Part shown: positions 1-64,000 of the stretch, one piece after another
Layout of the letters: each line of letters begins with the position of its first letter
Position numbering within the stretch: the first letter of the stretch is position 1
Origin: Nitrospira sp.
GTDB lineage: Bacteria; Nitrospirota; Nitrospiria; Nitrospirales; Nitrospiraceae
Length of the DNA: 64,000 nt
Reading direction: 5' to 3'
Assembly (NCBI GenBank): GCA_030653545.1
Contig: JAURZE010000033.1
Location: forward strand, 1-64,000
The notes under the pieces: generated by a model
Databases searched by the model: none
Told to the model about the DNA's origin: nothing
What the model saw: the letters and a program-made list of their open reading frames with translations, nothing else
Translations under genes and position numbers: made by a program

Positions 1-67
1 ATCGCTCGCGGCGGGTGGATTTGCGATACGGCTCGAACGTGGCCTCGGCAAATGTCGCTTGCTGCAT
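1..67 (-). CDS. IS5-family transposase, N-terminal fragment (cut by window edge)
   Basis: Only the first 22 codons are visible: ATG at 67-65, then residues beginning MQQATFAEATFEPYRKSTRR. This MQQ-TFA...F..YRK.TR.E pattern is the usual N-terminus of IS5-group DDE transposases (recognised from memory of the family). A GGAGG Shine-Dalgarno sits 8-12 bases upstream of the ATG. The catalytic DDE residues lie outside the window, so nothing can be said about activity. The gene reads away from the IS terminus at 136, as expected for this family. Confidence 0.7.
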   Translation of the reverse strand, partial: MQQATFAEATFEPYRKSTRRER

Positions 68-136
68 GGACGCGCCTCCAGTTCAGTGCGATATTTCTCT
101 TAGCACATCAGGCGAGGCGAATAAATCAGACCTTCC
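1..136 (-). mobile_element. IS5-family-like insertion sequence, one end only
   Basis: This is the left terminus of an insertion sequence that continues off the window. The outer end, read on the minus strand from 136, begins GGAAGGTCTGATTTATTCGC, which resembles the terminal inverted repeats of the IS5 group (GGAAGGTGCGAA...). The four bases just outside (137-140) are CTAG, matching the 4-bp CTAR-type target typical of that group. A transposase start lies about 70 bp inside the end. The opposite end and its target duplication are outside the window, so completeness cannot be judged. Confidence 0.7.
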
Positions 137-160
137 CTAGATGATAAATAGCTCCTTCTA

Positions 161-395
161 CAGGATGCTCAAAATGGCCACTGTTCTCACCCACCCAACC
201 CCGGCGCGCCGAGACGCACCGTTCCGCGGGTAAGGCCGCAGCGAGTGACGGACCGAGGAGGTACATACCAAGCTTCGCTTGAGCCGCTCGCTTCGATCCC
301 ATGCGAGCGGAGAGGTACCTTTCCTCCAGTAGGCTTGGTACGTTGAGGGTCTGAACGATGCGAGAACGCCGCTGGCGGACATTTTCAGCATCCTG
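161..395. repeat. 235-bp palindromic MITE-like dispersed repeat
   Basis: The two ends are inverted copies: CAGGATGCTCAAAATGGCC at 161-179 and the reverse complement of CAGGATGCTGAAAATGTCC at 377-395, with 2 mismatches in 19. Internally there are more inverted pairs (TACCAAGC/GCTTGGTA, GCTCGC/GCGAGC), so the transcript would fold into a long branched hairpin. There is no convincing coding frame. The right end directly abuts the stop codon of the nucleotidyltransferase gene (TAA, 398-396). I recall similar AGGATGCTGAAAA-ended repeats as common in Nitrospira genomes. It may be a MITE, a REP-type element or a terminator-like unit. Confidence 0.65.
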
Positions 396-1142
396 TTATC
401 CCGAAGGAAGCTTCCTATCCTCCAACCGCAGCAAACCGGCCTTCACATCCCGTTCGGCCTGCCCATAGCGTTCCGACGTCCCCACATCGGACCAGTACCC
501 TTTCAGGTCATAGCCCAACAGCGGTTCGCCCCGCCCGATCGCGGCCACATAGGGATCGATGATCGACGACGCCACTTCTCGTGGAATATCCCGCAAGAGC
601 CTGGAGTGCAGAATATGGATGCCGGCAAACATGCGCGGCCTCGTCGGCATGGCGGCCTCCGCCAGGCCTTTCCCATTGATCCGGACGATGCGATCATCCG
701 CCCCCACTTCGACGAGTCCCCATTTCACCGCATCGGGATCCTCCCGCAGCACCAGCGTCGCCAGGGCCTTGCGCTCATGGTGGAACGCACACAGCGCCGC
801 GAGATCCAGATCAAACAGCGTGTCGCCATTCAGGATCAACACCGCCTCGTTGGAGAAGTACCGCTCGGCCTGCTTGATCCCCCCGCCCGTCCCTAAGATG
901 ATAGGCTCGTGCGAATAAAGAAGCCGCAACCCGAACTGCGCACCAGTCCCCAGCGCCTGCTCGATCATCGGGCCGAGGTGATGCAGATTGATCACCACAT
1001 CGCGGAATCCGTGCTGCTTGAGCAGCAGAAGATTCCACACGATGAGCGGAGTGCCGGCAACCGGAAGCAGGGGTTTGGGGATCGTGTTCGTCAGCGGCCG
1101 GAGGCGGGTACCGAAACCCGCCGCGAGAATCATGGCTTTCAC
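396..1142 (-). CDS. murU: NDP-sugar pyrophosphorylase, MurU-like (N-acetylmuramate-1-phosphate uridylyltransferase)
   Basis: A 248-aa nucleotidyltransferase. The N-terminus carries the nucleotide-binding signature AAGFGTRLRPLT followed by PKPLLP. The GTGGG and LILNGDTLFDLDL motifs are the substrate-loop and metal-aspartate elements of the family. The start is GTG at 1142, overlapping the upstream kinase stop as GTGA, so translation is probably coupled. Pairing with an aminoglycoside-phosphotransferase-like kinase is the arrangement of the AmgK-MurU cell-wall recycling pair, which converts recovered N-acetylmuramate to UDP-MurNAc. Without experiment a mannose-1-phosphate guanylyltransferase role is also possible. 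Its stop codon is flush with the 161-395 repeat. Confidence 0.75.
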   Translation of the reverse strand: MKAMILAAGFGTRLRPLTNTIPKPLLPVAGTPLIVWNLLLLKQHGFRDVVINLHHLGPMIEQALGTGAQFGLRLLYSHEPIILGTGGGIKQAERYFSNEAVLILNGDTLFDLDLAALCAFHHERKALATLVLREDPDAVKWGLVEVGADDRIVRINGKGLAEAAMPTRPRMFAGIHILHSRLLRDIPREVASSIIDPYVAAIGRGEPLLGYDLKGYWSDVGTSERYGQAERDVKAGLLRLEDRKLPSG

Positions 1143-2242
1143 TGAAGTTCAGGCACATACGGCGTGAGGTGCTTGCGGAGCGGCGCGAGCTCCGGATACC
1201 GCTGAAGATTCCGTTTCACATACCCCAAGACGCGCGGGATATCGGCCAGAAATTTGGGGTTGCCCTTCACCCGGTCGATGTAGACAAACCGTCCGGCGGC
1301 TTTCATATTCCGTTGAATGCTGGTGAGATCGAACAAGCGCCGGAAGGCGTCGCGGTTGGTCCAGACATGCCGATGCTCAGCCAGCTGATCGAGATAGTAA
1401 TTCACCAACTGATCCACTAGCGGCTCATCGAGCGCGATGTAGGCATCGCGCAAGAGGGAGGCCAGGTCATAGGTCGCCGGACCCATCAGCGCATCTTGAA
1501 AATCGATGACGCCAAGGCGTAGGCCGTCGACCATCAGATTGCGCGAATGATAATCTCGATGGGTGAACACCCTGGGCTGCCCGGCCAAATGTTCGGAAAT
1601 CTTTTCGAACTCCCCGCGGATCGCCGTCCAGTCCTCCGAGCACATCGGCTTACCCTGGCGCGCCACGATCCCGTACTCCAGGAAATGATCGAACTCCCAC
1701 ATGAGCAACGGCACATCGAAACTCCGGTGGAACGCCAGACAACCGGGATCGGCCGGCGAGGTCGCCTTCACCTGCATCTGAACCAGCACATTAATCGCTT
1801 GTTTGTATCGCGACTCCAGACTCGGCGCATCGGCATCACGCACCGCTTCGGCAAGCGTCAGATCGCCGAAATCTTCGAGATACAGCAACCCGGCGACATG
1901 GTCATAGTGATGCAGCGTCGGGACCGACACGCCGGCCTTCCCGAGATGCGACAGAATATTCAGAAAGGGCAACTCGGTGATCTGATGCATCGCTCCGCTG
2001 ACCGCTTCTTCCGATTGCTTAAACCCCTCCGGCTCTGCGAGTTGCATGAGGATCACGGAGTGGGGCGGACCGCCGGCCAGGACGGCGCGGAAGTAGCGCC
2101 GATTCGACGCATCCCCCGGCAAGGGCTGAAGTTCGCGCAAAACCAGACCGGGACTCAGCCGCGATTCAATGGTGCGGGCGACGAGGGCTTGATCAGGAGG
2201 TGTGAGAGGCCCCTTCGGTGGAGCCGGGTTCGCAGTAGTCAT
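1139..2242 (-). CDS. amgK: Phosphotransferase, AmgK-like sugar kinase
   Basis: A 367-aa protein of the aminoglycoside phosphotransferase/choline kinase fold. The catalytic-loop motif THRDYHSRNLMV (Brenner motif H-x-D-x-x-x-x-N) and the following metal-binding GVIDFQDALMGP are intact. In the AmgK-MurU route this kinase phosphorylates the anomeric position of MurNAc or GlcNAc, making the substrate for the adjacent nucleotidyltransferase. No Shine-Dalgarno precedes the ATG. Instead a near-consensus sigma-70 promoter ends only 9 bp upstream, so the mRNA may be leaderless. The precise sugar substrate is inferred from context only. Confidence 0.75.
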   Translation of the reverse strand: MTTANPAPPKGPLTPPDQALVARTIESRLSPGLVLRELQPLPGDASNRRYFRAVLAGGPPHSVILMQLAEPEGFKQSEEAVSGAMHQITELPFLNILSHLGKAGVSVPTLHHYDHVAGLLYLEDFGDLTLAEAVRDADAPSLESRYKQAINVLVQMQVKATSPADPGCLAFHRSFDVPLLMWEFDHFLEYGIVARQGKPMCSEDWTAIRGEFEKISEHLAGQPRVFTHRDYHSRNLMVDGLRLGVIDFQDALMGPATYDLASLLRDAYIALDEPLVDQLVNYYLDQLAEHRHVWTNRDAFRRLFDLTSIQRNMKAAGRFVYIDRVKGNPKFLADIPRVLGYVKRNLQRYPELAPLRKHLTPYVPELQ

Positions 2243-2251
2243 ACGCGCCGG

Positions 2252-2280
2252 ATTATACCCAGTGGCCGAAAGGTTGTCAC
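2252..2280 (-). promoter_or_regulatory. Sigma-70 promoter for the amgK-murU pair
   Basis: On the minus strand GTGACA (2280-2275) is followed by a 17-bp spacer and a perfect TATAAT (2257-2252). Transcription would be expected to start near 2245, two or three bases before the amgK ATG at 2242. That would leave no room for a ribosome binding site. Confidence 0.6.
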
Positions 2281-2418
2281 GAAGACTACAGAATTTTGAA
2301 TGGAATTGAGGGGTTTATTATCACAAGTCGCGGAAGGACAAGCGTAGACATATCACTGATACTCGCCCATTCTCCGGATACATCATGCCGCTTGCGGAAT
2401 CGTTGCGGGCTGACCTCC

Positions 2419-5400
2419 TTATGGCTTCTGGGAAGGCAGCCATCGACTGAGCGCATCGGCGAAACCTTGCGACTGGACCGGCTTGCTAAGGTAATCATCC
2501 ATTCCCGCCTTGAGACATCGTTCCCGATCTTCGACCATGGCATTCGCGGTCATCGCCACGATGGTGAGATGGAGCCCGGCTCGCTCTTCTAGGCGAATCA
2601 GACGCGTCGCCTCGAAGCCGTCCATCTCCGGCATCTGACAATCCATGAAAACGATGGAATAGGGCAGTCGCGCCACCGCCTGGACGGCTTCTCGTCCATT
2701 GGCCGCCACGTCCACCCGACATCCGAACTTTTCCAACATCTTGACCGCCACCTTCTGGTTCACCGGGTTGTCCTCAACCACCAAGACCCGGCCGCGGAGA
2801 CCAGACTGAGCTTCGGCCAGACTGTGCCGGGTGACGATGGTCTTCGTCTCACGAGACAACGACTCGACAAGCGGTCGCTCCACTCCCCTCAGGACGAGAC
2901 TCAAGCAATCGAGTAATTGAGCTTGACGCATCGGCTTGGTGAGATACGCCGCAATGCCCGCATCCCGAGCAGTCGTCATGTCTCCGCGTCGGCCAAGGGA
3001 GGTAAACAAGACCAAATGGACCGAGCTGATCGCCGGATCGACCTTGATTCGTCGAGCCAACTCAATACCATCCATGTCAGGAATGTGCATATCGAGAATG
3101 GCCAGGTCGAAGGGGCGGCCCTCATCGGCTGCGCGCCGGAGTGCCTCCAACGCGTGATGACCGTTCTCTGCGCTCTCATGCGCCATTCCCTGAGCCTTGA
3201 ATTGCTGCTCGAGAATTTTCCGGTTCATCGCGTTATCGTCCACAATCAACGCCTTGCGCCCACGAAGAGGGATGAGCAGGCGACCCGAGGGCTCCGCCCC
3301 ATGACGCCCCTCCGGCTGCCGGGTTAATCGCACCGTGAACCAGAACCGGCTGCCTTCGCCAGGCACGCTCTCTACCCCGATGCGCCCCTGCATCAGTTCC
3401 GTCAATTGCTTGCAAATGGCGAGTCCGAGGCCGGTACCACCATACTTGCGCGCCATCGACCCGTCGGCCTGCACAAAGGGCTGAAAGATATTGGCGCACT
3501 GCGTCGCCGTCATACCGATTCCCGTGTCGGCGACTTCAAATCGCAGTTCGACGCTGGGCTGTTCCTGGGTTCCGGCCTGCCCGACGACACTGACCGTGAC
3601 AACGACCTCGCCACGTTCGGTAAACTTGATCGCGTTGCCGATCAGATTCGTCAAAATCTGTCGCAGACGGCCGGGGTCTCCGCAGACCGCGGTCGGAACC
3701 GTCCCGTTGATCAGACAGGCTAGTTCCAACCCTTTGCTGTGCGCACGTTCGGCCTGCATCGAGACGGCATCCTCGACCGTTGTGCGAAGATCGAAATCCA
3801 ACAACTCCAGATCGAGCTTGCGGGCGTCTATTTTGGAAAAATCGAGAATGTCATTGATGATGTCGAGCAACACTTCTCCCGAGCAGCGAATCATCTCGGC
3901 ATACTCTCGCTGTTCCGCCGTTAGCTCGGTATCGAGCAGTAGGCCCGTCGTGCCGATAACCCCGTTCATTGGCGTGCGGATCTCGTGACTCATCGTAGCA
4001 AGGAACTCGCCTTTCGCTCGACTGCCGGATTCTGCCGCTTCTTTTGCGACGAGCAATTCTTTCTCCGCCCGTTTGCGTTCGGAGATATCGCGGATAATGC
4101 CGCTGTAGAACGATGTTCCCTCCGTTTCCCAGGTTCCGAGCGAGAGATCGATCGGGAATTCAGTTCCGTCCTTGCGCAGGCCATGCACTTCTGTGATCTT
4201 GCCGATCAGACGGGGTTGGCCCATGGCCTGGAGCCGTTGAATCCCCTGCGCATGAGCATCACGGTAACGAGGCGGTATCATCACGGTCAACGGCCGGCCG
4301 ATGACCTCGAACGCCGCATATCCGAACAGCCTCGATGCGACCGCATTCCACGAGACGATCCGGCCATCCTCATCGGCGACCACGACGGCATCGGGAGCCG
4401 ATTCCACCAGTTTCTGAAATTTGCTTTCCGCGGACTTGGCCCGCTCGTTGTCTTCCTGCGCCGCCGCACACGCGCGCTCCAGACGGCGAACGCTCCACAA
4501 TACCAGTCCAACCAGTGGCAGCAACATGCCTGCACCCGCCGCACCGACGTTCCATACAATCGTCCGAATAGGAGCCAGGATGTCGCTCCGGTCTACGCGG
4601 ACCAGGACTCCCCAGCGGAGTGCGCCAAGATCTCCGACTCCTTTCGTCATAGCATAACCCGTCACCACGTCTACCTTGCGGCGCAGATGCCGCTCTTCGA
4701 CAAAACCGGGAGGCGCCGTATCGAATAACTTCGCCGACGGCAGGCCCATTCGCTTCAGATTGGCGCGCCGTTCTTCTCTCAACAATGAATCGGCGATGAC
4801 CTCCCCCTCCCGGTTCACGAACTGATACTCGACCCGCACGTCCGTTCCCCATTGCGCCTGCAATGCGGTCACGGTCTCTACAAAGACATCCTCCAGTACC
4901 GGCAGCGCGACCCGCGAGGTGATGGTCCCGAGAAATTCGTTCCGCATCCCTCTGATCGGAGCGGTGAACGCCACCGCACTGACGCCAGGAGACTCTTCGG
5001 AGAGTTGCGCATCTCCGACAGAGATCACCCCGCGATCCTTCGATACCCGAAACCACTCTTGGCCGCTTCGATCATTGCCGATGCTGGCGGGATCGGTCGA
5101 CGCCACGATTCGCCCAGCGGAATCTGTGACACCCAGCCACGCGTACACCGGATAGACCGTCGCCATCCATGTCAGATCATCTGTCATTGCGGCGGCATCG
5201 CAACAGTGAACGGCCCCCGAACGGGCCATCATCTGAATATCGCCGTAGCGTTCCGCCATCAGCAAATCGAGCTTCCCGGCAATATCCACCGCCGCGAGCG
5301 CAAGATTTTCCCCGGCCTGCGCCACCATGCGCACCTGCAGGTACTGCGACGTGGCGCTTCCCACTACGGTGACGACAAGGATGCAGGCGACAACCAGAGC

Positions 5401-5532
5401 CACCAGCCGGCGAAACTGGCCGCCCCTCACTCCGCTTGCCGTGTCCCCAGCCACATGATTCTGCGCAGAAAGCCGACGTTCACCGGAAGTCGGGGGCAGA
5501 CCGGATGGAGCCCCACCGCGGCAAATCATCAC
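2419..5532 (-). CDS. Hybrid sensor histidine kinase with two receiver domains
   Basis: A 1037-aa membrane sensor. Segments in order: TM helix about 43-63; a periplasmic dCache-like region about 65-320; TM helix about 325-345; PAS about 370-490 ending in the usual IIRDISERKRAE; HisKA with phospho-acceptor His516 in MSHEIRTPMNG; HATPase with the N, G1 and G2 boxes about 620-735; receiver 1 with Asp814; receiver 2 with Asp964. There is no Hpt domain, so phosphate probably passes to a separate Hpt protein or the kinase works through its own receivers. It is monocistronic here and transcribed away from two HTH regulators that may be downstream. The stimulus cannot be deduced. A start further downstream, nearer TM1, is possible. 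Confidence 0.9.
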   Translation of the reverse strand: MMICRGGAPSGLPPTSGERRLSAQNHVAGDTASGVRGGQFRRLVALVVACILVVTVVGSATSQYLQVRMVAQAGENLALAAVDIAGKLDLLMAERYGDIQMMARSGAVHCCDAAAMTDDLTWMATVYPVYAWLGVTDSAGRIVASTDPASIGNDRSGQEWFRVSKDRGVISVGDAQLSEESPGVSAVAFTAPIRGMRNEFLGTITSRVALPVLEDVFVETVTALQAQWGTDVRVEYQFVNREGEVIADSLLREERRANLKRMGLPSAKLFDTAPPGFVEERHLRRKVDVVTGYAMTKGVGDLGALRWGVLVRVDRSDILAPIRTIVWNVGAAGAGMLLPLVGLVLWSVRRLERACAAAQEDNERAKSAESKFQKLVESAPDAVVVADEDGRIVSWNAVASRLFGYAAFEVIGRPLTVMIPPRYRDAHAQGIQRLQAMGQPRLIGKITEVHGLRKDGTEFPIDLSLGTWETEGTSFYSGIIRDISERKRAEKELLVAKEAAESGSRAKGEFLATMSHEIRTPMNGVIGTTGLLLDTELTAEQREYAEMIRCSGEVLLDIINDILDFSKIDARKLDLELLDFDLRTTVEDAVSMQAERAHSKGLELACLINGTVPTAVCGDPGRLRQILTNLIGNAIKFTERGEVVVTVSVVGQAGTQEQPSVELRFEVADTGIGMTATQCANIFQPFVQADGSMARKYGGTGLGLAICKQLTELMQGRIGVESVPGEGSRFWFTVRLTRQPEGRHGAEPSGRLLIPLRGRKALIVDDNAMNRKILEQQFKAQGMAHESAENGHHALEALRRAADEGRPFDLAILDMHIPDMDGIELARRIKVDPAISSVHLVLFTSLGRRGDMTTARDAGIAAYLTKPMRQAQLLDCLSLVLRGVERPLVESLSRETKTIVTRHSLAEAQSGLRGRVLVVEDNPVNQKVAVKMLEKFGCRVDVAANGREAVQAVARLPYSIVFMDCQMPEMDGFEATRLIRLEERAGLHLTIVAMTANAMVEDRERCLKAGMDDYLSKPVQSQGFADALSRWLPSQKP

Positions 5533-5992
5533 TTCGTCTCCATGAGGATGAGGGAGAGGAGAGGCTGGGGTTGTGTCATAGGTACGGCCGATACCGTTAA
5601 AAACCGTCTTCCGACACGTATCTGTTCGTTCTCACTGTCGCTCTATCGGACCTTCAGGCGGGACGCTTAATGCGTAAGCGTACGCGGTGAGGCAACGAGG
5701 TCTCCCGCTACTTCAAAGTTTTGCGCCTCAGGTATGATGCTACCCATTGTAGGATGTGGGTTCACGCTAATCTCGACGGATAGAGCACAACGGGTCTACC
5801 CTTAACCGGGGGACAATGGGTTACAGTTGGCTCCTAGAGAGGATTTGAATGAATCGTCACATGATCGCACTTCCTCCGGTCCCCTCCCGTTCGTTCACCG
5901 ACATACCCGCTCACGCTCGTCAAGCATGCGTGTTGCGAATTCTTTGCAACCCCCGATCATTGAATAAGACACGCGCCTGAGGGAAGCTCCCC
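5533..5992. other. Divergent intergenic region, no gene called
   Basis: This 460-bp spacer between the divergent sensor kinase and LuxR-type regulator genes should hold both promoters. A 44-codon plus-strand frame starting at 5849 has a plausible AGAGGA upstream, but its translation shows no recognisable protein character and I do not call it. No hairpin terminator or repeat stands out. Confidence 0.4.
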
Positions 5993-6715
5993 ATGAATCA
6001 ATTCCCAGAGCAAGTCCTGCTGCAGCTGGTTGAGAACGTCAAGAGCCTCTTGCATCCCTCAGTTGTTGAACGCACATTCCTAGATATCGGGGCCACTCTC
6101 GGTCGTGAAGTCATCACCCGGGTCTCCGAGCCGCCTGACACTCTCTCCTCAACCAAACAGATGCACTATCTTCGCTACAGCGAGTGGATGAGGACTCACT
6201 GGGGCTGGGATCAAACCATGTCGATCGGCACGGGAGATCACATCGAAGTGCACTGTCGAGCCTGCCCCTTTGAGAGGCTGGCGAAAGAGGATTCGCTCAT
6301 CTGCCAGCTGGAAGGGGCGATCCTGGGGGAACTAGCGGGAAAGTTGTTCGGATACAGTAAGGTGGTTGTCCAGCGCGATCAAAGCCATCCCCCGCGCAAT
6401 TGCCGGTTTCTCGTACATACGGAACGGACGCCGCAGAGCCAGGCTGCAACTGGCCTCACCTTTGCCTCCAACCGTAGTGAGGGAAAGCGTACATCTGATC
6501 AGGCTGCCGCCTCGCGGATCCTCGCTCAGCTTACCGCTCGGGAACGGCAGATTATCGCGCTGCTTGCGGAAGGACTTCCAGACAAACAAATCGCCAAGAC
6601 GCTCCACCTCAGCGTTCGAACCGTCGAAGGCCACTTGTCGAGAATCCGGCAAAAAACCGCGCTGCAGACACGCAGTGCACTGATTCGTTTCGCCCTTTGC
6701 GCCGGCACGATATGA
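5993..6715 (+). CDS. LuxR-family transcription factor with Cys-containing sensor domain
   Basis: A 240-aa regulator. The C-terminal 180-236 region is a clear LuxR/FixJ HTH (LTARERQIIALLAEG...KQIAKTLHLSVRTVEGHLSRI). The N-terminal domain has no receiver motif. It carries Cys88, Cys91, Cys104 and Cys137 spaced C-x2-C-x12-C-x32-C with glycine-rich helices between them, a layout like the methanogen-output (MetOD1)/V4R-type ligand domains, though I cannot assign the family firmly. The cysteines could bind a metal or sense redox state. It is followed 58 bp later by another LuxR-type HTH gene in the same direction. Confidence 0.8.
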   Translation: MNQFPEQVLLQLVENVKSLLHPSVVERTFLDIGATLGREVITRVSEPPDTLSSTKQMHYLRYSEWMRTHWGWDQTMSIGTGDHIEVHCRACPFERLAKEDSLICQLEGAILGELAGKLFGYSKVVVQRDQSHPPRNCRFLVHTERTPQSQAATGLTFASNRSEGKRTSDQAAASRILAQLTARERQIIALLAEGLPDKQIAKTLHLSVRTVEGHLSRIRQKTALQTRSALIRFALCAGTI

Positions 6716-6773
6716 CAGGGAGACCTTGTTCGTCCGATAACTCCGTGTCGAGAGCCGACGAAAGAGGACCGAC

Positions 6774-7514
6774 ATGCATCGTTCCGCTCGTTCTGTCGCC
6801 ATCGAAGCCCGGAACATATCGATGATTCGGCTGCTGATCGTCGATAGCCATGAAATCGCGCGAACGGGTACTCGAGCTGTCCTGAATCAAACCGAACGCA
6901 TCAGGGTCGTCGGCGAAGCGGCCACAATAGCCGCCGCCGTAGAAGCCGGGCGCCGGCTCACGCCCGAAGTCGCACTGGTGGAACTGCGCTTGCCGGACGG
7001 AAGCGGCATCGACGCCTGCCGCCGTATTCGCGAAGCCTCCCCCGGCACCCGTCTACTTGTGCTGACGCACGGCGCCGATGACGAGTCCATCGTCTCGGCT
7101 TTGCGCGCCGGCGCCACAGGATTTTTGCTCAAAACCATCAGCGGATCCGACTTAGCCAGGGCCATCGAAACCGTCGCCGACGGGCAGGCCATTCTGGATG
7201 GCGCGGTGGCGCAGCGGGTTATGACGCACCTCTGCAGCCTGTCCGTCTCAAATTGCGGGAAAATACAACCCGAGCTCTCGGCGCAAGAAAAACGGGTAAT
7301 GGATCTTGTCGCGCAGGGAAAGACCAACAAGGAAGTCGCCGCCGCACTCGGCCTCAGCGATAAGACTGTCAAAAATTATTTGAGCAACGTCTACGAAAAA
7401 CTTCAGGTCAACCGCCGGGCACAAGCCACTTCGTCCTTTATTCAACAAACACGCGAGACTTGCGGCCTCAGCATCGCCGATTTCGGATGCCCTGCCTTGC
7501 CGCCTCTGACATAA
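6774..7514 (+). CDS. NarL/FixJ-type response regulator with atypical receiver
   Basis: A 246-aa protein with an N-terminal receiver (about 18-135) and a C-terminal LuxR HTH (about 172-232; SAQEKRVMDLVAQGKTNKEVA). The receiver departs from consensus. The phospho-acceptor position reads VALVELRLPDGSG, giving Glu70 where DevR/NarL proteins have Asp, and the acidic pair is D24-S25 (VDSHE rather than VDDHE). The switch Thr (VLTHG) and the conserved Lys (FLLKT) remain. A Glu there often mimics the phosphorylated state, so the protein may be constitutively active. The 6774 start has AGAGGA upstream. An internal ATG at 6822 would begin directly at the receiver (MIRLLIVD). Confidence 0.88.
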   Translation: MHRSARSVAIEARNISMIRLLIVDSHEIARTGTRAVLNQTERIRVVGEAATIAAAVEAGRRLTPEVALVELRLPDGSGIDACRRIREASPGTRLLVLTHGADDESIVSALRAGATGFLLKTISGSDLARAIETVADGQAILDGAVAQRVMTHLCSLSVSNCGKIQPELSAQEKRVMDLVAQGKTNKEVAAALGLSDKTVKNYLSNVYEKLQVNRRAQATSSFIQQTRETCGLSIADFGCPALPPLT

Positions 7515-7568
7515 AACAGCGCCTTTTCGATCTCAAGGAGGCAGAAGACTCGCCGCTCAGAGAACGCG

Positions 7569-8003
7569 TCACAAGCGCGTTATCCCTTTGGCGCTTAGGA
7601 AGAAATAAGGGCGTGAAACACGACTGCACGAGACCGCCCCCAGCACCGAGCCCGTCACGTCCGCCAGCCAATCCTGCCAGCTTGACTCACGGAACGGCAC
7701 GAACAATTGATGAACTTCGTCGGTCACCCCATACAGCGACGCCGTCAGAATCGAAAAGAGCAACGCCCGGGCTGCCACCGATTCTGTTGCGCCCCAGCGA
7801 AACGCCCGATAGCACAACCCGCCAAGGCCCGCATACTCCAGCGCATGCAGCACCTTGTCGTTCACCGCTCCGAACAGAGACGGCAGATTGTCGTCCGGAT
7901 GCGATTGCGCCGACAGATAGAAGATCAATCCGGCATAGCCGAGCACCGGCCCCCAATACACGACGAAGCGCCTCCATCCCGTCTCTCCGGCCTGACCAGT
8001 CAC
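7569..8003 (-). CDS. VanZ-family membrane protein
   Basis: A 144-aa protein with three or four hydrophobic helices. The VanZ signatures are visible: YLSAQS near residue 30, the NDKVLHALEYAGLG segment with the conserved Lys-x-x-His, and TDEVHQLFVPFRESSWQDWLADVTGS. VanZ-like proteins are associated with teicoplanin resistance or envelope physiology, but most chromosomal copies are uncharacterised. The start is GTG at 8003. It lies convergently behind the response regulator and is divergent from the GH57 gene. Confidence 0.85.
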   Translation of the reverse strand: MTGQAGETGWRRFVVYWGPVLGYAGLIFYLSAQSHPDDNLPSLFGAVNDKVLHALEYAGLGGLCYRAFRWGATESVAARALLFSILTASLYGVTDEVHQLFVPFRESSWQDWLADVTGSVLGAVSCSRVSRPYFFLSAKGITRL

Positions 8004-8079
8004 GATACAAACTCCTCTGTTCGTTGCGCGTCTCGGACCCCTATGACATACTTCAAAAAATGAGAGAAATCACGCTCCA

Positions 8080-10284
8080 ATGAAAAACGTCCACGTCTGC
8101 TTTGTCTGGCACATGCACCAGCCGTACTACACGGACCCCATTGCGGGGACGGCGAGTATGCCCTGGGTGCGCCTCCATGCGACGAAAGCCTATTTCGATA
8201 TGGCATACCTGCTGGAGAAGTTCCCGGCGGTGAAAGCCACGTTTAACTTCACGCCGTCGTTGTTACTCCAGCTTCAGGAGATCGGCAACGGCACCGTGCG
8301 CGACCTGTTCCTCGAACGCGCTCAACGTCCGGCCGCAGAGTTGACGCCGGAGGAACAGGCCTTCCTCATCCGCCATTTCTTCTCAGCCAACTGGGCCACG
8401 ATGGTGCGTCCGTTCGCCCGCTATCACGAACTGCTGGTCAAACGCGGCACCGAGGTCTCTGGACCGGATCTCGCCAAGGTCGCCCGTCAGTTTTCGACAC
8501 AGGATTTTCTGGACCTGCAGGTCTGGCACAACCTGGCCTGGTTCGGGTATGGGCCGCTCCAGCGCTACCCCCGCCTAGGCGCGCTCCGCAACAAGAACCG
8601 CAATTTCACCGAGGACGACAAACACGAAGTCCTCGCGCTGCAGCGGATCGCGATTCAAGAGATTGTCCCCCTCTACCGTCAACTGCTCGACCGGGGTCAG
8701 ATCGAACTCACCACCACACCGTTTTTTCACCCGATCCTGCCGCTCGTCATCGACACGGATATCAATCGCCGCGCGCGTCCCGACCTGCCCCTGCCCTCCC
8801 GGTTTCGCGCGCCGGAAGATGCGGAGACGCAACTCCAGCGGGCCGTCGACTTTCACCGCAAGACCTTTGGCCAGCCGCCGGTCGGGCTCTGGCCGTCAGA
8901 AGGATCCGTCTGCCCCGAACTGCTCCCGCTGGTCCATCACGCCGGGCTCCGCTGGCTGGCGACCGACGAGGGCGTACTCGCCCGCTCGTTCGAATTGAGC
9001 AATCGACCATGGCATCGACACAGCGACCTCTACCAAGCCTACCGCGCGGGGGAGTCCGGCCGAAACGTAACGATGGTCTTTCGCGATCGCGATATTTCCG
9101 ATGCGTTCGGTTTCGTGTACCACAAAACCAATCCGGACTCCGCCGCCGATGACGTGCTCCGCCGGCTCCGAAACATTATTCACAACGCACCGCAGGAACA
9201 GATTCTCATCCCTATCATTCTCGATGGCGAAAATCCCTGGGAGCATTACCATGACGGCGGGGAACACTTCCTCTCGCGCCTCTACCGGGCCTTCACCGCG
9301 CATGAATTGGACCAGGAACACGCTGTTCATTTGACGGCGTCCACCATGTCGGAAGGCCTTGCCGCAGTCCCGCCCACCCAACACCTCCCCGCACTCCATT
9401 CAGGATCCTGGATCAATCAGGACTATAAAATCTGGATTGGGCATCAGGAAGACAACCGCGGCTGGGACCTCCTCGGCCATACCCGCACCCGTCTTGTGGA
9501 AGTCGCCCCGACCTTGCCGGTGGACCGTGCAGAGGCGGCCTGGCAGGAGCTCTATGCCGCCGAGGGCAGCGACTGGTTCTGGTGGTACGGCGACGATTTC
9601 GACACCGACTATAAGCAGGAGTTCGATCGGCTCTTCCGCACCCACTTGCGCAACGTCTGGCTCTTCATGGGCCTCACTCCTCCCGATCGATTGAACCAGC
9701 CGATCTGTGTCATGACCCAGCAGGCTGCGGCAGATCGCATCACCCAGCCGGTCTCGATCCTCACCCCCACCATCGACGGCCTGGTGACGGACTTTTTCGA
9801 ATGGCGCGGGGCCGGAACTATCACGACGCAACCGCCGCTGGGAGCGATGTGGAAGGCCGAGGGACTATTCACTGCGATCTACTTTGGCTGGAGCCAAGAT
9901 CATCTGCTCTTACGACTCGATCCGGATGACGCCGCGCAGCCCCGGCTCAACGGATTGGGGATGGAGCTCACGCTCCACGGGCCTCAGCACAGCTTCCGTC
10001 TTTCCTGCTCGCTTGCCCCGTCCGGACCGGAGTCCTTCACGCTCTTCCAGCAATGTGAAGGAGAAACCTGGCAGGAGATCGGTCCCTATCGTTCGATTTG
10101 TCGCCGGACCATTTTAGAACTGGCGATCCCGATGAAGGACCTCCAGCTTGATGCGGGACAGGAGGTGCGCCTGAGTCTCGTAATTCTCGAACATGGATTG
10201 GAAGTGGCCCGCTACCCGCATCATACGCCGGCCATCCTGACGGCACCGGGGCCAGAATTTGAAGCGGGACTGTGGCGCGTGTAG
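8080..10284 (+). CDS. Glycoside hydrolase family 57 (alpha-amylase/glucanotransferase type)
   Basis: A 734-aa cytoplasmic enzyme with the GH57 N-terminus VCFVWHMHQPYY. The nucleophile region is LWPSEGSVCPEL, with Glu274 the likely catalytic nucleophile. WFWWYGDD at 499-506 is another hallmark. The remaining C-terminal part (about 560-734) looks like a beta-sandwich domain. GH57 enzymes cut or transfer alpha-1,4 glucans and act on glycogen in bacteria. The galT-like gene 78 bp downstream fits storage or sugar-phosphate metabolism. There is no signal peptide. Amylase, 4-alpha-glucanotransferase and branching activity cannot be distinguished by eye. Confidence 0.88.
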   Translation: MKNVHVCFVWHMHQPYYTDPIAGTASMPWVRLHATKAYFDMAYLLEKFPAVKATFNFTPSLLLQLQEIGNGTVRDLFLERAQRPAAELTPEEQAFLIRHFFSANWATMVRPFARYHELLVKRGTEVSGPDLAKVARQFSTQDFLDLQVWHNLAWFGYGPLQRYPRLGALRNKNRNFTEDDKHEVLALQRIAIQEIVPLYRQLLDRGQIELTTTPFFHPILPLVIDTDINRRARPDLPLPSRFRAPEDAETQLQRAVDFHRKTFGQPPVGLWPSEGSVCPELLPLVHHAGLRWLATDEGVLARSFELSNRPWHRHSDLYQAYRAGESGRNVTMVFRDRDISDAFGFVYHKTNPDSAADDVLRRLRNIIHNAPQEQILIPIILDGENPWEHYHDGGEHFLSRLYRAFTAHELDQEHAVHLTASTMSEGLAAVPPTQHLPALHSGSWINQDYKIWIGHQEDNRGWDLLGHTRTRLVEVAPTLPVDRAEAAWQELYAAEGSDWFWWYGDDFDTDYKQEFDRLFRTHLRNVWLFMGLTPPDRLNQPICVMTQQAAADRITQPVSILTPTIDGLVTDFFEWRGAGTITTQPPLGAMWKAEGLFTAIYFGWSQDHLLLRLDPDDAAQPRLNGLGMELTLHGPQHSFRLSCSLAPSGPESFTLFQQCEGETWQEIGPYRSICRRTILELAIPMKDLQLDAGQEVRLSLVILEHGLEVARYPHHTPAILTAPGPEFEAGLWRV

Positions 10285-10361
10285 ACACCGTTTCAGATGA
10301 TGTGTAGCGAGCACCGTATTCAAGGAGTACGGTTCATGAAAGACGTTTCACGGAGGAGAGC

Positions 10362-11366
10362 ATGCCTGACTTAAGACGTGATCCTATCGTCGGTCGCTGG
10401 GTGATTATTTCAACCGAGCGGAACGGCCGACCGCATGATTTTGCCCAGATGCAACCGGCAAAACCGATCTCCACCGCGATCTGTCCATTTTGCCCTGGTC
10501 AGGAACGACTCACGCCGAAAGAAATCATGGCCTATCGGCCGCAACCCGGTGAACCGAACACGCCGAACTGGACCGTCCGCGTCATCCCGAACAAGTTTCC
10601 CGCCTTGCAGGTCGAAGGCGACATGGGCCGGGAGGGCATCGGGTTATATGACCGGATGAACGGCGTGGGCGCGCATGAAGTCATCATCGAATCGCCCGGC
10701 CACAAGGAAGGCCTCGCCGATCTGCCGACAAAAAAAATAGAGGATGTGCTCTGGGCCTATCGCGACCGTATGATCGATCTCCGAAAAGATCTGCGCTTCC
10801 GCTACATCCTGATCTTCAAAAACCACGGCGCCTCGGCCGGCGCTACGCTGGAACACAGTCACTCCCAACTCATCGCCCTGCCCATCGTTCCGACCAGCGT
10901 GACGGAGGAACTCGACGGCTGCCGTGCCCACTACGAGCAGAAAGAACGCTGTATCTACTGCGACATCCTCCGGCAGGACCTTGCCAGCGGCGATCGGATC
11001 GTGGCGGAGAATCAGGAATTCCTCTGCGTCACACCCTATGCCCCGCGCTTCCCGTTTGAAATGTGGATTCTCCCCAAGCGCCATGCCGCCTATTTCGAAG
11101 AGAGCCAGAAATCGCAGTTCGAATTCTTGGCTCCGATTCTCTCCGAGTCCCTGCGCCGCATGGACAAAGCGCTCGGCCGTCCCTCCTACAACTTCATGCT
11201 CCACAGCTCTCCGCTGCACGAAAAGACCGGCGACTACTACCACTGGCACCTGGAAATCATCCCCAAACTCACCCAGGTCGCTGGCTTCGAATGGGGCACC
11301 GGCTTCTACATCAATCCCGTCGCGCCCGAAGAATCAGCCAAGTTCCTGAGGGAAGCGGAGCTGTAG
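10362..11366 (+). CDS. galT: Galactose-1-phosphate uridylyltransferase family protein
   Basis: A 334-aa GalT-family member of the HIT superfamily. It begins LRRDPIVGRWVIISTERNGRP, typical of the family, and has a CPFCPG zinc motif near residue 44. The active-site triad is H165-S-H167-S-Q169 in LEHSHSQLIALP, with His167 expected to form the uridylyl-enzyme. GalT interconverts UDP-glucose and galactose-1-phosphate. In bacteria lacking the rest of the Leloir pathway such proteins may instead serve as ADP-glucose or glucan-linked nucleotidyltransferases. The CCA transferase start codon follows its stop directly. Confidence 0.88.
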   Translation: MPDLRRDPIVGRWVIISTERNGRPHDFAQMQPAKPISTAICPFCPGQERLTPKEIMAYRPQPGEPNTPNWTVRVIPNKFPALQVEGDMGREGIGLYDRMNGVGAHEVIIESPGHKEGLADLPTKKIEDVLWAYRDRMIDLRKDLRFRYILIFKNHGASAGATLEHSHSQLIALPIVPTSVTEELDGCRAHYEQKERCIYCDILRQDLASGDRIVAENQEFLCVTPYAPRFPFEMWILPKRHAAYFEESQKSQFEFLAPILSESLRRMDKALGRPSYNFMLHSSPLHEKTGDYYHWHLEIIPKLTQVAGFEWGTGFYINPVAPEESAKFLREAEL

Positions 11367-12749
11367 GTGCCCGTTCGCTTCCGCATTGAAAACCCCGCGC
11401 TCGCTCTGCCCCTCCGCCAGATCGAACAATTGGTGCGCCGGGCCGGCGGCCGGCTCTGGCTGGTCGGCGGCTGCGTGCGGGATCTGATCCTCGAACGGCA
11501 ACCGCGCGATCTGGACCTCGAAGTATCCGGTCTTCCTCCCGGCCAGCTGCACAGCATTCTCACCGAACACTTTTCCGTCCAGTTCGTCGGTCGGGCCTTC
11601 GGCGTGTTCAAGCTCGACGGTCTGCCGATCGACGTCTCGCTGCCCATGCGACGCCCTCTGGATGAAGCCACGATCCCCGGGCTGCTCCACCTGGCCGATC
11701 CTGATATGGACATCGACGAAGCCCTTTCACGGCGAGACTTCACCATCAACGCCATGGCCTGGGATCCCGATACACTGGATTTTCATGATCCCTTTCACGG
11801 CCGTGAGGATCTCAAGACCGGTACCTTGCGCCATGTCTCCGAACGATTTTCCGAAGACCCGTTGCGCGTGCTGCGCGGGCTGCAACTGGTTGCGCGCTTC
11901 AACCTGACGGCGGCACCGGAGACGAATGCGCTCTGCCGCTCGCTCACACAAGAGCATCTCCCAAGCGAACGGATCTGGGAGGAGTGGAAAAAATTCCTGC
12001 TCCAGGGGGTTACCCTCTCGAAGGGACTGCAGTGGCTCCACGATTGCGGCTGGCTGCGGTTCTATCCGGAGCTTGCCGCGTTGCCCGGTTGCCCGCAAGA
12101 TCCGGTGTGGCATCCGGAGGGCGATGTCTGGGTTCACACCCTCCACTGCCTTGACTGGTTTGCCAGGGAACGCACCGGCCAGGCGGAGGACGATCTGACG
12201 GTCGGCCTTGGCGTGCTCTGTCACGACTTCGGCAAGCCCGCCACGACGAAGGAAGAGTTCGGGCGCATCACCTCGCGCGGCCATGAACCGGCAGGAGAGG
12301 CCCCGACCAGGCAATTTCTTGGCCGGCTCATCAATCGAACCGGCCTGGCCGACGAGGTTGTGGCTCTTGTGCTGTGTCACCTGCGACCCCGTGCGCTCTA
12401 CGATGGGAAGGCGTCCAACAGTGCGGTGCGCCGCCTCGCCAGACACGTAGGCCGTATTGATCGCCTCGTGCGGGTCGCGCGCGCCGATCATGCCGGCCGG
12501 CCCCCGAAACCCTTCGATGACTTTCCCGCCGGCGAGTGGTTGCTCAAGAAAGCACGCGAATTGGATGTCGAAACACAAGTCCCTACTCCCATCGTGATGG
12601 GCCGCCACCTCCTTGCCATGGGAGTTTCACCGGGGCCGGAGATGGGCAAACACCTTGATGACTGCTACGAAGCCCAGTTGGATGGCTTGTTCACCACACT
12701 CGATGAAGGTCTGGCTTATGCCCGCCGGATGCTCTCCTCTACTTCTTAA
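11367..12749 (+). CDS. cca: CCA-adding tRNA nucleotidyltransferase with HD domain
   Basis: A 460-aa class II nucleotidyltransferase. The head domain has LWLVGGCVRDLILERQPRD followed by DLDLEVSG (the GG and D-x-D catalytic elements). RDFTINAMAWDPDT and RPLRVLRG-like motifs (EDPLRVLRGLQLVARF) are intact. A C-terminal HD phosphohydrolase domain is present (VLCHDFGKP near residue 288). It either adds or repairs the 3' CCA of tRNAs or acts as a poly(A) polymerase. The start is GTG with zero spacing after galT, implying coupled translation. Confidence 0.87.
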   Translation: MPVRFRIENPALALPLRQIEQLVRRAGGRLWLVGGCVRDLILERQPRDLDLEVSGLPPGQLHSILTEHFSVQFVGRAFGVFKLDGLPIDVSLPMRRPLDEATIPGLLHLADPDMDIDEALSRRDFTINAMAWDPDTLDFHDPFHGREDLKTGTLRHVSERFSEDPLRVLRGLQLVARFNLTAAPETNALCRSLTQEHLPSERIWEEWKKFLLQGVTLSKGLQWLHDCGWLRFYPELAALPGCPQDPVWHPEGDVWVHTLHCLDWFARERTGQAEDDLTVGLGVLCHDFGKPATTKEEFGRITSRGHEPAGEAPTRQFLGRLINRTGLADEVVALVLCHLRPRALYDGKASNSAVRRLARHVGRIDRLVRVARADHAGRPPKPFDDFPAGEWLLKKARELDVETQVPTPIVMGRHLLAMGVSPGPEMGKHLDDCYEAQLDGLFTTLDEGLAYARRMLSSTS

Positions 12750-12846
12750 CCCGATACACTCCCTCCACTCGTCACCCGTCACTGATCCCCTGTCTCCTCC
12801 TCCACGCCCCTTGCTCCCTCACGCATCGGCAGCATATGATCGCCTC

Positions 12847-13098
12847 ATGCATATTCAACTGAGCCATCCGTCCAGAACTGTCGAGATCAAAGGCCCCAAG
12901 AAGGCCAAAGATCTTCTGAAGGAACTCAATCTCGTGGTCGAAGCGCACCTCGTCATTCGCGGCGACGAACTCGTGACCGAAGACGAGATGCTGTATGACC
13001 AGGACCAGATCGAAATCCGTCCGGTGATTTCCGGCGGTTCCCCCTTCCCACGTTTCCCTTCACCCTTCACCCCTTATCCCTCACCGGCTTCGGCATGA
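12847..13098 (+). CDS. ttuB: ThiS/MoaD-like (TtuB-type) sulfur-carrier protein with C-terminal tail
   Basis: An 83-aa beta-grasp protein overlapping the ttuA start by four bases (ATGA). In the TtuA/TtuB tRNA 2-thiolation system this small ubiquitin-like carrier delivers sulfur as a C-terminal Gly-Gly thiocarboxylate. The ubiquitin-like core ends RPVISGG at Gly63-Gly64. Instead of stopping there the frame continues for 19 proline-rich residues (65-83). If the protein is functional this tail must be removed, as with eukaryotic ubiquitin precursors, or the carrier works by another route. The tail DNA resembles C/T-rich intergenic sequence, so a lost stop codon is an alternative. Confidence 0.72.
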   Translation: MHIQLSHPSRTVEIKGPKKAKDLLKELNLVVEAHLVIRGDELVTEDEMLYDQDQIEIRPVISGGSPFPRFPSPFTPYPSPASA

Positions 13099-14036
13099 AC
13101 TGCACGAAATGTAAAACCCGCGCGGTGATCGATCTGCCGCGCCACAATGCCGCCTTCTGCAAAGACTGCTTCAACTATTATGTGCATGATCAGGTCGGCA
13201 GGGCCATTAAGTCTGAAAAAATGTTCGGGAAGGATGATCGTATCCTCGTGGCAGTGTCAGGCGGCAAAGACAGCCTGGCGCTCTGGGACGTTCTCCTCAA
13301 GATGGGTTATAAGGCCGACGCACTGTATGTGAACCTCGGCATCGGCGGCTATTCGGAAGTGTCCCATGCCAAAGCAATCAAGTTTTCCGAAACCGTGGCC
13401 GCCCCGCATGGCGCAGTCCTGCACGTCCACACCGTGGAGCAGGAAGCCGGAGCCGGTATCAAGGAACTGGCCATGCTGATTCACCGTCCGACCTGTAGTA
13501 CATGTGGCACCATCAAGCGCTACCAATTCAATCGCGTGGCGCTGGAACATAAATACGATGTGATGGCGACAGGACACAATCTCGACGATGAAGCGGCCCG
13601 CCTGCTGGGCAACGTGCTCCGCTGGCAGGAAGAGTATTTGGATAAGCAGTCCCCCAACCTGCCGGCATCCCTTGACGGGTTCGCCAAGAAGGTGAAACCG
13701 CTCTTCCGCCTATCCGAGCGCGAATTGGCCGCCTACTCGGTCTTGAACCGAATCGACTACATCGTCGAAGAATGCCCGATGGCGAAAGGCGCCAGGACGT
13801 TGCTCTACAAGGAAGTGTTGAATCGGCTCGAAACGGAATCGCCCGGCACCAAGCAAGCTTTCTATTGCGGGTTCCTCGACAAACAGCGCAAGCCGGAAGC
13901 CTCCCCTCAGGCTACAATGGCCGAGAAAGATCAGGCTATGCTGCACCCCTGCTCCGTCTGTCAGCAACCGACCACCGCCGACGTCTGCTCCTACTGCAAG
14001 ATGATGGCACGAGCCAAAGTCCATTCTAATTCATAA
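13095..14036 (+). CDS. ttuA: tRNA 2-thiolation enzyme TtuA/NcsA family (TIGR00269-type)
   Basis: A 313-aa PP-loop ATPase. Zinc-finger cysteines occur at the N-terminus (C3-x2-C6 and C22-x2-C25) and again near the C-terminus (HPCSVC...CSYC). The adenylation P-loop is AVSGGKDSLAL near residue 55. Further catalytic cysteines lie in TCSTCG, and ATGHNLDDEA is typical of the TtuA/TtcA family, which binds a 4Fe-4S cluster. It makes 2-thiouridine at T-loop position 54 or in the wobble base of tRNA. The TtuB-like carrier is encoded directly upstream with overlapping codons. Confidence 0.88.
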   Translation: MNCTKCKTRAVIDLPRHNAAFCKDCFNYYVHDQVGRAIKSEKMFGKDDRILVAVSGGKDSLALWDVLLKMGYKADALYVNLGIGGYSEVSHAKAIKFSETVAAPHGAVLHVHTVEQEAGAGIKELAMLIHRPTCSTCGTIKRYQFNRVALEHKYDVMATGHNLDDEAARLLGNVLRWQEEYLDKQSPNLPASLDGFAKKVKPLFRLSERELAAYSVLNRIDYIVEECPMAKGARTLLYKEVLNRLETESPGTKQAFYCGFLDKQRKPEASPQATMAEKDQAMLHPCSVCQQPTTADVCSYCKMMARAKVHSNS

Positions 14037-14057
14037 GCCCTCCACCACTTATTACTC

Positions 14058-14681
14058 ATGGCCTGCCGTTCTCAGTTGACTCGCATTCTTAGCCTTGTCC
14101 TACTACTGTTCCTGAGTGCGCACCTTCTGCCCTGCTCAGCCGCCGCATCTGATGGGCCAATATCAACCCCCATCGGCACCCAAACCATAGGACTCACGAC
14201 TGGGCCATTCTTTCCCCTGCGTGTTGGGACCAGCCAATCCTCAAAACTTTTCGGGGAAGCCTTCATCCCGTCGTGGATGATGACCCTTACGGAACCGATC
14301 GGCTCAGGCTGGTACCAAGGCCAACTGGCGCTCGGCGCAGAGCTCGTCGTTTTCCATACTCATAGTCCGATTACAGCCTATGGGATCGGACTGACTCCGA
14401 AAATGGCCTATACCTCCACGGCGTTTGGACGGGTGCGCCCCTTCATCGAGGGAGGCGGAGGGCCGGCGTGGACGGACTTGGGAGGGCGAGTCCCAGAACA
14501 ACCAGGACAATTCAATTTTCTGGGATGGGGTGGAGTTGGCTGTGCCTACCAGATGACTCCCGCATGGGCGCTGACCGCCGGCTACCGCGTCATGCACATC
14601 TCTAACGCAGGGACTCGATCGCCCAATTCTGGGCTAAATTTTAGCCTCCCCTATCTTGGCCTCACCTATCAATTATTCTGA
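14058..14681 (+). CDS. pagL: Acyloxyacyl hydrolase, PagL-like lipid A 3-O-deacylase
   Basis: A 207-aa outer-membrane protein. A signal peptide of about 30 residues (LSLVLLLFLSAHLLPCSAAA) precedes a small beta-barrel with alternating hydrophobic strands and a C-terminal Phe (LTYQLF). The PagL active-site motif is visible near the end as MHISNAG followed by PNSGLNF, giving the His-x-Ser pair. PagL removes the 3-O acyl chain of lipid A and moderates envelope recognition and permeability. It starts 21 bp after ttuA but is probably functionally separate. Confidence 0.82.
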   Translation: MACRSQLTRILSLVLLLFLSAHLLPCSAAASDGPISTPIGTQTIGLTTGPFFPLRVGTSQSSKLFGEAFIPSWMMTLTEPIGSGWYQGQLALGAELVVFHTHSPITAYGIGLTPKMAYTSTAFGRVRPFIEGGGGPAWTDLGGRVPEQPGQFNFLGWGGVGCAYQMTPAWALTAGYRVMHISNAGTRSPNSGLNFSLPYLGLTYQLF

Positions 14682-14868
14682 TTCCTCCGCCTTCAGACCA
14701 GCTGACCAAGCCTATACAAAATTGAACACTTGTCACGAATGAATCGTGAGCATTCTGAGGAGCCCCCCCTCTTTTGATGTGTGGTAACTCTTCAGGAATT
14801 ATGATGATATGGACCTGCGTGGCAGAGGCACTTACATCACCCACTGGCACTACAAGGCAGGTCTGGTT

Positions 14869-15999
14869 ATGTTCGAGCGCGTCCTATATGCAGTGAACCT
14901 CGATCCTTCAAGCAAGTATGGATCGCTGGAGGAACAGATCTTCCTTACAAGCCAAGCCATCGCTAAAGAGGGGGGGGTCTTCATCCCTGTTTTTGCCGCA
15001 ACGCTTCCAGAGAAGGAGGAACAGCGATACCGAGTTGCAGGACTGACAGTTACATCGTTGCCACTCGGACGATTTAACATCCCCACTCTTCGCAAGCTGC
15101 TACGCTTGATCGACCGGCATCGCATTGACGTAGTCCATTGGAATCTCTACCACCCCCTCAGCGGATACGCGGCAGTCTTGCGTGTCCTACGACCCAAGTT
15201 GCGGCATTACCTTACCGACCATAACTCCAGACCAACCTCTTTTCGTCCCACCCGTCATGCGCTCTCAAGCGCATGCAAGAAGCTGATGCTTGGAGGCTAC
15301 TCAAAAGTTCTTGCTGTCAGCGACTATGTCTTAGAGGAGTTAGAGCGACAAGCCATTTGGCCTAACCTTGGCAGATATCACCACTTCGTAAATACAGGCC
15401 GCTTCCAGCCTGACAAAACAACACGTTCAACGATACGATGTTCCCAAGGGGTGGAGAAAGTGTTTATAGTCCTGATCGTGGCGCACCTCATTCGGGAGAA
15501 AGGTGTGCATGTTGCTATCCAGGCGCTCAGCGATCTTCCATCCAATGTTGTACTCTGGATTGTCGGAGACGGGCCGGAACGACTGCCCCTTGAACGCATC
15601 GCCGAATCTCTCGGTCTCCGTGAGCGAATCAGGTTCTGCGGCCTGCAAGCTGAAGTGAGTCCATTCATGCAGGCTGCTGACTGTTTCGTTTGCCCCTCCT
15701 TATGGAAAGAGGCGGCAGGCCTTGTTATTCTTGAAGCAATGGCTTGCGGTCTGCCTGTGATCGGAAGTGCTGTCGGAGGCATCCCTGAATTTATTAAACC
15801 TGGCCAAACCGGATCGCTGGTTCCAGCTGGAGATCCCGGGGCTCTTGCAGCCCATATTTTCCGGCTCTATGCATCAGAGTCGGAACGGGAAGGGATGCGA
15901 GTGAATGCCAGAGCCCTGGCAGTCTCACAGTTTTCCCATGAATCACGAGTCTCCGACGCTGTCGCCATTTACAATACAACATGCCTTGAGGTGCAGTGA
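14869..15999 (+). CDS. Glycosyltransferase family 4
   Basis: A GT-B fold glycosyltransferase of about 376 aa from the chosen start. The N-terminal half has the acceptor-side Rossmann fold. The C-terminal half carries VLIVAHLIREKGVHVAIQAL, GDGPERLPLE and the donor-site motif CPSLWKEAAGLVILEAMACGLPVIGS (E-x7-E). I prefer ATG 14869 because it has AGG seven bases upstream and gives the natural start MFERVLYAVN. ATG 14809 would add 20 residues. It probably builds a cell-surface or secreted glycan. It is the first gene of a four-gene group, with its stop overlapping the next start (TGATG). Confidence 0.85.
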   Translation: MFERVLYAVNLDPSSKYGSLEEQIFLTSQAIAKEGGVFIPVFAATLPEKEEQRYRVAGLTVTSLPLGRFNIPTLRKLLRLIDRHRIDVVHWNLYHPLSGYAAVLRVLRPKLRHYLTDHNSRPTSFRPTRHALSSACKKLMLGGYSKVLAVSDYVLEELERQAIWPNLGRYHHFVNTGRFQPDKTTRSTIRCSQGVEKVFIVLIVAHLIREKGVHVAIQALSDLPSNVVLWIVGDGPERLPLERIAESLGLRERIRFCGLQAEVSPFMQAADCFVCPSLWKEAAGLVILEAMACGLPVIGSAVGGIPEFIKPGQTGSLVPAGDPGALAAHIFRLYASESEREGMRVNARALAVSQFSHESRVSDAVAIYNTTCLEVQ

Positions 16000-16895
16000 T
16001 GGCACATGATCTAACGAATCAGCTCGACCGGGAAGGCATTGTGATACTTCCGGAATTTGTCACGGGGCCTCAACTGCGAGGAATGCAACAAGCCTTTGAA
16101 GCTCGTTTGCGAAACATGGCATGGAACGACACCGTAGGGTATGAACGTACCGAGATGTATCGCCACATGGTCCAGGATGTACTTATTCTGGACCAGGGGT
16201 TCCTCGACGCCGGCCTGCACCCACTTGTCCTCCAAGTTCTCAAGGAATATATCGGCCCTCAGTTCCAGCTTGTCGAAGCAAAGGGGTGGTTATCTCTTCC
16301 GACCAAGAAAAACTTTCACGGGTGGCACGGCGATGCCTGGTACGACCAAACCACTGTTTCCACGATTCCGCGAGAAGTCAAACTTGCCATTTACCTGACC
16401 GACGTTCGCTCAGGCGCTTTCACCTACATCAAGGGGAGCCACCGCAAACAACACCCCCGGCTTGTTCAGAGCCATGAAGTCTCACAAGTTCCCAGAGAGC
16501 AGATTATTGAAGTTCCGGGGACTGCGGGGTCGGCTGTCCTGTTTGACACCTCCGGGATTCACCGGCAGGCCACGCCCGTCTTGGAGCCCCGACAAGCGGT
16601 ATTCCTGAATTATCATGACCCCAGTATCCCGCTCCAGCAAGAGGACATTGAATATTATCGGTACCACCCTCTGCTCCTCAATGCGGCTTTTCTGGGAAAC
16701 CTCACACCGGAAACACAACGGGTCTTGGGATTTGGCGACAAGAGAAACTATCAGCACTGCTTCGAACGCCGACGTCGCCATGTATTTTTAGAGGGAATCA
16801 GCCGATCCCTTCTAGAAACCTCCCTGCAGATCAACCAAGCCCTCTATTATCCTCGGAGGGCTCTGGCCAAGGCCCGAAATCTCTTGAGTCACTAG
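15999..16895 (+). CDS. Phytanoyl-CoA dioxygenase (PhyH) family Fe(II)/2-oxoglutarate oxygenase
   Basis: A 298-aa oxygenase with the PhyH jelly-roll pattern. The iron ligands are likely the His and Asp of GWHGDAWY and a distal His in SGIHRQATP, followed by the Arg (EPRQAVF) expected to bind 2-oxoglutarate. ATG 15999 overlaps the GT4 stop and has GAGG seven bases upstream. The enzyme probably hydroxylates a small molecule, lipid or sugar. Translational coupling to a glycosyltransferase suggests a role in modifying a surface glycan or its lipid, but no substrate can be named. Confidence 0.82.
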   Translation: MAHDLTNQLDREGIVILPEFVTGPQLRGMQQAFEARLRNMAWNDTVGYERTEMYRHMVQDVLILDQGFLDAGLHPLVLQVLKEYIGPQFQLVEAKGWLSLPTKKNFHGWHGDAWYDQTTVSTIPREVKLAIYLTDVRSGAFTYIKGSHRKQHPRLVQSHEVSQVPREQIIEVPGTAGSAVLFDTSGIHRQATPVLEPRQAVFLNYHDPSIPLQQEDIEYYRYHPLLLNAAFLGNLTPETQRVLGFGDKRNYQHCFERRRRHVFLEGISRSLLETSLQINQALYYPRRALAKARNLLSH

Positions 16896-17002
16896 TAGGA
16901 CTATCGGTATGGCTCTCCGGCATAGACATCCATATCTCGAACTGCGCTGTCCACTCTATCGAAAAAAGCTCACCCTCCTCCCTGCAGTTTCGAAAGGTCC
17001 TA

Positions 17003-18091
17003 ATGCGCGCTAGACGAATATTCCTATTGGTTTCCTTTTCAGGTCTCCTGCTCAGCGTCACTGCGTTAGCATCTGAGCTGGCACTGAGAGCTTCAGGCCA
17101 CATCTCCACTGCCAGCATCCACGCCATCTCAAATAGGGACTTTGTGCGGGTGCCGGGCATGTTCGAACCGAACCAATCGGTGGAGGAAACGCCTCATCCC
17201 AAGCTTCATTACCATGCGACGATTAACTCGCTCGGCTATCGAGGGCCTGAATTTCAACGAATCAAGCCTCCTCACGTTATTCGAATCCTCTGCCTCGGGG
17301 ATTCCGGCACTTTCGGTCAGTTTGTGAACGATGATGAAACGCTCTCCGCAAATCTTGAGCGGATGCTGCGACAAGAAGGGCATTCTGTCGAAGTCATCAA
17401 TGGGGGCGTACCAGGCACAACTATTGTGGATCAAGTAGAGATCCTTAAACGGAGCATGAGCCTCGCCCCGGACATCGTCATTCTCACATTCAGCGAAAAT
17501 GATATTACTGACTTGGACGCGGAGCCCTCTCAATTTGCGGCGCTTGCGGAAAACCGGAAAGTGAAGGGACAGACAGGGCTGAGGACCGTCTATGAACTCG
17601 TTCGCGACACAGCCCTCTTTAATTACTTCCTAAAAGTCAGAGCGACATGGAAAACCTACTCGGCACCCCATGCATCAACCGCGGCATTCATTTCAAATCC
17701 TGAGGACTCGGAAACCCGGCATGAACAGCTATGGGCAAATTACTCACGCCAGATGGAGACAATGATTCAGTCTCTATCCGGCAGAAATATCCGCTTTATC
17801 TTCAATGGCTATCCGACACATCAACGGATCGGAGCCGACACGTTTACGGACGATCGGAGTCGCGTTCAACTCAGCCGGGCTGAAGCCTTGGCGAGGAGTA
17901 TGGGAGTGACCACGGTGTCGCTCCTTCCTTCCTTCCGAGAAACCGGACTGACCAAAGAAGAGCTCTACCATTTGCCGTACGATGGGCACGCGAATAAGAT
18001 GGGGTATCTGATTCAAGCGACAGCACTCCTTCCCGCCGCACGAGAAGCAATCCGGGCCGTTCGCCCCGACTCCGGAGACTCACGGCCCTAG
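17003..18091 (+). CDS. SGNH/GDSL hydrolase, secreted or membrane-anchored
   Basis: A 362-aa protein with an N-terminal hydrophobic segment (residues 5-25). The SGNH blocks are visible: ILCLGDSGTFGQFV (nucleophile Ser), a GG-V-PGT block II, TFSENDITD (block III Asn) and DGHANKMGY (block V Asp-x-x-His-like). Such enzymes remove acyl groups or esterify polysaccharides (compare AlgJ/AlgX-type acetyltransferase partners). Its position after GT4 and PhyH genes suggests O-acyl modification of a glycan. A GAAAGG precedes the ATG. Confidence 0.8.
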   Translation: MRARRIFLLVSFSGLLLSVTALASELALRASGHISTASIHAISNRDFVRVPGMFEPNQSVEETPHPKLHYHATINSLGYRGPEFQRIKPPHVIRILCLGDSGTFGQFVNDDETLSANLERMLRQEGHSVEVINGGVPGTTIVDQVEILKRSMSLAPDIVILTFSENDITDLDAEPSQFAALAENRKVKGQTGLRTVYELVRDTALFNYFLKVRATWKTYSAPHASTAAFISNPEDSETRHEQLWANYSRQMETMIQSLSGRNIRFIFNGYPTHQRIGADTFTDDRSRVQLSRAEALARSMGVTTVSLLPSFRETGLTKEELYHLPYDGHANKMGYLIQATALLPAAREAIRAVRPDSGDSRP

Positions 18092-18151
18092 AAGTGAGAG
18101 GGAACCAATAGAGGCAACACCACGGAAAACCTAATCCCTTGATATGATTCC

Positions 18152-19126
18152 ATGCCTGCTACCCCGATCGTGAGAGAACGTCCGCCCTTTCTGTTTACTG
18201 TTGTGTTTTCCCTATTGCTCTTTGCAACTATCGTTACTTCTAGTCATCCCATTTTCGCTGCCGAGCCTGATTTCGTTGGGCGTTGGAACATCACTCTTCT
18301 CGAAACATCTGGCTATTCTTCTGCCTGGCTAGAGATTAAGCCCATTGCAAACAAGGTCAAGAGCGGTCGGCTGGTGTGGATCTTTGGCGGAGCTGAGCCC
18401 ATTAAAGATGTTGCAATCACGGAAGACGTTCTGACCTTCACTCACATATTTATGGGAAAGCGACTACACTTCACCGCCAGATATGCAGGAGATGCTCTAT
18501 CTGGAACGACAACGGACCACAGTTCCACCATTAGATGGACTGGAGTTCGTGCGCCGGAGCTACAAACACCTACCACGCTGCGGCAAGGAACGCCTGTTGC
18601 CATTTTTTCTGGCAACAATCTCTCTGGGTGGACCTTGCGTAACGGATCCCCACCCTATTGTTGGCATACCGAAGAGGGCGTCTTATTCAACGACCCATCC
18701 TGCACAGACCTGAAATCGAATACCGATTTCATGAATTTTCATCTCTATCTAGAGTTTCGGCTCGACGACAAAGGCGGGAGCGGAGTGTACCTTCGAGGCC
18801 GATACGAAGTCCAAATCAGCCACGACGGGAACATGCCGCCTACCCCTCGCTCGACCGGCGCCATCTTTGGGCATATCGCTCCGACCCTGTCGGCCGGGAA
18901 AAACCCAGGCGAGTGGCAAACGCTTGATGTCACTCTCATCGGGAGAGAGGTGACCGTGCGGCTGAACGATCACGTCGTGATTGCCCATGAACAAATTCCA
19001 GGGCCCACGGGTGCCGCCCTCGACAGTGATGAAGCACGGTCGGGTCCCATCATGCTGCAGGGGGATCATGGCCGCGTGTCATTCCGTAATATCGTGATTA
19101 CGCCTTTGCTTCATCAAGTCCCTTAG
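18152..19126 (+). CDS. DUF1080 (3-keto-disaccharide hydrolase-like) secreted protein
   Basis: A 324-aa protein with a signal peptide or anchor at about 13-37. Residues about 140-320 match the DUF1080 concanavalin-like fold: AIFSGNNLSGWTLRNG, then FRLDDKGGSGVYLRGRYEVQI, ending with GPIMLQGDHGRVSFRNI. Characterised members bind or hydrolyse sugars. The first 100 residues after the signal form a separate beta-rich domain I do not recognise. It is the last gene of the GT4-PhyH-SGNH-DUF1080 group. The group is more AT-rich by eye than the flanking genes, a possible sign of transfer. Confidence 0.78.
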   Translation: MPATPIVRERPPFLFTVVFSLLLFATIVTSSHPIFAAEPDFVGRWNITLLETSGYSSAWLEIKPIANKVKSGRLVWIFGGAEPIKDVAITEDVLTFTHIFMGKRLHFTARYAGDALSGTTTDHSSTIRWTGVRAPELQTPTTLRQGTPVAIFSGNNLSGWTLRNGSPPYCWHTEEGVLFNDPSCTDLKSNTDFMNFHLYLEFRLDDKGGSGVYLRGRYEVQISHDGNMPPTPRSTGAIFGHIAPTLSAGKNPGEWQTLDVTLIGREVTVRLNDHVVIAHEQIPGPTGAALDSDEARSGPIMLQGDHGRVSFRNIVITPLLHQVP

Positions 19127-19366
19127 CGTCTCGATCCATGCACCGTTGACTCGTCCTGCACGGCGACACGGTCCTGAGTTCTTCCGTAAGTCTTCCTCTC
19201 ATCATACGGTCCTGAATTCGATCCCCTCAAAGAAGCCCGAATCTGAACGCGATCGTTGTCGGCCAGAGCCGCATCGGACGGTTCCTCTCTTGCAAAGAGG
19301 GGATTGACCCCGTAAGCTGCAGAATTATCTTCCCTTCCAGAACACTCGACACGAAAGCACTGGACC

Positions 19367-20386
19367 ATGGCAAATTCTGGTCGCGACTACTATCAGGTTC
19401 TCGGCATTCCGCGCACGGCTTCGGCCGATGAGATCAAGAAGGCCTATCGCCGTCTCGCCCGCCAGTTCCATCCCGACATGCACAGTGGCGCCAAGAAGGC
19501 CGAGATGGAGAAGAAATTCAAAGAGATGAATGAGGCGCATGAAGTCCTCTCTGACCCGGACAAGCGCAAAAAGTACGATCAGCACGGCGCCCAATGGGAG
19601 CAGGCCGAGGCCTATGAGCGAGCCCGCCAGGCCGCCGGAGCCCAAAGCCGCGGACAGGCCCACTCGTTCAGCGGCGAGGGATTTTCAGATATCTTTGAGA
19701 ATCTCTTCGGGGGCCGCGGTCGAGCAGCCGGCCAGCACGAATTTTCGGCATCCGGAGAAGATCTTGAAACGGAAGTCGATCTGTCTCTTCGGGAAGTCCT
19801 GAGCGGCGTCACCAAACGAATCAACCTCATGGAGCCGACCCCCTGCGCCACGTGCCGCGGAAGCGGCGCGGTAAAAAACCGGCCCTGCCAGGCTTGTCTG
19901 GGATCAGGCCATCGGATGGAGTCCCATTCAATCGAGGTCAAAATTCCTGCGGGCGTCCAGAACGGGACGAGAGTCCGCGTGCCAGGGAAAGGCCAGCTCG
20001 GCATGAACGGCGGCCGTCGCGGCGATCTCTACCTGCACGTCACGCTCATGCCGGACAAGGTCTTTCGGCAGCAAGGCAGTGATCTGCATGCCAACCTGCC
20101 GGTGTGGCCATGGGAAGCCGCCCTCGGTGCCGAAGTCATGGCCCCCACATTGACCGAGCCGGTCCGCGTGAAAATTCCCGCTGGTAGCCGTGCCGAGGGC
20201 AAACTACGCTTGAAGGGGAAAGGGCTCCCGACTGCGGCCGGAGGCCATGGCGACCTGTTCCTCACGCTGCAGATTGTCCTGCCGTCCCCTTTGACCGAGG
20301 GAGAACAAAAGCTGTACGAACAACTGAGTCACTTGCGAACGGGCGATCCACGCGCGGAGCTACTGGCCGCCGCCCAACGAAGCTAG
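19367..20386 (+). CDS. DnaJ-like co-chaperone with reduced zinc region
   Basis: A 339-aa Hsp40. The J domain (6-72) has the HPD tripeptide in FHPDMHSG. A short Gly/Phe-type region follows, then the C-terminal substrate-binding sandwich (about 130-330). The zinc region holds only two CxxCxGxG motifs (CATCRGSG and CQACLGSG) instead of the four of DnaJ or none of CbpA. One zinc site could still form. It stimulates DnaK and presents unfolded clients. The preceding 240-bp gap (19127-19366) has a small CCTCTC/GAGAGG hairpin but no CIRCE element. Confidence 0.88.
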
Positions 20387-20418
20387 CTTCCTCCACTGTT
20401 CCCGATACAGGACTCTGC

Positions 20419-21054
20419 ATGCCGCTCGCCGAATACGCCCTGCTGGCCTTCAGCTCTCTATTTGTCATCGTCGATCCGATCGCAACGGTGCCGGCCTTTC
20501 TTGCCATGACGCCGCGCGATACCCTGCAACAGCGCCTGCGCATGGCCCGCGTCGCCTGCCTGGTGATGGTCGGAGTGCTGGCCGGGTTTGCACTGATCGG
20601 CAAATCGCTGTTTCACTTGCTGGGCATTACACTGCCTGCGGTACAGGTCGCCGGGGCACTGGTATTACTGCTGGTCGCCTTGGACATGCTCCGCGCCCAG
20701 CGTTCACCGGTCATGGAAACTGCCGAAGAAACCGCGGAAGCCAGCGGGAAAGACGATATCGCCATCACCCCCCTGGCCATCCCCATGCTGGCGGGCCCTG
20801 CGGCTATTTCGACCGTCATCCTGCTGGACGCCCAAGCGTCCGGGTGGGTTCAGCGCGGCATCTTGCTCGCTTGCCTTCCGGTAGTCGGTCTGGCAAGCTA
20901 CATTATCCTAGCGCTCGGGGCGAAAGGGGCCAAATGGCTGACTCCGATGGCAGAGAAAATCATTACGCGGCTCATGGGGCTGTTGCTCGCCGCCCTCGCC
21001 GTGCAATTCTTGTTTAACGGACTCAAAGGAGCAGGCGGGCTGTTACAGCAATAG
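20419..21054 (+). CDS. MarC-family integral membrane protein
   Basis: A 211-aa protein with six predicted TM helices. The family signatures SLFVIVDPIATVPAFLAMT near the N-terminus and ITPLAIPMLAGPAAISTVIL in the middle are clear, and the C-terminus ends with a final helix rich in Leu and Ala. MarC/UPF0056 proteins were once linked to multiple antibiotic resistance but their transport function is unproven. It follows the DnaJ-like gene by 32 bp in the same direction. Confidence 0.9.
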   Translation: MPLAEYALLAFSSLFVIVDPIATVPAFLAMTPRDTLQQRLRMARVACLVMVGVLAGFALIGKSLFHLLGITLPAVQVAGALVLLLVALDMLRAQRSPVMETAEETAEASGKDDIAITPLAIPMLAGPAAISTVILLDAQASGWVQRGILLACLPVVGLASYIILALGAKGAKWLTPMAEKIITRLMGLLLAALAVQFLFNGLKGAGGLLQQ

Positions 21055-21101
21055 CGCACTCTTTATCATCATTACACGCGAGTTTAACCGAAGGAGGACA
21101 C

Positions 21102-21728
21102 ATGCAACGATCCCGTGCAGCAATCATGACTCTGACTCTCGCAGCCGCGGTGAGCCTGACTCTAGGCACGTCCGGTGTCTGGGCCGAAGGATACGGCAAG
21201 GACGGCCATGCCGGCGGCGGACACAGCGCCATGGGTGGACACGGTATGGGCGGCATGATGCACAGCAGCGCCGGCCACCTCATCCGCCATCTCCTCAAGC
21301 ATGAAAAAGACATCGGCCTCACGGCTGACCAGGTCGCCAAGCTCAAGGACATCCAGCTCGGTCTGGACAAGACCAGGATCAAGGCGGAAGCGGATATCCA
21401 GGTCGCGGAACGCGAGTTGAAGGCCCTGACCGACGACGAGAAGTCTGATCTCGCCGCCATCGAGGCCAAACTGAAACAAAGCGAGGATATGCAGGTCGGC
21501 CTCCGCCTCACCTCCATCAAGACTAAACGCGAAGTCCTGGGTCTCTTGACCCCCGAACAGCGCGCCAAGGAAAAGGCCGAGCACGACAAAGTGATGAAAG
21601 AACACAAGGGCGCCGGCAGCGGCCACGGCACACCTCATGGCGGCGGTGCGGCGAATCCTCACGGCGGAACCAGTCCTCACAAAGGCACCGGAACTCCCTC
21701 AGCTCCCGGCAACATGTCAGTGCAATAA
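21102..21728 (+). CDS. Spy/CpxP/ZraP-like periplasmic protein
   Basis: A 208-aa secreted protein. The signal peptide is about 1-28 (cleavage near VWAEG). Next comes a His/Gly/Met-rich stretch (HAGGGHSAMGGHGMGGMMH), then a long helical hairpin (about 60-150) with the LTxxQ-like repeats LTADQVAKLKDIQ and LTPEQRAK. The tail is again His/Gly/Pro rich. Spy/CpxP/ZraP proteins act as periplasmic chaperones or metal-responsive sensors. The two His-rich ends suggest copper, zinc or nickel binding. A strong GGAGG lies upstream. It is followed by a PepSY protein 24 bp away. Confidence 0.78.
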   Translation: MQRSRAAIMTLTLAAAVSLTLGTSGVWAEGYGKDGHAGGGHSAMGGHGMGGMMHSSAGHLIRHLLKHEKDIGLTADQVAKLKDIQLGLDKTRIKAEADIQVAERELKALTDDEKSDLAAIEAKLKQSEDMQVGLRLTSIKTKREVLGLLTPEQRAKEKAEHDKVMKEHKGAGSGHGTPHGGGAANPHGGTSPHKGTGTPSAPGNMSVQ

Positions 21729-21752
21729 CCTGTTTTCTGAAGGAGGTGGTCC

Positions 21753-22106
21753 ATGAAATCTCTCACACTCATCCTCACACTCGCGATTGGAACAGTGTTG
21801 GCGCTCGGCACTCCCGCTTGGAGTGACGAGAAGAAAGGCGAGGAAGGCGATATTGCCGCCTTAGCGAAAGAAGCCAAGATCACGATCGAGCAAGCGATAA
21901 AAACCGCCGTGGAGAAAGTGCCCGGCACGGTCGTCGAAGCAGAACTTGAAAAGAAGCACGATAAGACTATCTGGGAAGTCGAAGTCCTCGGCGCGGACGG
22001 GAAAGTCACGGAAGTCCACATCGATGCTGCTACCGGCACGGTGATCGATACAGAAGCCAAGGACAAGAAGGACGAGAAGAAAAAAGAGGGGAAGAAAGGA
22101 AAGTAA
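21753..22106 (+). CDS. PepSY-domain periplasmic protein
   Basis: A 117-aa secreted protein with a signal peptide (about 1-25, ending PAWS-D). A single PepSY domain follows ([25 protein letters not shown]... to [16 protein letters not shown]). The C-terminus is an extreme Lys/Asp/Glu tail (about 100-117). PepSY domains bind or inhibit proteases and occur in metal-linked periplasmic proteins. AAGGAGGTGG is an unusually strong Shine-Dalgarno. It is likely co-transcribed with the Spy-like gene. Confidence 0.82.
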
Positions 22107-22113
22107 TCGGACC

Positions 22114-23787
22114 ATGCCCAAAGAATTGAAGATGAAGAGTCACGATCTCCTCGTTGGTCCAGGCCGGGCGCCGGCACGGGCTATGCTCAAAGCCGTCGGG
22201 TTCACCGACGAAGATCTGTCCAAGCCCATCGTCGGGGTGGCCAATACCTGGATCGAGGTCATGCCCTGCAATTTTCACCTCCGGCGGTTGTCGGAACGGG
22301 TGAAGGCCGGGATCCGCGCGGCCGGCGGGACGCCGATTGAATACAACACGATCGCCGTCTCCGACGGCATTTCGATGGGGACCGAAGGCATGAGGGCCTC
22401 CTTAATCAGCCGGGAAGTGATTGCGGACTCGGTCGAGCTGGTCGCCCGCGGCCATCTGTTCGATGCGGTCGTCGCTCTGTCCGGTTGCGACAAGACCATC
22501 CCCGGCACCGTGATGGGGCTCGCCCGATTAAATCTGCCATCGGTGATGCTTTATGGCGGGTCGATCATGCCCGGCCAATTCCAGGGGCACGATGTGACCA
22601 TTCAAGACGTGTTTGAGGCAGTCGGTAAACACGCCTGCGGGACCATGACGAATGCGGAACTAAAAGATCTGGAAGATCATGCCTGCCCGGGCCCCGGCGC
22701 CTGCGGCGGCCAGTTCACCGCCAACACCATGGCCATTGCGTTTGAATTCCTGGGAATATCGGCCATGGGGCGTAACGGTGTGCCGGCCATGGATCAGCAC
22801 AAGGACGATGTCGCCTTTGAAGCCGGCAAGATGGTGATGGAGCTCCTCAAGAAGGATCTGCGTCCCAAGCAGATCATCACCCGCAAGTCGCTGGAGAATG
22901 CGATCGCCGCCGTGGCGACGACCGGCGGCTCGACCAATGCCGTCCTCCACTTGCTGGCTGTCGCCCGGGAGATGGGTGTGAAGTTGACCATCGACGATTT
23001 CGACAAACTGAACCGGAAAGTCCCGCTCCTCGCGGACCTGAAGCCGGGCGGTCGATTCACCGCGTCAGACCTCTTTGCCGCAGGCGGGACCACGCTCGTC
23101 GCCAAGCGGCTGCTGGATGCCGGCATCTTGCATCCGAATCAGCCGACCGTGTCCGGCCGCACTATCGGCGAAGAAGCCGCCGACGCGAAGGAAACAGCCG
23201 GGCAACAGGTGTTGCGGCCCCTCTCGAACCCGATCAAGCCCACCGGCGGCCTGGTCATTCTAAAAGGCAATCTGGCACCGGAAGGCTGCGTCGTGAAAGT
23301 GGCCGGCCATTCGATCATGAAGTTCCAAGGCCCGGCTAAAGTATTTGAACGGGAAGAGGATGCCTTCGCATCAGTCAAAGCAGGAAAAATCAAAGCCGGC
23401 GATGTGGTCGTGATCCGCTACGAAGGCCCGTCAGGCGGACCGGGCATGCGTGAAATGCTGGGCGTGACCGCGGCGATGGTGGGAGCCGGGCTCGGTGACT
23501 CGGTCGCCCTCCTCACCGATGGACGCTTCTCCGGCGCAACTCACGGCCTGATGGCCGGGCACGTGGCACCTGAAGCGATCAAGGGTGGCCCGATCGGCGC
23601 GGTGAAGAACGGCGATACGATTACCTTCGATATCGCCAAACGACGGCTGGACGTGGCGCTCACGGACAAAGAAATCAAGGCGCGCCTCAAGAAAGTCAAA
23701 CATCCCAAACCTCGATATACGACGGGAGTGATGGGAAAGTATTCGCGCCACGTGTCCTCAGCATCAGAGGGAGCAGTGACCAGCTAA
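22114..23787 (+). CDS. ilvD: Dihydroxy-acid dehydratase
   Basis: A 557-aa full-length IlvD. The Fe-S cluster cysteines lie in [11 protein letters not shown] and [20 protein letters not shown], and a third in the N-terminal MPCNFH. The phosphate/Mg loop region and the C-terminal [19 protein letters not shown] are standard. It dehydrates 2,3-dihydroxy-isovalerate and -3-methylvalerate in valine, leucine and isoleucine synthesis and sits in the cytoplasm. It begins only 7 bp after the PepSY gene, although they are probably functionally unrelated. Confidence 0.96.
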
Positions 23788-23811
23788 CGAATCGGGCATT
23801 GTGTGGTTGAT

Positions 23812-23845
23812 ATCGGGGAGGAGCACATCTGTGTTTCTCCCCGAT
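23812..23845. terminator. Bidirectional terminator after ilvD
   Basis: ATCGGGGAG (23812-23820) pairs with CTCCCCGAT (23837-23845), giving a 9-bp GC-rich stem with a 16-nt loop between the convergent ilvD and 23850-24686 genes. There is a short T-rich stretch but no long U-tract. Confidence 0.6.
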
Positions 23846-23849
23846 TCTG

Positions 23850-24686
23850 TTAGTGGTAGGTTATCTGCCGTTCCCGGCTGACCACGGTTTCCAAAAGCGC
23901 GAGCGTTCCATTTTTCTCAGTCCACCGCTGAATCGTTTCCTTCGTCCAATTTCCCACGGTATCGAACTCATACGTCACGACGGACTTGCGAAGGTGCGCG
24001 CTCCGGAAGAACTCACTCTGCTGTTCGATCCGCTGACCGGCGTCGTTGTATCGATAGACATCTTTTCGCATCAACGTCCCGTCTCCTGCATAGAACCGGC
24101 TTTCCTTCAACCGGCCCAACGGCCCGTGATGATGCGTCGACTCCAGCACCAGACGCCCTTGAAAATATCGAGCGAGGTAAATCAGTGTCCCCCTGATGTC
24201 ATAGAGCGATTTTTCGACCGTTCCATTCCCGGTGATCGCGAGATCCTCCGTGACGACGCCCCGTTCGTCATACAGGCTGAATTCTGCATGGGCGAGCTGG
24301 CCATCATCGGTCGCCGCAATCATGGCCACTTGCCGGCCCTGCTCGTCGAACCCATACCGGTAGAGCTTCTTGTACAGCGCACGGCCGTCCGGCTCGACCG
24401 TCTGCTCTTCCGTTACCCGACCGGCATCATCGTAGGACAATCGGTACTGAGCCGAATCGGTTTCTTGCGTGGGAAAGAGTTCGACCTTCGTCAGGCGCCC
24501 GTCACGATCGAAGTGGTGGATGGTACGTAGTTGCGCATGACGGGTCTGCGCCGTCTTCACGGGGCCTATCAATTCTTGTTTGGAGAGATCGTTCGTCGTC
24601 GCGCCGAGTCCCGAGCCCGCGGCGGGACAGAGGAGAACCCCGACGATGAATAGAACCCGAAACAACCATGGATGATCAGTCTGCAT
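23850..24686 (-). CDS. Secreted protein with YD/RHS-like repeats, function unknown
   Basis: A 278-aa protein with a signal peptide (about 1-29). The rest is a run of short beta units reminiscent of RHS/YD repeats: HHFDRDGRLTKVELF, YDDAGRVTEEQTV, FDEQGRQVAMIAA, YDERGVVTEDLAI, YNDAGQRIEQQSE and FDTVGNWTKETIQ. These repeats usually wrap into a beta shell or bind carbohydrate. The protein is too short to be a toxin-carrying RHS protein. I cannot assign a function. It is separated from the protease gene by 60 bp and could share its promoter. Confidence 0.7.
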   Translation of the reverse strand: MQTDHPWLFRVLFIVGVLLCPAAGSGLGATTNDLSKQELIGPVKTAQTRHAQLRTIHHFDRDGRLTKVELFPTQETDSAQYRLSYDDAGRVTEEQTVEPDGRALYKKLYRYGFDEQGRQVAMIAATDDGQLAHAEFSLYDERGVVTEDLAITGNGTVEKSLYDIRGTLIYLARYFQGRLVLESTHHHGPLGRLKESRFYAGDGTLMRKDVYRYNDAGQRIEQQSEFFRSAHLRKSVVTYEFDTVGNWTKETIQRWTEKNGTLALLETVVSRERQITYH

Positions 24687-24746
24687 GCAGGTGGCGCATC
24701 ATACACCGCTTGCTCCAATGAGGAAACTCCTAGGCACGGAGCGTTC

Positions 24747-25766
24747 CTACCGCTCCTTCATACGCCCGCGCATCTCCAAAATCATGCCATCCAGATCGGC
24801 CTCGGCCTTGCTTCGATCACTGACCAATTCGTCCAAGTTATAGGTACGAGGTGCGGAAGGAGTTATGAGCGGCTGAACAGGCCCGCTCTGGGTTTTGGGG
24901 CTGACCATCTTGGGTGCCGGAGCCTGGATGGAGGCAGGAGGAGGAACCGGGATGGGTTGTTGCATCGGGAGCTGAGCCGCCGGCACTTCCGCCGCCGCAC
25001 GGGTTGGCCCAGACGGCGAGCGCGCTGGCAACTGACCTGAGGCAGCACCCTGTTCACGCAACCACTGCCTGGCGACAGAAGATTTGAGCGAGAAGCTGAT
25101 GCTGGTGATCGGCATGCCATCGGGCGCCACCCGGGCGATCGCCGTATTGACCCCGATCATATGTCCTTCACTGTCGACGAGCGGGCCGCCGGAATTCCCC
25201 CGGTTCAAACTGGCTTCCGTTTGGAAGACATGTTTCCCCTTCACGCCGTTGAAATTATCAACTTCGGCGCTGATCACTCCCGTCGTCAGGGTCCACAACC
25301 CTCCCTGTTCAGGGTGGCCGATCGCGATCACGCGGTCTCCGATCTTCGTCCGATCCGAGTCGCTTAGATCGATAACTGGAAGCGGAGCCGCCATGCCCTC
25401 AAGCTTGAGCAATGCCAAATCCAGCGGGGCAGAATAGGCCACCAGTTTGGCACGCACCATGCGGGCCAGGTCGGCTTTGGTATCCCCGCTCACGCGGACC
25501 GGCTTCAAGAACACGGACAGTCGCGGATAGGGCTTTCCCGTTTTCTCTTCAATGACCACATGCGCATTCGTCAGCACGACGCCGTCGGCCTGGATGATCG
25601 AGCCCGTTCCCCCGCTGCCGCCCTTTCCACTGTCGGAATGGCCCATGACCATGACGACGGCCGGTGAGGCCTGTTCATAGATCTCGCGCGGGGTCAGCTC
25701 CTTCGCTTCAACGCTCATGTGCCCCTGGCTAATCAGAGCCGCAAGAAAAACCAATGCATATCTCAT
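24747..25766 (-). CDS. Trypsin-like serine protease, HtrA/DegP-type without PDZ domain
   Basis: A 339-aa secreted protease with a signal peptide (about 1-20). The catalytic triad is visible: His in VVLTNAHVVIEEK, Asp in PLDLALLKLEG, Ser in NRGNSGGPLVD. The protease domain ends near residue 230. Where HtrA family members have PDZ domains, this one has a Pro/Ala/Gln-rich linker (about 235-305) and a short C-terminal helix. It probably degrades misfolded envelope proteins or a specific periplasmic target. AGGAG lies upstream of the ATG. Confidence 0.85.
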   Translation of the reverse strand: MRYALVFLAALISQGHMSVEAKELTPREIYEQASPAVVMVMGHSDSGKGGSGGTGSIIQADGVVLTNAHVVIEEKTGKPYPRLSVFLKPVRVSGDTKADLARMVRAKLVAYSAPLDLALLKLEGMAAPLPVIDLSDSDRTKIGDRVIAIGHPEQGGLWTLTTGVISAEVDNFNGVKGKHVFQTEASLNRGNSGGPLVDSEGHMIGVNTAIARVAPDGMPITSISFSLKSSVARQWLREQGAASGQLPARSPSGPTRAAAEVPAAQLPMQQPIPVPPPASIQAPAPKMVSPKTQSGPVQPLITPSAPRTYNLDELVSDRSKAEADLDGMILEMRGRMKER

Positions 25767-25937
25767 CGATTTCTCCTATCTTTCAATCGTCGCCGCATCG
25801 GAGAGAGACTGCTCCCGTCCCCCACTCCATCGACAACAGACACCTCGTTGCCCAATCTTATATGGCTCAACGGAGAGAGGCGCCAGGCGTCGACCAGCCG
25901 ACAGTACGAGAGCGAGTAGGAAAACCTGAGAAGCGAC

Positions 25938-27056
25938 TTATAGGCGCTTAAAGAAGTCGGCGACCATTTCAACCACGTAGGTCAATTGGGCGTCGCTGAG
26001 TTCGGCATAGATGGGGAGGGACATGACTTCTTCGGCGGCCCGTTCGGATAAGGGGAAGGCTCCCTTCCGATAGCCAAGCTCCTGGTAACAGCTCTGCAAA
26101 TGCATCGGGAGCGGATAATAGATCTCGGTCCCGACGCCCTTCTCTTTCAGATGAGCCCGAAGTTCGTCTCGCTTCGAGACCCGCACGGTGTACTGATTGT
26201 AGACGTGAAAATTGCCCGCCTTCGTCGATGGCAATGTCACCCGATCCAGCAAACCTGCCGCTCGAAACAACTGGTCATACCGGGCGGCATTGCGCCGGCG
26301 GCCTTCCGCCCATTGATCCAGATACTTAAGCTTGATATCGAGCACGACGGCTTGTAGCGTATCCAATCGGCTGTTAATCCCGACCGCTTCATGGAGATAG
26401 CGCACCCGGCTTCCATGCACGCGCAACATGGCCAGCGCATCCGCGAGTCCCTGATCATTAGTTGTGATCATCCCGCCATCGCCGAACCCGCCAAGATTCT
26501 TCGAAGGGAAAAAGCTGAAGCAGGCGGTATCTCCCAACACCCCGGCGCGCTGACCGCCTTGTCCGGCCCCGATGGCCTGGCAGGCATCTTCGATGACATG
26601 CAGTCTCTTTGCCTTGGCAATCTGGTTGATGGCCGGCATATCGGCGCATTGCCCGAATAGATGAACAGGAATGATAGCCTTGGTCCGCGACGTCACAGCC
26701 CGCTCTAGCTGGGCAGGATCAAGATTGAACGTATCCGGCTGAATATCGATAAAGACCGGCTTCGCACCCAATCGAGACACGGCGCCGGCTGTGGCGAAGA
26801 ATGTAAACGGGACCGTGATCACTTCGTCGCCTTGCCCCACTCCCATCGCCATCAGCGAAAGCAGCAACGCGTCGCTTCCCGAGGCACAGCCGATGGCATA
26901 CCGAGCACCGACATACTTCGCCAGAGACGCCTCAAAGGCCACCACGCGCGGACCGAGGATAAACCCCTGCTCGTCGCAGACCGTTTGAACCGCCGCCATG
27001 ATCTCAGCCCGAAGCGGCTGAAACTGAGCTTTCAAATCGAGAAGCGGAATGTTCAT
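25938..27056 (-). CDS. DegT/DnrJ/EryC1/StrS family sugar aminotransferase
   Basis: A 372-aa PLP enzyme. It has GCASGSDALLLSLMA, DACQAIGA and the PLP lysine motif FFPSKNLGGFGDGGMI. The C-terminal half has the family's dimer-contact pattern (YHVYNQYTVRV-like, YYPLPMHLQ). These enzymes transaminate nucleotide-linked keto-sugars for LPS or capsule (ArnB, WecE and relatives). No other nucleotide-sugar gene is adjacent, so the sugar is unknown. A 171-bp spacer separates it from the protease gene. Confidence 0.9.
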   Translation of the reverse strand: MNIPLLDLKAQFQPLRAEIMAAVQTVCDEQGFILGPRVVAFEASLAKYVGARYAIGCASGSDALLLSLMAMGVGQGDEVITVPFTFFATAGAVSRLGAKPVFIDIQPDTFNLDPAQLERAVTSRTKAIIPVHLFGQCADMPAINQIAKAKRLHVIEDACQAIGAGQGGQRAGVLGDTACFSFFPSKNLGGFGDGGMITTNDQGLADALAMLRVHGSRVRYLHEAVGINSRLDTLQAVVLDIKLKYLDQWAEGRRRNAARYDQLFRAAGLLDRVTLPSTKAGNFHVYNQYTVRVSKRDELRAHLKEKGVGTEIYYPLPMHLQSCYQELGYRKGAFPLSERAAEEVMSLPIYAELSDAQLTYVVEMVADFFKRL

Positions 27057-27176
27057 AGACTCACAGCGCCCCGAAACTCACTCGCATTGATTGCCTCTGT
27101 CCACGCGATCTTTACCCCATCAATACCTTGGACGCGATGTCTTTGCAAGTGGAGAATGAAACTGGCGGGACAGGAG

Positions 27177-27938
27177 CTAGCGAAAATCACGACGCTGGAA
27201 GATGATACTCGCAGACATCAACAGAAATGCGACATAGGTCAATCCATACACCACAATAAGCATAAGGTCCGTTCCAGAGACCTCAATATGGTGAATGACG
27301 TTCCCCTTGAGATTGAATCGCTCCAAATTCGGCAAAACATAATAGAGCCCTGTGACCACCGCGCGCATGCCTTCATCCATCTTCTCTCCGAAGGTCTTGA
27401 GATCCGCCGTCAGATGGCCGATCACGTAGGTGGCCAGCGTGAAAATGGCGCTGAGCGTCGCGCTCGTGAAGGTAGAACACAACAGAGCCACCGCCGTGAT
27501 GACCATGAACTCCATAAAGATCAACCCCAGCGCCTTGAACAACACACTTTCAATCGGCACACCTTGCGCAGAGAGTACCAGCAACAGCCCCCCGGCCATG
27601 ATCAGCGTATTGACAAAGAGGGTCAGTGTTAAACCAAGGTATTTGCCGACCAAGAATTGGTAGCGCGCGACTGGTTTCGACACGATGGTATAGATCGTTT
27701 TTTTCTCGATCTCTTTGTTGACAAGTCCGATTCCGACAAAGATCGCGATCAATACACCAAAAATATTGATACTCCCAAGTCCCACATCCAGCAACAAGCG
27801 ATGAAACTCTCCCAGCGTCAGCCGCATCAACAGCAACGAACTCCCGATCATCAGCAACGCAAACACCAACAGGTTATAGAGCAACTTGTCGCGCAAGTTC
27901 TCCCGGAACGTATTGAGCGCAATCGATAAGACCTTCAT
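27177..27938 (-). CDS. ABC-2 type transporter permease
   Basis: A 253-aa integral membrane protein with six hydrophobic helices (near 18-38, 52-72, 108-135, 142-170, 175-195, 225-245), typical of single-chain ABC-2 permeases such as those in gliding or sodium-export systems. It overlaps the ATPase stop by four bases (27935-27938), so the two are translated together. The cargo cannot be read from sequence. A third gene upstream encodes a TPR protein that may be an accessory subunit. Confidence 0.87.
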   Translation of the reverse strand: MKVLSIALNTFRENLRDKLLYNLLVFALLMIGSSLLLMRLTLGEFHRLLLDVGLGSINIFGVLIAIFVGIGLVNKEIEKKTIYTIVSKPVARYQFLVGKYLGLTLTLFVNTLIMAGGLLLVLSAQGVPIESVLFKALGLIFMEFMVITAVALLCSTFTSATLSAIFTLATYVIGHLTADLKTFGEKMDEGMRAVVTGLYYVLPNLERFNLKGNVIHHIEVSGTDLMLIVVYGLTYVAFLLMSASIIFQRRDFR

Positions 27939-28900
27939 ACCCCCGTCTCCACAGGTGACTGCACCCCTCTGGCTTCACGAATAAACAGGTCCTCCAGCGA
28001 TGCCTTATGAGGAGTCAGCGAGACCAGCTTGGCATGAGCCGCCCGAATAACTTCAAGAGACTCATCGACCTGACGCTGGCTACTCAGCACAACCATGACT
28101 CGTTCCCCGTTCAGCACCACCTTTGTTGCCAAGACACGCAAATGCCCCAGACCTTCCGGCGAAAGCCGATCGACGACCATCTCGACTTCTTGCGTAGCTC
28201 CCTGTTCAATCAACTCAGACACCTGTCCACAAGCCACCAATCGGCCCTTCATGATCATGGCGACTCGGTCACAGAGCAACTCGGCATCGTGCAAAATGTG
28301 CGAGCTGAACATGACCGTCTTGCCCGATTCCTTGAGACGAAAAATCAGGTCCCGAACTTCTTTCCGCCCGATCGGATCAAGACCGGACATTGGCTCATCC
28401 AGGACGACCAGCTCCGGATCATTGATCAAGGCCTGTGCAATTCCCACCCGCTGCAACATACCTTTGGAAAATTTGCGCAGCTGAAGATCCCGCGCATGGG
28501 TCATCCCCACCAGCTCAAGTAACTCATCCACGCGCTTGTCGAGGGTGGCTCCCCAGAGACCAAACAGATGACCGTAAAAATTAAGAAATTCTTGGCTAGT
28601 CAGATAGTCATAAAAATAGGGAGACTCGGGAAGAAACCCAAGTTTGGCTTTCGCGGCCGGATCGCCCACCGGATGGCCAAAGATTGAGGCAGATCCGCTC
28701 GTGGGATAGATCAGCCCCATTAGCATCTTGATCGTGGTCGTTTTCCCGGCGCCGTTGGGGCCAAGAAACCCAAACACCTCACCCCGCCGAACATCCAATG
28801 ACAACTGATCCACCGCGGTGACACGCCGGCCCCAGAAGCCGATTCTGAATACTTTCTGCAAATTGAGAATCTGTACGACAGGCTGGTCTTGGAAGTCCAT
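27935..28900 (-). CDS. ABC transporter ATP-binding protein
   Basis: A 321-aa ATPase. Walker A is GPNGAGKTTT, the signature is KFSKGMLQRVG, and Walker B is ELVVLDEPMSGLDP, followed by the H-loop (MFSSHIL). About 90 residues beyond the ATPase core form a C-terminal regulatory domain like those of ABC-2 exporters. ATG 28900 has TGGAG seven bases upstream and is preferred over the GTG/ATG seven codons earlier. The gene is part of a three-gene operon with the TPR gene upstream and the permease downstream. Confidence 0.92.
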   Translation of the reverse strand: MDFQDQPVVQILNLQKVFRIGFWGRRVTAVDQLSLDVRRGEVFGFLGPNGAGKTTTIKMLMGLIYPTSGSASIFGHPVGDPAAKAKLGFLPESPYFYDYLTSQEFLNFYGHLFGLWGATLDKRVDELLELVGMTHARDLQLRKFSKGMLQRVGIAQALINDPELVVLDEPMSGLDPIGRKEVRDLIFRLKESGKTVMFSSHILHDAELLCDRVAMIMKGRLVACGQVSELIEQGATQEVEMVVDRLSPEGLGHLRVLATKVVLNGERVMVVLSSQRQVDESLEVIRAAHAKLVSLTPHKASLEDLFIREARGVQSPVETGV

Positions 28901-28913
28901 GAAGCGCTCCAGG

Positions 28914-29849
28914 CTACACACCGCCCTGTTTATCCAACCGGAAAACCTTCAGTCTGGCTGGCCGGCTACTGCTGGAAACCTGCCCCGTTTCTGAATCAAG
29001 CTGATACGAGCCGCCAAATGGCTCTTCAGGCATTGCTGGCAGTATGCCGGACAAGACTAAGTCAGACAACGATTTTGGATACTTTCGTTCTGTCTGACGG
29101 TAGCGCTGGATCGCGTCCTCAAGGCGTCTGAGATCCCGCTCGATTATGACTTCTTTGACCCGCATCTCCAGTTTCTCCCGCACTGCAATGTCGGGATTTT
29201 CTCTCCACATTGCCTCAAGAAACTGCAGCGCCACGTCAGGGCTTCCCGATTCCGCATACATTCTGGTCGCCAATCCTGGCAGGAAACCTGGGGCACCGGG
29301 AATCTTCGCCGCCCGGCCAATATATTCGGCGCCTTTTGCTGAATCGCCGAGAACAAAATAATGATTGTAGCCAAGTAGAAATGGAAGGTTCCATTCGCTT
29401 GGATTTTCCGCATGGCCTTTCTCAAGGAGCTGATTGCTCAAATCAGCCCTGCCCGCTACATCAGTCAGAACCACTCCTCCCACGTAATACACATACGCGT
29501 ATAAGGGATCGAGCGTGGTAATCACGTCCATCGCATGATACAGCCACACATGCTCATCAGCAGAATTTTTCTTCTTCCCGAGCACCTGGAGCGTCCTGAG
29601 CCAGAGAATATCCGCCCCAAGATGGTGGTAGCCCAATAAGGCCGGCCGCAGAACCTCACCACGCGGGAGTTGCGCTAATTCTTCAATCTTCCCTGCCACT
29701 CGGTCAGAACGGCGATCCAAATCTTGCTGGAGGTATGTCAGCAGCCCGATGAGGAAGGCCATTGCAACAAGCAGCGCAGGGCATATTAGATTTGTAGCAG
29801 TAGAGGATGACGATTGGGCAGGAGAGAGAGAAGAAGAGCCGAAATGCAT
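28914..29849 (-). CDS. Membrane-anchored TPR-like protein with pseudopilin-like tail
   Basis: A 311-aa protein with one N-terminal TM helix (about 24-42) and a helical-repeat body (about 50-240, with TPR-like pairs such as DPLYAYVYYVGGVVLTD and AEYIGRAAKIPG). The C-terminus has YPKSLSDLVLSGILPAMPEEPFGGSYQLD, which resembles the distal part of GspG/pilin-like proteins (the P..LDPWG.PY element). It lies 13 bp before the ABC ATPase start and is probably an accessory protein of that exporter. I do not recognise a named family. Confidence 0.68.
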   Translation of the reverse strand: MHFGSSSLSPAQSSSSTATNLICPALLVAMAFLIGLLTYLQQDLDRRSDRVAGKIEELAQLPRGEVLRPALLGYHHLGADILWLRTLQVLGKKKNSADEHVWLYHAMDVITTLDPLYAYVYYVGGVVLTDVAGRADLSNQLLEKGHAENPSEWNLPFLLGYNHYFVLGDSAKGAEYIGRAAKIPGAPGFLPGLATRMYAESGSPDVALQFLEAMWRENPDIAVREKLEMRVKEVIIERDLRRLEDAIQRYRQTERKYPKSLSDLVLSGILPAMPEEPFGGSYQLDSETGQVSSSSRPARLKVFRLDKQGGV

Positions 29850-29878
29850 GGGGAACTACTACCTCTTTAATAAACAAG

Positions 29879-29908
29879 GTCCCGCCGGCTGTTTCCAGCC
29901 GGCGGGAC
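29879..29908 (-). terminator. Rho-independent terminator of the pilin gene
   Basis: A perfect 13-bp inverted repeat (GTCCCGCCGGCTG / CAGCCGGCGGGAC) with a 4-nt loop. On the minus strand it is followed by the T-rich sequence CTTGTTTATTAAAG. It lies 30 bp after the pilin stop. Confidence 0.8.
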
Positions 29909-29937
29909 ACTTGGTTTAGGCAGAGCCTAGGCCGACG

Positions 29938-30564
29938 TTAGAATACGCCGGTCGTACAATCCTGAGCTCCGGTCCCGTCAGCCGACGCCCACACCGACAA
30001 TGTAGCATCGCCGTCGAGATTGGACGAAGCCGTCGCCCGGAAACCACCAGCAGTCGCACCCGCGTCAACGGCTCCGGTTTCATGGATGGCGTTAGCAGCA
30101 GGGGTCAGCACCGGACCGAGACACGAGGTATGCGCTGCCACATAAGTGCCGGTCGCATACTGATACAGCACGTTGCCGGTCGGTTGGAAGCCAAGATCGG
30201 CGAATGATCCCAACGTCACACCAGCACCGGCGGCACCCACACACCAACCCTGGGCACCAGCAGCCGTAACCACAGGCCCAGCACCGCCCGGAAACCAGGA
30301 GGTGGGAGCGTTCTTCGTAGCCGCAACGGGAAGCGCCAACAGCGGCCAACGGGCCACCGTGAGATAGCAGCCCCGCTCACCCTGCCACGACACTTCCGAG
30401 GTCTTGATGGCGCCCAGGTTCGTCTTGGCCTCCGACTGCCGCGACTTCATCTGATACTGCAGGAAGTTCGGGATGGCGATGGCCGCCAAGATGCCGATGA
30501 TCGCCACGACGATCATCAACTCGATGAGGGTGAAACCCTCTTGTTTACGCAATGCCTTAAACAT
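29938..30564 (-). CDS. pilA: Type IV major pilin-like protein
   Basis: A 208-aa prepilin. The start is ATG 30564 with GGAGG seven bases upstream. The type IV N-terminus is MFKALRKQEG then FTLIELMIVVAIIGILAA, with the peptidase cleavage after Gly10 and Glu5 of the mature protein. The globular part is longer than that of short Geobacter-type pilins and has Cys residues in GCYL, GWCVG, SCLGP and DCTTG that may form two disulfides. It would be polymerised by a PilB/PilC machine and withdrawn by the PilT-type ATPases at 42103-44362. It is monocistronic with a strong terminator. Confidence 0.88.
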   Translation of the reverse strand: MFKALRKQEGFTLIELMIVVAIIGILAAIAIPNFLQYQMKSRQSEAKTNLGAIKTSEVSWQGERGCYLTVARWPLLALPVAATKNAPTSWFPGGAGPVVTAAGAQGWCVGAAGAGVTLGSFADLGFQPTGNVLYQYATGTYVAAHTSCLGPVLTPAANAIHETGAVDAGATAGGFRATASSNLDGDATLSVWASADGTGAQDCTTGVF

Positions 30565-31076
30565 CGTACTGCCTCCTGGTTGATGGTTCACTGACTGCCC
30601 TCGTTCACACTCTGCTTCTTCTTGCTACCCGAGGCGCTCGTGTTGGCGCCTACCAGGGCTATAGCAGGTTTGATGCCGGTCAGCGTTAAAGACGAACGTA
30701 TCACCATCCATCTGGAAATCAACAAGTTAGAAGAAATCATCCGACTGGGCACTTATGCTCGGCGGCAACCAGCCCTTCCGCAATCTGCTCAAAACTGCCA
30801 AGAATTGGCATCTCACCCGTTTATCTTGAACAGAAAACGGACGAGGTTCATCTGCCTGATCGATCAATATCGGAAGCCTGGGATCTCTGGAGAATGAGCG
30901 CTTGAGGCGGCTTCATGGAGAAGGATCTCCTTGAAACTACTCATGAACTTTAGCGGATGATCACAGGAGAATCGTTGACTGCCTGGTGTGACCGATTGCT
31001 CTCTATAGATAAGGATGCGCCGTAATCCGCGTCGTCTCGTGCGAACCGATCGGAATAGATACGGCTATGGGGCAGA
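30565..31076. other. Upstream region of pilA, no gene called
   Basis: About 510 bp between the pilin start and the TPR gene stop. I looked for a sigma-54 pilA promoter. The best match (TGGCAG then GAGCA near 30785-30800, minus strand) has the GG and GC elements one base too close and is unconvincing. The plus-strand 30622-30897 frame shows no protein character. The region seems to be mainly regulatory. Confidence 0.4.
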
Positions 31077-32960
31077 TTATTTAGACTGTATCTTCTCTGA
31101 TACGCGACGTTTGGCCTGCTGGATACGATCCTCGCTGGCAGGATCACCAAGACCCTGCTCGCGGAAGCGTTGAACCAGCTTTTCGTTCGAAGGATCAAGT
31201 TCCAGTGAATGGAGCCACGCTTCCTTCGCATCCGATAACTTCTGTTGCTTCATATAAATTTCGCCGAGATGCTCATAAATCACCGGATCGTCACCCACCA
31301 GTGCGACTGCGCGCTTGATCTCGGTCAGCGCTTCATTGAATTGCCCCGCCTTATAGAACGCCCACCCAAGACTATCAACATAGTATCCGTTGTCGGGTTT
31401 AAGCGCGACCGCCTGCCTGGTCAATGACAAGGCCTGCTCCACCTTGACGCCCCGCTCTGCATAGCTATACCCGAGATAATTCAGGGCATCGGCGTGGTGC
31501 GGGTCCAGACTCAGGGCCGACTCCATCGACTTCACCACATCCTCAAAGCGGTTGAGCTTATCGTACGCAGTCCCCAAGTTGAAATGCAGATCCGCATTCT
31601 TCGGATGATGGCGAAGGCCTTCTTCAAAGGCACTCAAGGATCTCTCGAATTGCTCGGCCTGGAGGTGCGCGAGTCCCAGCACAATAAAGGGTTCAGGCTG
31701 CTTGGGATTGATCCTCGTCGCTTCGGTCAAATGGGTGATCGCAGCGGGATAGGCTTTGAGCCGATACTGCAACACTCCAAGATGCATGTGGCTGTCGGCA
31801 TACGAAGGATCGAGCTGAATATTGAACTGATACGCTTCCAGCGCTTTCGGGAACTCCTTCGTCTCCTCATAGAGATAGCCAAGATAGTCTCGCACTTTGA
31901 GTTCGGCAGGCCGCGCTTTCAGCACCGCCTGGAGCAACTCAATAGCCTTCGGGAATTCCCTCTTCTCTCCGTAGATCAAGGCCATTCGCAGCTGCGCGTC
32001 GAGGTCGCCGGGCTCTTCGGCCAGCATCTTGTCGAGTTCCGCGAGGCCACCGGCGTAATCCTTGGTATTGACGTAGAGCTGGATCAGATGTTGGCGGATA
32101 TCCTTATTATTGGGATTCACCCGTTCCAGATATCGCTTGAGCACCGCAATCGCTTTTTCTCGTTCCTGCCGGGTTTCGTATAGTGAGGCTTGGGCAAGGT
32201 ACGCCGGTTCGAATGCCGTATTGACCGCGATGGCCCGATCGAAGCTTGCCAACGCCTCTTCCTGTTTGCCTGATTCGAGGAAGATCCGCCCGAGGTAGTA
32301 GTGGCCGATGGGGGACTCCGGGGAGACTTTCAATCCTTGCTTCGCCGTCTGCTCGGCCTCCGCCAATCGCTTCTGATTCACGAGGATAATCGCTTTGGGG
32401 AAATAGGCGTCGCCCTGTGCCGGGTCACGTTCAATTGCCAGATCTAATAGGCGAAGCGCTCGATCAGGCTTGCCGGCGCTGGCGAGAATGCCGGCCATCT
32501 GCGTCAACTGTTGGGCATCCTGACCGGTCCCTTCACCGACTTCCTCCGCATAACGAGCCGCATTGGCCAGGTCACCTAAGCCGAAATAGATTCCGGCCAG
32601 TCGCGCTTTGACCGAGCGCGAGTTCGGATCGGTTTTGAGCACCGCTCGATATTCCTGGATCGCTTTCTCATTGTCTTGGGCCAGTTCGGCTTGATATCCC
32701 AGCATGAAATGATACGACGCTGAAGCATCCGCAGCCGGAGCCGGAGCCACGGCCGGCTTTTTCGGTGCGAGGCCGGCTGACGTGGCTTCCTGCGGATGCG
32801 GCGCCGCCGCACAGGCCACCACCACGAGAGGAATAAGGATGCCCAACAGTCCACGCCCCGCGCACAGCGGCATATGACCAGGGGACAATAATGAGGAGGC
32901 GACCGAAGAGCAGCGTCGTGTATTCACAGTAGCCTTGGGGGAAAAGGACTCGGAGTGCAT
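31077..32960 (-). CDS. Large TPR-repeat lipoprotein
   Basis: A 627-aa protein from ATG 32960. A lipoprotein signal is visible (LLGILIPLVVVAC, lipobox VVAC), followed by an Ala/Pro-rich linker. About 14 TPR repeats fill residues 90-600 (for example the AIQEYRAVLKTDPNSRSVKARLA type). It should sit in the outer or inner membrane facing the periplasm and act as a scaffold in envelope or pilus assembly. A sigma-70 promoter lies 15 bp upstream of ATG 32960. ATG 32873 (MPLCAGRG...) would give a more typical 20-residue signal peptide. A TTG at 33005 would lie inside the promoter. Confidence 0.8.
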   Translation of the reverse strand: MHSESFSPKATVNTRRCSSVASSLLSPGHMPLCAGRGLLGILIPLVVVACAAAPHPQEATSAGLAPKKPAVAPAPAADASASYHFMLGYQAELAQDNEKAIQEYRAVLKTDPNSRSVKARLAGIYFGLGDLANAARYAEEVGEGTGQDAQQLTQMAGILASAGKPDRALRLLDLAIERDPAQGDAYFPKAIILVNQKRLAEAEQTAKQGLKVSPESPIGHYYLGRIFLESGKQEEALASFDRAIAVNTAFEPAYLAQASLYETRQEREKAIAVLKRYLERVNPNNKDIRQHLIQLYVNTKDYAGGLAELDKMLAEEPGDLDAQLRMALIYGEKREFPKAIELLQAVLKARPAELKVRDYLGYLYEETKEFPKALEAYQFNIQLDPSYADSHMHLGVLQYRLKAYPAAITHLTEATRINPKQPEPFIVLGLAHLQAEQFERSLSAFEEGLRHHPKNADLHFNLGTAYDKLNRFEDVVKSMESALSLDPHHADALNYLGYSYAERGVKVEQALSLTRQAVALKPDNGYYVDSLGWAFYKAGQFNEALTEIKRAVALVGDDPVIYEHLGEIYMKQQKLSDAKEAWLHSLELDPSNEKLVQRFREQGLGDPASEDRIQQAKRRVSEKIQSK

Positions 32961-32975
32961 CGTCAGTTGTGAGGA

Positions 32976-33005
32976 ATTATACCGACAGGAGAAAAGACCC
33001 GTCAA
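32976..33005 (-). promoter_or_regulatory. Sigma-70 promoter for the TPR lipoprotein gene
   Basis: On the minus strand TTGACG (33005-33000), an 18-bp spacer, and a perfect TATAAT (32981-32976). The expected transcription start is near 32969, about 8 nt before ATG 32960, within the gap just after the dnaB stop. Confidence 0.6.
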
Positions 33006-33011
33006 ACGACT

Positions 33012-34364
33012 TCACGATTCGCGAGCGTCGAGGCTTTCAAATTTGGCAAACCGATCCTGGAAGAACAGATCCCGCTTTCCGATCGGACCGTTTCGATGCT
33101 TGCTGATAATAATCTCAGCAATGCCCTTCCGCTCAGAGTTCTGGTCATAGACATCTTCGCGATAGATAAACATCACCACGTCGGCGTCCTGTTCGATTGC
33201 GCCGGACTCACGCAAGTCGGCCAGCATCGGGATCGGCGGCTTCCTCGCCTCTACGGCGCGGCTGAGCTGCGAGAGCGCCACCACCGGCACATTCAGCTCT
33301 TTCGCCAACGCCTTCAGCGACCGGGAGATGTCGGAGATTTCCTGCTGCCGCGACTCGGAATCACTCCGCCCCTGCATGAGCTGGAGATAGTCCACGATCA
33401 GAAGATCCAGCCCCTTCTCCGCTTTGAGACGGCGGGCCTTCCCGCGCATCTGCTGGACGGTAATCCCACCCGTATCATCAATATAGATCGGCGCTTGCTC
33501 CAACCTGCCTGCGGCTTCGGCCAGCCGCCACCAATCTTCTTTTTGCAGCTTACCCGTCCGGAGTCCGTGCGAATCGACCCGCGCTTCCGAGCTCAACATG
33601 CGCAACACTATTTGCGGCTTGGACATTTCGAGACTGAAGATACCGACCACCGCCTTGGCGTGGATTGCGGCATGCGTCGCAAACCCCAAGGCCAGACTGG
33701 TCTTGCCCATACTGGGACGAGCCGCCACGATGACGAGATCGGACGGCTGAAGCCCCGCGGTAAGATCGTCCAGATCGTAGTACCCCGTCGGAACTCCCGT
33801 AACATGCTCTTTCCGCTTCGACAGCTTGTCGACGAGATCAAGACTCTCTTTGATGATGTCGTTGATCGGGGTAAATGATCGTTCCAGTTTGCCTTGGGCG
33901 ATACTGAAGACCGAGCGCTCGGCAAAGTCGAGCAGATCGTCAATGGAAGTCGTCCCTTCATAGCCTTTTGTCAGCACTTCCGTCGAAGTGTGAATGAGCT
34001 CCCGTGCCACCGCTTTGTCGCGCACAATCTTGCAGTGATACCGAATGTTCGCGGAACTGGATACCGACTGGACCAACTCAGCAAGAAAGGCCGCGCCTCC
34101 GATCGATTCCAGCTCCCCCTTTGCTTTCAACCGTTCAGTCAGCGTGATCTGGTCGATGACTTCCCCGACATCGGCTAGGTCGAGCATCGCCCGATACACT
34201 TTGCGATGGGCCGTGCGGTAGAAATTCTCTTCGACAAGCAGTTCCATCGCTTTCGGCATGGCCTGGTTGTCCAGCAGGATAGCGCCCAATACGGACTGCT
34301 CGGCCTCAAGATTCTGCGGCGGCAATTTCGGCTGGGAAAGATCGACGGTCGCGAACGGCTTCAT
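33012..34364 (-). CDS. dnaB: Replicative DNA helicase
   Basis: A 450-aa DnaB hexameric helicase. The N-terminal domain begins PPQNLEAEQSVLGAILLDN. After the linker, the RecA-like domain has Walker A (ARPSMGKTSLALG), Walker B (LDLLIVDYLQLM) and the H4 and arginine-finger segments (VVALSQLSRAVEARKPPIPMLADLRESGAIEQDADV). No intein is seen. It unwinds the replication fork and recruits primase. The ATG overlaps the hisZ stop (34361-34364), an uncommon pairing suggesting an operon of mixed housekeeping genes. Confidence 0.96.
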   Translation of the reverse strand: MKPFATVDLSQPKLPPQNLEAEQSVLGAILLDNQAMPKAMELLVEENFYRTAHRKVYRAMLDLADVGEVIDQITLTERLKAKGELESIGGAAFLAELVQSVSSSANIRYHCKIVRDKAVARELIHTSTEVLTKGYEGTTSIDDLLDFAERSVFSIAQGKLERSFTPINDIIKESLDLVDKLSKRKEHVTGVPTGYYDLDDLTAGLQPSDLVIVAARPSMGKTSLALGFATHAAIHAKAVVGIFSLEMSKPQIVLRMLSSEARVDSHGLRTGKLQKEDWWRLAEAAGRLEQAPIYIDDTGGITVQQMRGKARRLKAEKGLDLLIVDYLQLMQGRSDSESRQQEISDISRSLKALAKELNVPVVALSQLSRAVEARKPPIPMLADLRESGAIEQDADVVMFIYREDVYDQNSERKGIAEIIISKHRNGPIGKRDLFFQDRFAKFESLDARES

Positions 34365-35464
34365 GACGTCCTCTTCGATCCCTTTCGGGTCTGTTTGGAC
34401 GCATCCGCCCCTGCTACGCTTACGGATGACTGCGCTTGCAACCCACGAAACAGACGATCAACGTTTAACGCAAAACCCGTGGATGGAATATTCCTCCCGA
34501 AGCGGCCGATGAGATGGTCATAGCGTCCCCCACCTCCCAATTCAACCCCGACCCCTTCAGCAAAGACGTCAAACACCACACCATCATAGTAATCAAACCC
34601 GCGGAACTCACCCAAATCAAGAATGAGGACGTCTTGATGCCCCGCTTGACACAAGAGCTGATAGACCGTCGCCAACCGAATAAGCGCCTGAGTGGCAGAC
34701 TTGTCGCCTTTGGCAAGCACTCGACCTCGGTCCAACACCTCGGCCTGCCCGCACAGCTCGGGTGCCTCTAAAATGGAGCTGGCATACCGCGCTGCCACCT
34801 GTTCACCGGCAAGAATTTCTTGCAGACGAGGAAGATCTTTGCGAGCCGCAGCCTGTTCCGCTCGTTTCTGTCCGCTTGGAGATAGCCCTGCCCTGACCAG
34901 CAGCCCCTTAAAAAACCCGACATGCCCGAGTGAGATCTTAAAGGAGCGGAGGCCGACCTGCTTCAAGCACTCGATCATCAGGATGAGCATCTCGCTGTCG
35001 GCAGCAGCATCATCCGCCCCGATATACTCTGCGCCGACTTGAAAAATTTCCCGGTCGCGCCCGGCATGCTCCGGCTCATAGCGAAACACGGAGGTGCGAT
35101 AGGACACGCGTAACGGCAACTGAGTGCCCATCATGCCCATTGCCACGGTTCGTGCGATCTGAGCAGTCGCGTCCGGTCGCAAGAGCAGAATACGGCCGGT
35201 GGTGCGATCGGCAAACTTGTAGCATTTCTCAATCAGCTCAGGCTCCAATCCGGGCGTGAGCACATCGAGATATTCAAATGTCGGCAGAATGATTTCGTCG
35301 TAACCCCGACGCGTCAGACGTCCCAGCAGTTTGGACTCGAGCGCTCGGACTTGTTTCGCCGCGGCAGGCAGAATGGTCGCCATCCCTGACGGGACCAGCG
35401 ACCGGTCACGCAAAGGATGGGTCTGACCAAGATCAACGCGCGTCTTCGAAGAGGCAGGAGGCAT
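34361..35464 (-). CDS. hisZ: ATP phosphoribosyltransferase regulatory subunit (HisZ)
   Basis: A 367-aa class II aaRS-like protein. It carries motif-2-like sequences (LLLRPDATAQIARTVA, RVSYRTSVFRYE) and GRDREIFQVGAEYIGAD, which match HisZ more closely than catalytic HisRS. It lacks the anticodon-binding domain. HisZ pairs with short-form HisG to start histidine synthesis. HisG is not in this window. Its stop overlaps the dnaB start, and the SerA gene is 25 bp upstream. Confidence 0.85.
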   Translation of the reverse strand: MPPASSKTRVDLGQTHPLRDRSLVPSGMATILPAAAKQVRALESKLLGRLTRRGYDEIILPTFEYLDVLTPGLEPELIEKCYKFADRTTGRILLLRPDATAQIARTVAMGMMGTQLPLRVSYRTSVFRYEPEHAGRDREIFQVGAEYIGADDAAADSEMLILMIECLKQVGLRSFKISLGHVGFFKGLLVRAGLSPSGQKRAEQAAARKDLPRLQEILAGEQVAARYASSILEAPELCGQAEVLDRGRVLAKGDKSATQALIRLATVYQLLCQAGHQDVLILDLGEFRGFDYYDGVVFDVFAEGVGVELGGGGRYDHLIGRFGRNIPSTGFALNVDRLFRGLQAQSSVSVAGADASKQTRKGSKRTS

Positions 35465-35489
35465 AGCAACCGATGCGCGTCTACGACCG

Positions 35490-37073
35490 TTAGGAGAGAT
35501 TTGCTACTTTGACCGACAGAATATTGGAACTGGATTTGATCTTGTCCAGCGCGCTCGCCGGGAACACGGTATCCGAAGCAATGATCAACAAGGCGTTTCC
35601 GCCGCGCTTTTCGAGCGCGCACTGCATGCGGACGATATTGATATTGTTCTCGCCGAGTACATGTCCCACCATCCCGATCACCCCGGGCCGATCGACATTG
35701 TGAATGAACAGCATGTGCCCCTCAGGAACCACTTCAACCTTAAAGCTGTCGATCTCGACGACCCGGGCGTCCTTCTTATGATAAAGCGTGCCCGCAACCT
35801 GGTGCGTGGCCTTTCCCGCCTCAACCTTGACGCGGATCAGGCTGGTAAAGTCGCCGGCGTCCGTACTCTTGATCTCTTTCACTTCGATGCCCCGCTCTTT
35901 TGCCACGACCGGAGCATTGACGTAGTTCACCGGGTTTTCCATGATCGGCGTCAGCAAGCCTTTCAACACGCCGATTGTCAGCGGCGCGATCGAGAGTGTC
36001 GCGACTTCCCCGCTATATTCCACTGTAACCCGTTCAATTCCGCCTTGGCACAATTGAGACAGCAGGGATCCCATTTTTTCCACGAGCGTGAGATAGGGCT
36101 GCAACCGCGGCAACAGCTCCGGTGCAATGGACGGAATGTTCACCGCCCCCCTGGCCACACCCTTCGTAAAGTAGTCGACCACCTGCTCGGCGATCCCGAC
36201 TGCGACGTTTTCCTGAGCTTCCGTCGTCTGGGCGCCGATATGCGGCGTGCAGATAAAATTATCTAAGGCTAAGAGAGGATTGTCGGCCTTGACCGGCTCC
36301 TCTTCAAACACGTCAAACGCCGCAGCCGCCACCTTCTTGCTCTTCAATGCCTCGACGAGGTCGACTTCGTTGATGATGCCACCGCGGGCGCAGTTCACGA
36401 TCATCACACCGGGTTTCATGGTGGCAATGGCCTGCGCGTTGATGATGCCCTTCGTTTCAGGCGTGAGCGGCGTATGGACCGAGATAATATCGGCGCTCTT
36501 GAACAAATCAGGCAACGCCATCATCGTCACGCCCATTTTCTCCGCTCGATCCGCAGCCAAATAGGGATCGTATGCGATCACTCGCATACCGATTCCTTGT
36601 GCCATTTTCGTCAAGTGGCTGCCGATTTGTCCGACGCCAACGATGCCGAGCACCTTATTGTAGAGCTCGACCCCCATGAACTTGTCTTTTTCCCACTTGC
36701 CGGCCTTCACGGACGCGGTGGCTTGTGGAATCCGTCGGCTCATCGCGCAGATCATGGACATCGTGTGCTCGGCGGTCGTAACGGTATTGCCGCCCGGCGT
36801 ATTCATGACGACAATCCCGCGCTTCGTGGCCGCCGGCGTATCGACGTTGTCGAGACCGGAGCCCGCACGCCCAACGATCTTCAACTTCGGCGCTGCCGCG
36901 ATCAGCTCATCGGTGACCTTGGTGCCGGAGCGCACGATCAACCCATCCGCGTCCTGAATCTCTTTAAACAATTCCTCTTTCGGCATTTTCGATTTCACCA
37001 CCACGGTGAAACCAGCCTTTTCAAGGAGTTCGACGCCCTGCTTCGATAAACTGTCGCTGATCAGGATTTTCAT
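35490..37073 (-). CDS. serA: D-3-phosphoglycerate dehydrogenase
   Basis: A 527-aa long-form SerA. The NAD-binding motif is VGVGQIGSHLTKMAQGIGM. The catalytic Arg/Glu/His set is visible in NCARGGII, FEEEP and FICTPHIGAQT. An intervening ASB-like domain (about 320-450) is followed by a C-terminal ACT domain beginning HNVDRPGVIGMVGHVL, likely used for serine feedback. It performs the first step of phosphorylated serine synthesis. The class V aminotransferase ends 11 bp upstream, which suggests the two catalyse consecutive steps. Confidence 0.95.
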   Translation of the reverse strand: MKILISDSLSKQGVELLEKAGFTVVVKSKMPKEELFKEIQDADGLIVRSGTKVTDELIAAAPKLKIVGRAGSGLDNVDTPAATKRGIVVMNTPGGNTVTTAEHTMSMICAMSRRIPQATASVKAGKWEKDKFMGVELYNKVLGIVGVGQIGSHLTKMAQGIGMRVIAYDPYLAADRAEKMGVTMMALPDLFKSADIISVHTPLTPETKGIINAQAIATMKPGVMIVNCARGGIINEVDLVEALKSKKVAAAAFDVFEEEPVKADNPLLALDNFICTPHIGAQTTEAQENVAVGIAEQVVDYFTKGVARGAVNIPSIAPELLPRLQPYLTLVEKMGSLLSQLCQGGIERVTVEYSGEVATLSIAPLTIGVLKGLLTPIMENPVNYVNAPVVAKERGIEVKEIKSTDAGDFTSLIRVKVEAGKATHQVAGTLYHKKDARVVEIDSFKVEVVPEGHMLFIHNVDRPGVIGMVGHVLGENNINIVRMQCALEKRGGNALLIIASDTVFPASALDKIKSSSNILSVKVANLS

Positions 37074-37083
37074 GAAGACCTGC

Positions 37084-38226
37084 CTATTTCGCCATCAAAA
37101 TTTCTTGCGCTTTACCCACTCCGCTGCCCAACTTCACAGAATGGCCAAGCCCCTTCAGGACCATCTCTGTCGCAGCCACGGCCGTAATCACGTCAAATCG
37201 ATCGGCATAGCCCATATGAGAGAGACGAAACACTTTGCCCTTCAACTGGTCCTGCCCGCCGGCTGCGGTAATGCCGTATTGAACACGGAGATTCTTATAG
37301 ATGGCCTGCCCGTCCACTCCCTCCGGAGCACACACCGTCGTCAGCGCATCGCTAGGTGAATTCTTTGGGAATATCGCCAAGCCTGCAGCCTTCATCCCTT
37401 CACGCATGGCGTGGGCCAACTGCCCCTGCCGGGCAAACATCTTTTCGAGCCCTTCGGCCTTCATGATTCTGAACACTTCCTGAAGACCGATGATCAAAGA
37501 CACTGTCGGAGTAAACAACGTCTGATTCTTGGCCTGATTCTCACGTTCTTTCTTGAAGTTGAAATAGAACGACGCATTCTTGGCTTTTTCCGCAAATGCC
37601 CAGGCCTTGTCGCTGACACTCACAAACGCCATTCCCGGCGGAAGCATAAGGGCCTTCTGCGAACCGGTAATGACCACATCCAATCCCCATGCATCCGTCT
37701 TGATGTCGAATACGCCCAACGCGGTAATCGCGTCGACAACCAAAATCGTATTCTCGTACCCTTTGACAATCTCGCCCAACGCCTTCACGTCGTGCGACAC
37801 TCCGGTCGACGTTTCACTGGCCTGGACATAGACCGCCTTAATTGAGGGATCGGCCTTCAACGCATCGGCGACCACTTTCGGATCGACCGCATCGCCCCAC
37901 TCGACCTTGATTTCCGTGACCTGCACTCCAAATGCTTTGCAAATCTTTCCCCACCGCTCGCCAAACTTCCCGCCATTGATACACAGTGCCTTGTCGCCGG
38001 GAGACAGAAAATTGGAGATCGACCCTTCCATCCCCCCGGTACCGGAGGAAGCCAACATCAGGACGTCATTTCGAGTCTGAAACAGCCACTTGAGCCCCTC
38101 ACGAACTTCCGCGAAGATCGGATCGAACTCAGGAGCCCGATGATGAATCATCGGACGGGCCATCGCCAACAACACTTCTGGGGGTACAGGCGTAGGGCCC
38201 GGAGCCAACAAATACCGCTTCAACAT
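37084..38226 (-). CDS. Class V aminotransferase (serine/alanine-glyoxylate or phosphoserine type)
   Basis: A 380-aa PLP enzyme. The start is ATG 38226 with GAAGGAGG seven bases upstream. It begins MLKRYLLAPGPTPVPPEVL, typical of the alanine-glyoxylate/serine-pyruvate aminotransferase group. ASSGTGGMEGSI is the cofactor-phosphate site, and SQKALMLPPG holds the PLP lysine. Neighbouring serA 11 bp downstream suggests it may be the phosphoserine aminotransferase of this organism, as reported for related class V enzymes in some archaea and bacteria. Serine-glyoxylate transamination is the alternative. Confidence 0.85.
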   Translation of the reverse strand: MLKRYLLAPGPTPVPPEVLLAMARPMIHHRAPEFDPIFAEVREGLKWLFQTRNDVLMLASSGTGGMEGSISNFLSPGDKALCINGGKFGERWGKICKAFGVQVTEIKVEWGDAVDPKVVADALKADPSIKAVYVQASETSTGVSHDVKALGEIVKGYENTILVVDAITALGVFDIKTDAWGLDVVITGSQKALMLPPGMAFVSVSDKAWAFAEKAKNASFYFNFKKERENQAKNQTLFTPTVSLIIGLQEVFRIMKAEGLEKMFARQGQLAHAMREGMKAAGLAIFPKNSPSDALTTVCAPEGVDGQAIYKNLRVQYGITAAGGQDQLKGKVFRLSHMGYADRFDVITAVAATEMVLKGLGHSVKLGSGVGKAQEILMAK

Positions 38227-38463
38227 TGACCGATCCTCCTTCAATATCACCCGGTGGGGATGCGACTAGAAAAGAGGCGGTACGCTACCACTAGCGCCAC
38301 AAGACTGTCAAGAAATGGAGGCCACAAGAGCTCAAAATCGCTGGATGTTTTGCCTCACATCTCATCACATCCCAACAATACAGAAGTACAGACTCGTGCC
38401 GCCAGCGCGGCTATGGACAAAGAGTCCTCCTCAAAAGAAGGGCGCTCTAACCCATTCAATTTC

Positions 38464-38492
38464 TTGACAACACACAGACTGATCGATAGTCT
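38464..38492 (+). promoter_or_regulatory. Sigma-70-like promoter for the lytic transglycosylase
   Basis: A perfect TTGACA (38464-38469) followed by a 17-bp spacer and TAGTCT (38487-38492), a weak -10 matching three of six bases. It sits 30 bp upstream of the TTG start codon at 38522 in a 295-bp divergent gap otherwise without features. Confidence 0.45.
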
Positions 38493-38521
38493 AATCAAAG
38501 AAAAGAGTATTTCACCAGAAC

Positions 38522-39820
38522 TTGAGGTCCATTTTGAATCTACGACATCTCTCTATGCCATTTTTCGCACTCTGCATTCTTACGATCGGAACCTTCTTGG
38601 TCCCCGTCGAGGACAGTTTCGCCGAAGCTCCATCGCCGGACGTGGCGGCCGATGTGAATACCCCGGAAGAAGACGACGAACCGGATGCCAACCTGGTTCC
38701 TCTCGAACCTGAATTGACCACTCTCCCTCCAGAACTGACCGAACCCGCGCAGGATTCAGGAACGGCCATCGGAGCTGCATCGCAAGATCCGTCAAACTCG
38801 ATGGTGCCATTCCCAAGCCCCATCCAATCCGCCAATGGCGGGACCGTCTACAATATTCCCATCGTGATGGACCCCACCGTGCAGAGTCACATTCGCTTCT
38901 TCAATACGTCGATCCGATCTCGCTTTGAACAATGGCTCATACGACTCAGCCGCTATCAACCGCTGGTTGAAAAGATTTTCTCAGAATTCAATATTCCCAG
39001 CGATCTGGTCTATCTGTCCCTAGTCGAAAGCGGCTTCAATCCCTACGCTTTCTCGCGCGCGAAAGCGACCGGACCGTGGCAATTCATGAAAGGCACGGGA
39101 AAGGTCTATGGCCTCCGCATCGACAATTACGTGGATGAACGCCGCGACCCGATCAAGTCAACCGTCGCAGCTGCTCGCTACCTCCGCGACCTCTACGACC
39201 TCTTCGGAGCCTGGCCTCTCGCCATGGCGGCCTACAATGCCGGTGAAGGCAAGGTCATGCGGGCGCTCCATAAGGTTCAAGGGGAAACCTTCTCTGACAT
39301 CTCGAAAACTAAATTGATCCGCACCGAAACGAAGCAATACGTACCCCGCATCATGGCCGCCACCGTTATCGCACGGAATCCCGATCAATACGGATTCCCG
39401 CAGAATCCTGTTGCGCCCCATCAGTTTGAAGAAGTGGTGGTGAATCGGCCGCTCCATTTCCATGCGATCGCCAACACCACCGGCATCCCGTACGAAGAAC
39501 TCCGTCTTCTGAACCCGGAACTTCGACGTGACGCCACGCCGCCTGGGGAATCGGCGTACCACCTCAAAGTCCCAGTGGGAACCAGCACGAAAGTGGTCCA
39601 GCTTCTGGATCGTGTTCCCTCGTATAAATTTCCTCCGCTCCCGGCAGTCAAAGTGCAACGCGTCAAAGCCGATAGCGGACGATGGTATCGCGTGCGCGGA
39701 GGGGACACACTCGAGAAAGTCTCCAAGCGTTTCCGCGTCCCCATGAAAACACTGAAGGCGAAAAACAACCTGACCAGCCCTGTCATCAAGGCCGGGGAGT
39801 TTTTGATCATCGCACGCTAA
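38522..39820 (+). CDS. mltD: Membrane-bound lytic murein transglycosylase with LysM (MltD-like)
   Basis: A 432-aa periplasmic enzyme. A signal peptide (about 1-34) precedes an acidic, Pro-rich linker. The SLT domain (about 140-260) has the catalytic Glu in YLSLVESGFNPYAFSRAKATGPWQFM and AAYNAGEGKVMRAL. A C-terminal LysM repeat begins YRVRGGDTLEKVSKRFRV. It cuts glycan strands to 1,6-anhydro-muropeptides, whose sugars the AmgK/MurU pair could reuse. The start is TTG at 38522 with no evident Shine-Dalgarno. ATG 38555 is a possible alternative. Confidence 0.9.
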   Translation: MRSILNLRHLSMPFFALCILTIGTFLVPVEDSFAEAPSPDVAADVNTPEEDDEPDANLVPLEPELTTLPPELTEPAQDSGTAIGAASQDPSNSMVPFPSPIQSANGGTVYNIPIVMDPTVQSHIRFFNTSIRSRFEQWLIRLSRYQPLVEKIFSEFNIPSDLVYLSLVESGFNPYAFSRAKATGPWQFMKGTGKVYGLRIDNYVDERRDPIKSTVAAARYLRDLYDLFGAWPLAMAAYNAGEGKVMRALHKVQGETFSDISKTKLIRTETKQYVPRIMAATVIARNPDQYGFPQNPVAPHQFEEVVVNRPLHFHAIANTTGIPYEELRLLNPELRRDATPPGESAYHLKVPVGTSTKVVQLLDRVPSYKFPPLPAVKVQRVKADSGRWYRVRGGDTLEKVSKRFRVPMKTLKAKNNLTSPVIKAGEFLIIAR

Positions 39821-39830
39821 CACCGCACCT

Positions 39831-39855
39831 CTGCTTCAGGCTTAGCCTGAAGCAG
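39831..39855. terminator. Bidirectional hairpin between convergent genes
   Basis: A perfect 11-bp stem (CTGCTTCAGGC / GCCTGAAGCAG) with a TTA loop. There is no strong U-tract on either strand. It separates mltD from the convergent TPR protein gene. Confidence 0.55.
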
Positions 39856-39877
39856 CAGTACCGCAAAAGCGGGCGAG

Positions 39878-40654
39878 TTATGGTTTCTTAGGTGTGGCCG
39901 GTGCTGTAGCAGCCGGCGCAGGAGAAGCAGGGGCGGGATCTGGCGACTTCTTCACTTCAAGCACCTTGAGCCGCACAGCGGCTTCGTTGGCCAGCGGGGA
40001 ATTCGGGTAGTTTTTCATCAAGTCCTGATAATGTGCCAGCGCACCCTCAGGCCGCGACAGACTCTCTTCCAGCCGGGCCAGCTCAAACAGTGCATGATCC
40101 CGATTCAACGCACCGGGAATATCTAGCACCGCCGAATAAGCCTTGGCTGCCTGATCACGATCCCCCTTCAAAAGATACGCATAGCCCAAACGCTGCTGAA
40201 CCAAACCAAGCAGCGACGCATTCGATCCGTACATCAGAACAAATCGCTTATACGCTTCAATAGCCGCATCCAACTCATTGGCCTGAACCAACGCATTCCC
40301 GAGATGGAACGCCGCAAGCGGGGCCGTTGATGTCCGGGGATACTCCTCCACAATTCTCTTATAGAGCGCCACCGCTTCCTTGAGATTCGTATCCGCCTTT
40401 TTGGGGTCGTCTGCAGGCCGTGTGAAATAGTGAAGCGTGGCTTCCCGTTCAAGATCTTGGGCTTTATGAGCCGTCTGGCTGTCGTACCACAACACACCAC
40501 CGACAATTCCCGATGCGAGCAGTAGAATCGCTGCCCCCACCAGCAACGGACCACGATAGACGCGCACACTCTCCAGCCAATGCTCAAGATTGCTGACCAG
40601 ATGCGCCTCGTCGACCGGCAAAGTCCGTGGTGGAACTTTAATACGATAGGTCAT
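39878..40654 (-). CDS. Single-TM TPR protein, YfgM-like
   Basis: A 258-aa protein from ATG 40654 (CAGGA seven bases upstream). An N-terminal cytoplasmic part is followed by a TM helix at about 40-60 (GPLLVGAAILLLASGIVGG) and periplasmic TPR motifs to about residue 240. The last 25 residues are Pro/Ala rich. The domain layout matches YfgM/ancillary SecYEG and Tol-Pal-linked TPR proteins, which help hand secreted proteins to chaperones. No partner gene lies adjacent. Confidence 0.75.
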   Translation of the reverse strand: MTYRIKVPPRTLPVDEAHLVSNLEHWLESVRVYRGPLLVGAAILLLASGIVGGVLWYDSQTAHKAQDLEREATLHYFTRPADDPKKADTNLKEAVALYKRIVEEYPRTSTAPLAAFHLGNALVQANELDAAIEAYKRFVLMYGSNASLLGLVQQRLGYAYLLKGDRDQAAKAYSAVLDIPGALNRDHALFELARLEESLSRPEGALAHYQDLMKNYPNSPLANEAAVRLKVLEVKKSPDPAPASPAPAATAPATPKKP

Positions 40655-40790
40655 AAGATGTCCTGGCAAACTGCGATTTTATTTCGAATGAACCTGGGCC
40701 TTATACTAGGGATTGATTTACCTTGTCAACGTAACTCATCCTGGTACGACCCGCAGGCCCCGAGCGCCGCCTGATCAGAGAGTATCCCCC

Positions 40791-41951
40791 ATGTTTCAGA
40801 GCCGCCTCCAACAACTGGATCACCAATCACTGACCCGGCGCCTCCATACACTCGGCTCTGCGACCGGACCAACCATTCAGCTCGCGGGGCGCACAGTCAT
40901 CCTGCTGGCCTCCAACGACTACCTGGGTCTCGCCACCCATCCTGAGGTCATTCACGCCGCCATCCAGGCAACCACACAGTACGGAACAGGTGCCGGAGCA
41001 GCCCGATTAGTCTGCGGCACACTCCCTCCTCATACAGAGCTGGAACAGGCTCTTGCCGCCTTTAAACAGACCCCCTCTGCCTTAGTCTATGGATCGGGGT
41101 ACCTTGCGAATTTGGGCATCATCCCATCGCTCATCACACGAGACGGGCAGATCTTCGCTGATCGCCTCTGTCACGCCAGCCTCATCGATGGTGCGCGCCT
41201 CAGTCGCGCTGACCTGCGGGTCTTCAGGCACCGAGATCTGAATCACCTTGAGGCCCTCCTCAAACGGACAACCCCTGGGCGCCCAGTGCTCATCGTGACA
41301 GACGGGCTGTTCAGCATGGACGGCGATCTGGCCCCGCTTCCTGAACTGGCAACTCTGGCCGAACGATTCGGTGCGACGCTCTATGTCGATGATGCCCACG
41401 GCACCGGAGTGATGGGACAATCCGGCCGCGGCACACTCGAGCATTTCGAAGTTGAGGGCCGGATTCCGTTTCACATGGGCACCCTCGGCAAAGCACTTGG
41501 TAGTAGCGGCGCCTATCTCGCCGGCCCTACGGACATGATCCAATACCTGGTGAACACCAGCCGCCCCTTCATGTTTACAACCGCCCCGCCGCCTGCTTCG
41601 GCGGCAGCGGCCTGCGCCGCGCTGACCGTACTCCAAAAAGATCCGTCACGCCGCGCTCGGCTGTGGCGCAATCGCGACCATTTATTTGCAGGCCTGACCC
41701 GTCTCGGATTTCACCTCACCGAATCCGCCAGCCCTATTCTTCCGATTCTGATCGGTCACGCCGAGAAGGCGCTCGCTTTTGCCGAACAACTGCTGGCTCA
41801 AGGAGTCTACGCGCCGGCGATCCGCCCACCGACCGTCCCCGATGGATCCAGCCGTATTCGCGTGACCATCACTGCTGAACATTCTCCCGAACAGATTGAA
41901 TTCGCGCTGTCCGCCTTTGAACGCGCCGGACAATCCACACAGCTGATCTAG
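40791..41951 (+). CDS. bioF: 8-amino-7-oxononanoate synthase
   Basis: A 386-aa PLP enzyme of the alpha-oxoamine synthase family. The preferred start is ATG 40791 (MFQSRLQQLDHQSLTRRL). Visible are ASNDYLGLATHP, GTGAGAARLVCGT, the cofactor motif VDDAHGTGVMGQSGRGT and the PLP lysine in GTLGKALGSSGAYL. It condenses pimeloyl-ACP with alanine in biotin synthesis. No other bio gene lies nearby, so the assignment relies on the family. A KBL-type enzyme is the main alternative. Confidence 0.85.
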   Translation: MFQSRLQQLDHQSLTRRLHTLGSATGPTIQLAGRTVILLASNDYLGLATHPEVIHAAIQATTQYGTGAGAARLVCGTLPPHTELEQALAAFKQTPSALVYGSGYLANLGIIPSLITRDGQIFADRLCHASLIDGARLSRADLRVFRHRDLNHLEALLKRTTPGRPVLIVTDGLFSMDGDLAPLPELATLAERFGATLYVDDAHGTGVMGQSGRGTLEHFEVEGRIPFHMGTLGKALGSSGAYLAGPTDMIQYLVNTSRPFMFTTAPPPASAAAACAALTVLQKDPSRRARLWRNRDHLFAGLTRLGFHLTESASPILPILIGHAEKALAFAEQLLAQGVYAPAIRPPTVPDGSSRIRVTITAEHSPEQIEFALSAFERAGQSTQLI

Positions 41952-42102
41952 CCGATCAACCGGCTCCGCATCATCCCGCGAATTTCTTGCTTTCCCGTCT
42001 TGCTATGGCATGATGCTCACAAGTCATTCATCAGAGAAACCGCCACGCTGATCGCAGTGGCGACACACGACCGACGACCAGTCTTACTACGGAGTCATAC
42101 CC

Positions 42103-43167
42103 ATGGATATTTCCAAACTCCTGACCTTTTCAGTCAAAGAGGGCGCATCCGACTGCCATATCAGTTCGGGCGAGCCCCCTATGATTCGTATTCATGGCGA
42201 TCTAAAAAAGTTAGATCATCCGGCCCTTACACCGGATGAGACGCATGCGCTGATCTACGACATGATGACGGACACTCAACGAAAAAACTTCGAAGAACAT
42301 CGGGAATGCGACTTCTCGTTCGAGCTTGGCGATATCGCTCGCTTCCGCGTGAACGTCTTTGTGCAGCAGCGCGGACTCGGGGCGGTCTTCCGAAACATCC
42401 CCACGGAAATTCTTCCGCTTGAAAAGCTCGGCATGCCGCCCACCTTGCGGCAGCTGTGCGACAAGGAAAAAGGGCTCATCCTCGTCACCGGCCCCACCGG
42501 GTCCGGTAAGTCGACGACGCTCGCCGCCATGGTCGACTATCTGAACAATACCTTCGAAGGCCACATCATCACAATCGAAGACCCCATTGAGTTCGTCCAC
42601 AAGTCAAAGAAATGTCTTGTGAACCAACGGGAGCTGGGCGTGCACACGCTGTCCTTTGCCAATGCCCTCAAATCCGCACTTCGCGAAGACCCCGATATCG
42701 TGCTGGTGGGAGAAATGCGCGATCTGGATACCATTCAGCTCGCACTGACTGCGGCAGAAACCGGGCACTTGGTCTTCGGCACGCTGCACACATCGAGCGC
42801 ACCCAAAACCATCGACCGTATCATCGACGCCTTCCCACCGGCACAACAGGCACAGATCCGGACGCAGCTGTCAGAAGCCCTGGAAGCCGTCATTACCCAG
42901 ACGCTGCTCAAGAAAAAGTCGGGAGGACGAGTCGCAGCGCTGGAAATCATGGTCGCAACCACCGCCGTCCGCAATTTGATCCGCGAGGCCAAGCTCCATC
43001 AAATCCCCGGCATCATGCAGGCCAGCCAGAAAGACGGCATGCAGACGATGGACATGGCGTTACTCGAACTGGCAACGCGTGGCGTCGTCACGAAAGCCGA
43101 AGCGCAATCGCGCAGCATGAATCCGAACCTCTTCGGATCAGCCGCCTCACTCAGCGGCGCCGCGTAA
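42103..43167 (+). CDS. pilT: Twitching motility ATPase PilT
   Basis: A 354-aa retraction ATPase. It has the N-terminal PAS-like region (GASDCHISSGEPPMIRIHG), Walker A GPTGSGKSTTLAAM, the Asp box, Walker B DIVLVGEMRD and the His box. The PilT-specific motif AVRNLIREAKLHQIPGIMQ lies near residue 290. It powers pilus retraction. A second PilT-like gene follows 25 bp later. The pilin gene itself is about 12 kb away. Confidence 0.95.
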   Translation: MDISKLLTFSVKEGASDCHISSGEPPMIRIHGDLKKLDHPALTPDETHALIYDMMTDTQRKNFEEHRECDFSFELGDIARFRVNVFVQQRGLGAVFRNIPTEILPLEKLGMPPTLRQLCDKEKGLILVTGPTGSGKSTTLAAMVDYLNNTFEGHIITIEDPIEFVHKSKKCLVNQRELGVHTLSFANALKSALREDPDIVLVGEMRDLDTIQLALTAAETGHLVFGTLHTSSAPKTIDRIIDAFPPAQQAQIRTQLSEALEAVITQTLLKKKSGGRVAALEIMVATTAVRNLIREAKLHQIPGIMQASQKDGMQTMDMALLELATRGVVTKAEAQSRSMNPNLFGSAASLSGAA

Positions 43168-43192
43168 CCACCGCAGGACCACGGAGACGGAC

Positions 43193-44362
43193 ATGGATAT
43201 CCGCAGCCTCTTAAAAGTAATGGTCGACCAAGAAGCCTCCGACCTCTACCTCACAGTCGACGCGCCCCCGATCTATCGAATCCACGGTTCGACGCAACAG
43301 ACGGACGCGCCCCCGTTCAGCAACGAACAACTGGAGGCCTTGGCCCTGGCGCTCATGCGCGGTCAGCAACGGGGAGAATTCGAAGAGAAGATGGAGATGA
43401 ACCTGGCGCTCTACTACAAAGAGCTCGGCCGGTTCCGCGTGAATATTTTCCGACAGAGAGGCAATGTCGGTCTCGTTTTCCGTCTGATTAAAGCAGAGAT
43501 TCAGTCCGTCGATCAGCTGCAACTCCCGCCGATCATCAAAGACATCGCGATGACGAAGCGCGGGTTGGTGCTGGTCGTCGGCGCCACCGGTTCCGGTAAA
43601 TCAACCTCGCTCGCGGCCATGATCGACCATCGGAACTCCATTCACCAAGGGCACATCATCACGGTCGAAGACCCGATCGAATTCGTCCACAGCCACAAGA
43701 AATCGCTGATCACCCAGCGAGAGATCGGCTTCGACACCCTGAGCTTTCAGAATGCCCTGAAAAATACCCTCCGGCAGGCCCCCGACGTGATTCTCATCGG
43801 CGAAGTCCGGGATACCGAAACCATGGAAGCCGCCATTACGTTCGCAGAAACCGGGCACCTCTGCATCGCGACGTTGCACTCGAATAATGCCAACCAGGCC
43901 ATTGAGCGCATCATGAACTTCTTCCCGGTCGAACGGCATCCGCAAATCTATCTTCAGCTCTCGCTGAACCTGCGCGCCATTATTTCACAACGCCTCATTC
44001 CCTCCCTCGATGGGCGGCGTGTGCCGGCGCTCGAAATCATGCTGGATACACCGCGCGTGAAAGACCTCGTCAAGAAAGCGGAAATCGATACGCTCAAAGA
44101 AGCGATGGAGCAGGGAGTCGATGAAGGCTGCCAAACCTTCGACCACGTTCTCTTCCAGCTCTACAAAGCTAATAAGATCAGCCTTGAACAGGCCTTGATC
44201 AATGCGGACAGCGCCAACAATCTCCGTCTCAAGATCAAGCTGGAAGGGCTCAAAGGCGATGACGCGGTGAATGCCCTGCTGGATAAGCACCCCTCGCACC
44301 AGCAAAGCGATGCCTTTAAGATTCAGGGGAGCGGAAACGTAGTGCCTCTCAAGAAGCGCTGA
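43193..44362 (+). CDS. pilU: PilT/PilU-type retraction ATPase paralogue
   Basis: A 389-aa ATPase with Walker A GATGSGKSTSLAAM, Walker B DVILIGEVRD and the GDTLHSNNANQAIERI-like His box. The AIRNLIRE motif is replaced by RVKDLVKKAEIDTLKEAME, as in PilU. It carries about 40 additional C-terminal residues. PilU supports PilT-driven retraction under load. It forms a two-gene operon with pilT. Confidence 0.9.
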   Translation: MDIRSLLKVMVDQEASDLYLTVDAPPIYRIHGSTQQTDAPPFSNEQLEALALALMRGQQRGEFEEKMEMNLALYYKELGRFRVNIFRQRGNVGLVFRLIKAEIQSVDQLQLPPIIKDIAMTKRGLVLVVGATGSGKSTSLAAMIDHRNSIHQGHIITVEDPIEFVHSHKKSLITQREIGFDTLSFQNALKNTLRQAPDVILIGEVRDTETMEAAITFAETGHLCIATLHSNNANQAIERIMNFFPVERHPQIYLQLSLNLRAIISQRLIPSLDGRRVPALEIMLDTPRVKDLVKKAEIDTLKEAMEQGVDEGCQTFDHVLFQLYKANKISLEQALINADSANNLRLKIKLEGLKGDDAVNALLDKHPSHQQSDAFKIQGSGNVVPLKKR

Positions 44363-44399
44363 CACACGTGCGGGAGGCGAAGCACTGCCCGTCGGCCGG

Positions 44400-44939
44400 T
44401 TACCGTTCCGGGGCATTCCCCGTCTGATACTCCAAATACTCCGCAATCTTCTCCAATGCCAGCGCGCTCAGTTTTGCGCCATACCATACCGGCATCGTCC
44501 GCTCCGGATACCCCGGAACAACAAATACTGACGGATCCACCACAGACTCCACAACATACTCGTGCACGGTGCTGGCCTTCCCGTGATAAGAGGGGTCGGC
44601 CAGCCGTTGAGCCCCTGTCACGCCAAGAGTGAGGCGCGGGCCAACCTGCCCGACCGCGCCTGGAATTCCAGGAATCGCGTGACACACAGGACAACCAGCT
44701 TTGGTGAAAATCTCAACAATCGGTTCGTCCCCGGACACGAGCGGGATCATCTCTGCCGTCAGCGAAGTCGGTCCAACATTTTTTGAAGCCACGGATCCGG
44801 CCGATGGAGCTGGCGGAGTGCGCAACGTCCACAACGCATAGAGCAGCACCAACACCATGACAATTATGATCGCCGACCGCTCCGGTGGTCGAGGCGTGTG
44901 AGGGGAAGAAACGGATGGTTTTAAGGGATCAACCTGCAT
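44400..44939 (-). CDS. Membrane-anchored c-type cytochrome
   Basis: A 179-aa protein with a TM anchor (about 24-42) and a single heme c domain. The heme-attachment motif is CPVCH near residue 83, and the likely distal Met ligand is in RTMPVWYG. The length and single CxxCH fit a small mono-heme electron carrier facing the periplasm. It could serve nitrite oxidation or terminal respiration in a Nitrospira-like cell. No oxidase gene is nearby. An SUMF1-like gene ends 61 bp upstream. Confidence 0.85.
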   Translation of the reverse strand: MQVDPLKPSVSSPHTPRPPERSAIIIVMVLVLLYALWTLRTPPAPSAGSVASKNVGPTSLTAEMIPLVSGDEPIVEIFTKAGCPVCHAIPGIPGAVGQVGPRLTLGVTGAQRLADPSYHGKASTVHEYVVESVVDPSVFVVPGYPERTMPVWYGAKLSALALEKIAEYLEYQTGNAPER

Positions 44940-45000
44940 GCAGATTCAAAGACGATGTTGGGACCAATGCTCTCCATCAGAATGGGACGGGCGATCCGGA

Positions 45001-45855
45001 CTACTTCGCAGCATCCAGGGCACATCGAAACCCGACCGTCCGATCTTCAAACTCCGGCTCCGCTGAAAATCGAGCCGTCACGCGCAATGCCGTTGGCAGA
45101 TCCGCCCACGACCCACCACGAATGACCCGTTTCTCCCCGCTTTTCGGACCCAGGGGATCAGCGTCAGGGCTCTTCTGATAATACTCACGATCGTACCAAT
45201 CGTTCACCCATTCAGCTGCATTTCCGGCCATGTGCGCAAGGCCGTACGGGCTCTTGCCCCCCTCCTTCAATCCATGGCGAACACTCATTCCCTCCAGTCC
45301 GCTGCCGACCGGCACCAAGGTAATGGCCTCACTCACCCAAAGACCGCGATTGTAGTTCGCAATATCAACAAATGGCTGCATCGCCCCCCAAGGATATCGC
45401 CGGCCATCCGTCCCCCGCGCCGCCTTTTCCCATTCAGCTTCAGAGGGCAATCGTTTCCCTGCCCATGCACAATAAGCGGCGGCTTCCGTCCAGGTCACTC
45501 CCACGACAGGGCGATCCTCGAGAGAACGCCCCGAATCCTCATCTGTGGGTACCGGATCCCCGCGCTTGCCCAGCTCAAGAAATTGCTGATACCGCCCGGA
45601 CGTGACCTCATATTGATCAATGTAAAACGCCTTGATGGTCACCGTGTGCTCGGGCCGTTCATTCGGCAATCCTTCATTGGCGCCCATGAGAAAAGGCCCG
45701 GCGGGAACCAGGAACATCGGAGCACCATCTTTGCCTTTGACGGCTTCTACAGATTTTGGCGCAGCGCCGTTCGAAGAAGACAGATCAGCCGCCTCAGCGA
45801 ATGACAGTGCCGCCACCATTCCAACTACCAGGCTGCAACAAACTCCCCATTGCAT
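45001..45855 (-). CDS. Secreted SUMF1/formylglycine-generating-enzyme-like protein
   Basis: A 284-aa protein from ATG 45855, chosen because AGGGAGA lies 8 bases upstream and the first 22 residues form a signal peptide (ending SFAEA). The FGE-sulfatase/C-type-lectin-like fold is clear: PAGPFLMGANEGLPNERPEHTV, YEVTSGRYQQF, VTWTEAAAYCAWAGKRLPSEAEWE, NAAEWVNDWY and RVIRGGSW to GFRCAL. It lacks a convincing pair of catalytic cysteines, so true formylglycine activity is doubtful. Many such periplasmic relatives are linked to respiratory or metal enzymes. Confidence 0.85.
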   Translation of the reverse strand: MQWGVCCSLVVGMVAALSFAEAADLSSSNGAAPKSVEAVKGKDGAPMFLVPAGPFLMGANEGLPNERPEHTVTIKAFYIDQYEVTSGRYQQFLELGKRGDPVPTDEDSGRSLEDRPVVGVTWTEAAAYCAWAGKRLPSEAEWEKAARGTDGRRYPWGAMQPFVDIANYNRGLWVSEAITLVPVGSGLEGMSVRHGLKEGGKSPYGLAHMAGNAAEWVNDWYDREYYQKSPDADPLGPKSGEKRVIRGGSWADLPTALRVTARFSAEPEFEDRTVGFRCALDAAK

Positions 45856-45998
45856 AGTCCGTCTCCCTGTTGCACGCACTACCACCACTACGCATACGCG
45901 GCTGACGAAGAAAGTGTACCCGGCAGGATCCGCAAACACAACGGGAACCCCTTGGGATGCGGAGGAATGCTGAAACAGGCTTCGAGCTGAAGGATGGT

Positions 45999-46076
45999 TG
46001 GTGTCCCCAACGGGATTTGAACCCGTGTTACTGCCTTGAAAGGGCAATGTCCTAGGCCAGGCTAGACGATGGGGAC
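45999..46076 (-). tRNA. tRNA-Glu (anticodon TTC)
   Basis: A complete cloverleaf on the minus strand. The acceptor stem is GTCCCCA/TGGGGAC, with encoded ACCA at the 3' end (46002-45999). The anticodon loop CTTTCAA lies between TTGCC and GGCAG, giving anticodon TTC. The T-arm is CGGG-TTCAAAT-CCCG. The 78-nt gene stands alone between the SUMF1-like and lipoprotein genes. Confidence 0.95.
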
Positions 46077-46279
46077 ATATGAACGACGACAGTGGCAAGG
46101 AACGCGGGAGTTGTATCACACTCGCGAACGCCCTGTCACTACGCCTTTCTGCACCACCGGCACAAGGCCGATCCAAACCGCCGACACCGTCCGATACCGA
46201 TCTCAGGATTGAATGTGGTAGACTCTCTCGTCCAACGGCCAATCTCCAGATTTGACCGTTCCGAGAAAGGATGCTGCTC

Positions 46280-46762
46280 ATGGGTAGATCAACCTTACAT
46301 TTCGCTACCGCTGGCCTTGGAGCCCTGCTGGCACTCAGCTTCGGGTGTACCCACGATACCTATCAACAGCGGGCCGACATCGTGAAAGACCATGTCGAAG
46401 CGTTCTACTCACACCTGAAGACTAACCACGTCGAGGCGGCCGTGCGCGAGAACGAGCAGATTGAAGCCATGGCGAGTCAGATGGGGGAGACTGTTCGGAA
46501 GCGGGCACAGCTGCAAGGCACCACGCAAGTGGAACGGGAGTTTGCCTTGATGAAAACGGCCAATGAAGCGGCGGCGCAAAACTGGCTCGCACTGGGCCAA
46601 TATTTCTCGATAAAGAAGCAACACGCGCAAGCACGCGCCACCTATCAGAGAATCGTCGATACCTATACCAACCCTACTGACCGTTCATACCGCGAGCAGG
46701 CTCAGCGGGCGCTGAAAGACCTCGAGATCTTGTCCCCGCCCACAACCCAGGCGCTTCCCTAG
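46280..46762 (+). CDS. Small TPR-like lipoprotein, function unknown
   Basis: A 160-aa protein from ATG 46280, with AAAGGATG upstream. The lipoprotein signal ends LSFGC (lipobox). The remainder is alpha helical and ends in a TPR-like pair (NWLALGQYFSIKKQHAQARATYQRIVD). I do not recognise a named family. It is followed 24 bp later by a second lipoprotein gene, so the two probably form a small envelope operon. Confidence 0.7.
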   Translation: MGRSTLHFATAGLGALLALSFGCTHDTYQQRADIVKDHVEAFYSHLKTNHVEAAVRENEQIEAMASQMGETVRKRAQLQGTTQVEREFALMKTANEAAAQNWLALGQYFSIKKQHAQARATYQRIVDTYTNPTDRSYREQAQRALKDLEILSPPTTQALP

Positions 46763-46786
46763 CCTTGCCGGCCCGATATCGCGACC

Positions 46787-47380
46787 ATGCGCTGGATCTA
46801 TAGATTTCCCCTTCGCACTCGATTCTTGATAGACGGATGGATGGGCACCTTGCTGCTCATCCTCACTACCCTGCCGGGATGCGTACATCGGATTGAAGTC
46901 CATCCGGTCCCGAGCCATCCAGCAAGCAACTCAATTCCCCGCTCACTGCAAGTGGGGATCAGCAGCTTGACGATTCAAGGTGCCGATCACATGCCGGGCA
47001 TCACGCTGCTGGAATGGCGCACTCCGGATCTCTCCCGCGCCACAATGGAATACATCCGCAACCGAGGCACCTTCGCGTCAGTGTCCGGAGGACCTGCAGA
47101 TCTGGCCATGAAAGTGACCGCCAGGCTCTCAATGATCGCACGGGGCCCCTACGTCTACCACGTCCGCCTCCAGGCAGATATGGGAACAGCGACAGAGCCG
47201 ATCAAGTCCTATGATGTGCAACGATCTGCGACCGGATCCTCTGCGCGGTGGATCACGGCATCCGATCGCGATCCCATTGAGGCGGCCCTCCAGTTAGCAC
47301 TGGAAGACCTCCTCACGAATATCGAATCGGATCGTTCGTTGTATCTGGTCAAAGAACCGGTCAGAGGCAGTACGCCCTAG
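46787..47380 (+). CDS. Lipoprotein, function unknown
   Basis: A 197-aa protein with an N-terminal hydrophobic stretch and lipobox LPGC near residue 29-32. The body is beta-rich with one alternating region (LQVGISSLTIQG...) and ends RSLYLVKEP. It is not a family I recognise. It may be an outer-membrane assembly or LptE-like subunit, but this is a guess from size and lipidation only. Confidence 0.62.
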   Translation: MRWIYRFPLRTRFLIDGWMGTLLLILTTLPGCVHRIEVHPVPSHPASNSIPRSLQVGISSLTIQGADHMPGITLLEWRTPDLSRATMEYIRNRGTFASVSGGPADLAMKVTARLSMIARGPYVYHVRLQADMGTATEPIKSYDVQRSATGSSARWITASDRDPIEAALQLALEDLLTNIESDRSLYLVKEPVRGSTP

Positions 47381-47422
47381 CTTGTCGCCGTCACGGCAAC
47401 ACAGCTTCTCTCGAGCCTACCA

Positions 47423-48082
47423 CTACGCAGATTTTGCTTGGACAAACTTTTCCCAGGCCTGCTTCGCTACCAAGGGAGCAGCCTCGACGTAATCCGAACA
47501 ATCCAAGCGCAATGATTGATCCGCCAGCGGGACATCAATGAACTGGCAATGGTGAGAAGCTGCGCTATTTGGATGAGCGTTGGGGCTAAAATGCTCACAC
47601 GACACGCACATCCGCGCCACAGGAATCTCGCCCTGCAATTGCAGCGCTCGAATCATCTTGACCAGAATGGCAAGAAGACTGGCCTGCTCCTGCCCCGACA
47701 ACTGCTGCGTCGCGGCCGCTAACGCTTCCGGCCATCCCGTTCCCACCTGACTGGCCTTCATTCCCTTCGCAGTCAAATGCACCGTCACCACCCGATTATC
47801 CTCATCAGACCGGCGGCGCCGCACCAACTGCTTCAACTCCAGCGTACGAATGACCTCCGATGCCGTTGGAAGCTTGACGGAGAGCTCTCTCGCAATGACC
47901 GACACCATGGCGCAACGATTGGGCTGCGTTCGCAAGAAGGACAAGACCTGTACTTGTAGTGGCCCAACCCCCTGCCGTCCCTGTCGACGCCATGGCCGGC
48001 TCTTCATCGCCAGGCCAATCTTCGATAGACCCGTCACCAATCGCCCCGGTAGCTCGTCTCGATCAATCTTAATCAATGGCAT
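47423..48082 (-). CDS. MarR-family transcription regulator with Cys-rich C-terminal extension
   Basis: A 219-aa protein from ATG 48082 (GAGGGA six bases upstream). The winged helix (about 45-125) includes VISVIARELSVKLPTASEVIRTLELKQLV-type recognition helices and RRRSDEDNRVVTVHLTAKG. The C-terminal about 50 residues carry CVSC, HHC and DC motifs, a pattern seen in a proteobacterial MarR subgroup that may bind zinc or an Fe-S cluster. It is the last gene before the tRNA-linked island at 48276. Confidence 0.82.
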   Translation of the reverse strand: MPLIKIDRDELPGRLVTGLSKIGLAMKSRPWRRQGRQGVGPLQVQVLSFLRTQPNRCAMVSVIARELSVKLPTASEVIRTLELKQLVRRRRSDEDNRVVTVHLTAKGMKASQVGTGWPEALAAATQQLSGQEQASLLAILVKMIRALQLQGEIPVARMCVSCEHFSPNAHPNSAASHHCQFIDVPLADQSLRLDCSDYVEAAPLVAKQAWEKFVQAKSA

Positions 48083-48275
48083 GTCATGTCCCTCGCTCAA
48101 TGTGTGGGGAACCTACGTATGGCGGCCAGTGTATTGGTTGCATTATTGGGGCGTCAAGCCACCCCCTCTTTTTTCCTGACGAAGGGACCACAGCAGTCTC
48201 ATTAGTGTGTGTTAGTGCGCACTGACGCAGAATCGACGTGAGAACCATCCCACATGACGGATGCCATTCACAACG

Positions 48276-48320
48276 TGGTGAGCCGGCTGGGACTCGAACC
48301 CAGGGCCCTCGCCTTAAAAG
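48276..48320 (-). other. tRNA-Lys(TTT) 3' fragment, island attachment site
   Basis: On the minus strand this 45-nt segment reads as the 3' half of a tRNA: anticodon loop CTTTTAA, 3' anticodon-stem strand GGCGA, variable loop GGGCC, T-arm CTGGG-TTCGAGT-CCCAG, acceptor CCGGCTC, A, CCA. The 5' half is missing, and the bases upstream (GGAA) do not pair with GGCGA. This is the classic displaced 3' end left when an element integrates into the anticodon loop of a tRNA gene. The rebuilt full gene should lie beyond the right edge of the window. Confidence 0.75.
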
Positions 48321-48449
48321 TTCCAAAAGACAGATAACACTTACGGCTTGATTTTGCAAAGGTTTCCCCACCATTCCTTTAATATCAGGCCTTTAGGCTG
48401 TTCTCACTTTCTCCATTGATTCTGATTGGTCTTGGCCATTATGGAAATT

Positions 48450-48468
48450 TTTAGCACAAATTTAGCAC
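48450..48468. repeat. Paired TTTAGCAC direct repeats near the att site
   Basis: Two identical 8-bp copies of TTTAGCAC start at 48450 and 48461, an 11-bp (one helical turn) spacing. They lie about 130 bp inside the island next to the tRNA scar. They could be arm-type binding sites of a tyrosine integrase. The surrounding 48321-48671 region has no gene I can support. Confidence 0.4.
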
Positions 48469-48671
48469 ACTGATAGTTTGTAAAATGAGAACCGCAATTG
48501 TTCAGCATTTGCGCCATCAATAAACCGTGCTGAACTACTTCCTTTTTCGCCACTCCTACAGCGGCTTATTCGTGAAACGCAGTGAAGTGATCGTATCGAG
48601 TGCCACTTTAGGCACGTGCGAAATATCAGGAGTTGCGCCGATGCAACTCTTGATTTCATAAGGGATCACTT

Positions 48672-48848
48672 CTACGGTTCTTTGGCGTCGGGTTCTTTGG
48701 GATCCGATACAACTATAAGCAGCGTACAAATCGGCCCGAAGAACAATGATCCAAACCACCACCCTAAGCCACTCCTGCCTTTAGTCTGGGCAAGACCGGA
48801 ATTGATGAGCGAAAGAGTAAACCAGCCAACGGCAAATTCACCCTTCAT
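48672..48848 (-). CDS. 58-aa small membrane protein, possible cassette gene
   Basis: A short frame starting at ATG 48848 with GGAGG eight bases upstream. It begins MKGEFAVGWFTLSLINSG and contains GLGWWFGSLFFGP followed by a TM helix (CTLLIVV). The stop is at 48672. It follows an integron-like core site (GTTAGCC, 48883-48877) by 28 bases, the usual position of a cassette gene. A second coherent frame, shifted by one base, continues directly after it (about 48674-48556, VEVIPYEIKSCIGATPD...), so the original gene may have been longer and is now frameshifted. Confidence 0.55.
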   Translation of the reverse strand: MKGEFAVGWFTLSLINSGLAQTKGRSGLGWWFGSLFFGPICTLLIVVSDPKEPDAKEP

Positions 48849-48876
48849 GAGTTGCTCGCCTCCACCGTTTTGAATC

Positions 48877-48951
48877 GGCTAACGTTCCGCATAACCGGCT
48901 GGCAATGAAGCGCAGCGAAATTACCAGTCCGAGTTGATGCGGTTGTTAGGC
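48877..48951 (-). other. Integron-type attC recombination site
   Basis: Read on the minus strand: GCCTAAC (48951-48945) fits the inverse core RYYYAAC, and GTTAGCC (48883-48877) fits GTTRRRY except at position six. Between them a 16-nt arm (48887-48902, CCGCATAACCGGCTGG) pairs with 48924-48942 over all 16 bases. Three unpaired bases lie in the opposite arm (48928, 48932, 48936), the extrahelical bases that set attC strand polarity. The 75-bp size and a 21-nt variable loop are normal. The site begins 8 bp after the 1180-aa gene's stop, as in a mobile gene cassette. Confidence 0.78.
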
Positions 48952-48958
48952 ATTGAGA

Positions 48959-51900
48959 TTACTCATCTTCCCGGTCTTTGTGATCGCTAATTATTCGTTC
49001 AGCCTCTCGGTCATAGCTGTCTGCTAAGCCTCTCAAGGTAACGGCAAATCGTTGAAAGCCAGCGTTCTCTATTTCCTCGGCTTTTCTTCTGAACTGTTCG
49101 GCTAGTTCCCTCTCCGGCTTTCCAGTTGGGTCAACCCAATGAACACCTCGTGAGTTGTATGTCCCCGTTCTGAAACCGTTGCGTATGTTATCTGCTTCAC
49201 GGTCGTTCAATGCGGCAGCTACAGCACGGCGTATCCACAATCCGTCTGGATCGGGTGGGGTATAAATCAATACTTCGCCAATATTGATGAGTGCAACTTC
49301 CAGGTGGCCGGATTCTGTACAGAATGCCTTTACGCTTTGGAGCCATTCGGTGAAACGCTTTTCGCTAAACGTTCCATCTTTTTGTGTCCCCGGCGGTGTC
49401 TTCCACTCATGCAACAGCCGCCAGGCATTTGTTGCAATTGCCTTTGATTCCTCGGAGGGTTTTATCGACGACTGATCTTCTTTCTTGGATCGGTAGATCA
49501 GTCGAATTACCTCGCAAAAGAACTCGGGGTCATTGGCCAGCCTGCTTTCAAGGAGTTGAGGCGCGGCACCTCTATGACCGTCGAGCAAGGGAACATATGC
49601 CCACTCGACTCTAAAGAGGTCATCCTGGTTAACCGAAGGCTCTGCCTGAAGAAACTTGATCAATTCGACGATGTGGTACCCGTCCATGGCGTAGCTAGGC
49701 TCACCGGAGGAAAGCGCTGCGAGCAACGCTCGAACACATTGATTAGTATCGATCGGCTGCTTGGCATGCCGCATCCTGTTCAGGCAGTTGATTGCCGCGT
49801 GTGGTCTACCATGCTCAATGAGCTTCTCAATAGCAATGTCAAGATCGCCATCGGCCTGATAAGCATTGGCGTCGGTGCGGGTCCAATACTCACTCTCGTG
49901 CATCTGAAGCCACTCAGAAGCGCGATCCCATGCTTCCTTGATAAATGGCAAACAAGCCAGGAATTGTCCTGCTTGCTCTGGCGTCCAATCAGATTTATCG
50001 ATGTCGTCGCACCACTCCCAACCTTTGAGGTGGTAACGCTGCCAGATAAAACCGCTCACCAATGCCTTGCGCTTATTGTCCGGTGTATTCAGAAAGTGAG
50101 GCAAAATGGTTCGCTCAATTGCTGCATCGGCAATAACGCCAAGTGCGTACCCAACCTGACCGGGTGAAGAAGCGGATTCGGCAAATCGGATTACACCCTC
50201 TGCGCCATATCGATGAAAGATTTCCGAAATGGCCGCTTCACGACGCGTGTTGAGTTTCTTTCGCTGCTCTTCCCAATCGCCGTTCTCTTCGTAGAGATCA
50301 AAATCACGATCTGTAAAGAGGTGCTGATATAAATTGAACGGGTTCGTCGGGGCGAGTTGTTCGGCCACTTGTTCAATACGGGTAATCAGTTCGTCGGGCA
50401 ATGCCCATTTAGCATCGAAGAACCGCCGGTGTTTATTTGTGAATTTCGTTAGACGGTCCCAAATCGAAAGTCGTTGCTCTTCAGGAAGTTCTGAAATGGG
50501 CTGGGAGGCAAGAGTCTGGAGCAGTTGATCAAAAGCAGGCTTAGGCAGGTTATCGAAATGGTCAATCAATGCGGAAAGCCGAGCGGTATCTTGGCCTGCG
50601 GCAGCCACCGCAAGCTCCGCGTAAAAAGATGCCTGCTGCCAGTATTCCTGATGCGTAACGCCTTTTCCCCAATCATCGGGGATTGTCTTGCGCCAGCTTG
50701 GTTTGTGCGATCCAAAAGAGGTCTGGTGCTGGCCGGGCAGAAGCTGAATGATCAGATTCCAGGCGATATTCGGCCATTCACTAAGAATTGTCCGCACCGC
50801 CACCTTGCGCTTGTCAACTGATGCCAGCGTTTGCGGCAGCCAGGGCAGCAAAATGGTTGCAAGCGAATTGGATGGGCGATTGGCCCACTGGCCTCCGGGG
50901 TCATGGCTGGCAAGTTCGCCAAGCGCAACACAGACACGAACCAGATATTGGTCATCCCAGGCCAGCCCTTCCAACGCCCAGAGCAGGCCGGTTAAATAAT
51001 TGCCACCGGTGATGCCGTTGCCTTCTTGGGAAAAAAGCTCATCAAAGGGACAGGGTGTCTGACGCATCGCCTTCTCGACCGCATCAAGAAATTCACCGGG
51101 GGCGGCTTCGGCCAGGGTGGGCAGTAAATCGTTCAGGCTTCCCCACAAAAACCAGTCAGCGTTAGTCAGGAGTTCACGTATCACCAGCACGCTGGTTGCT
51201 TCAGCTTTCCCTTGGGAGCAGTTACCGCACGCGTGTGGCTGGCTGCCCAGAATTGCCAAACCATCAGCGATGCCTTTTCGCAATACATGTGAACACTTCA
51301 GCACCTTGCCATGAATGCTTGCCGCGTATCGCTCTTCAACAGGCAGTTCAAAAGAGGGGTCTGGCTCCTTCAGTACGGAAATAGCCTGCGACCTGAATGC
51401 ATCGAGGTTCTGATTAAGGATACGCGATCCCAGCAGGTTCCAAAGCTCGGCTCGATTAACAACTTTCCAGATGCCGTTTTTAAGTGACAACGGGCTATCA
51501 GGGCAATGCAATATTTCCCGCGCCTTCTTTAGCCACTCGTCATAACTGATGCCGAGCAGTTGGGTTATTGCCTCAAGGTCGCATTGACTCTTGTCTTGCC
51601 AAGCGCCAATTAAAACTGCCAAAGCCAGATAGGTAGCGTCCGGGTGCTGAGTCCAATCGGTTTTAGGCTTATCTTGTGGCGCCTTGAACTCCTCAGGAAT
51701 CTCCACCACGGCCTTTTGTTTAAAGGCATCCAGCAGATCGTCCGGCATCTTTCCGGGTGTGATGGTGCCGGCATCCTGATTCCACGTTTGTACGATATCG
51801 ACAACCCTTGACCAGACCCACTGCGGGTACTGCTGCTGGAATTGGGAAATATGGGAATGCAGCAGAGACAGGACAACACCGAACTCGTTACCAAGATCGT

Positions 51901-52501
51901 AGCCGAGTAAATGGAAGGTGTTCAGAAAGGCATAGAGTTCGTCCTTCGAAATATCCTTGCCACCGTTTGCTGTTTTCAGGTGGTACTGAATGACCTCAAG
52001 TTTCTCGGTGCTCTTTGCTGGGCTGAAATTTGCCTGCTGGACGTTTCTGAAAAACTCATCAACGTTCTTGGAGTGCCTCGCCTGGTTCAAAAGCCATTGC
52101 ACAGTGTGTGCATCGGTCGCGCTGAGCGGGCCTGTGATTAGTGCAATAACATCCTTGTTTCTCGTGAACACCTTGGGATTATTGAAATCATTCCACGCAG
52201 CCTGCATCACCTCCCCAAACAGAGCGCTGCCTTGCGTAATGGCAATGGAATGCTTGATCTGCCCGAGAAGTTTCCGCCGTTCCTTACTGTCTACGTTTTC
52301 TACGACAACAATAAGGTCGTCTGTATCGACGCCGTCAATCTTGCCCTGAAGTTTGATTTCCCTAATGGGCCAGCAGGGAAGACAGGGGGCGTGTCCCCCG
52401 GTGAGCATTAACGCGACAAATGACGCCTGTACGTGGGCTTCAAAATGAACCCCGCCGCCTCCAGTGGAGAATGGATTGCTTAGTGTTTTCTTCTTTGCCA
52501 T
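48959..52501 (-). CDS. Putative nuclease/helical-repeat defence protein, 1180 aa
   Basis: A very large cytoplasmic protein. Residues 1-130 begin NPFSTGGGGVHFEAHVQASF and carry E21, D61/D62 (GVDTDDLIVVVE) and Q81-x-K83 (GQIKHS), the D...(E/Q)xK arrangement of DUF4297/Cap4-like PD-(D/E)XK nucleases at the front of anti-phage proteins. From about 280 onward it is a long run of probable helical (ARM/TPR-like) repeats, with no P-loop NTPase motif that I can find. It is flanked by a core site at 52533-52527 and an attC at 48951-48877, as if it were a giant integron cassette. The start lacks a Shine-Dalgarno. Function is inferred and no name is assigned. Confidence 0.72.
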   Translation of the reverse strand: MAKKKTLSNPFSTGGGGVHFEAHVQASFVALMLTGGHAPCLPCWPIREIKLQGKIDGVDTDDLIVVVENVDSKERRKLLGQIKHSIAITQGSALFGEVMQAAWNDFNNPKVFTRNKDVIALITGPLSATDAHTVQWLLNQARHSKNVDEFFRNVQQANFSPAKSTEKLEVIQYHLKTANGGKDISKDELYAFLNTFHLLGYDLGNEFGVVLSLLHSHISQFQQQYPQWVWSRVVDIVQTWNQDAGTITPGKMPDDLLDAFKQKAVVEIPEEFKAPQDKPKTDWTQHPDATYLALAVLIGAWQDKSQCDLEAITQLLGISYDEWLKKAREILHCPDSPLSLKNGIWKVVNRAELWNLLGSRILNQNLDAFRSQAISVLKEPDPSFELPVEERYAASIHGKVLKCSHVLRKGIADGLAILGSQPHACGNCSQGKAEATSVLVIRELLTNADWFLWGSLNDLLPTLAEAAPGEFLDAVEKAMRQTPCPFDELFSQEGNGITGGNYLTGLLWALEGLAWDDQYLVRVCVALGELASHDPGGQWANRPSNSLATILLPWLPQTLASVDKRKVAVRTILSEWPNIAWNLIIQLLPGQHQTSFGSHKPSWRKTIPDDWGKGVTHQEYWQQASFYAELAVAAAGQDTARLSALIDHFDNLPKPAFDQLLQTLASQPISELPEEQRLSIWDRLTKFTNKHRRFFDAKWALPDELITRIEQVAEQLAPTNPFNLYQHLFTDRDFDLYEENGDWEEQRKKLNTRREAAISEIFHRYGAEGVIRFAESASSPGQVGYALGVIADAAIERTILPHFLNTPDNKRKALVSGFIWQRYHLKGWEWCDDIDKSDWTPEQAGQFLACLPFIKEAWDRASEWLQMHESEYWTRTDANAYQADGDLDIAIEKLIEHGRPHAAINCLNRMRHAKQPIDTNQCVRALLAALSSGEPSYAMDGYHIVELIKFLQAEPSVNQDDLFRVEWAYVPLLDGHRGAAPQLLESRLANDPEFFCEVIRLIYRSKKEDQSSIKPSEESKAIATNAWRLLHEWKTPPGTQKDGTFSEKRFTEWLQSVKAFCTESGHLEVALINIGEVLIYTPPDPDGLWIRRAVAAALNDREADNIRNGFRTGTYNSRGVHWVDPTGKPERELAEQFRRKAEEIENAGFQRFAVTLRGLADSYDREAERIISDHKDREDE

Positions 52502-52526
52502 CTACGGCCACTGCCCGGATTCTTAT

Positions 52527-52544
52527 GCCTAACAATGTTTAGGC
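52527..52544 (-). other. Integron core site with partial attC arm
   Basis: On the minus strand GCCTAAAC (52544-52537), ATT, GTTAGGC (52533-52527). GTTAGGC is a perfect GTTRRRY core in the expected place just ahead of the 1180-aa gene. A complete attC arm that would pair with it is not visible within about 150 bp upstream. It may be a truncated attC or a secondary insertion site. Confidence 0.5.
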
Positions 52545-52666
52545 GGACCCATATAAGAACCAGATCTGTCATGTTCTATCCGCGTAACACACCTTTAATG
52601 ATCGTGAACAATATCTCATCATCGACGTGGGATACGGAGTGCTTTTGCGGTTGGCTCCGTCCTTCA

Positions 52667-55600
52667 TTACTGACTCGTCATCCCATAGACCATGTCACCG
52701 ATGAAACGGCGGAAGGACTCGTTCTCTACGAACTGCTTGTAGACCTGCGTGTCGTCCTTCAAGAGGTGCTGCATGACCTTGGCCAGCGCCTGATCATGGG
52801 CCATACGCGCGGTGTGCGGCGTGTTCTCTTTTGCATTCTGGTAGGCCGCATCGGCAGCGACCTTGGGAGCGATGTCGTCGCGGATACGCTTCGCGACCCG
52901 GTCGGTATCGGTGAACAGCGTACCGAACTGCTCATTAAACGTCTTGAGGATGTTGCTCAAACGGTCAAGTTCAGGCTCGGCCTTGTGCCCGTGAGCGTCC
53001 GTCGGGACCGGTTCAATCTCTGCATCACTATCCGCTAAGGCAATCTTCATCGTCGCCTTCTTCTCTACGCGGTAGCTGTCCATGTCGATGGCATCGAGAA
53101 TGCCTTTGGCGAGATCCTCTTCCTGCGGCGCGGGCAACTTGGGCACCAGCAGATTGAGTAGGATCGAGAGCTTCTCCCATTCCGGATTGCTGTAGGGAAT
53201 GACCGACGAAAGGAAGCTGTACGTGCGGCAGAACACCTTGGCCTTACCTTTAAAGCCAACCTGGCCGTCCTCGTCGAGTTTACTCACATAAACGGCCACG
53301 CATGCATCAAGGATCGGATCGAGTTGGTCGCGCTCGGCATCACCCAGGAACAACGTCACCACTTGCTTTACCTGCTCCGGTGAATAGACCTGGGCCGCAT
53401 CCAGCGCACCCTTCAGGTCGTGCAGCTTGTTGGGATCAGTCTCCTCAGCAAGCAGCGTGGTGCGGTAGTAGTCCTGGAAAGCAAAGGTGATCGCCTCGCT
53501 ATTGTTCTGGAAGTCGAGCACGAAGCAGTCGTGCTTTTGCGGGTGCGCGCGGTTGAGTCTCGACAAGGTCTGCACGGCTTTGATGCCCGAAAGCGGCTTG
53601 TCCACGTACATCGTGTGCAGCAACGGCTCGTCATAGCCAGTCTGGAACTTGTCGGCGCAGATCAGGAAGCGATACGGGTCAGTCTGAATCTTTGACGCGA
53701 TCTCACTACTCGGAAACCCATTGAGCGAAGCCTCGCTCACCTTGGTTCCGCCGTACTCGTGCTCGCCCGAGAAAGCGACAATCGCCTGATACGGACTCTT
53801 GCGTTCCACCAGATACGCCTTAAACGCGTGGAAGTATTGAATGGCTCGCTCGATGCCACTCGTGACGACCATTGCTCGCGCTTGCCCGCCGATTTTCCCG
53901 GCCGCCATCACCTGCTCGTGGAAATGATCCACCATGATCTCGGCCTTGAGTTTGATCGCGTGATCGTGGCTCTCTACATAGCGACGAAGTTTCTTCTGTG
54001 CCTTCTTGGTATCGAACTCCGGATCGTCCTCCGTCTTCTTGACGAGCTTGTAGTAGCTGTCCACCGGCGTATAGGCCTTGAGCACATCGAGAATAAACCG
54101 CTCCTCAATGGCCTGCTTCATCGTGTAGCAGTGGAAGGGCCGGTGCTTGACCTTGCCCTCGGCATCCGGTGGCAGCGGCTCGCCGAACATCTCCAACGTT
54201 TTGTTCTTGGGGGTGGCGGTAAAGGCGAAGTAGCTGGCGTTGGTCAGCATCTTGCGCGCTGCCATGCGCTTGGCGAGCGCCTCATTGACGAGATCTTCCG
54301 GGTCGGTCCCCTCCTCTTCGTCACCCTTGGCATCGCCGAGCGCCTGGCTCATCGCTGCGGAGGTCTTTCCGCCCTGGCTTGAGTGCGCCTCGTCAATGAC
54401 GATGGCGAAGCGCTTGCTACCCTCGGTGGCGATCTCGTCGAGGATATGGGGGAACTTCTGCACCGTCGAGACGATGATCTTCTTCCCCTCCTGAATGAAT
54501 TTACGCAGATCACCAGAATCCTTGGCATGGCCGACCGTCGCGCCCACCTGCATGAACTGCTTGATAGTCGTCTGGATCTGGTCGTCGAGCAGGCGCCGGT
54601 CGGTGACGACGATGACCGAGTCGAAGACTTCCTTATCCTCGCGCTTCAGGCCGATAAGCTGGTGCGAAAGCCAGGCAATGGAATTGGACTTGCCGCTTCC
54701 CGCCGAATGCTGGATCAGGTAGCGCTTACCCGCCCCGTGGGCACGAACATCGGCCAGTGCCTGCCGCACCACACCAAGTTGATGGTAGCGCGGCCATACC
54801 TGTCTTTTCTTTTTTCTGCCGGTGCGCGGGTCCTTCTCCTCGACGATCTGTGCGTAGTTCTCGAGGATGTTGGTTAGGCCTGTTGGAGTAAGGATCTCTT
54901 TCCAGAGGTAATCGGTTTTGAGGCCGTGCGGATTGGGTGGGTTCCCCGCGCCGTCAAGGTAGCCCTTGTTGAAGGGCAGGAACCATGAGCCCTTCCCCCT
55001 AAGCTCAGTGCACATCTGTACTTCGCTGTCGTCCACGGCAAAGTGCACCACGCAGCGGCCAAACTCAAAGAGCCGCTCGCGTTGGTCACGGTCGCGCTTG
55101 TACTGTTCAACGGCATCCGCAACGGTCTGCTTGGTGAGGCTATTCTTCAGCTCGAAAGTCGCAATTGGCAGGCCGTTGATGAACAGGCCCAAGTCGAGCG
55201 CACGACGCGTCTCGTCCATGCTATAGGCGAGCTGCCGTGTGATCGAGAAGCGGTTCAGCGCATGCAGCGCCTCAGCCTTGGCGTTGCCCGGTGAGGGCGT
55301 GCCGTAGAACAGATCAAAGTGCACCGGCCCATGCTCCACGCCTTTGCGCAGTACATCGATGACGCCACGCTTGCCAATCTCGGCGGAAATCCGGGCGAGA
55401 AACTTGAGGCGGTTGATGTCCTTGGGATCGTTGGAGTCAGCCATCGCCAGTTTCTTGAATGCCTCGGGCTGGGTGGCGCGCAGGAAGGCGAAGAGCTGCG
55501 GCACATCGAGCGCGTGGGCGCGGTCATAGTCCTGCGCGCTGCCTGCGATATAGCCAGTCCCGCCGTAAGGCGCGAGTCGTTCAGCAGCCATGTTCGGCGC

Positions 55601-55678
55601 TACGGCGAGACCGTCCGTGCCGGTCATGTACCGTACGATGAGCGTTTCGAGACCCTTTTCGCTCGTGTCAGTGGTCAC
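52667..55678 (-). CDS. hsdR: Type I restriction endonuclease subunit R
   Basis: A 1003-aa motor-nuclease. The N-terminal PD-(D/E)XK region includes PIATFELKNSLTKQTVADAV near residue 172. The DEAD-like translocase has Walker A HSAGSGKSNSIAWL near 325 and Walker B VIDEAHSSQGG near 430, followed by helicase domain 2 (DKFQTGYDEPLLHTMYVDKPLSG). The C-terminal helical region should bind HsdM. The start is GTG 55678 with AGAGG six bases upstream. It cuts unmodified DNA after translocation and works with the hsdM and hsdS genes upstream. Confidence 0.93.
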   Translation of the reverse strand: MTTDTSEKGLETLIVRYMTGTDGLAVAPNMAAERLAPYGGTGYIAGSAQDYDRAHALDVPQLFAFLRATQPEAFKKLAMADSNDPKDINRLKFLARISAEIGKRGVIDVLRKGVEHGPVHFDLFYGTPSPGNAKAEALHALNRFSITRQLAYSMDETRRALDLGLFINGLPIATFELKNSLTKQTVADAVEQYKRDRDQRERLFEFGRCVVHFAVDDSEVQMCTELRGKGSWFLPFNKGYLDGAGNPPNPHGLKTDYLWKEILTPTGLTNILENYAQIVEEKDPRTGRKKKRQVWPRYHQLGVVRQALADVRAHGAGKRYLIQHSAGSGKSNSIAWLSHQLIGLKREDKEVFDSVIVVTDRRLLDDQIQTTIKQFMQVGATVGHAKDSGDLRKFIQEGKKIIVSTVQKFPHILDEIATEGSKRFAIVIDEAHSSQGGKTSAAMSQALGDAKGDEEEGTDPEDLVNEALAKRMAARKMLTNASYFAFTATPKNKTLEMFGEPLPPDAEGKVKHRPFHCYTMKQAIEERFILDVLKAYTPVDSYYKLVKKTEDDPEFDTKKAQKKLRRYVESHDHAIKLKAEIMVDHFHEQVMAAGKIGGQARAMVVTSGIERAIQYFHAFKAYLVERKSPYQAIVAFSGEHEYGGTKVSEASLNGFPSSEIASKIQTDPYRFLICADKFQTGYDEPLLHTMYVDKPLSGIKAVQTLSRLNRAHPQKHDCFVLDFQNNSEAITFAFQDYYRTTLLAEETDPNKLHDLKGALDAAQVYSPEQVKQVVTLFLGDAERDQLDPILDACVAVYVSKLDEDGQVGFKGKAKVFCRTYSFLSSVIPYSNPEWEKLSILLNLLVPKLPAPQEEDLAKGILDAIDMDSYRVEKKATMKIALADSDAEIEPVPTDAHGHKAEPELDRLSNILKTFNEQFGTLFTDTDRVAKRIRDDIAPKVAADAAYQNAKENTPHTARMAHDQALAKVMQHLLKDDTQVYKQFVENESFRRFIGDMVYGMTSQ

Positions 55679-55686
55679 ATGGAACC

Positions 55687-55797
55687 TCTAATCAAGTAGC
55701 CATCAAGTACCAAGGATTCTCTTACCTATTGATTTTAAAGGAGCTAGCCTTTAATTCCGCTTACTACCCTCCATTCTAATCAAGCATCCATCAAGTA
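55687..55797. repeat. 23-bp direct repeats bracketing the AlbA_2-hsdR gap
   Basis: Copy one is 55687-55709 and copy two is 55775-55797, identical at 21 of 23 positions (TCTAATCAAG...CCATCAAGTA). Copy two overlaps the AlbA_2 stop and copy one sits just before the hsdR GTG. Each unit itself contains two CATCAAG/AATCAAG halves. This suggests a duplication or an insertion scar between the two genes. Confidence 0.6.
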
Positions 55798-57281
55798 ACA
55801 CGATTTCGGTCCGGTCCGGCCCAAACCGGTATATAGCGCATGAGTTTAGGAGCCGCATCCGCATCATAGGCGACGATCACTCCCGCATCGACCGCCTCTC
55901 GGATGAGCCGTGAAGCCACAGCGAGATTCTGCGGTTCAATCCCAAACCGCTCGCGCACCGAAGTGTTGGTCAAATACTCCCGGTTCACAAAACGAAGACA
56001 CGCATGAAGATAAACAGCGCGCACCCGATCCGCCTTGTCCATTTGCGAAAGTGGGCGCGGCGCAAACAGCACGACACGCGTATGGTCCCCAGTAACTTCA
56101 GCCAATGGAGCGGGCAGTTGATACAGTTCCGTTTGAAAGACCACCTTATCCCAGCCGCTTCCACGCTCCTCACAAATGCCGATACGTCGCATCAGCGAAG
56201 CCAGCACCTCATTGCGTGACTTAGGTGGAGTATCAACAAAGCGCTGCGTATCAACCAGCGGCGCACCCGGGTTCGTGATTTCAATACGATCCTCGAACAT
56301 CTCCACCATCGGACCTACGCCGGTAGCAAAGAAGTCCTGATGGATGAGGGCATTCGCCACCAACTCACGGACCGCAAGCTCCGGAAACCTCGGTACCGTC
56401 CTGCGCAGTGCTTGTTCAATCACCTCATTTGAGGGAAGGACGCCGTTGATAAACCCGATCAGCCCTTCAAAATCAGAGGCATAACCTTTGATTCCGACGT
56501 GCTCTTTCAGTGTCTCAACGCGACTTGCGCCTCGGTACTGGATTACCCGAATCGCCTTACGCCGGAGCGAATGAAAATCTTCCAGTCCCTTGGCAAAGAG
56601 GATGGCTCCGAGATTGGTGATATTCCAACCACCGGCATCGCACGGGCAAACCAGGCTATCGTCGGCTAACGCCTTGAGGATGCCATCTCGATTCTCCGGC
56701 AACGGAAGCTTGAGCAAGTGGAAGTAGGCCGGGTAATCAAGGAGCTGCAACACCTCGTCAGCGGGAATGTGTTCGGCAGCAATCCCCTTCTCAAACGGCA
56801 TGCAATCGAATATACGCCAGAGGGCACGTTCCCGTTCAGGGAAGTCCTTGAGCCGTTTCTTGTATGACCCCACCCGGATAAACTCTTGTCCCTGGAACTG
56901 CACGGGATGCCGAAAGGCTCGTTCAATTTCCAGCAGCACAATCGATCGCCCATCCACCGTCACCTCGTAAAAGCGAAAGTGGATTTTGGGTGTCAGCAGC
57001 TTCAAGAGCCAGCTTTCCAGCTCCTCGTTGCCGACTTTTGCCGCACGAGGATTGAACCGCGTGCCAACGATGGCGTGATCCCCATCTGCCACACCCCACA
57101 CCAGATAGGCAGACGCTTTCCCTACAAGCGCCGCCGAATTACTCAAGGCTGACAGTAATTCGCCGATCTCATTCGGCTCTGCATCGTCTACTTTGAACTC
57201 TAGCCACTCGGTCTCGTGCGACAATTTACACAGCTCACGCACAAGACTCACCAGATAGCCAGCAGGCCGGTCCGTACTCAC
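55791..57281 (-). CDS. AlbA_2 (Schlafen-like) domain protein in a type I R-M operon
   Basis: A 496-aa protein. Residues about 18-120 match the AlbA_2/Slfn domain (ETEWLEFKVDDAEPNEIGELLSALSNSAAL...YLVWGVADGDHAIVGT). A HATPase_c_4-type region follows (about 290-370, FPELAVRELVANALIHQDF and EDRIEITNPGAP), and a winged helix lies near the C-terminus. Such proteins often sit inside type I restriction loci as accessory or regulatory factors of unknown function. The start is GTG overlapping the hsdS stop (GTGA), so they are translationally coupled. hsdR begins 112 bp downstream. Confidence 0.8.
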   Translation of the reverse strand: MSTDRPAGYLVSLVRELCKLSHETEWLEFKVDDAEPNEIGELLSALSNSAALVGKASAYLVWGVADGDHAIVGTRFNPRAAKVGNEELESWLLKLLTPKIHFRFYEVTVDGRSIVLLEIERAFRHPVQFQGQEFIRVGSYKKRLKDFPERERALWRIFDCMPFEKGIAAEHIPADEVLQLLDYPAYFHLLKLPLPENRDGILKALADDSLVCPCDAGGWNITNLGAILFAKGLEDFHSLRRKAIRVIQYRGASRVETLKEHVGIKGYASDFEGLIGFINGVLPSNEVIEQALRRTVPRFPELAVRELVANALIHQDFFATGVGPMVEMFEDRIEITNPGAPLVDTQRFVDTPPKSRNEVLASLMRRIGICEERGSGWDKVVFQTELYQLPAPLAEVTGDHTRVVLFAPRPLSQMDKADRVRAVYLHACLRFVNREYLTNTSVRERFGIEPQNLAVASRLIREAVDAGVIVAYDADAAPKLMRYIPVWAGPDRNRVT

Positions 57282-58699
57282 GTCTCAGCCTCCTCGGACG
57301 CTGCGTCGAGGGCCGTCTCTTCAATCTCTTCGGCACCTTCAACAAGAGATTCTAGGTCATCCGATTCTTCAGGCAACCGCGCCGCCGCCTCTTGCACATC
57401 GAGCTTGCCGGTTACCACATCAGCAACGAGGCGGGTGCGATATTCACGAAGGAGTTCGATCTCCCGTTCGAGACGAGAGATAGCGGAGTGCAGTGCACGT
57501 GTCTCGGTCTCGATACCGGCGACCAGCCTCACCTGATCATCCATCGGTGGCAGAAGCACATACAGGCATCGCACATCATCGAGGGTGAGACCGACCTTCG
57601 TTCCACCGTTCGTCTTCAGTCGGCATTGGTCCTTTCCAAACTGCGAGAGAAGCCCATACGCGACCCATCGCGGAACGGACCGCTCCGGCCGTAGCCGAAT
57701 CAACGCGGTGTGCTGGTTAACGTACGCCTCGCCAAGACCATCCGAAACAACTCCCACCGCCCCAATCTGGGCGGTGATAGAAAGCAGCAGGTCATTAGGC
57801 CTCGCTCGTGTTCTCTCTCCCTCCGCTCCAGTGGGCGGTGTCACGTAGCTGATGTGCTTCAGTCGCAGGTCGATCGAGGTAGTCGAGATGTTCCCAATTC
57901 GCAGGAAGACGAACCCATCGTCTGCATAATAGCGAGCCCATCCACGGGAGCCACTCGTAACGAACCGACAAAGGGACTTGAGCCTCCGCACCTCCCAATG
58001 CTGCGGAATGTCGCCGAGCCAGGGGATGCCGGAGGGCTTGAGGGGGGCGGAGGGGTCGAGGCCGCGGGTGACGGCGCGATGGATGATGGCCTGCTTCTGC
58101 TCGTTGAGCAGCGCGATCACCTTCCGCTTCGCCAAGATCGCTCGCTCCAGCCGCCCGTTCGCCCAGTCCAGAAACCGCACAATCGCCGTCTGCTCTTCGG
58201 GCGAGGGGACGAGCACGGGAATCTCTCGCATCCCAGGGATAGACAAATCCCACTGACCGACACGCACACCATCGGAAGCCTGTCCAAAGTGTGCGACGTA
58301 GGGTTTGCTGCGAAGCAACCTCTGACCAAAAGCGTGGTTGGCGATACGGAAGTCGAAGACATAGTAGGCTGGGCTGACGATGCCATCGCATGGTGCGATC
58401 CCCATTGAGCCCTGCCACGCCTTCATCTTGTTGATCACGAGATTGCCGGCACGAGCCACCTTGTAGTTGCTCAGGTCGTCAGGGATAACATTGTGATTCT
58501 CATCTACATCCGTGAGTGAGCGAACAAACACACCTTTCTCCCGAGCAACCGACAACAGCGGTAAGTCGGCCCGATTGCGTTCTGCTCGCTTCGAGATGAG
58601 CGAACGGAGGTTTCTCACCTCCCACTTCGCCGGGACAACGCCAAGCCACTTTGATCCCGACTCCTTGTATTCCGAATACGGCTTGAGGTTAGCGATCAT
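57278..58699 (-). CDS. hsdS: Type I restriction specificity subunit S
   Basis: A 473-aa protein made of two target-recognition domains and two conserved helices. The pseudo-repeats are clear: WLGVVPAKWEVRNLRSLI at the start and WLGDIPQHWEVRRLKSLC near residue 225, each followed by a TRD. The conserved coiled-coil segments are EEQTAIVRFLDWANGRLERAI and DDQVRLVAGIETETRALHSAI. It sets the DNA recognition sequence for HsdM/HsdR. It is one base downstream of the DUF262 gene and overlaps the AlbA_2 gene. Confidence 0.93.
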   Translation of the reverse strand: MIANLKPYSEYKESGSKWLGVVPAKWEVRNLRSLISKRAERNRADLPLLSVAREKGVFVRSLTDVDENHNVIPDDLSNYKVARAGNLVINKMKAWQGSMGIAPCDGIVSPAYYVFDFRIANHAFGQRLLRSKPYVAHFGQASDGVRVGQWDLSIPGMREIPVLVPSPEEQTAIVRFLDWANGRLERAILAKRKVIALLNEQKQAIIHRAVTRGLDPSAPLKPSGIPWLGDIPQHWEVRRLKSLCRFVTSGSRGWARYYADDGFVFLRIGNISTTSIDLRLKHISYVTPPTGAEGERTRARPNDLLLSITAQIGAVGVVSDGLGEAYVNQHTALIRLRPERSVPRWVAYGLLSQFGKDQCRLKTNGGTKVGLTLDDVRCLYVLLPPMDDQVRLVAGIETETRALHSAISRLEREIELLREYRTRLVADVVTGKLDVQEAAARLPEESDDLESLVEGAEEIEETALDAASEEAET

Positions 58700-58700
58700 C

Positions 58701-60497
58701 TCAGAGTGCCTCGAACCAGGTTTTAATTTTTTGCGCCATCAGCTTGCGACGCTCCTCCAGGAAGTTGTCATAGACAGGAATCTTATCCTCAAGCATTGAC
58801 GTCGGAATACAGTGCATATCGAGATTCGCACGAAGATCTTTCCCTTCGGTAATCCCGCCATACTTCTTTTTCCCACCCTCGCACTGCTTGACTAGTTCCC
58901 GAAAGTACTGGTCTGGAGGGGTGTCGCTAATGGCAATGTTGATCTCGCTCTGCGCCAACACGAAGTTCGCGATCTGGTTGTATCGCCCCTTCGAGAGACC
59001 CTGCTTCTTGAGATAATTGCGCGGATAAATATGGTGCACATCACTGCGGTTCATCAGAAGGGCCTGTACCGTGATGTCACGCGACAGGAATCCCTTGTCG
59101 CCCAGTTTGGCTTGCGCCGCCTTATAAGCAAGAAAGTAAGGACTCTGGCCGGAAGAGGTATCCATGAGTTGCGGCAGCATGCCAGTCCAAAAGCTCGCAG
59201 GCAGTTCCGTTTCGATAACAGAATTGGCATAGGCAACCAAGCCGCGTGCCTCGACCTGACGGATATCGACATCGAAGGCCGTCTCTGGACTGCCGCTGTA
59301 GCGTCCGCGCAGGATGGACATCACATACCACCGGCCTACCAATCTTTCTAAATCGGCAGCGGGCAAGCCATCAGCCCGGCCGCGAAGATAAAGAATGTAG
59401 GCAAAATTGACGGCGTTCTGCCCGCCGAACAGATCGCTCGTGACAAAGCCAGCTGAACGCAGGATCATCGTAAAACGGTCAAAATGCGTTTTGTTGATGA
59501 AGCGCAAAATCCCCTGCTTGAGCCGCGCGAACGATGCCTCGGCAATCGCGTCCTCATACTGCCGGGTCTCGAAGTTGCGCCCTGAAAGGAGCGCCACGAG
59601 GTCCGCTAGCTTTCCGCGTCCGAACTCCGCGGTGAACGCCACACGTAGCATGTCAGTATAGGTGGGGTCGTAAATGTCGTCGTTCACATCTTTGAGCCAC
59701 CGCATCTGCTGGAAGAACTCGGAGGCCGCGAACGCTTTGTCACCCTTTTCAATACGTCCGAGGAAATCCGGCGCAACAGCAAGATGGCAGAAATAGTCGA
59801 TCGCCTTGCGCAGCATGTTACCGCCGTACGTCTCGTTGGCGGCGATCTTCGACATGGCAAAATCGGCCTGCGATAACTCGGCTCCGGCGGAGTTCACGCG
59901 GATGAAAATCTCAGTGACGGTTTCGATGTCGAGGTCTTCGGCGAGTTCGATCAAGCCGACATGATTATTGATAATCTTGCCGAGCCGTTGGAGCACCTTG
60001 CCCACCTGTTTGCGGTCGGCAGTAGGGTTCTTCGCAACATAGTCTTCCGTCAGCTCAATTAAGTCGGCTTCTGGTGCGAACACCGCAGCGACATCCTCGA
60101 TCCAAGCAACGTCTTTGCGAATGGCAGGATTCGCAACCTCGAACTTCTCAGTTTGCGGATGAAAGGCGATCCGGATGCGGACGGTTTCATAGTCTTTGGT
60201 CAACACTTCCCGCCCGAGCAAACCCGCCATAAGTGCTGTGACTCGCTGTTGTCCATCGATAAGAATGCGCTTGCCTGCCGATGAGGTGCCGTCCTTGAGC
60301 TTAACCGTAGGGTTTCGCCACGCGATCAGGTAGCCAACGGGATATCCTTGATACAGTGAGTCGAGCAAATTACGCACCTTCGTCGGCTCCCACACGAACG
60401 GACGCTGAATTTCAGGGATTGCAATCTCGCCAGACTTGACCCATGTGAGCAGTGTCTCAATGGGATGGGGCGTGACCGAATAGCGTTGTGTGGACAT
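58701..60497 (-). CDS. DUF262 protein with C-terminal HNH nuclease domain (GmrSD-like)
   Basis: A 598-aa protein. The N-terminus has [33 protein letters not shown] and the DUF262 signature DGQQRVTAL near residue 80, which binds and hydrolyses NTP in GmrS-type restriction proteins. The C-terminal [14 protein letters not shown] near residue 485 is an HNH-type (DUF1524-like) nuclease motif. Such proteins act as modification-dependent (type IV) or phosphorothioate-linked restriction factors. Here it sits between hsdM and hsdS with almost no spacing, so it may be a second defence layer inside the operon. Confidence 0.82.
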
Positions 60498-60725
60498 CTA
60501 TTTCCTCGCCTTTACAGATCGTCCCTCTGTTTCCATTAGACCGGAGAACCGCTTCCAACCAATTCGTTTCTTGTTGATGGAGTTGCCTTTTGGCAGCCAC
60601 TCAATGTTGCCCTTACTGATTAGCAAGGTCCCTAGTTTCTCGCCATTCCGCTTCACCGTGATTGCGAGGTCCTTATGACCAATCACTTTGGTGTCGACTC
60701 TCGCACGGACTTGGTGTTGAGCCAT
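60498..60725 (-). CDS. 75-aa conserved-looking protein between hsdM and DUF262
   Basis: A small basic protein starting at ATG 60725 behind an excellent GAGGAGGGGG, with its stop directly adjacent to the DUF262 start. The sequence (KDLAITVKRNGEKLGTLLISKGNIEWLPKG) is a short beta-rich fold I have seen near restriction genes but cannot name. The tight packing argues that it is a real gene and part of the operon. Confidence 0.65.
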   Translation of the reverse strand: MAQHQVRARVDTKVIGHKDLAITVKRNGEKLGTLLISKGNIEWLPKGNSINKKRIGWKRFSGLMETEGRSVKARK

Positions 60726-60741
60726 ACCCCCTCCTCAGGAA

Positions 60742-63036
60742 TCATTTGCCAATGATCTCAGAAAGTAGTCCTTCTGTTTCCTTTTCCAGCGCGAGGATGT
60801 CAGCTTGAATTTCTTCTAGCGTGCGCAGTGGCTGCGGCTTGTAAAAGTGCCGCGTAAAGCTAACCTCGTAGCCGATCTTGGTGGCGTCCTCCTTGATCCA
60901 GGCATCGGACGTATAGGGCAGCACCTCGCGTCGGATAAAGGCTTCAATGCCGCCGTCCTCTAAGAGCGGCACCTGCTCGGTATCGCGCAGATCGGAGTCG
61001 GGCTCGTATTCGACAATGGCGGGCTTGCCGTCCACCGTGGCATCGAACAGACCGTGAAGCGGATCAGCTTTGGCCTTGCCTGCCTTGTGGACTTTGGCGA
61101 CGACGGGAGGCGCGGTTTCGACGCGCCAACTCACGGCCTTGAAGATCTGCTTGAGGTCGGCGGCGGCGAGTTTAATGTCGGCCTTCTTGAGCGCAGCCTC
61201 GACACGGTCGCGGAAGACGTTGTGGTCCTCAAAGAGCTGATCGCCCAACGCCTCGCGTAGCTTCGTGGCGACTTCGACCAGGCGGCCATCGCGCTCCCAG
61301 GTTTTGGAATCGAGCAGTTTCTTTTTCTTCTTCTCGGGCAGCCCCTTCTTCGTTCCGCCGCCCTCTTCATCATCACCATCTTCCTCGTCGCTGCCCCACT
61401 CGGCCAGACGCTTCTCCAGCTTTGTCGAGATTTTAGAGAATTTTGTGAAGAGAGAGTCGCCGAACTCCTCGTAGAGTGTGGCACGGAGATCTTCATCGCC
61501 GGCTGCAAATCTCAGCGTCTCGATGGCCTTGAGCGTGAGCTGGCTGTGCAGACGAAGCGGGCGCTCGACGGTGACCTTCCAGTAGCCGAAGGCGGCGTTG
61601 GGGAAGATCTTCGACTCTGGCGTCTCCTTGAAGTCGAGGAAAGTGCGGCTAATGCGCTCGATGTCCTCGGCCGAGAGTTCGCAGTTCTTCTTGCCGAGGT
61701 TCTTGCGCAGCGGCTTGAACCACTGAGTCGCGTCGATAAGGTGCACCTGTCCCTTTCGATGGGCAGGCTTTTTGTTCGACAGCACCCAGATGTAAGTGGC
61801 TATGCCGGTATTGTAGAAGAGATTGAGCGGCAGCGCGACGATGGCTTCGAGCCAATCGTTTTCGATGATCCAGCGGCGGATGTTGCTCTCGCCCTGGCCG
61901 GCATCGCCTGTGAAGAGCGACGAGCCGTTGTGAACTTCGGCAATGCGGCTGCCGAGCGCGGACTTGGCATTCATCTTTGACGCCATGTTGGCCAGAAAGA
62001 GCATCTGGCCGTCGCTAGAGCGTGTGACGAGCGACAGCTCCTCGCCCTTGTGCATCACTTTGAAGCGAGGGTCACGCATGCCGTCCTTACCGCCCATCGC
62101 TTCGAGATCCTTCTTCCAGCTCTTGCCATAGGGCGGATTGGAGAGCATGAAGTCGAACTCCTGCGCCTGGAATGCGTCGTGCGAAAGCGTGGACCATTCC
62201 GCGCCGCCGAAGATGTGGTCGGCACTCTCACCCTCGCCTTTGAGAAGCATATCCGCCTTGCAGACAGCGTATGTCTCGGGATTGATCTCCTGCCCATAGA
62301 GCAAACAGGTGATCTGCTGCTTGCGCTTCTTGCCGATTGCCGTGAGCGTCTCTTCCCCCACGGTGAGCATGCCGCCGGTGCCACAGGCGCAGTCGTAAAG
62401 CAGATACGTGCCAGACTTAAGCTGGTTCTCGATCGGCAGGAACACGAGGTTTGCCATCAAATGCACAGCATCACGCGGAGTCCAGTGCTGTCCAGCTTCC
62501 TCGTTGTTGTCTTCATTGAACTTGAGGACCAACTCCTCGAATACCGTGCCCATCGCATGGTTGTCGATACCGGCCGGGGAGAGATCGATGTCGGGATCGA
62601 GGAACTTGTTGATGAGCGTGGCTAGAGCATCACCTTTAGACAGCGTTTTCAGCTGATTGTGAAACTTGAAATTCTCGAGGATGTCCTGAACGTTTTGCGA
62701 GAAGCCGTTAAGATAGTCCTCGAAGTCCGCGAGTAGCTGCTGCTGGTTTCCTCGGGACTTGAGATCGCGCAGAGTGAACTTCGATGTGTTGTAAAAAGCC
62801 TGGCCAGCAGCCTCGCAGAGCGCCGCACGCTGCTCGGTGATGCGTGCCTTATCAAGCATCTTCTTGGTGTCCAGCACCTTTTGCTTGGTCGGCTCGAGCA
62901 CCGCGTCCATGCGCCGGATGACGCACATCGGCAAGATCACGTCCGGGTACTTGCCCCGCTTGAACAAATCGCGGAGGACATCATCGGCGATACCCCAGAT
63001 AAACGAGACGATCTTGTTATGAGTTGCTTGGTCCAC
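60742..63036 (-). CDS. hsdM: Type I restriction-modification DNA methyltransferase subunit M
   Basis: A 764-aa N6-adenine methyltransferase. It opens MDQATHNKIVSFIWGIADD, the common HsdM start. The GTG at 63036 has AAAGGAG about 11 bases upstream, whereas the GTG at 63048 overlaps that Shine-Dalgarno. SAM motif I is YDCACGTGGML near 217, and motif IV NPPY (MLSNPPYGKSW) near 300 marks adenine methylation. An acidic/Lys-rich linker (about 515-555) precedes the C-terminal helical region. It modifies the sites chosen by hsdS. It is the first gene of the operon. Its upstream gap (63049-63330) shows no gene. Confidence 0.93.
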   Translation of the reverse strand: MDQATHNKIVSFIWGIADDVLRDLFKRGKYPDVILPMCVIRRMDAVLEPTKQKVLDTKKMLDKARITEQRAALCEAAGQAFYNTSKFTLRDLKSRGNQQQLLADFEDYLNGFSQNVQDILENFKFHNQLKTLSKGDALATLINKFLDPDIDLSPAGIDNHAMGTVFEELVLKFNEDNNEEAGQHWTPRDAVHLMANLVFLPIENQLKSGTYLLYDCACGTGGMLTVGEETLTAIGKKRKQQITCLLYGQEINPETYAVCKADMLLKGEGESADHIFGGAEWSTLSHDAFQAQEFDFMLSNPPYGKSWKKDLEAMGGKDGMRDPRFKVMHKGEELSLVTRSSDGQMLFLANMASKMNAKSALGSRIAEVHNGSSLFTGDAGQGESNIRRWIIENDWLEAIVALPLNLFYNTGIATYIWVLSNKKPAHRKGQVHLIDATQWFKPLRKNLGKKNCELSAEDIERISRTFLDFKETPESKIFPNAAFGYWKVTVERPLRLHSQLTLKAIETLRFAAGDEDLRATLYEEFGDSLFTKFSKISTKLEKRLAEWGSDEEDGDDEEGGGTKKGLPEKKKKKLLDSKTWERDGRLVEVATKLREALGDQLFEDHNVFRDRVEAALKKADIKLAAADLKQIFKAVSWRVETAPPVVAKVHKAGKAKADPLHGLFDATVDGKPAIVEYEPDSDLRDTEQVPLLEDGGIEAFIRREVLPYTSDAWIKEDATKIGYEVSFTRHFYKPQPLRTLEEIQADILALEKETEGLLSEIIGK

Positions 63037-63048
63037 TAGGGGGTGCAC

Positions 63049-63330
63049 TCCTTTACTATCATCGGGTTACAACTGGTAATCGCAGCCGAGAATACCTCTT
63101 TCAACGCGAGAAAGCACCCCACCTTGAGAGGGGAAATATGACAGAAGGAACCCTTCAGAACCATCGGGCCGGTGTGCCTGGATAGGTTGCTTTATATAGA
63201 GCAATTTTTCGGCACCTTTTTCTCCATTTTTTGGCAACACGGTCTGAGCGCTGTCTCGTGTTCACCCGTCTCGTCTAATTCGTGTTCCTATTGTGTCTGC
63301 ATTGAACTTGCATCCCTCTCCGCCGCCGTT
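63049..63330. other. Divergent spacer between hsdM and the HTH gene, no gene called
   Basis: This region should carry the hsdM promoter (a weak TTGAAA-17-GATTAC on the minus strand) and the start of the plus-strand mobile module. The 67-codon plus frame here is Cys/Ser-rich with no domain character and is not called. The repeats at 63331-63370 follow. Confidence 0.4.
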
Positions 63331-63370
63331 GCGTCAACTGCCCTAAACTGCCGCAAGCTGCCGCAAACTG
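63331..63370 (+). repeat. Four tandem 10-bp repeats (iteron-like)
   Basis: Four head-to-tail decamers: GCGTCAACTG, CCCTAAACTG, CCGCAAGCTG, CCGCAAACTG, with an approximate consensus CCGCAAACTG. The exact one-helical-turn spacing places all copies on the same DNA face. They lie 73 bp upstream of the excisionase-like gene and could be binding sites for that HTH protein, for Rep or for an integrase. Confidence 0.65.
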
Positions 63371-63442
63371 CCTGATTCCCTTCACCCGCTCCAGACGGTA
63401 CGGTGAGCACCGTCACGAGCTTCACCGGAAGGAGACTGTCAC

Positions 63443-63736
63443 ATGAAGCGCACGTTGTTATCCGTCAAGGAGCTGGCTCAGGAGTTGGGCATCAGTCCGG
63501 ACTCGGTGTACCGCGCCTATCGGTCGGGAGAAATCCCGGGGGCACAAATCGCTCGGACGATCCGCTTCAACTTGGCGCAGGTCTGTCGGGCTATGGAGAA
63601 GCGGGCCAAGGCTATGCCGAACAGTCACTGTACGAAGCGCGCGACCGGCGGCGTGAGCCGACGGCGCGGCGCGACCAGCCCCCGTACAGTAAAACGGGGG
63701 CGGAATTTCCAAGATACCCCGAGGAGGAATCAATGA
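63443..63736 (+). CDS. Excisionase/AlpA-like helix-turn-helix protein
   Basis: A 97-aa protein with GGAAGGAG upstream of the ATG. Residues 1-50 are a MerR-like/excisionase HTH (LLSVKELAQELGISPDSVYRAYRSGEIPGAQIARTIRF). The rest is basic and disordered. Such proteins act as recombination directionality factors or repressors of integrated elements. Its stop overlaps the next start as ATGA, so it forms an operon with the Rep gene. Confidence 0.8.
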   Translation: MKRTLLSVKELAQELGISPDSVYRAYRSGEIPGAQIARTIRFNLAQVCRAMEKRAKAMPNSHCTKRATGGVSRRRGATSPRTVKRGRNFQDTPRRNQ

Positions 63737-64000
63737 GTCTCTGGACCTGTGTGATCGGCTGGTTTCGCTTTACGGTGCCCGATGCCACCGTCGATGAAAT
63801 TATTGCTCTCATCGGTGGGGAGTGGATCAAGGATCAGAAGGGCTTCCAGGGCTATACCCAAGCCTGGCTCTCCCGAGGCCATACCGGGGGGCTCGGCCGG
63901 ATTGGCACCGGAGCCAAACGGGCTCCACGAGAAGTGCACGTGGATCTGTCGCAAGAACTCATCAGTGGCTGGACCTATGACCAGTTCAAACGCGTGGCTA
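63733..64000 (+). CDS. Replication initiation factor (Rep_trans/rolling-circle type), partial
   Basis: The first 89 codons of a gene running off the window. The sequence begins MSLWTCVIGWFRFTVPDATV and continues ALIGGEW...GFQGYTQ...GTGAKRAPREVHVDLSQEL, matching the start of replication-initiation-factor proteins of filamentous phages and small integrative elements. The catalytic tyrosine lies outside the window. It overlaps the HTH gene stop. It indicates that the island contains, or is next to, an autonomously replicating mobile element. Confidence 0.72.
   Translation, partial: MSLWTCVIGWFRFTVPDATVDEIIALIGGEWIKDQKGFQGYTQAWLSRGHTGGLGRIGTGAKRAPREVHVDLSQELISGWTYDQFKRVA

What the first reader, a model, noticed from the sequence alone, without database searches (positions are those of the whole stretch)
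48877..48951. Textbook integron attC site beside an 1180-aa gene, with no integrase in view
The site has GCCTAAC and GTTAGCC core boxes, a 16-bp stem with exactly three bulged bases on one arm (48928, 48932, 48936), and a 21-nt variable loop. This matches the structural hallmark of attC sites (folded bottom-strand recombination, extrahelical bases). No intI gene lies in the window, so it would be an attC cluster lacking an integrase (CALIN). An attC inside a tRNA-linked island with a restriction system in a Nitrospira-like genome is unusual.
Basis: partly seen in the sequence, partly recalled or inferred. Interest (0 to 1): 0.78.

Follow-up and report, generated by a model that had tools for sequence, protein, structure and literature searches.

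The report
Integron cassette docked in dispersed attI
The hairpin is a genuine integron recombination site closing a very large one-gene cassette that encodes a probable anti-phage nuclease, and the cassette sits in one of many docking sites, nearly all without a neighbouring integrase, scattered through this bacterial family, which suggests gene capture there is spread over the chromosome rather than confined to one array.

Summary
The attC at 48877-48951 is real. A covariance model built from 20 other attC sites finds it as the only hit in the window (38.2 bits, E 1e-7). It lies 7 bp after the stop of the 1180-aa gene, and that gene starts 25 bp after a matching GTTAGGC core. Together they make a complete 3.65-kb single-gene cassette (52532-48883). 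The same gene occurs at up to 89% identity across many phyla. In several it is again a cassette with attC; elsewhere it sits inside restriction operons. Its predicted N-terminus resembles the Cap4 and Lamassu LmuA nucleases. Cassettes interrupt this repeat exactly at G^TT. One empty copy was found. Two copies lie directly behind intI, one of them intact. In the host genome all four attC hits follow such an element on the same strand. The host keeps only a C-terminal intI remnant, on another contig. So this is an integrase-less attI-cassette-attC unit, one of many scattered landing pads. How the pads spread is unknown, and no recombination was tested.

The parts
48877..48951 (-). attC site: R'' GCCTAAC (48951-48945), R' GTTAGCC (48883-48877); the + strand is the foldable bottom strand with bulged T48928, A48932, G48936
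48883..52532 (-). complete 3650-bp gene cassette, from TTAGGC after the attI-like G^TT to the G of the attC R' box
   Evidence: sequence; leader homology stops at the core box
48959..52501 (-). 1180-aa cassette gene: predicted Cap4/LmuA-like N-terminal nuclease fold (model residues 13-264) plus alpha-solenoid
52527..52627 (-). attI-like left half of the dispersed element (R2 model hit 52527-52629)
52538..52544 (-). L box GCCTAAA of the attI-like site
   Evidence: sequence; attI1 boxes as in PMC12901181
52527..52533 (-). R box / core GTTAGGC, crossover G^TT at 52533/52532
48672..48848 (-). 58-aa ORF starting 28 bp after the attC R' box: probable second cassette that has lost its own attC; no Pfam match
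   Evidence: sequence
48275..48320 (-). 46-bp copy of the tRNA-Lys 3' end, probable left end of the genomic island; the other copy is at the tRNA-Lys gene, contig 33 about 70723-70768, outside the window
52667..63048 (-). restriction island genes upstream, same strand: hsdR (52667-55678), AlbA_2/HATPase (55791-57281), hsdS (57278-58699), GmrSD_N (58701-60497), hsdM (60742-63048)

Best explanation
A single gene cassette (3.65 kb: the 1180-aa gene plus its attC) was inserted by an integron integrase at the G^TT of an attI-like site. The attI-like site is the left half of a short repeat, derived from the intI-attI spacer of this lineage's integrons and dispersed without intI through the host family. 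Shown: cassette anatomy, the attI-like boxes, interruption of the repeat exactly at G^TT in many genomes, an empty copy, and the same sequence directly behind intI in two genomes. Inferred: an IntI made elsewhere in the genome, or by a past integron now reduced to the contig-16 remnant, inserted cassettes at these dispersed pads in trans by attI x attC recombination. With no complete integrase in this assembly the cassette is probably immobile now. Also inferred: the cassette protein is an anti-phage nuclease (Cap4/LmuA-like nuclease joined to a helical-repeat part, perhaps a sensor) that adds to the neighbouring restriction island. How the pads themselves spread is not explained.
For: attC. 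Cassette 5' boundary: the 31-bp leader from the core box to ATG is 77-90% identical in L010, L048, L014, L013, L017 and L011, and similarity stops at the box. Cassette form in other phyla: attC behind the homologue in L010, L014, L016, L017, L024 and L032 by the model, L017 and L032 within attC arrays; also L031 and L022 by alignment. attI: window GCCTAAACATTGTTAGGC beside R46 attI1 CCCTAAAACAAAGTTGGGC. Same element directly behind intact intI in G206 and behind intI with stops in G123. Dispersal: 9 copies in the own genome, 121 of 172 family genomes. Breakpoint: of 150 listed matches to the joined empty element 1 is full length, 24 of 28 left halves end within or next to the shared GTT, 97 of 121 right halves start exactly at the G. 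Association: own genome 4 of 4 attC downstream on the same strand; over the listed hits 17 same strand downstream, 0 opposite strand. Protein: Z 10.7 to Cap4, 10.2 to LmuA; invariant E21, D61, D62, Q81, K83.
Against: No recombination was tested. The window lacks the conserved right half after its attC; a second ORF follows instead. The element could be a repeat used as a hot spot rather than a true attI. Only one empty copy was seen among the listed matches. Many attC hits in family genomes lie far from any listed element (133 of 153), partly because both lists are cut to the best 150. Five of the nine element copies in the own genome have no detected attC. The R2 model and the element alignment were built from copies found with the window's own sequence. 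The nuclease call rests on a predicted structure (pTM 0.50) and at most 12% sequence identity.
Confidence: 0.8

Rival explanations
1. Each attI-like copy is the stump of a formerly complete integron whose intI was lost by deletion; there is no dispersed pad as such.
For: Contig 16 has an intI C-terminal remnant between two attI-like pieces; G206 and G123 show intI-element-cassette in order; L145 keeps 22 nt of the intI end.
Against: Of 34 copies checked only 2 have intI coding sequence upstream and 1 a 22-nt scrap; many others share a homologous stretch starting about 20 nt after the intI stop, and several share a different, non-intI extension on the left. One genome can hold up to 18 copies, some in tandem.
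Confidence: 0.35
2. The cassette was inserted into a non-classical genomic attG site; the repeat is a common intergenic sequence that happens to offer G^TT.
For: Cassette insertion into attG is documented (Loot et al. 2024, cited in PMC12772301; PMC12901181); no intI is nearby.
Against: The site has both attI boxes with attI1-like spacing, is the sequence that lies behind intI in two genomes, and is reused at one nucleotide in many genomes.
Confidence: 0.15
3. The repeat is a MITE-like mobile element that carries whole cassettes with it when it transposes; the integrase no longer matters.
For: Dispersed, short, non-coding, conserved left and right parts around the cassette, tandem copies.
Against: Each listed copy is followed by a different gene and all switch at G^TT, which asks for IntI insertion after dispersal; no terminal repeats or target duplications were established here.
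Confidence: 0.15
4. Chance hairpin or ordinary transcription terminator downstream of the gene.
For: Strong inverted repeats after stop codons are common.
Against: Independent attC model hit at E 1e-7, matching core box in front of the gene, 91% identical attC behind the same gene in another phylum.
Confidence: 0.01

Closest known systems
Integron gene cassette and attC (as modelled by IntegronFinder)
   Same: R''/R' boxes, imperfect hairpin with extrahelical bases on one strand, attC a few bp after the stop, one gene per cassette
   Different: 3.65 kb with an 1180-aa gene, single attC, no integrase nearby
attI1 of class 1 integrons
   Same: L box (G/C)CCTAAA and R box GTTRRRY a few bases apart, insertion at G^TT
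   Different: dispersed in many copies, nearly all without intI; in the two intI-linked copies intI lies upstream in the same orientation as the cassettes; further upstream repeats only suggested
CALIN (cluster of attC lacking integrase)
   Same: cassette with attC and no neighbouring intI
   Different: only one attC, and an attI-like site is present
attG insertion of cassettes into genomes
   Same: single cassette outside a complete integron
   Different: target is a conserved attI-like repeat, not a random genomic site
Delta-attI cassettes of mobile integrons (PMC12901181)
   Same: attI sequence found between cassettes
   Different: there truncated attI replaces attC in class 1 or 2 arrays; here attI-like blocks are dispersed and attC is retained
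Cap4 and Lamassu LmuA nucleases
   Same: predicted fold of residues 13-264, with invariant E, D, D, QxK residues
   Different: fused to a long helical repeat instead of a SAVED domain or an SMC partner; no PADLOC 2.0.0 family at E 1e-3

Membership tests
attC site | R'' RYYYAAC and R' GTTRRRY core boxes | tested here: met
   R'' GCCTAAC fits fully; R' GTTAGCC fits 6 of 7, GTTAGCC also closes an array attC in L103
attC site | single-strand hairpin with extrahelical bases on one arm | tested here: met
attC site | covariance-model hit from independent attC | tested here: met
attC site | recombined by IntI | not testable with these tools
   needs an assay
gene cassette | unit bounded by core boxes, ORF oriented towards attC | tested here: met
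gene cassette | same unit found in other contexts with attC | tested here: met
attI site | L box and R box flanking G^TT | tested here: met
attI site | lies next to intI | tested here: not met
   not at this locus (hsdR is the neighbour); met by homologous copies in G206 and G123. Hence called attI-like here
attI site | cassettes inserted at G^TT | tested here: met
complete integron | functional intI | tested here: not met
   no hit over the cut-off in the own genome, only a C-terminal fragment
CALIN | two or more attC without intI (IntegronFinder 2.0 default) | tested here: not met
   one attC in the window; threshold from PMC9024848
Cap4/LmuA-type nuclease | PD-(D/E)XK-like nuclease fold with conserved acidic and QxK residues | tested here: met
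   fold match on a predicted model; invariant residues; activity not tested
type I restriction system subunit | HsdR/M/S domains in the 1180-aa protein | tested here: not met
   no Pfam, NCBIfam or PADLOC assignment

The most novel reading that the evidence does not exclude
The host family runs a distributed integron: one or few integrases act in trans on many dispersed attI landing pads, each holding a single cassette, so that captured genes can be placed at many chromosomal loci, including defence islands, instead of in one array.
Probability: 0.4. Interest if true: 0.85.

Novelty: new variant of a known kind. Interest (0 to 1): 0.7.

Why it matters
attI is normally described as one site beside one intI, and attI sites are poorly described outside class 1 integrons (PMC9024848). 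A repeat with attI boxes, dispersed up to 18-fold per genome, interrupted by different cassettes at one nucleotide and seen empty once, would make the question of in-trans cassette capture directly testable. The cassette itself is a very long one-gene cassette spread over many phyla that also settles inside restriction operons, a route by which a large putative anti-phage protein moves.

Tried and rejected
Rfam gave no match around the site. The attC did not match plasmid records by BLAST. The idea that the dispersed block is a variable attC was dropped: it has the R' core but no R'' partner. The idea that it is an array spacer only was dropped after the empty copy. A classical sigma-70 promoter in the element was not found. 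Pfam, NCBIfam and PADLOC gave no family for the 1180-aa protein; the PDB sequence search gave nothing convincing. Foldseek on the whole model listed only helical-repeat proteins. The gene tree does not separate cassette and operon forms: 4 changes, no more clustered than shuffled labels. Open-access paper searches found no description of dispersed attI in this group, which is not proof of absence.

Full report
What is there. The minus strand reads, in order: end of hsdR (stop 52667), about 40 bp of other sequence, a 100-bp attI-like block (52627-52527) ending GCCTAAACATT-GTTAGGC, 25 bp, the 1180-aa gene (52501-48959), 7 bp, the attC (48951-48877), 28 bp, a 58-aa ORF (48848-48672), then the 46-bp copy of the tRNA-Lys 3' end (48320-48275) that closes the island. 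The cassette in the strict sense runs from T52532 to G48883, 3650 bp.

The attC. I trained a covariance model (R1) on 20 attC sites from arrays or intI-linked loci in other genomes and one from plasmid R46 among them, none from this window or from copies of this cassette. It gives one hit in 64 kb, the site itself, 38.2 bits, E 1.1e-7. In the whole genome it gives four hits: contig 16 at 10758, contig 26 at 67314 and at 163057, and the window.

The cassette travels. The gene has homologues at up to 89% amino-acid identity in 39 distinct loci from many phyla. Behind several of them lies an attC (model hits at L010, L014, L016, L017, L024 and L032; 91% identical to the window's in L010, 86% in L031), and in L017 and L032 the gene is a member of an array. 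In six loci the 31-bp leader between core box and ATG is 77-90% identical to the window's, while the sequence before the box is unrelated. In other genomes the gene has no attC and sits tightly inside restriction operons: between hsdS and hsdR in L023, after hsdS in L026, after an Eco57I-type methylase in L029 and L043, before GmrSD in L029. The tree mixes the two forms and many phyla, with weak support at many forks.

The protein. AlphaFold2 from 27 homologues gives mean pLDDT 83.8 but pTM 0.50, so domain placement is uncertain. Residues 13-264 align to Cap4 (Z 10.7, rmsd 4.0 over 196 residues) and Lamassu LmuA (Z 10.2); Avs3 also appears, though its whole-length alignment is loose (rmsd 40.9) and shows only shared parts. 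E21, D61, D62, Q81 and K83 are invariant in the 27 sequences. The rest is an alpha-solenoid. Anti-phage function is an inference from fold and neighbourhood.

The attI-like block. A DNA search with the cassette region showed that the block before the gene, and not the gene, recurs all over the genus. Aligned copies end in CCTAAACATTGTTRRRY and each is followed by a different gene. After the attC of several of these cassettes a second conserved stretch begins at the attC's own G^TT: GTTAATGCGACAGGGCTGAGGACCGC.... I joined the two halves as the predicted empty element and searched 172 family genomes. Of 150 listed matches one is continuous (G158 contig 8, 8059-8184), 28 are left halves of which 24 end at query 61-64, and 121 are right halves of which 97 start at query 60, the G of G^TT, and 111 at 57-63. 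The continuous copy reads GGCCTAAACATAGTTAATGCGGCAAGGC. So cassettes interrupt this repeat at one nucleotide.

Relation to intI. In G206, same genus, an intact 435-aa integron integrase frame lies directly upstream of this block, followed by a rhodanese-like cassette and its attC. In G123 a broken intI is in the same place. Hence the block is the intI-attI spacer plus attI of this lineage, with intI and cassettes in the same orientation. Of 34 copies checked, two have intI coding sequence, one has 22 nt of it, and many of the rest share sequence starting about 20 nt after the intI stop. The own genome has no intI over the family cut-off; contig 16 keeps only the C-terminal end, between two attI-like pieces and a small cassette with attC.

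Numbers and limits. The element model R2 finds 9 copies in the own genome and copies in 121 of 172 family genomes, up to 18 in one; it was built from copies found with the window's sequence, so it measures spread, not independence. All four attC of the own genome lie 0.8-3.6 kb downstream of a copy on the same strand; with 9 copies in 3.94 Mb the chance per attC within 4 kb and on the right strand is about 0.005 by my own estimate. Over the listed hits of the family, 17 attC lie within 5 kb downstream on the same strand, 3 only upstream on the same strand, 0 on the opposite strand; most listed attC have no listed element within 5 kb, and both lists are truncated, so this is a lower bound and also shows that many attC belong to other integrons or places.

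Reading. Most likely an integrase inserted this cassette into one copy of a dispersed attI-like pad inside a tRNA-Lys island that carries restriction genes, and the cassette is now stranded because the genome lacks a complete intI. That pads act in trans, and how they spread, is inference; integron stumps, attG use and a MITE-like carrier remain open to different degrees.

Noticed in passing
contig 16 of the same genome, 10758-11793 (L050): intI C-terminal remnant between two attI-like pieces, followed by a 145-aa cassette gene and an attC (50.2 bits)
   Followed up: partly
contig 33, 48275-70768 (window and L049): 22.5-kb island between two 46-bp copies of the tRNA-Lys 3' end, with a tyrosine-recombinase gene near 70.1-70.6 kb
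   Followed up: partly
contigs 13, 23, 24 and 26 of the same genome: further attI-like element copies, some without any detected attC behind the following gene
   Followed up: no
L128, L129, L131, L132, L137, L143, L050, upstream of the attI-like block: many copies share a non-intI left extension around CGACCCAAAGCAGAAGTCCACGACTGACCGCTATCAG, possibly an end of the dispersed element
   Followed up: partly
L100 (G139, contig 1, 2402000-2416200): integron of a same-family genome with intI and about ten attC in series
   Followed up: no
L102, 1331-3085: first gene behind the attI of the G123 integron is a 584-aa protein whose start looks like a restriction-type protein
   Followed up: no
window 48672-48848: 58-aa ORF right after the attC, likely a second cassette that lost its attC
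   Followed up: partly

What the first reader, a model, noticed from the sequence alone, without database searches (positions are those of the whole stretch)
48877..52533. The 1180-aa gene may be a giant integron cassette of about 3.65 kb
A core site GTTAGGC precedes the gene by 25 bases and a full attC begins 8 bases after its stop. This is the exact geometry of a mobile gene cassette, yet typical cassettes are 0.5-1 kb. If true, very large defence genes can move through integrons.
Basis: partly seen in the sequence, partly recalled or inferred. Interest (0 to 1): 0.7.

Follow-up and report, generated by a model that had tools for sequence, protein, structure and literature searches.

The report
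Giant integron cassette with nuclease gene
A 3.65-kilobase stretch of this bacterial chromosome is a real but unusually large integron gene cassette; its single gene encodes a big protein with a nuclease-like front end of the kind used in anti-phage defence, and the same cassette occurs in other bacterial phyla.

Summary
On the minus strand, core site GTTAGGC (52533-52527), a 1180-codon gene (52501-48959) and a folded attC (48951-48877) make a 3,650-bp cassette. The attC ranks first of 369 candidates on its strand. Upstream, the 101 nt ending in GTTAGGC are a repeat found across the host genus; in 22 of 25 copies similarity stops within or next to the core site and another gene follows. In one genome the repeat lies directly behind intI, like an attI. 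Downstream lies a second cassette, present in a relative behind a different site. Cassettes of 3.64-3.67 kb with this gene occur in Desulfogranum, Aliidiomarina (between two complete attC sites), Microbulbifer, and Verrucomicrobia and Planctomycetota bins. But 23 of 40 copies show no cassette boundary, several in restriction-modification loci, so the gene also moves otherwise. The protein joins an Avs3/Cap4/LmuA-type nuclease fold (conserved E, DD, QxK) to a long helical solenoid; Pfam, PADLOC and NCBIfam do not describe it. The host keeps only an integrase remnant; the cassette probably now travels on a tRNA-Lys island. Defence function is inferred, not shown.

The parts
48883..52532 (-). integron gene cassette, 3,650 bp from the TT of the 5' core site to the G of the attC R' site
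   Evidence: homologous cassettes of 3,637-3,666 bp in L010, L014, L016, L017, L024, L032 (three of these measured from mutated core sites)
52527..52533 (-). 5' core site GTTAGGC (crossover G^TT)
   Evidence: homology between 10 copies starts here (79% inside, 25% outside)
48959..52501 (-). cassette gene, 1180 aa: Cap4/Avs3-like PD-(D/E)xK nuclease domain (about 17-261) plus helical solenoid (about 290-1180)
   Evidence: no family hit; sub-cutoff only
48877..48951 (-). attC site, 75 bp (R'' GCCTAAC, R' GTTAGCC), imperfect hairpin with extrahelical bases
52527..52627 (-). 3' 101 nt of an attI-type repeat of the host genus, cut off on its 5' side
   Evidence: matches in 65 of 146 related genomes; 22 of 25 copies end at the core site; directly behind intI in one genome
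48672..48882 (-). start of a second cassette (58-aa ORF 48848-48672), truncated before any recognisable attC
   Evidence: 86-87% identical to G017:C2:420880-420696, similarity beginning at CGTTAGCC
48276..48320 (-). 45-nt 3' repeat of tRNA-Lys, end of the genomic island that carries the cassette
   Evidence: intact tRNA-Lys at contig position 70,723-70,798
52667..55678 (-). HsdR of a type I restriction system, the gene upstream of the cassette
55791..63048 (-). rest of the type I restriction locus: Schlafen/AlbA_2 protein, HsdS, GmrSD_N protein, HsdM

Best explanation
The segment is a genuine integron gene cassette, about 3.65 kb, with one 1180-codon gene. SHOWN by sequence: a core site and attC in cassette geometry, homology that starts at the core site, different neighbours on both sides in relatives, and equal-sized cassettes in other phyla. 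INFERRED: an integron integrase recombined attC against an attI-type site of the host genus. The integron was then cut off from its integrase, and the piece (truncated attI, big cassette, start of a second cassette) now lies at the end of a tRNA-Lys genomic island beside a type I restriction locus. It probably moves with that island rather than by itself. INFERRED function: a stand-alone anti-phage protein whose long helical solenoid senses infection and whose Cap4/Avs3-type nuclease domain then cuts DNA.
For: attC: rank 1 of 369 on its strand, z -3.78. Homology boundary at the core site, 79% against 25% in 10 copies. Exact GTTRRRY 29-37 nt before the start in 10 of 32 copies, my count, against about 0.3 expected. 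attC on both sides in Aliidiomarina and Verrucomicrobia. Cassette lengths 3,637-3,666 bp. Left neighbour is a genus repeat: 22 of 25 copies stop at query positions 141-145, the core site being 138-144; identity falls from 72% to 26%. It sits behind intI in G083. Right neighbour is a cassette in G017. intI over cut-off in 8 of 79 genus genomes. Tree: cassette and non-cassette copies interleave across phyla. Island: tRNA-Lys repeats and integrase. Nuclease fold: Avs3 Z 13.3, Cap4 12.8, LmuA 12.5; E21, D61, D62, Q81, K83 invariant in 28 proteins.
Against: 23 of 40 copies show neither core site nor attC; several lie in restriction loci, and the nearest relative by protein (L023, 89%) is one of these. 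No literally empty site was found. The host genome has only a 67-residue intI remnant. The window's left site is only the 3' 101 nt of the repeat. G017's site before the second cassette is degenerate and my strict scans missed it. The solenoid has no specific structural match, only generic HEAT/Arm-like repeats. No phage or biochemical test exists here.
Confidence: 0.87

Rival explanations
1. The gene is a vertically kept accessory gene of a type I restriction locus, and the attC-like sequences beside it are chance or unrelated repeats.
For: It lies 166 nt behind hsdR in the window. In L023 it sits between hsdS and hsdR, in L026 right behind hsdS, in L025 near hsdR, and in L029 and L043 behind Eco57I-type methylases. 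23 of 40 copies have no cassette boundary.
Against: HsdR relatives at 91-93% (L063, L064) are not followed by the gene in the stretches fetched, and similarity to the window ends at the hsdR stop. Homology between copies starts at GTT. Complete attC sites flank the gene in Aliidiomarina.
Confidence: 0.05
2. The cassette was inserted by an integron integrase into a secondary (attG-like) site next to hsdR, not into an integron.
For: No intI in the neighbourhood. The joined flanks read GCCTAAACATTG|TTAGCC, a simple two-box site.
Against: The left flank is a genus-wide repeat that lies directly behind intI in G083 and whose copies end at the core site. The right flank is itself a cassette.
Confidence: 0.08
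3. The protein is not a defence effector but a DNA-repair or housekeeping nuclease that happens to be mobile.
For: No functional test. No PADLOC or Pfam hit.
Against: The best structural matches of the nuclease domain, Z 10.4-13.3, are all defence effectors: Avs3, Cap4, LmuA, HerA-DUF, Hachiman. Patchy distribution across phyla. Restriction-locus neighbours. Module swapping with HTH, HetE-N and TPR partners.
Confidence: 0.2

Closest known systems
Integron gene cassettes and CALIN (clusters of attC sites lacking an integrase; PMC9024848, passages read)
   Same: core site, single ORF, attC right behind the stop, homology breaking at G^TT, second cassette following
   Different: 3.65 kb for one ORF. 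PMC5371416 (sections read) gives a median CDS of 362 bp in sedentary and 575 bp in mobile integrons; PMC3087341 (passages read) used 1,860 bp, the longest in its cassette set, as its limit.
Integrons as stores of anti-phage genes (Darracq 2025, Kieffer 2025, Getz 2025: only their titles seen in reference lists of PMC12444791 and PMC13064858)
   Same: a defence-type gene carried as an integron cassette
   Different: very large nuclease-solenoid protein, without a PADLOC match, in an unnamed host genus; whether those papers contain cassettes of this size could not be checked
Avs3, Cap4 (CBASS), LmuA (Lamassu), HerA-DUF4297: Cap4-type nuclease domains
   Same: N-terminal nuclease fold, Z 11.6-13.3, with conserved E...DD...QxK
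   Different: no Pfam match at E<=1 in the window's domain; the rest is a helical solenoid with no Pfam match, so no ATPase, SAVED or STAND domain was detected
Delta-attI-type cassettes (PMC12901181, passages read)
   Same: attI sequence next to cassette genes in arrays
   Different: here an attI-type repeat recurs in many copies through a whole chromosomal genus

Membership tests
integron gene cassette | attC immediately downstream of the gene: R''/R' boxes and a foldable imperfect hairpin | tested here: met
integron gene cassette | 5' boundary at a GTTRRRY core site where homology between copies begins | tested here: met
   (10 copies selected for a TAG-type core; 79% inside, 25% outside)
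integron gene cassette | same unit found between attC sites in another array | tested here: met
   L032 Aliidiomarina and L017 Verrucomicrobia
integron gene cassette | neighbours differ exactly at G^TT on both sides | tested here: met
   left; right:
integron gene cassette | excision or insertion by an integron integrase | not testable with these tools
   needs an experiment; synthetic cassettes with about 3 kb of insert are excised according to PMC5371416
complete integron | intact intI next to attI and the array | tested here: not met
   own genome has only an intI remnant, C16:11409-11609, none over the TIGR02249 cut-off
CALIN | two or more attC sites without intI | tested here: inconclusive
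   one clear attC plus a truncated attI-type site and a second cassette without a recognisable attC
Cap4/DUF4297-type nuclease superfamily | Cap4-like PD-(D/E)xK fold | tested here: met
   on predicted models (pLDDT 84 and 80.5)
Cap4/DUF4297-type nuclease superfamily | conserved catalytic residues | tested here: met
   E21, D61, D62, Q81, K83 invariant in 28 proteins; the role of each residue is inferred
Cap4/DUF4297-type nuclease superfamily | profile match to the Pfam family | tested here: not met
   no relevant Pfam hit in 31 N-terminal domains at E<=1
Avs (STAND NTPase defence proteins) | central STAND NTPase domain | tested here: inconclusive
   no Pfam hit at E<=0.01 in the full protein; the model shows helices after the nuclease domain

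The most novel reading that the evidence does not exclude
Integrons move intact immune proteins of more than 1,000 residues between phyla: one nuclease-solenoid gene circulates as a 3.65-kb cassette behind several divergent attC sites, all joined at the same point 6-10 nt behind the stop, and also moves into restriction loci. In the host genus an attI-type repeat ending in GTTAGGC has multiplied into arrays in which single genes lie between successive copies, so that attI-like sites do the job normally done by attC.
Probability: 0.3. Interest if true: 0.78.

Novelty: new variant of a known kind. Interest (0 to 1): 0.62.

Why it matters
Cassette genes are generally short, and defence genes in integrons are known mainly as small ones (the latter from recall). 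A single-gene cassette twice the longest in one published cassette set, found at nearly the same length in several phyla, shows that size is not a hard limit to what integrons spread, and points to an undescribed family of nuclease-solenoid proteins. It also makes a question testable: does the integrase still excise such a large cassette, and do large defence genes pass between integron arrays and restriction loci?

Tried and rejected
Rejected: chance attC; simple restriction-locus accessory gene; insertion at a random secondary site. Led nowhere: strict regular-expression scans for attC missed real sites in known arrays and in G017, so I used a looser scoring made here, which is ad hoc and not IntegronFinder. 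No covariance model was built. BLAST of the window's restriction proteins against the flanks of homologues found little; Pfam on chosen neighbours did better (20 chosen proteins). Plasmid search for the second cassette: none. PDB sequence search: nothing significant. Whole-model Foldseek gave only generic HEAT/Arm solenoids. The tree bootstrap had not settled, so only the interleaving is used.

A literally empty site was not found. The joined flanks are a reconstruction, not an observation. Whether cassettes of 3.6 kb or more are already in print was searched with no such report seen; the three 2025 integron-defence papers were not read, so novelty of size is not claimed as certain. Between attC types, identity behind R'' averages 63% against a shuffled baseline of 58%; one pair, window and L017, reaches 75%, so 'unrelated attC' is firm only for L014 against the rest.
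Full report
OBSERVATION. Everything reads on the minus strand. GTTAGGC lies at 52533-52527, the ATG of an 1180-codon gene at 52501, its TAA stop at 48961-48959, and GCCTAAC...GTTAGCC at 48951-48877. From G^TT to G^TT the unit is 3,650 bp. Its bottom strand folds into the imperfect hairpin expected of attC at -17.5 kcal/mol, z = -3.78, 0 of 200 shuffles as good.

HOMOLOGUES AS CASSETTES. A scan of genome contigs with six peptide patterns gave 39 loci, many of them 80-89% identical in protein across phyla. With the window that is 40 copies. By my reading: 9 of 40 have a recognisable attC 6-10 nt behind the stop (window, L010, L014, L016, L017, L022, L024, L031, L032); 4 of 40 have only its first box or a degenerate form (L011, L013, L035, L038); 4 of 40 have only an upstream core site or a near copy (L018, L019, L046, L048); 23 of 40 have neither, some being fragments. 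In Aliidiomarina shirensis (L032) the gene lies between complete attC sites at 5886-5970 and 9551-9631 in a run of same-strand ORFs with further attC-like sites nearby. That genome has no intI over the cut-off, so the run is an array without a recognised integrase. A Verrucomicrobia contig (L017) also has attC on both sides, the downstream one with a changed R' box. Cassette lengths are 3650 (window), 3661, 3646, 3649, 3637, 3666 and 3666 bp; for L014, L016 and L024 the 5' core site is mutated and was placed by homology. L014 and L017 are short contigs of metagenome bins, so their hosts are less certain.

BOUNDARIES. Among 10 copies chosen for a TAG-type core, mean pairwise identity is 79% over the first 14 nt inside the core site and 25% over the 40 nt outside (45 pairs). 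An exact GTTRRRY 29-37 nt before the start is seen in 10 of the 32 copies printed (my count); nine such positions at 1/1024 each predict about 0.3.

LEFT NEIGHBOUR. The 101 nt that end at the window's core site recur in 65 of 146 related genomes, often several times. Of 25 copies in the stretches I fetched (a selection rich in strong and clustered hits), 22 lose similarity at query positions 141-145, the core site being 138-144. Identity is 72% over the last 40 nt of the repeat and 26% over the next 40. In G083 the repeat lies directly behind intI, and in G100 behind an intI fragment. In 4 of 6 intI loci of the genus a core-like site stands between about 160 and 195 nt behind the intI stop, in the direction of the gene, the layout that PMC3607928 (passages read) reports for Treponema. 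I therefore read the repeat as an attI-type site. In the window it is cut off on its 5' side at 52627, between hsdR and the cassette.

RIGHT NEIGHBOUR. The sequence behind the attC (a 58-aa ORF) is 86-87% identical to G017:C2 in the same genus. Similarity begins at CGTTAGCC, and in G017 a different site precedes it, in a region with another attC-like site.

ISLAND. Relatives share the core chromosome only up to 48320. There a 45-nt 3' end of tRNA-Lys is repeated; the intact tRNA-Lys lies at contig position 70,723-70,798, next to a 392-aa phage-type integrase. The cassette thus sits at one end of a ~22.5-kb tRNA-Lys island with a type I restriction locus. The host genome keeps only a 67-residue intI remnant, so present mobility by integrase would need one from outside.

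OTHER CONTEXTS. In L023 the gene lies between hsdS and hsdR, in L026 behind hsdS, in L025 an hsdR lies upstream, and in L029 and L043 it follows an Eco57I-type methylase. A protein tree of 29 copies interleaves cassette, trace and non-cassette copies (bootstrap not settled). It does not refute the cassette, because the cassette copies have the boundaries, but it shows that the gene also spreads without integrons.

PROTEIN. No Pfam or PADLOC family matches; the NCBIfam hit is far under its cut-off. The model (pLDDT 84) has an alpha/beta domain (17-261) and a helical remainder. The N-terminal domain folded alone (pLDDT 80.5) matches Avs3 Z 13.3 (rmsd 4.8, 207 aligned), Cap4 12.8 (4.5, 195), LmuA 12.5 (3.9, 204), HerA-DUF 11.6 and Hachiman 10.6; the first restriction enzyme comes at 6.6. 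E21, D61, D62, Q81 and K83 are invariant in 28 proteins. Parts recombine with other modules: the C-terminal part is fused behind HTH domains or encoded beside a HetE-N protein, and the N-terminal part is fused to TPRs. The likely mechanism, a solenoid that senses infection and releases a DNA nuclease, is inferred.

LITERATURE. PMC5371416 (two sections and passages read): median CDS 362 bp in sedentary and 575 bp in mobile integrons; synthetic cassettes with about 3,000 bp of insert are excised, at lower frequency for some sites. PMC3087341 (passages): upper limit 1,860 bp, from the longest cassette in its set. PMC9024848 (passages): two CALIN in Nitrospira inopinata; I did not establish that the host is a Nitrospira. 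The 2025 papers on integrons as defence stores were seen only as titles in reference lists.

VERDICT. It is a large variant of a known kind of mobile unit carrying an undescribed, probably defensive, protein.

Noticed in passing
window 52527-52627 and L127-L140: attI-type repeat ending in GTTAGGC in 65 of 146 related genomes, often several copies per contig; wherever a fetched stretch held more than one copy, all were on the same strand, 0.9-9 kb apart, with genes between in those inspected.
   Followed up: partly
L072 404-1768, 3467-4933, 6538-7716 (contig C33 63.4-70.7 kb): The integrase end of the tRNA-Lys island holds a Rep_trans replication gene and a Zot-family gene, which suggests a filamentous-phage-like element sharing the island with the restriction locus and the cassette.
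   Followed up: no
L113 11409-11860 (own contig C16): Integron integrase remnant preceded by a copy of the same attI-type repeat.
   Followed up: partly
L032 4516-12757: The Aliidiomarina array around the giant cassette also carries PIN-like, TIR, DUF4238 and MtlR-family genes.
   Followed up: partly
L049, L051, L121, L122, L123: Module swapping: the C-terminal solenoid occurs behind HTH domains or beside a HetE-N protein; the nuclease domain occurs fused to TPRs.
   Followed up: partly
L105, L110: The first gene behind intI and its attI looks by eye like a TIR-domain gene (ISYKRAE, ISYTRSDQ) in two integrons of the genus; not tested with a profile.
   Followed up: no
window 55791-60497: The type I restriction locus holds a Schlafen/AlbA_2 protein and a GmrSD_N protein between hsdM and hsdR.
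   Followed up: no
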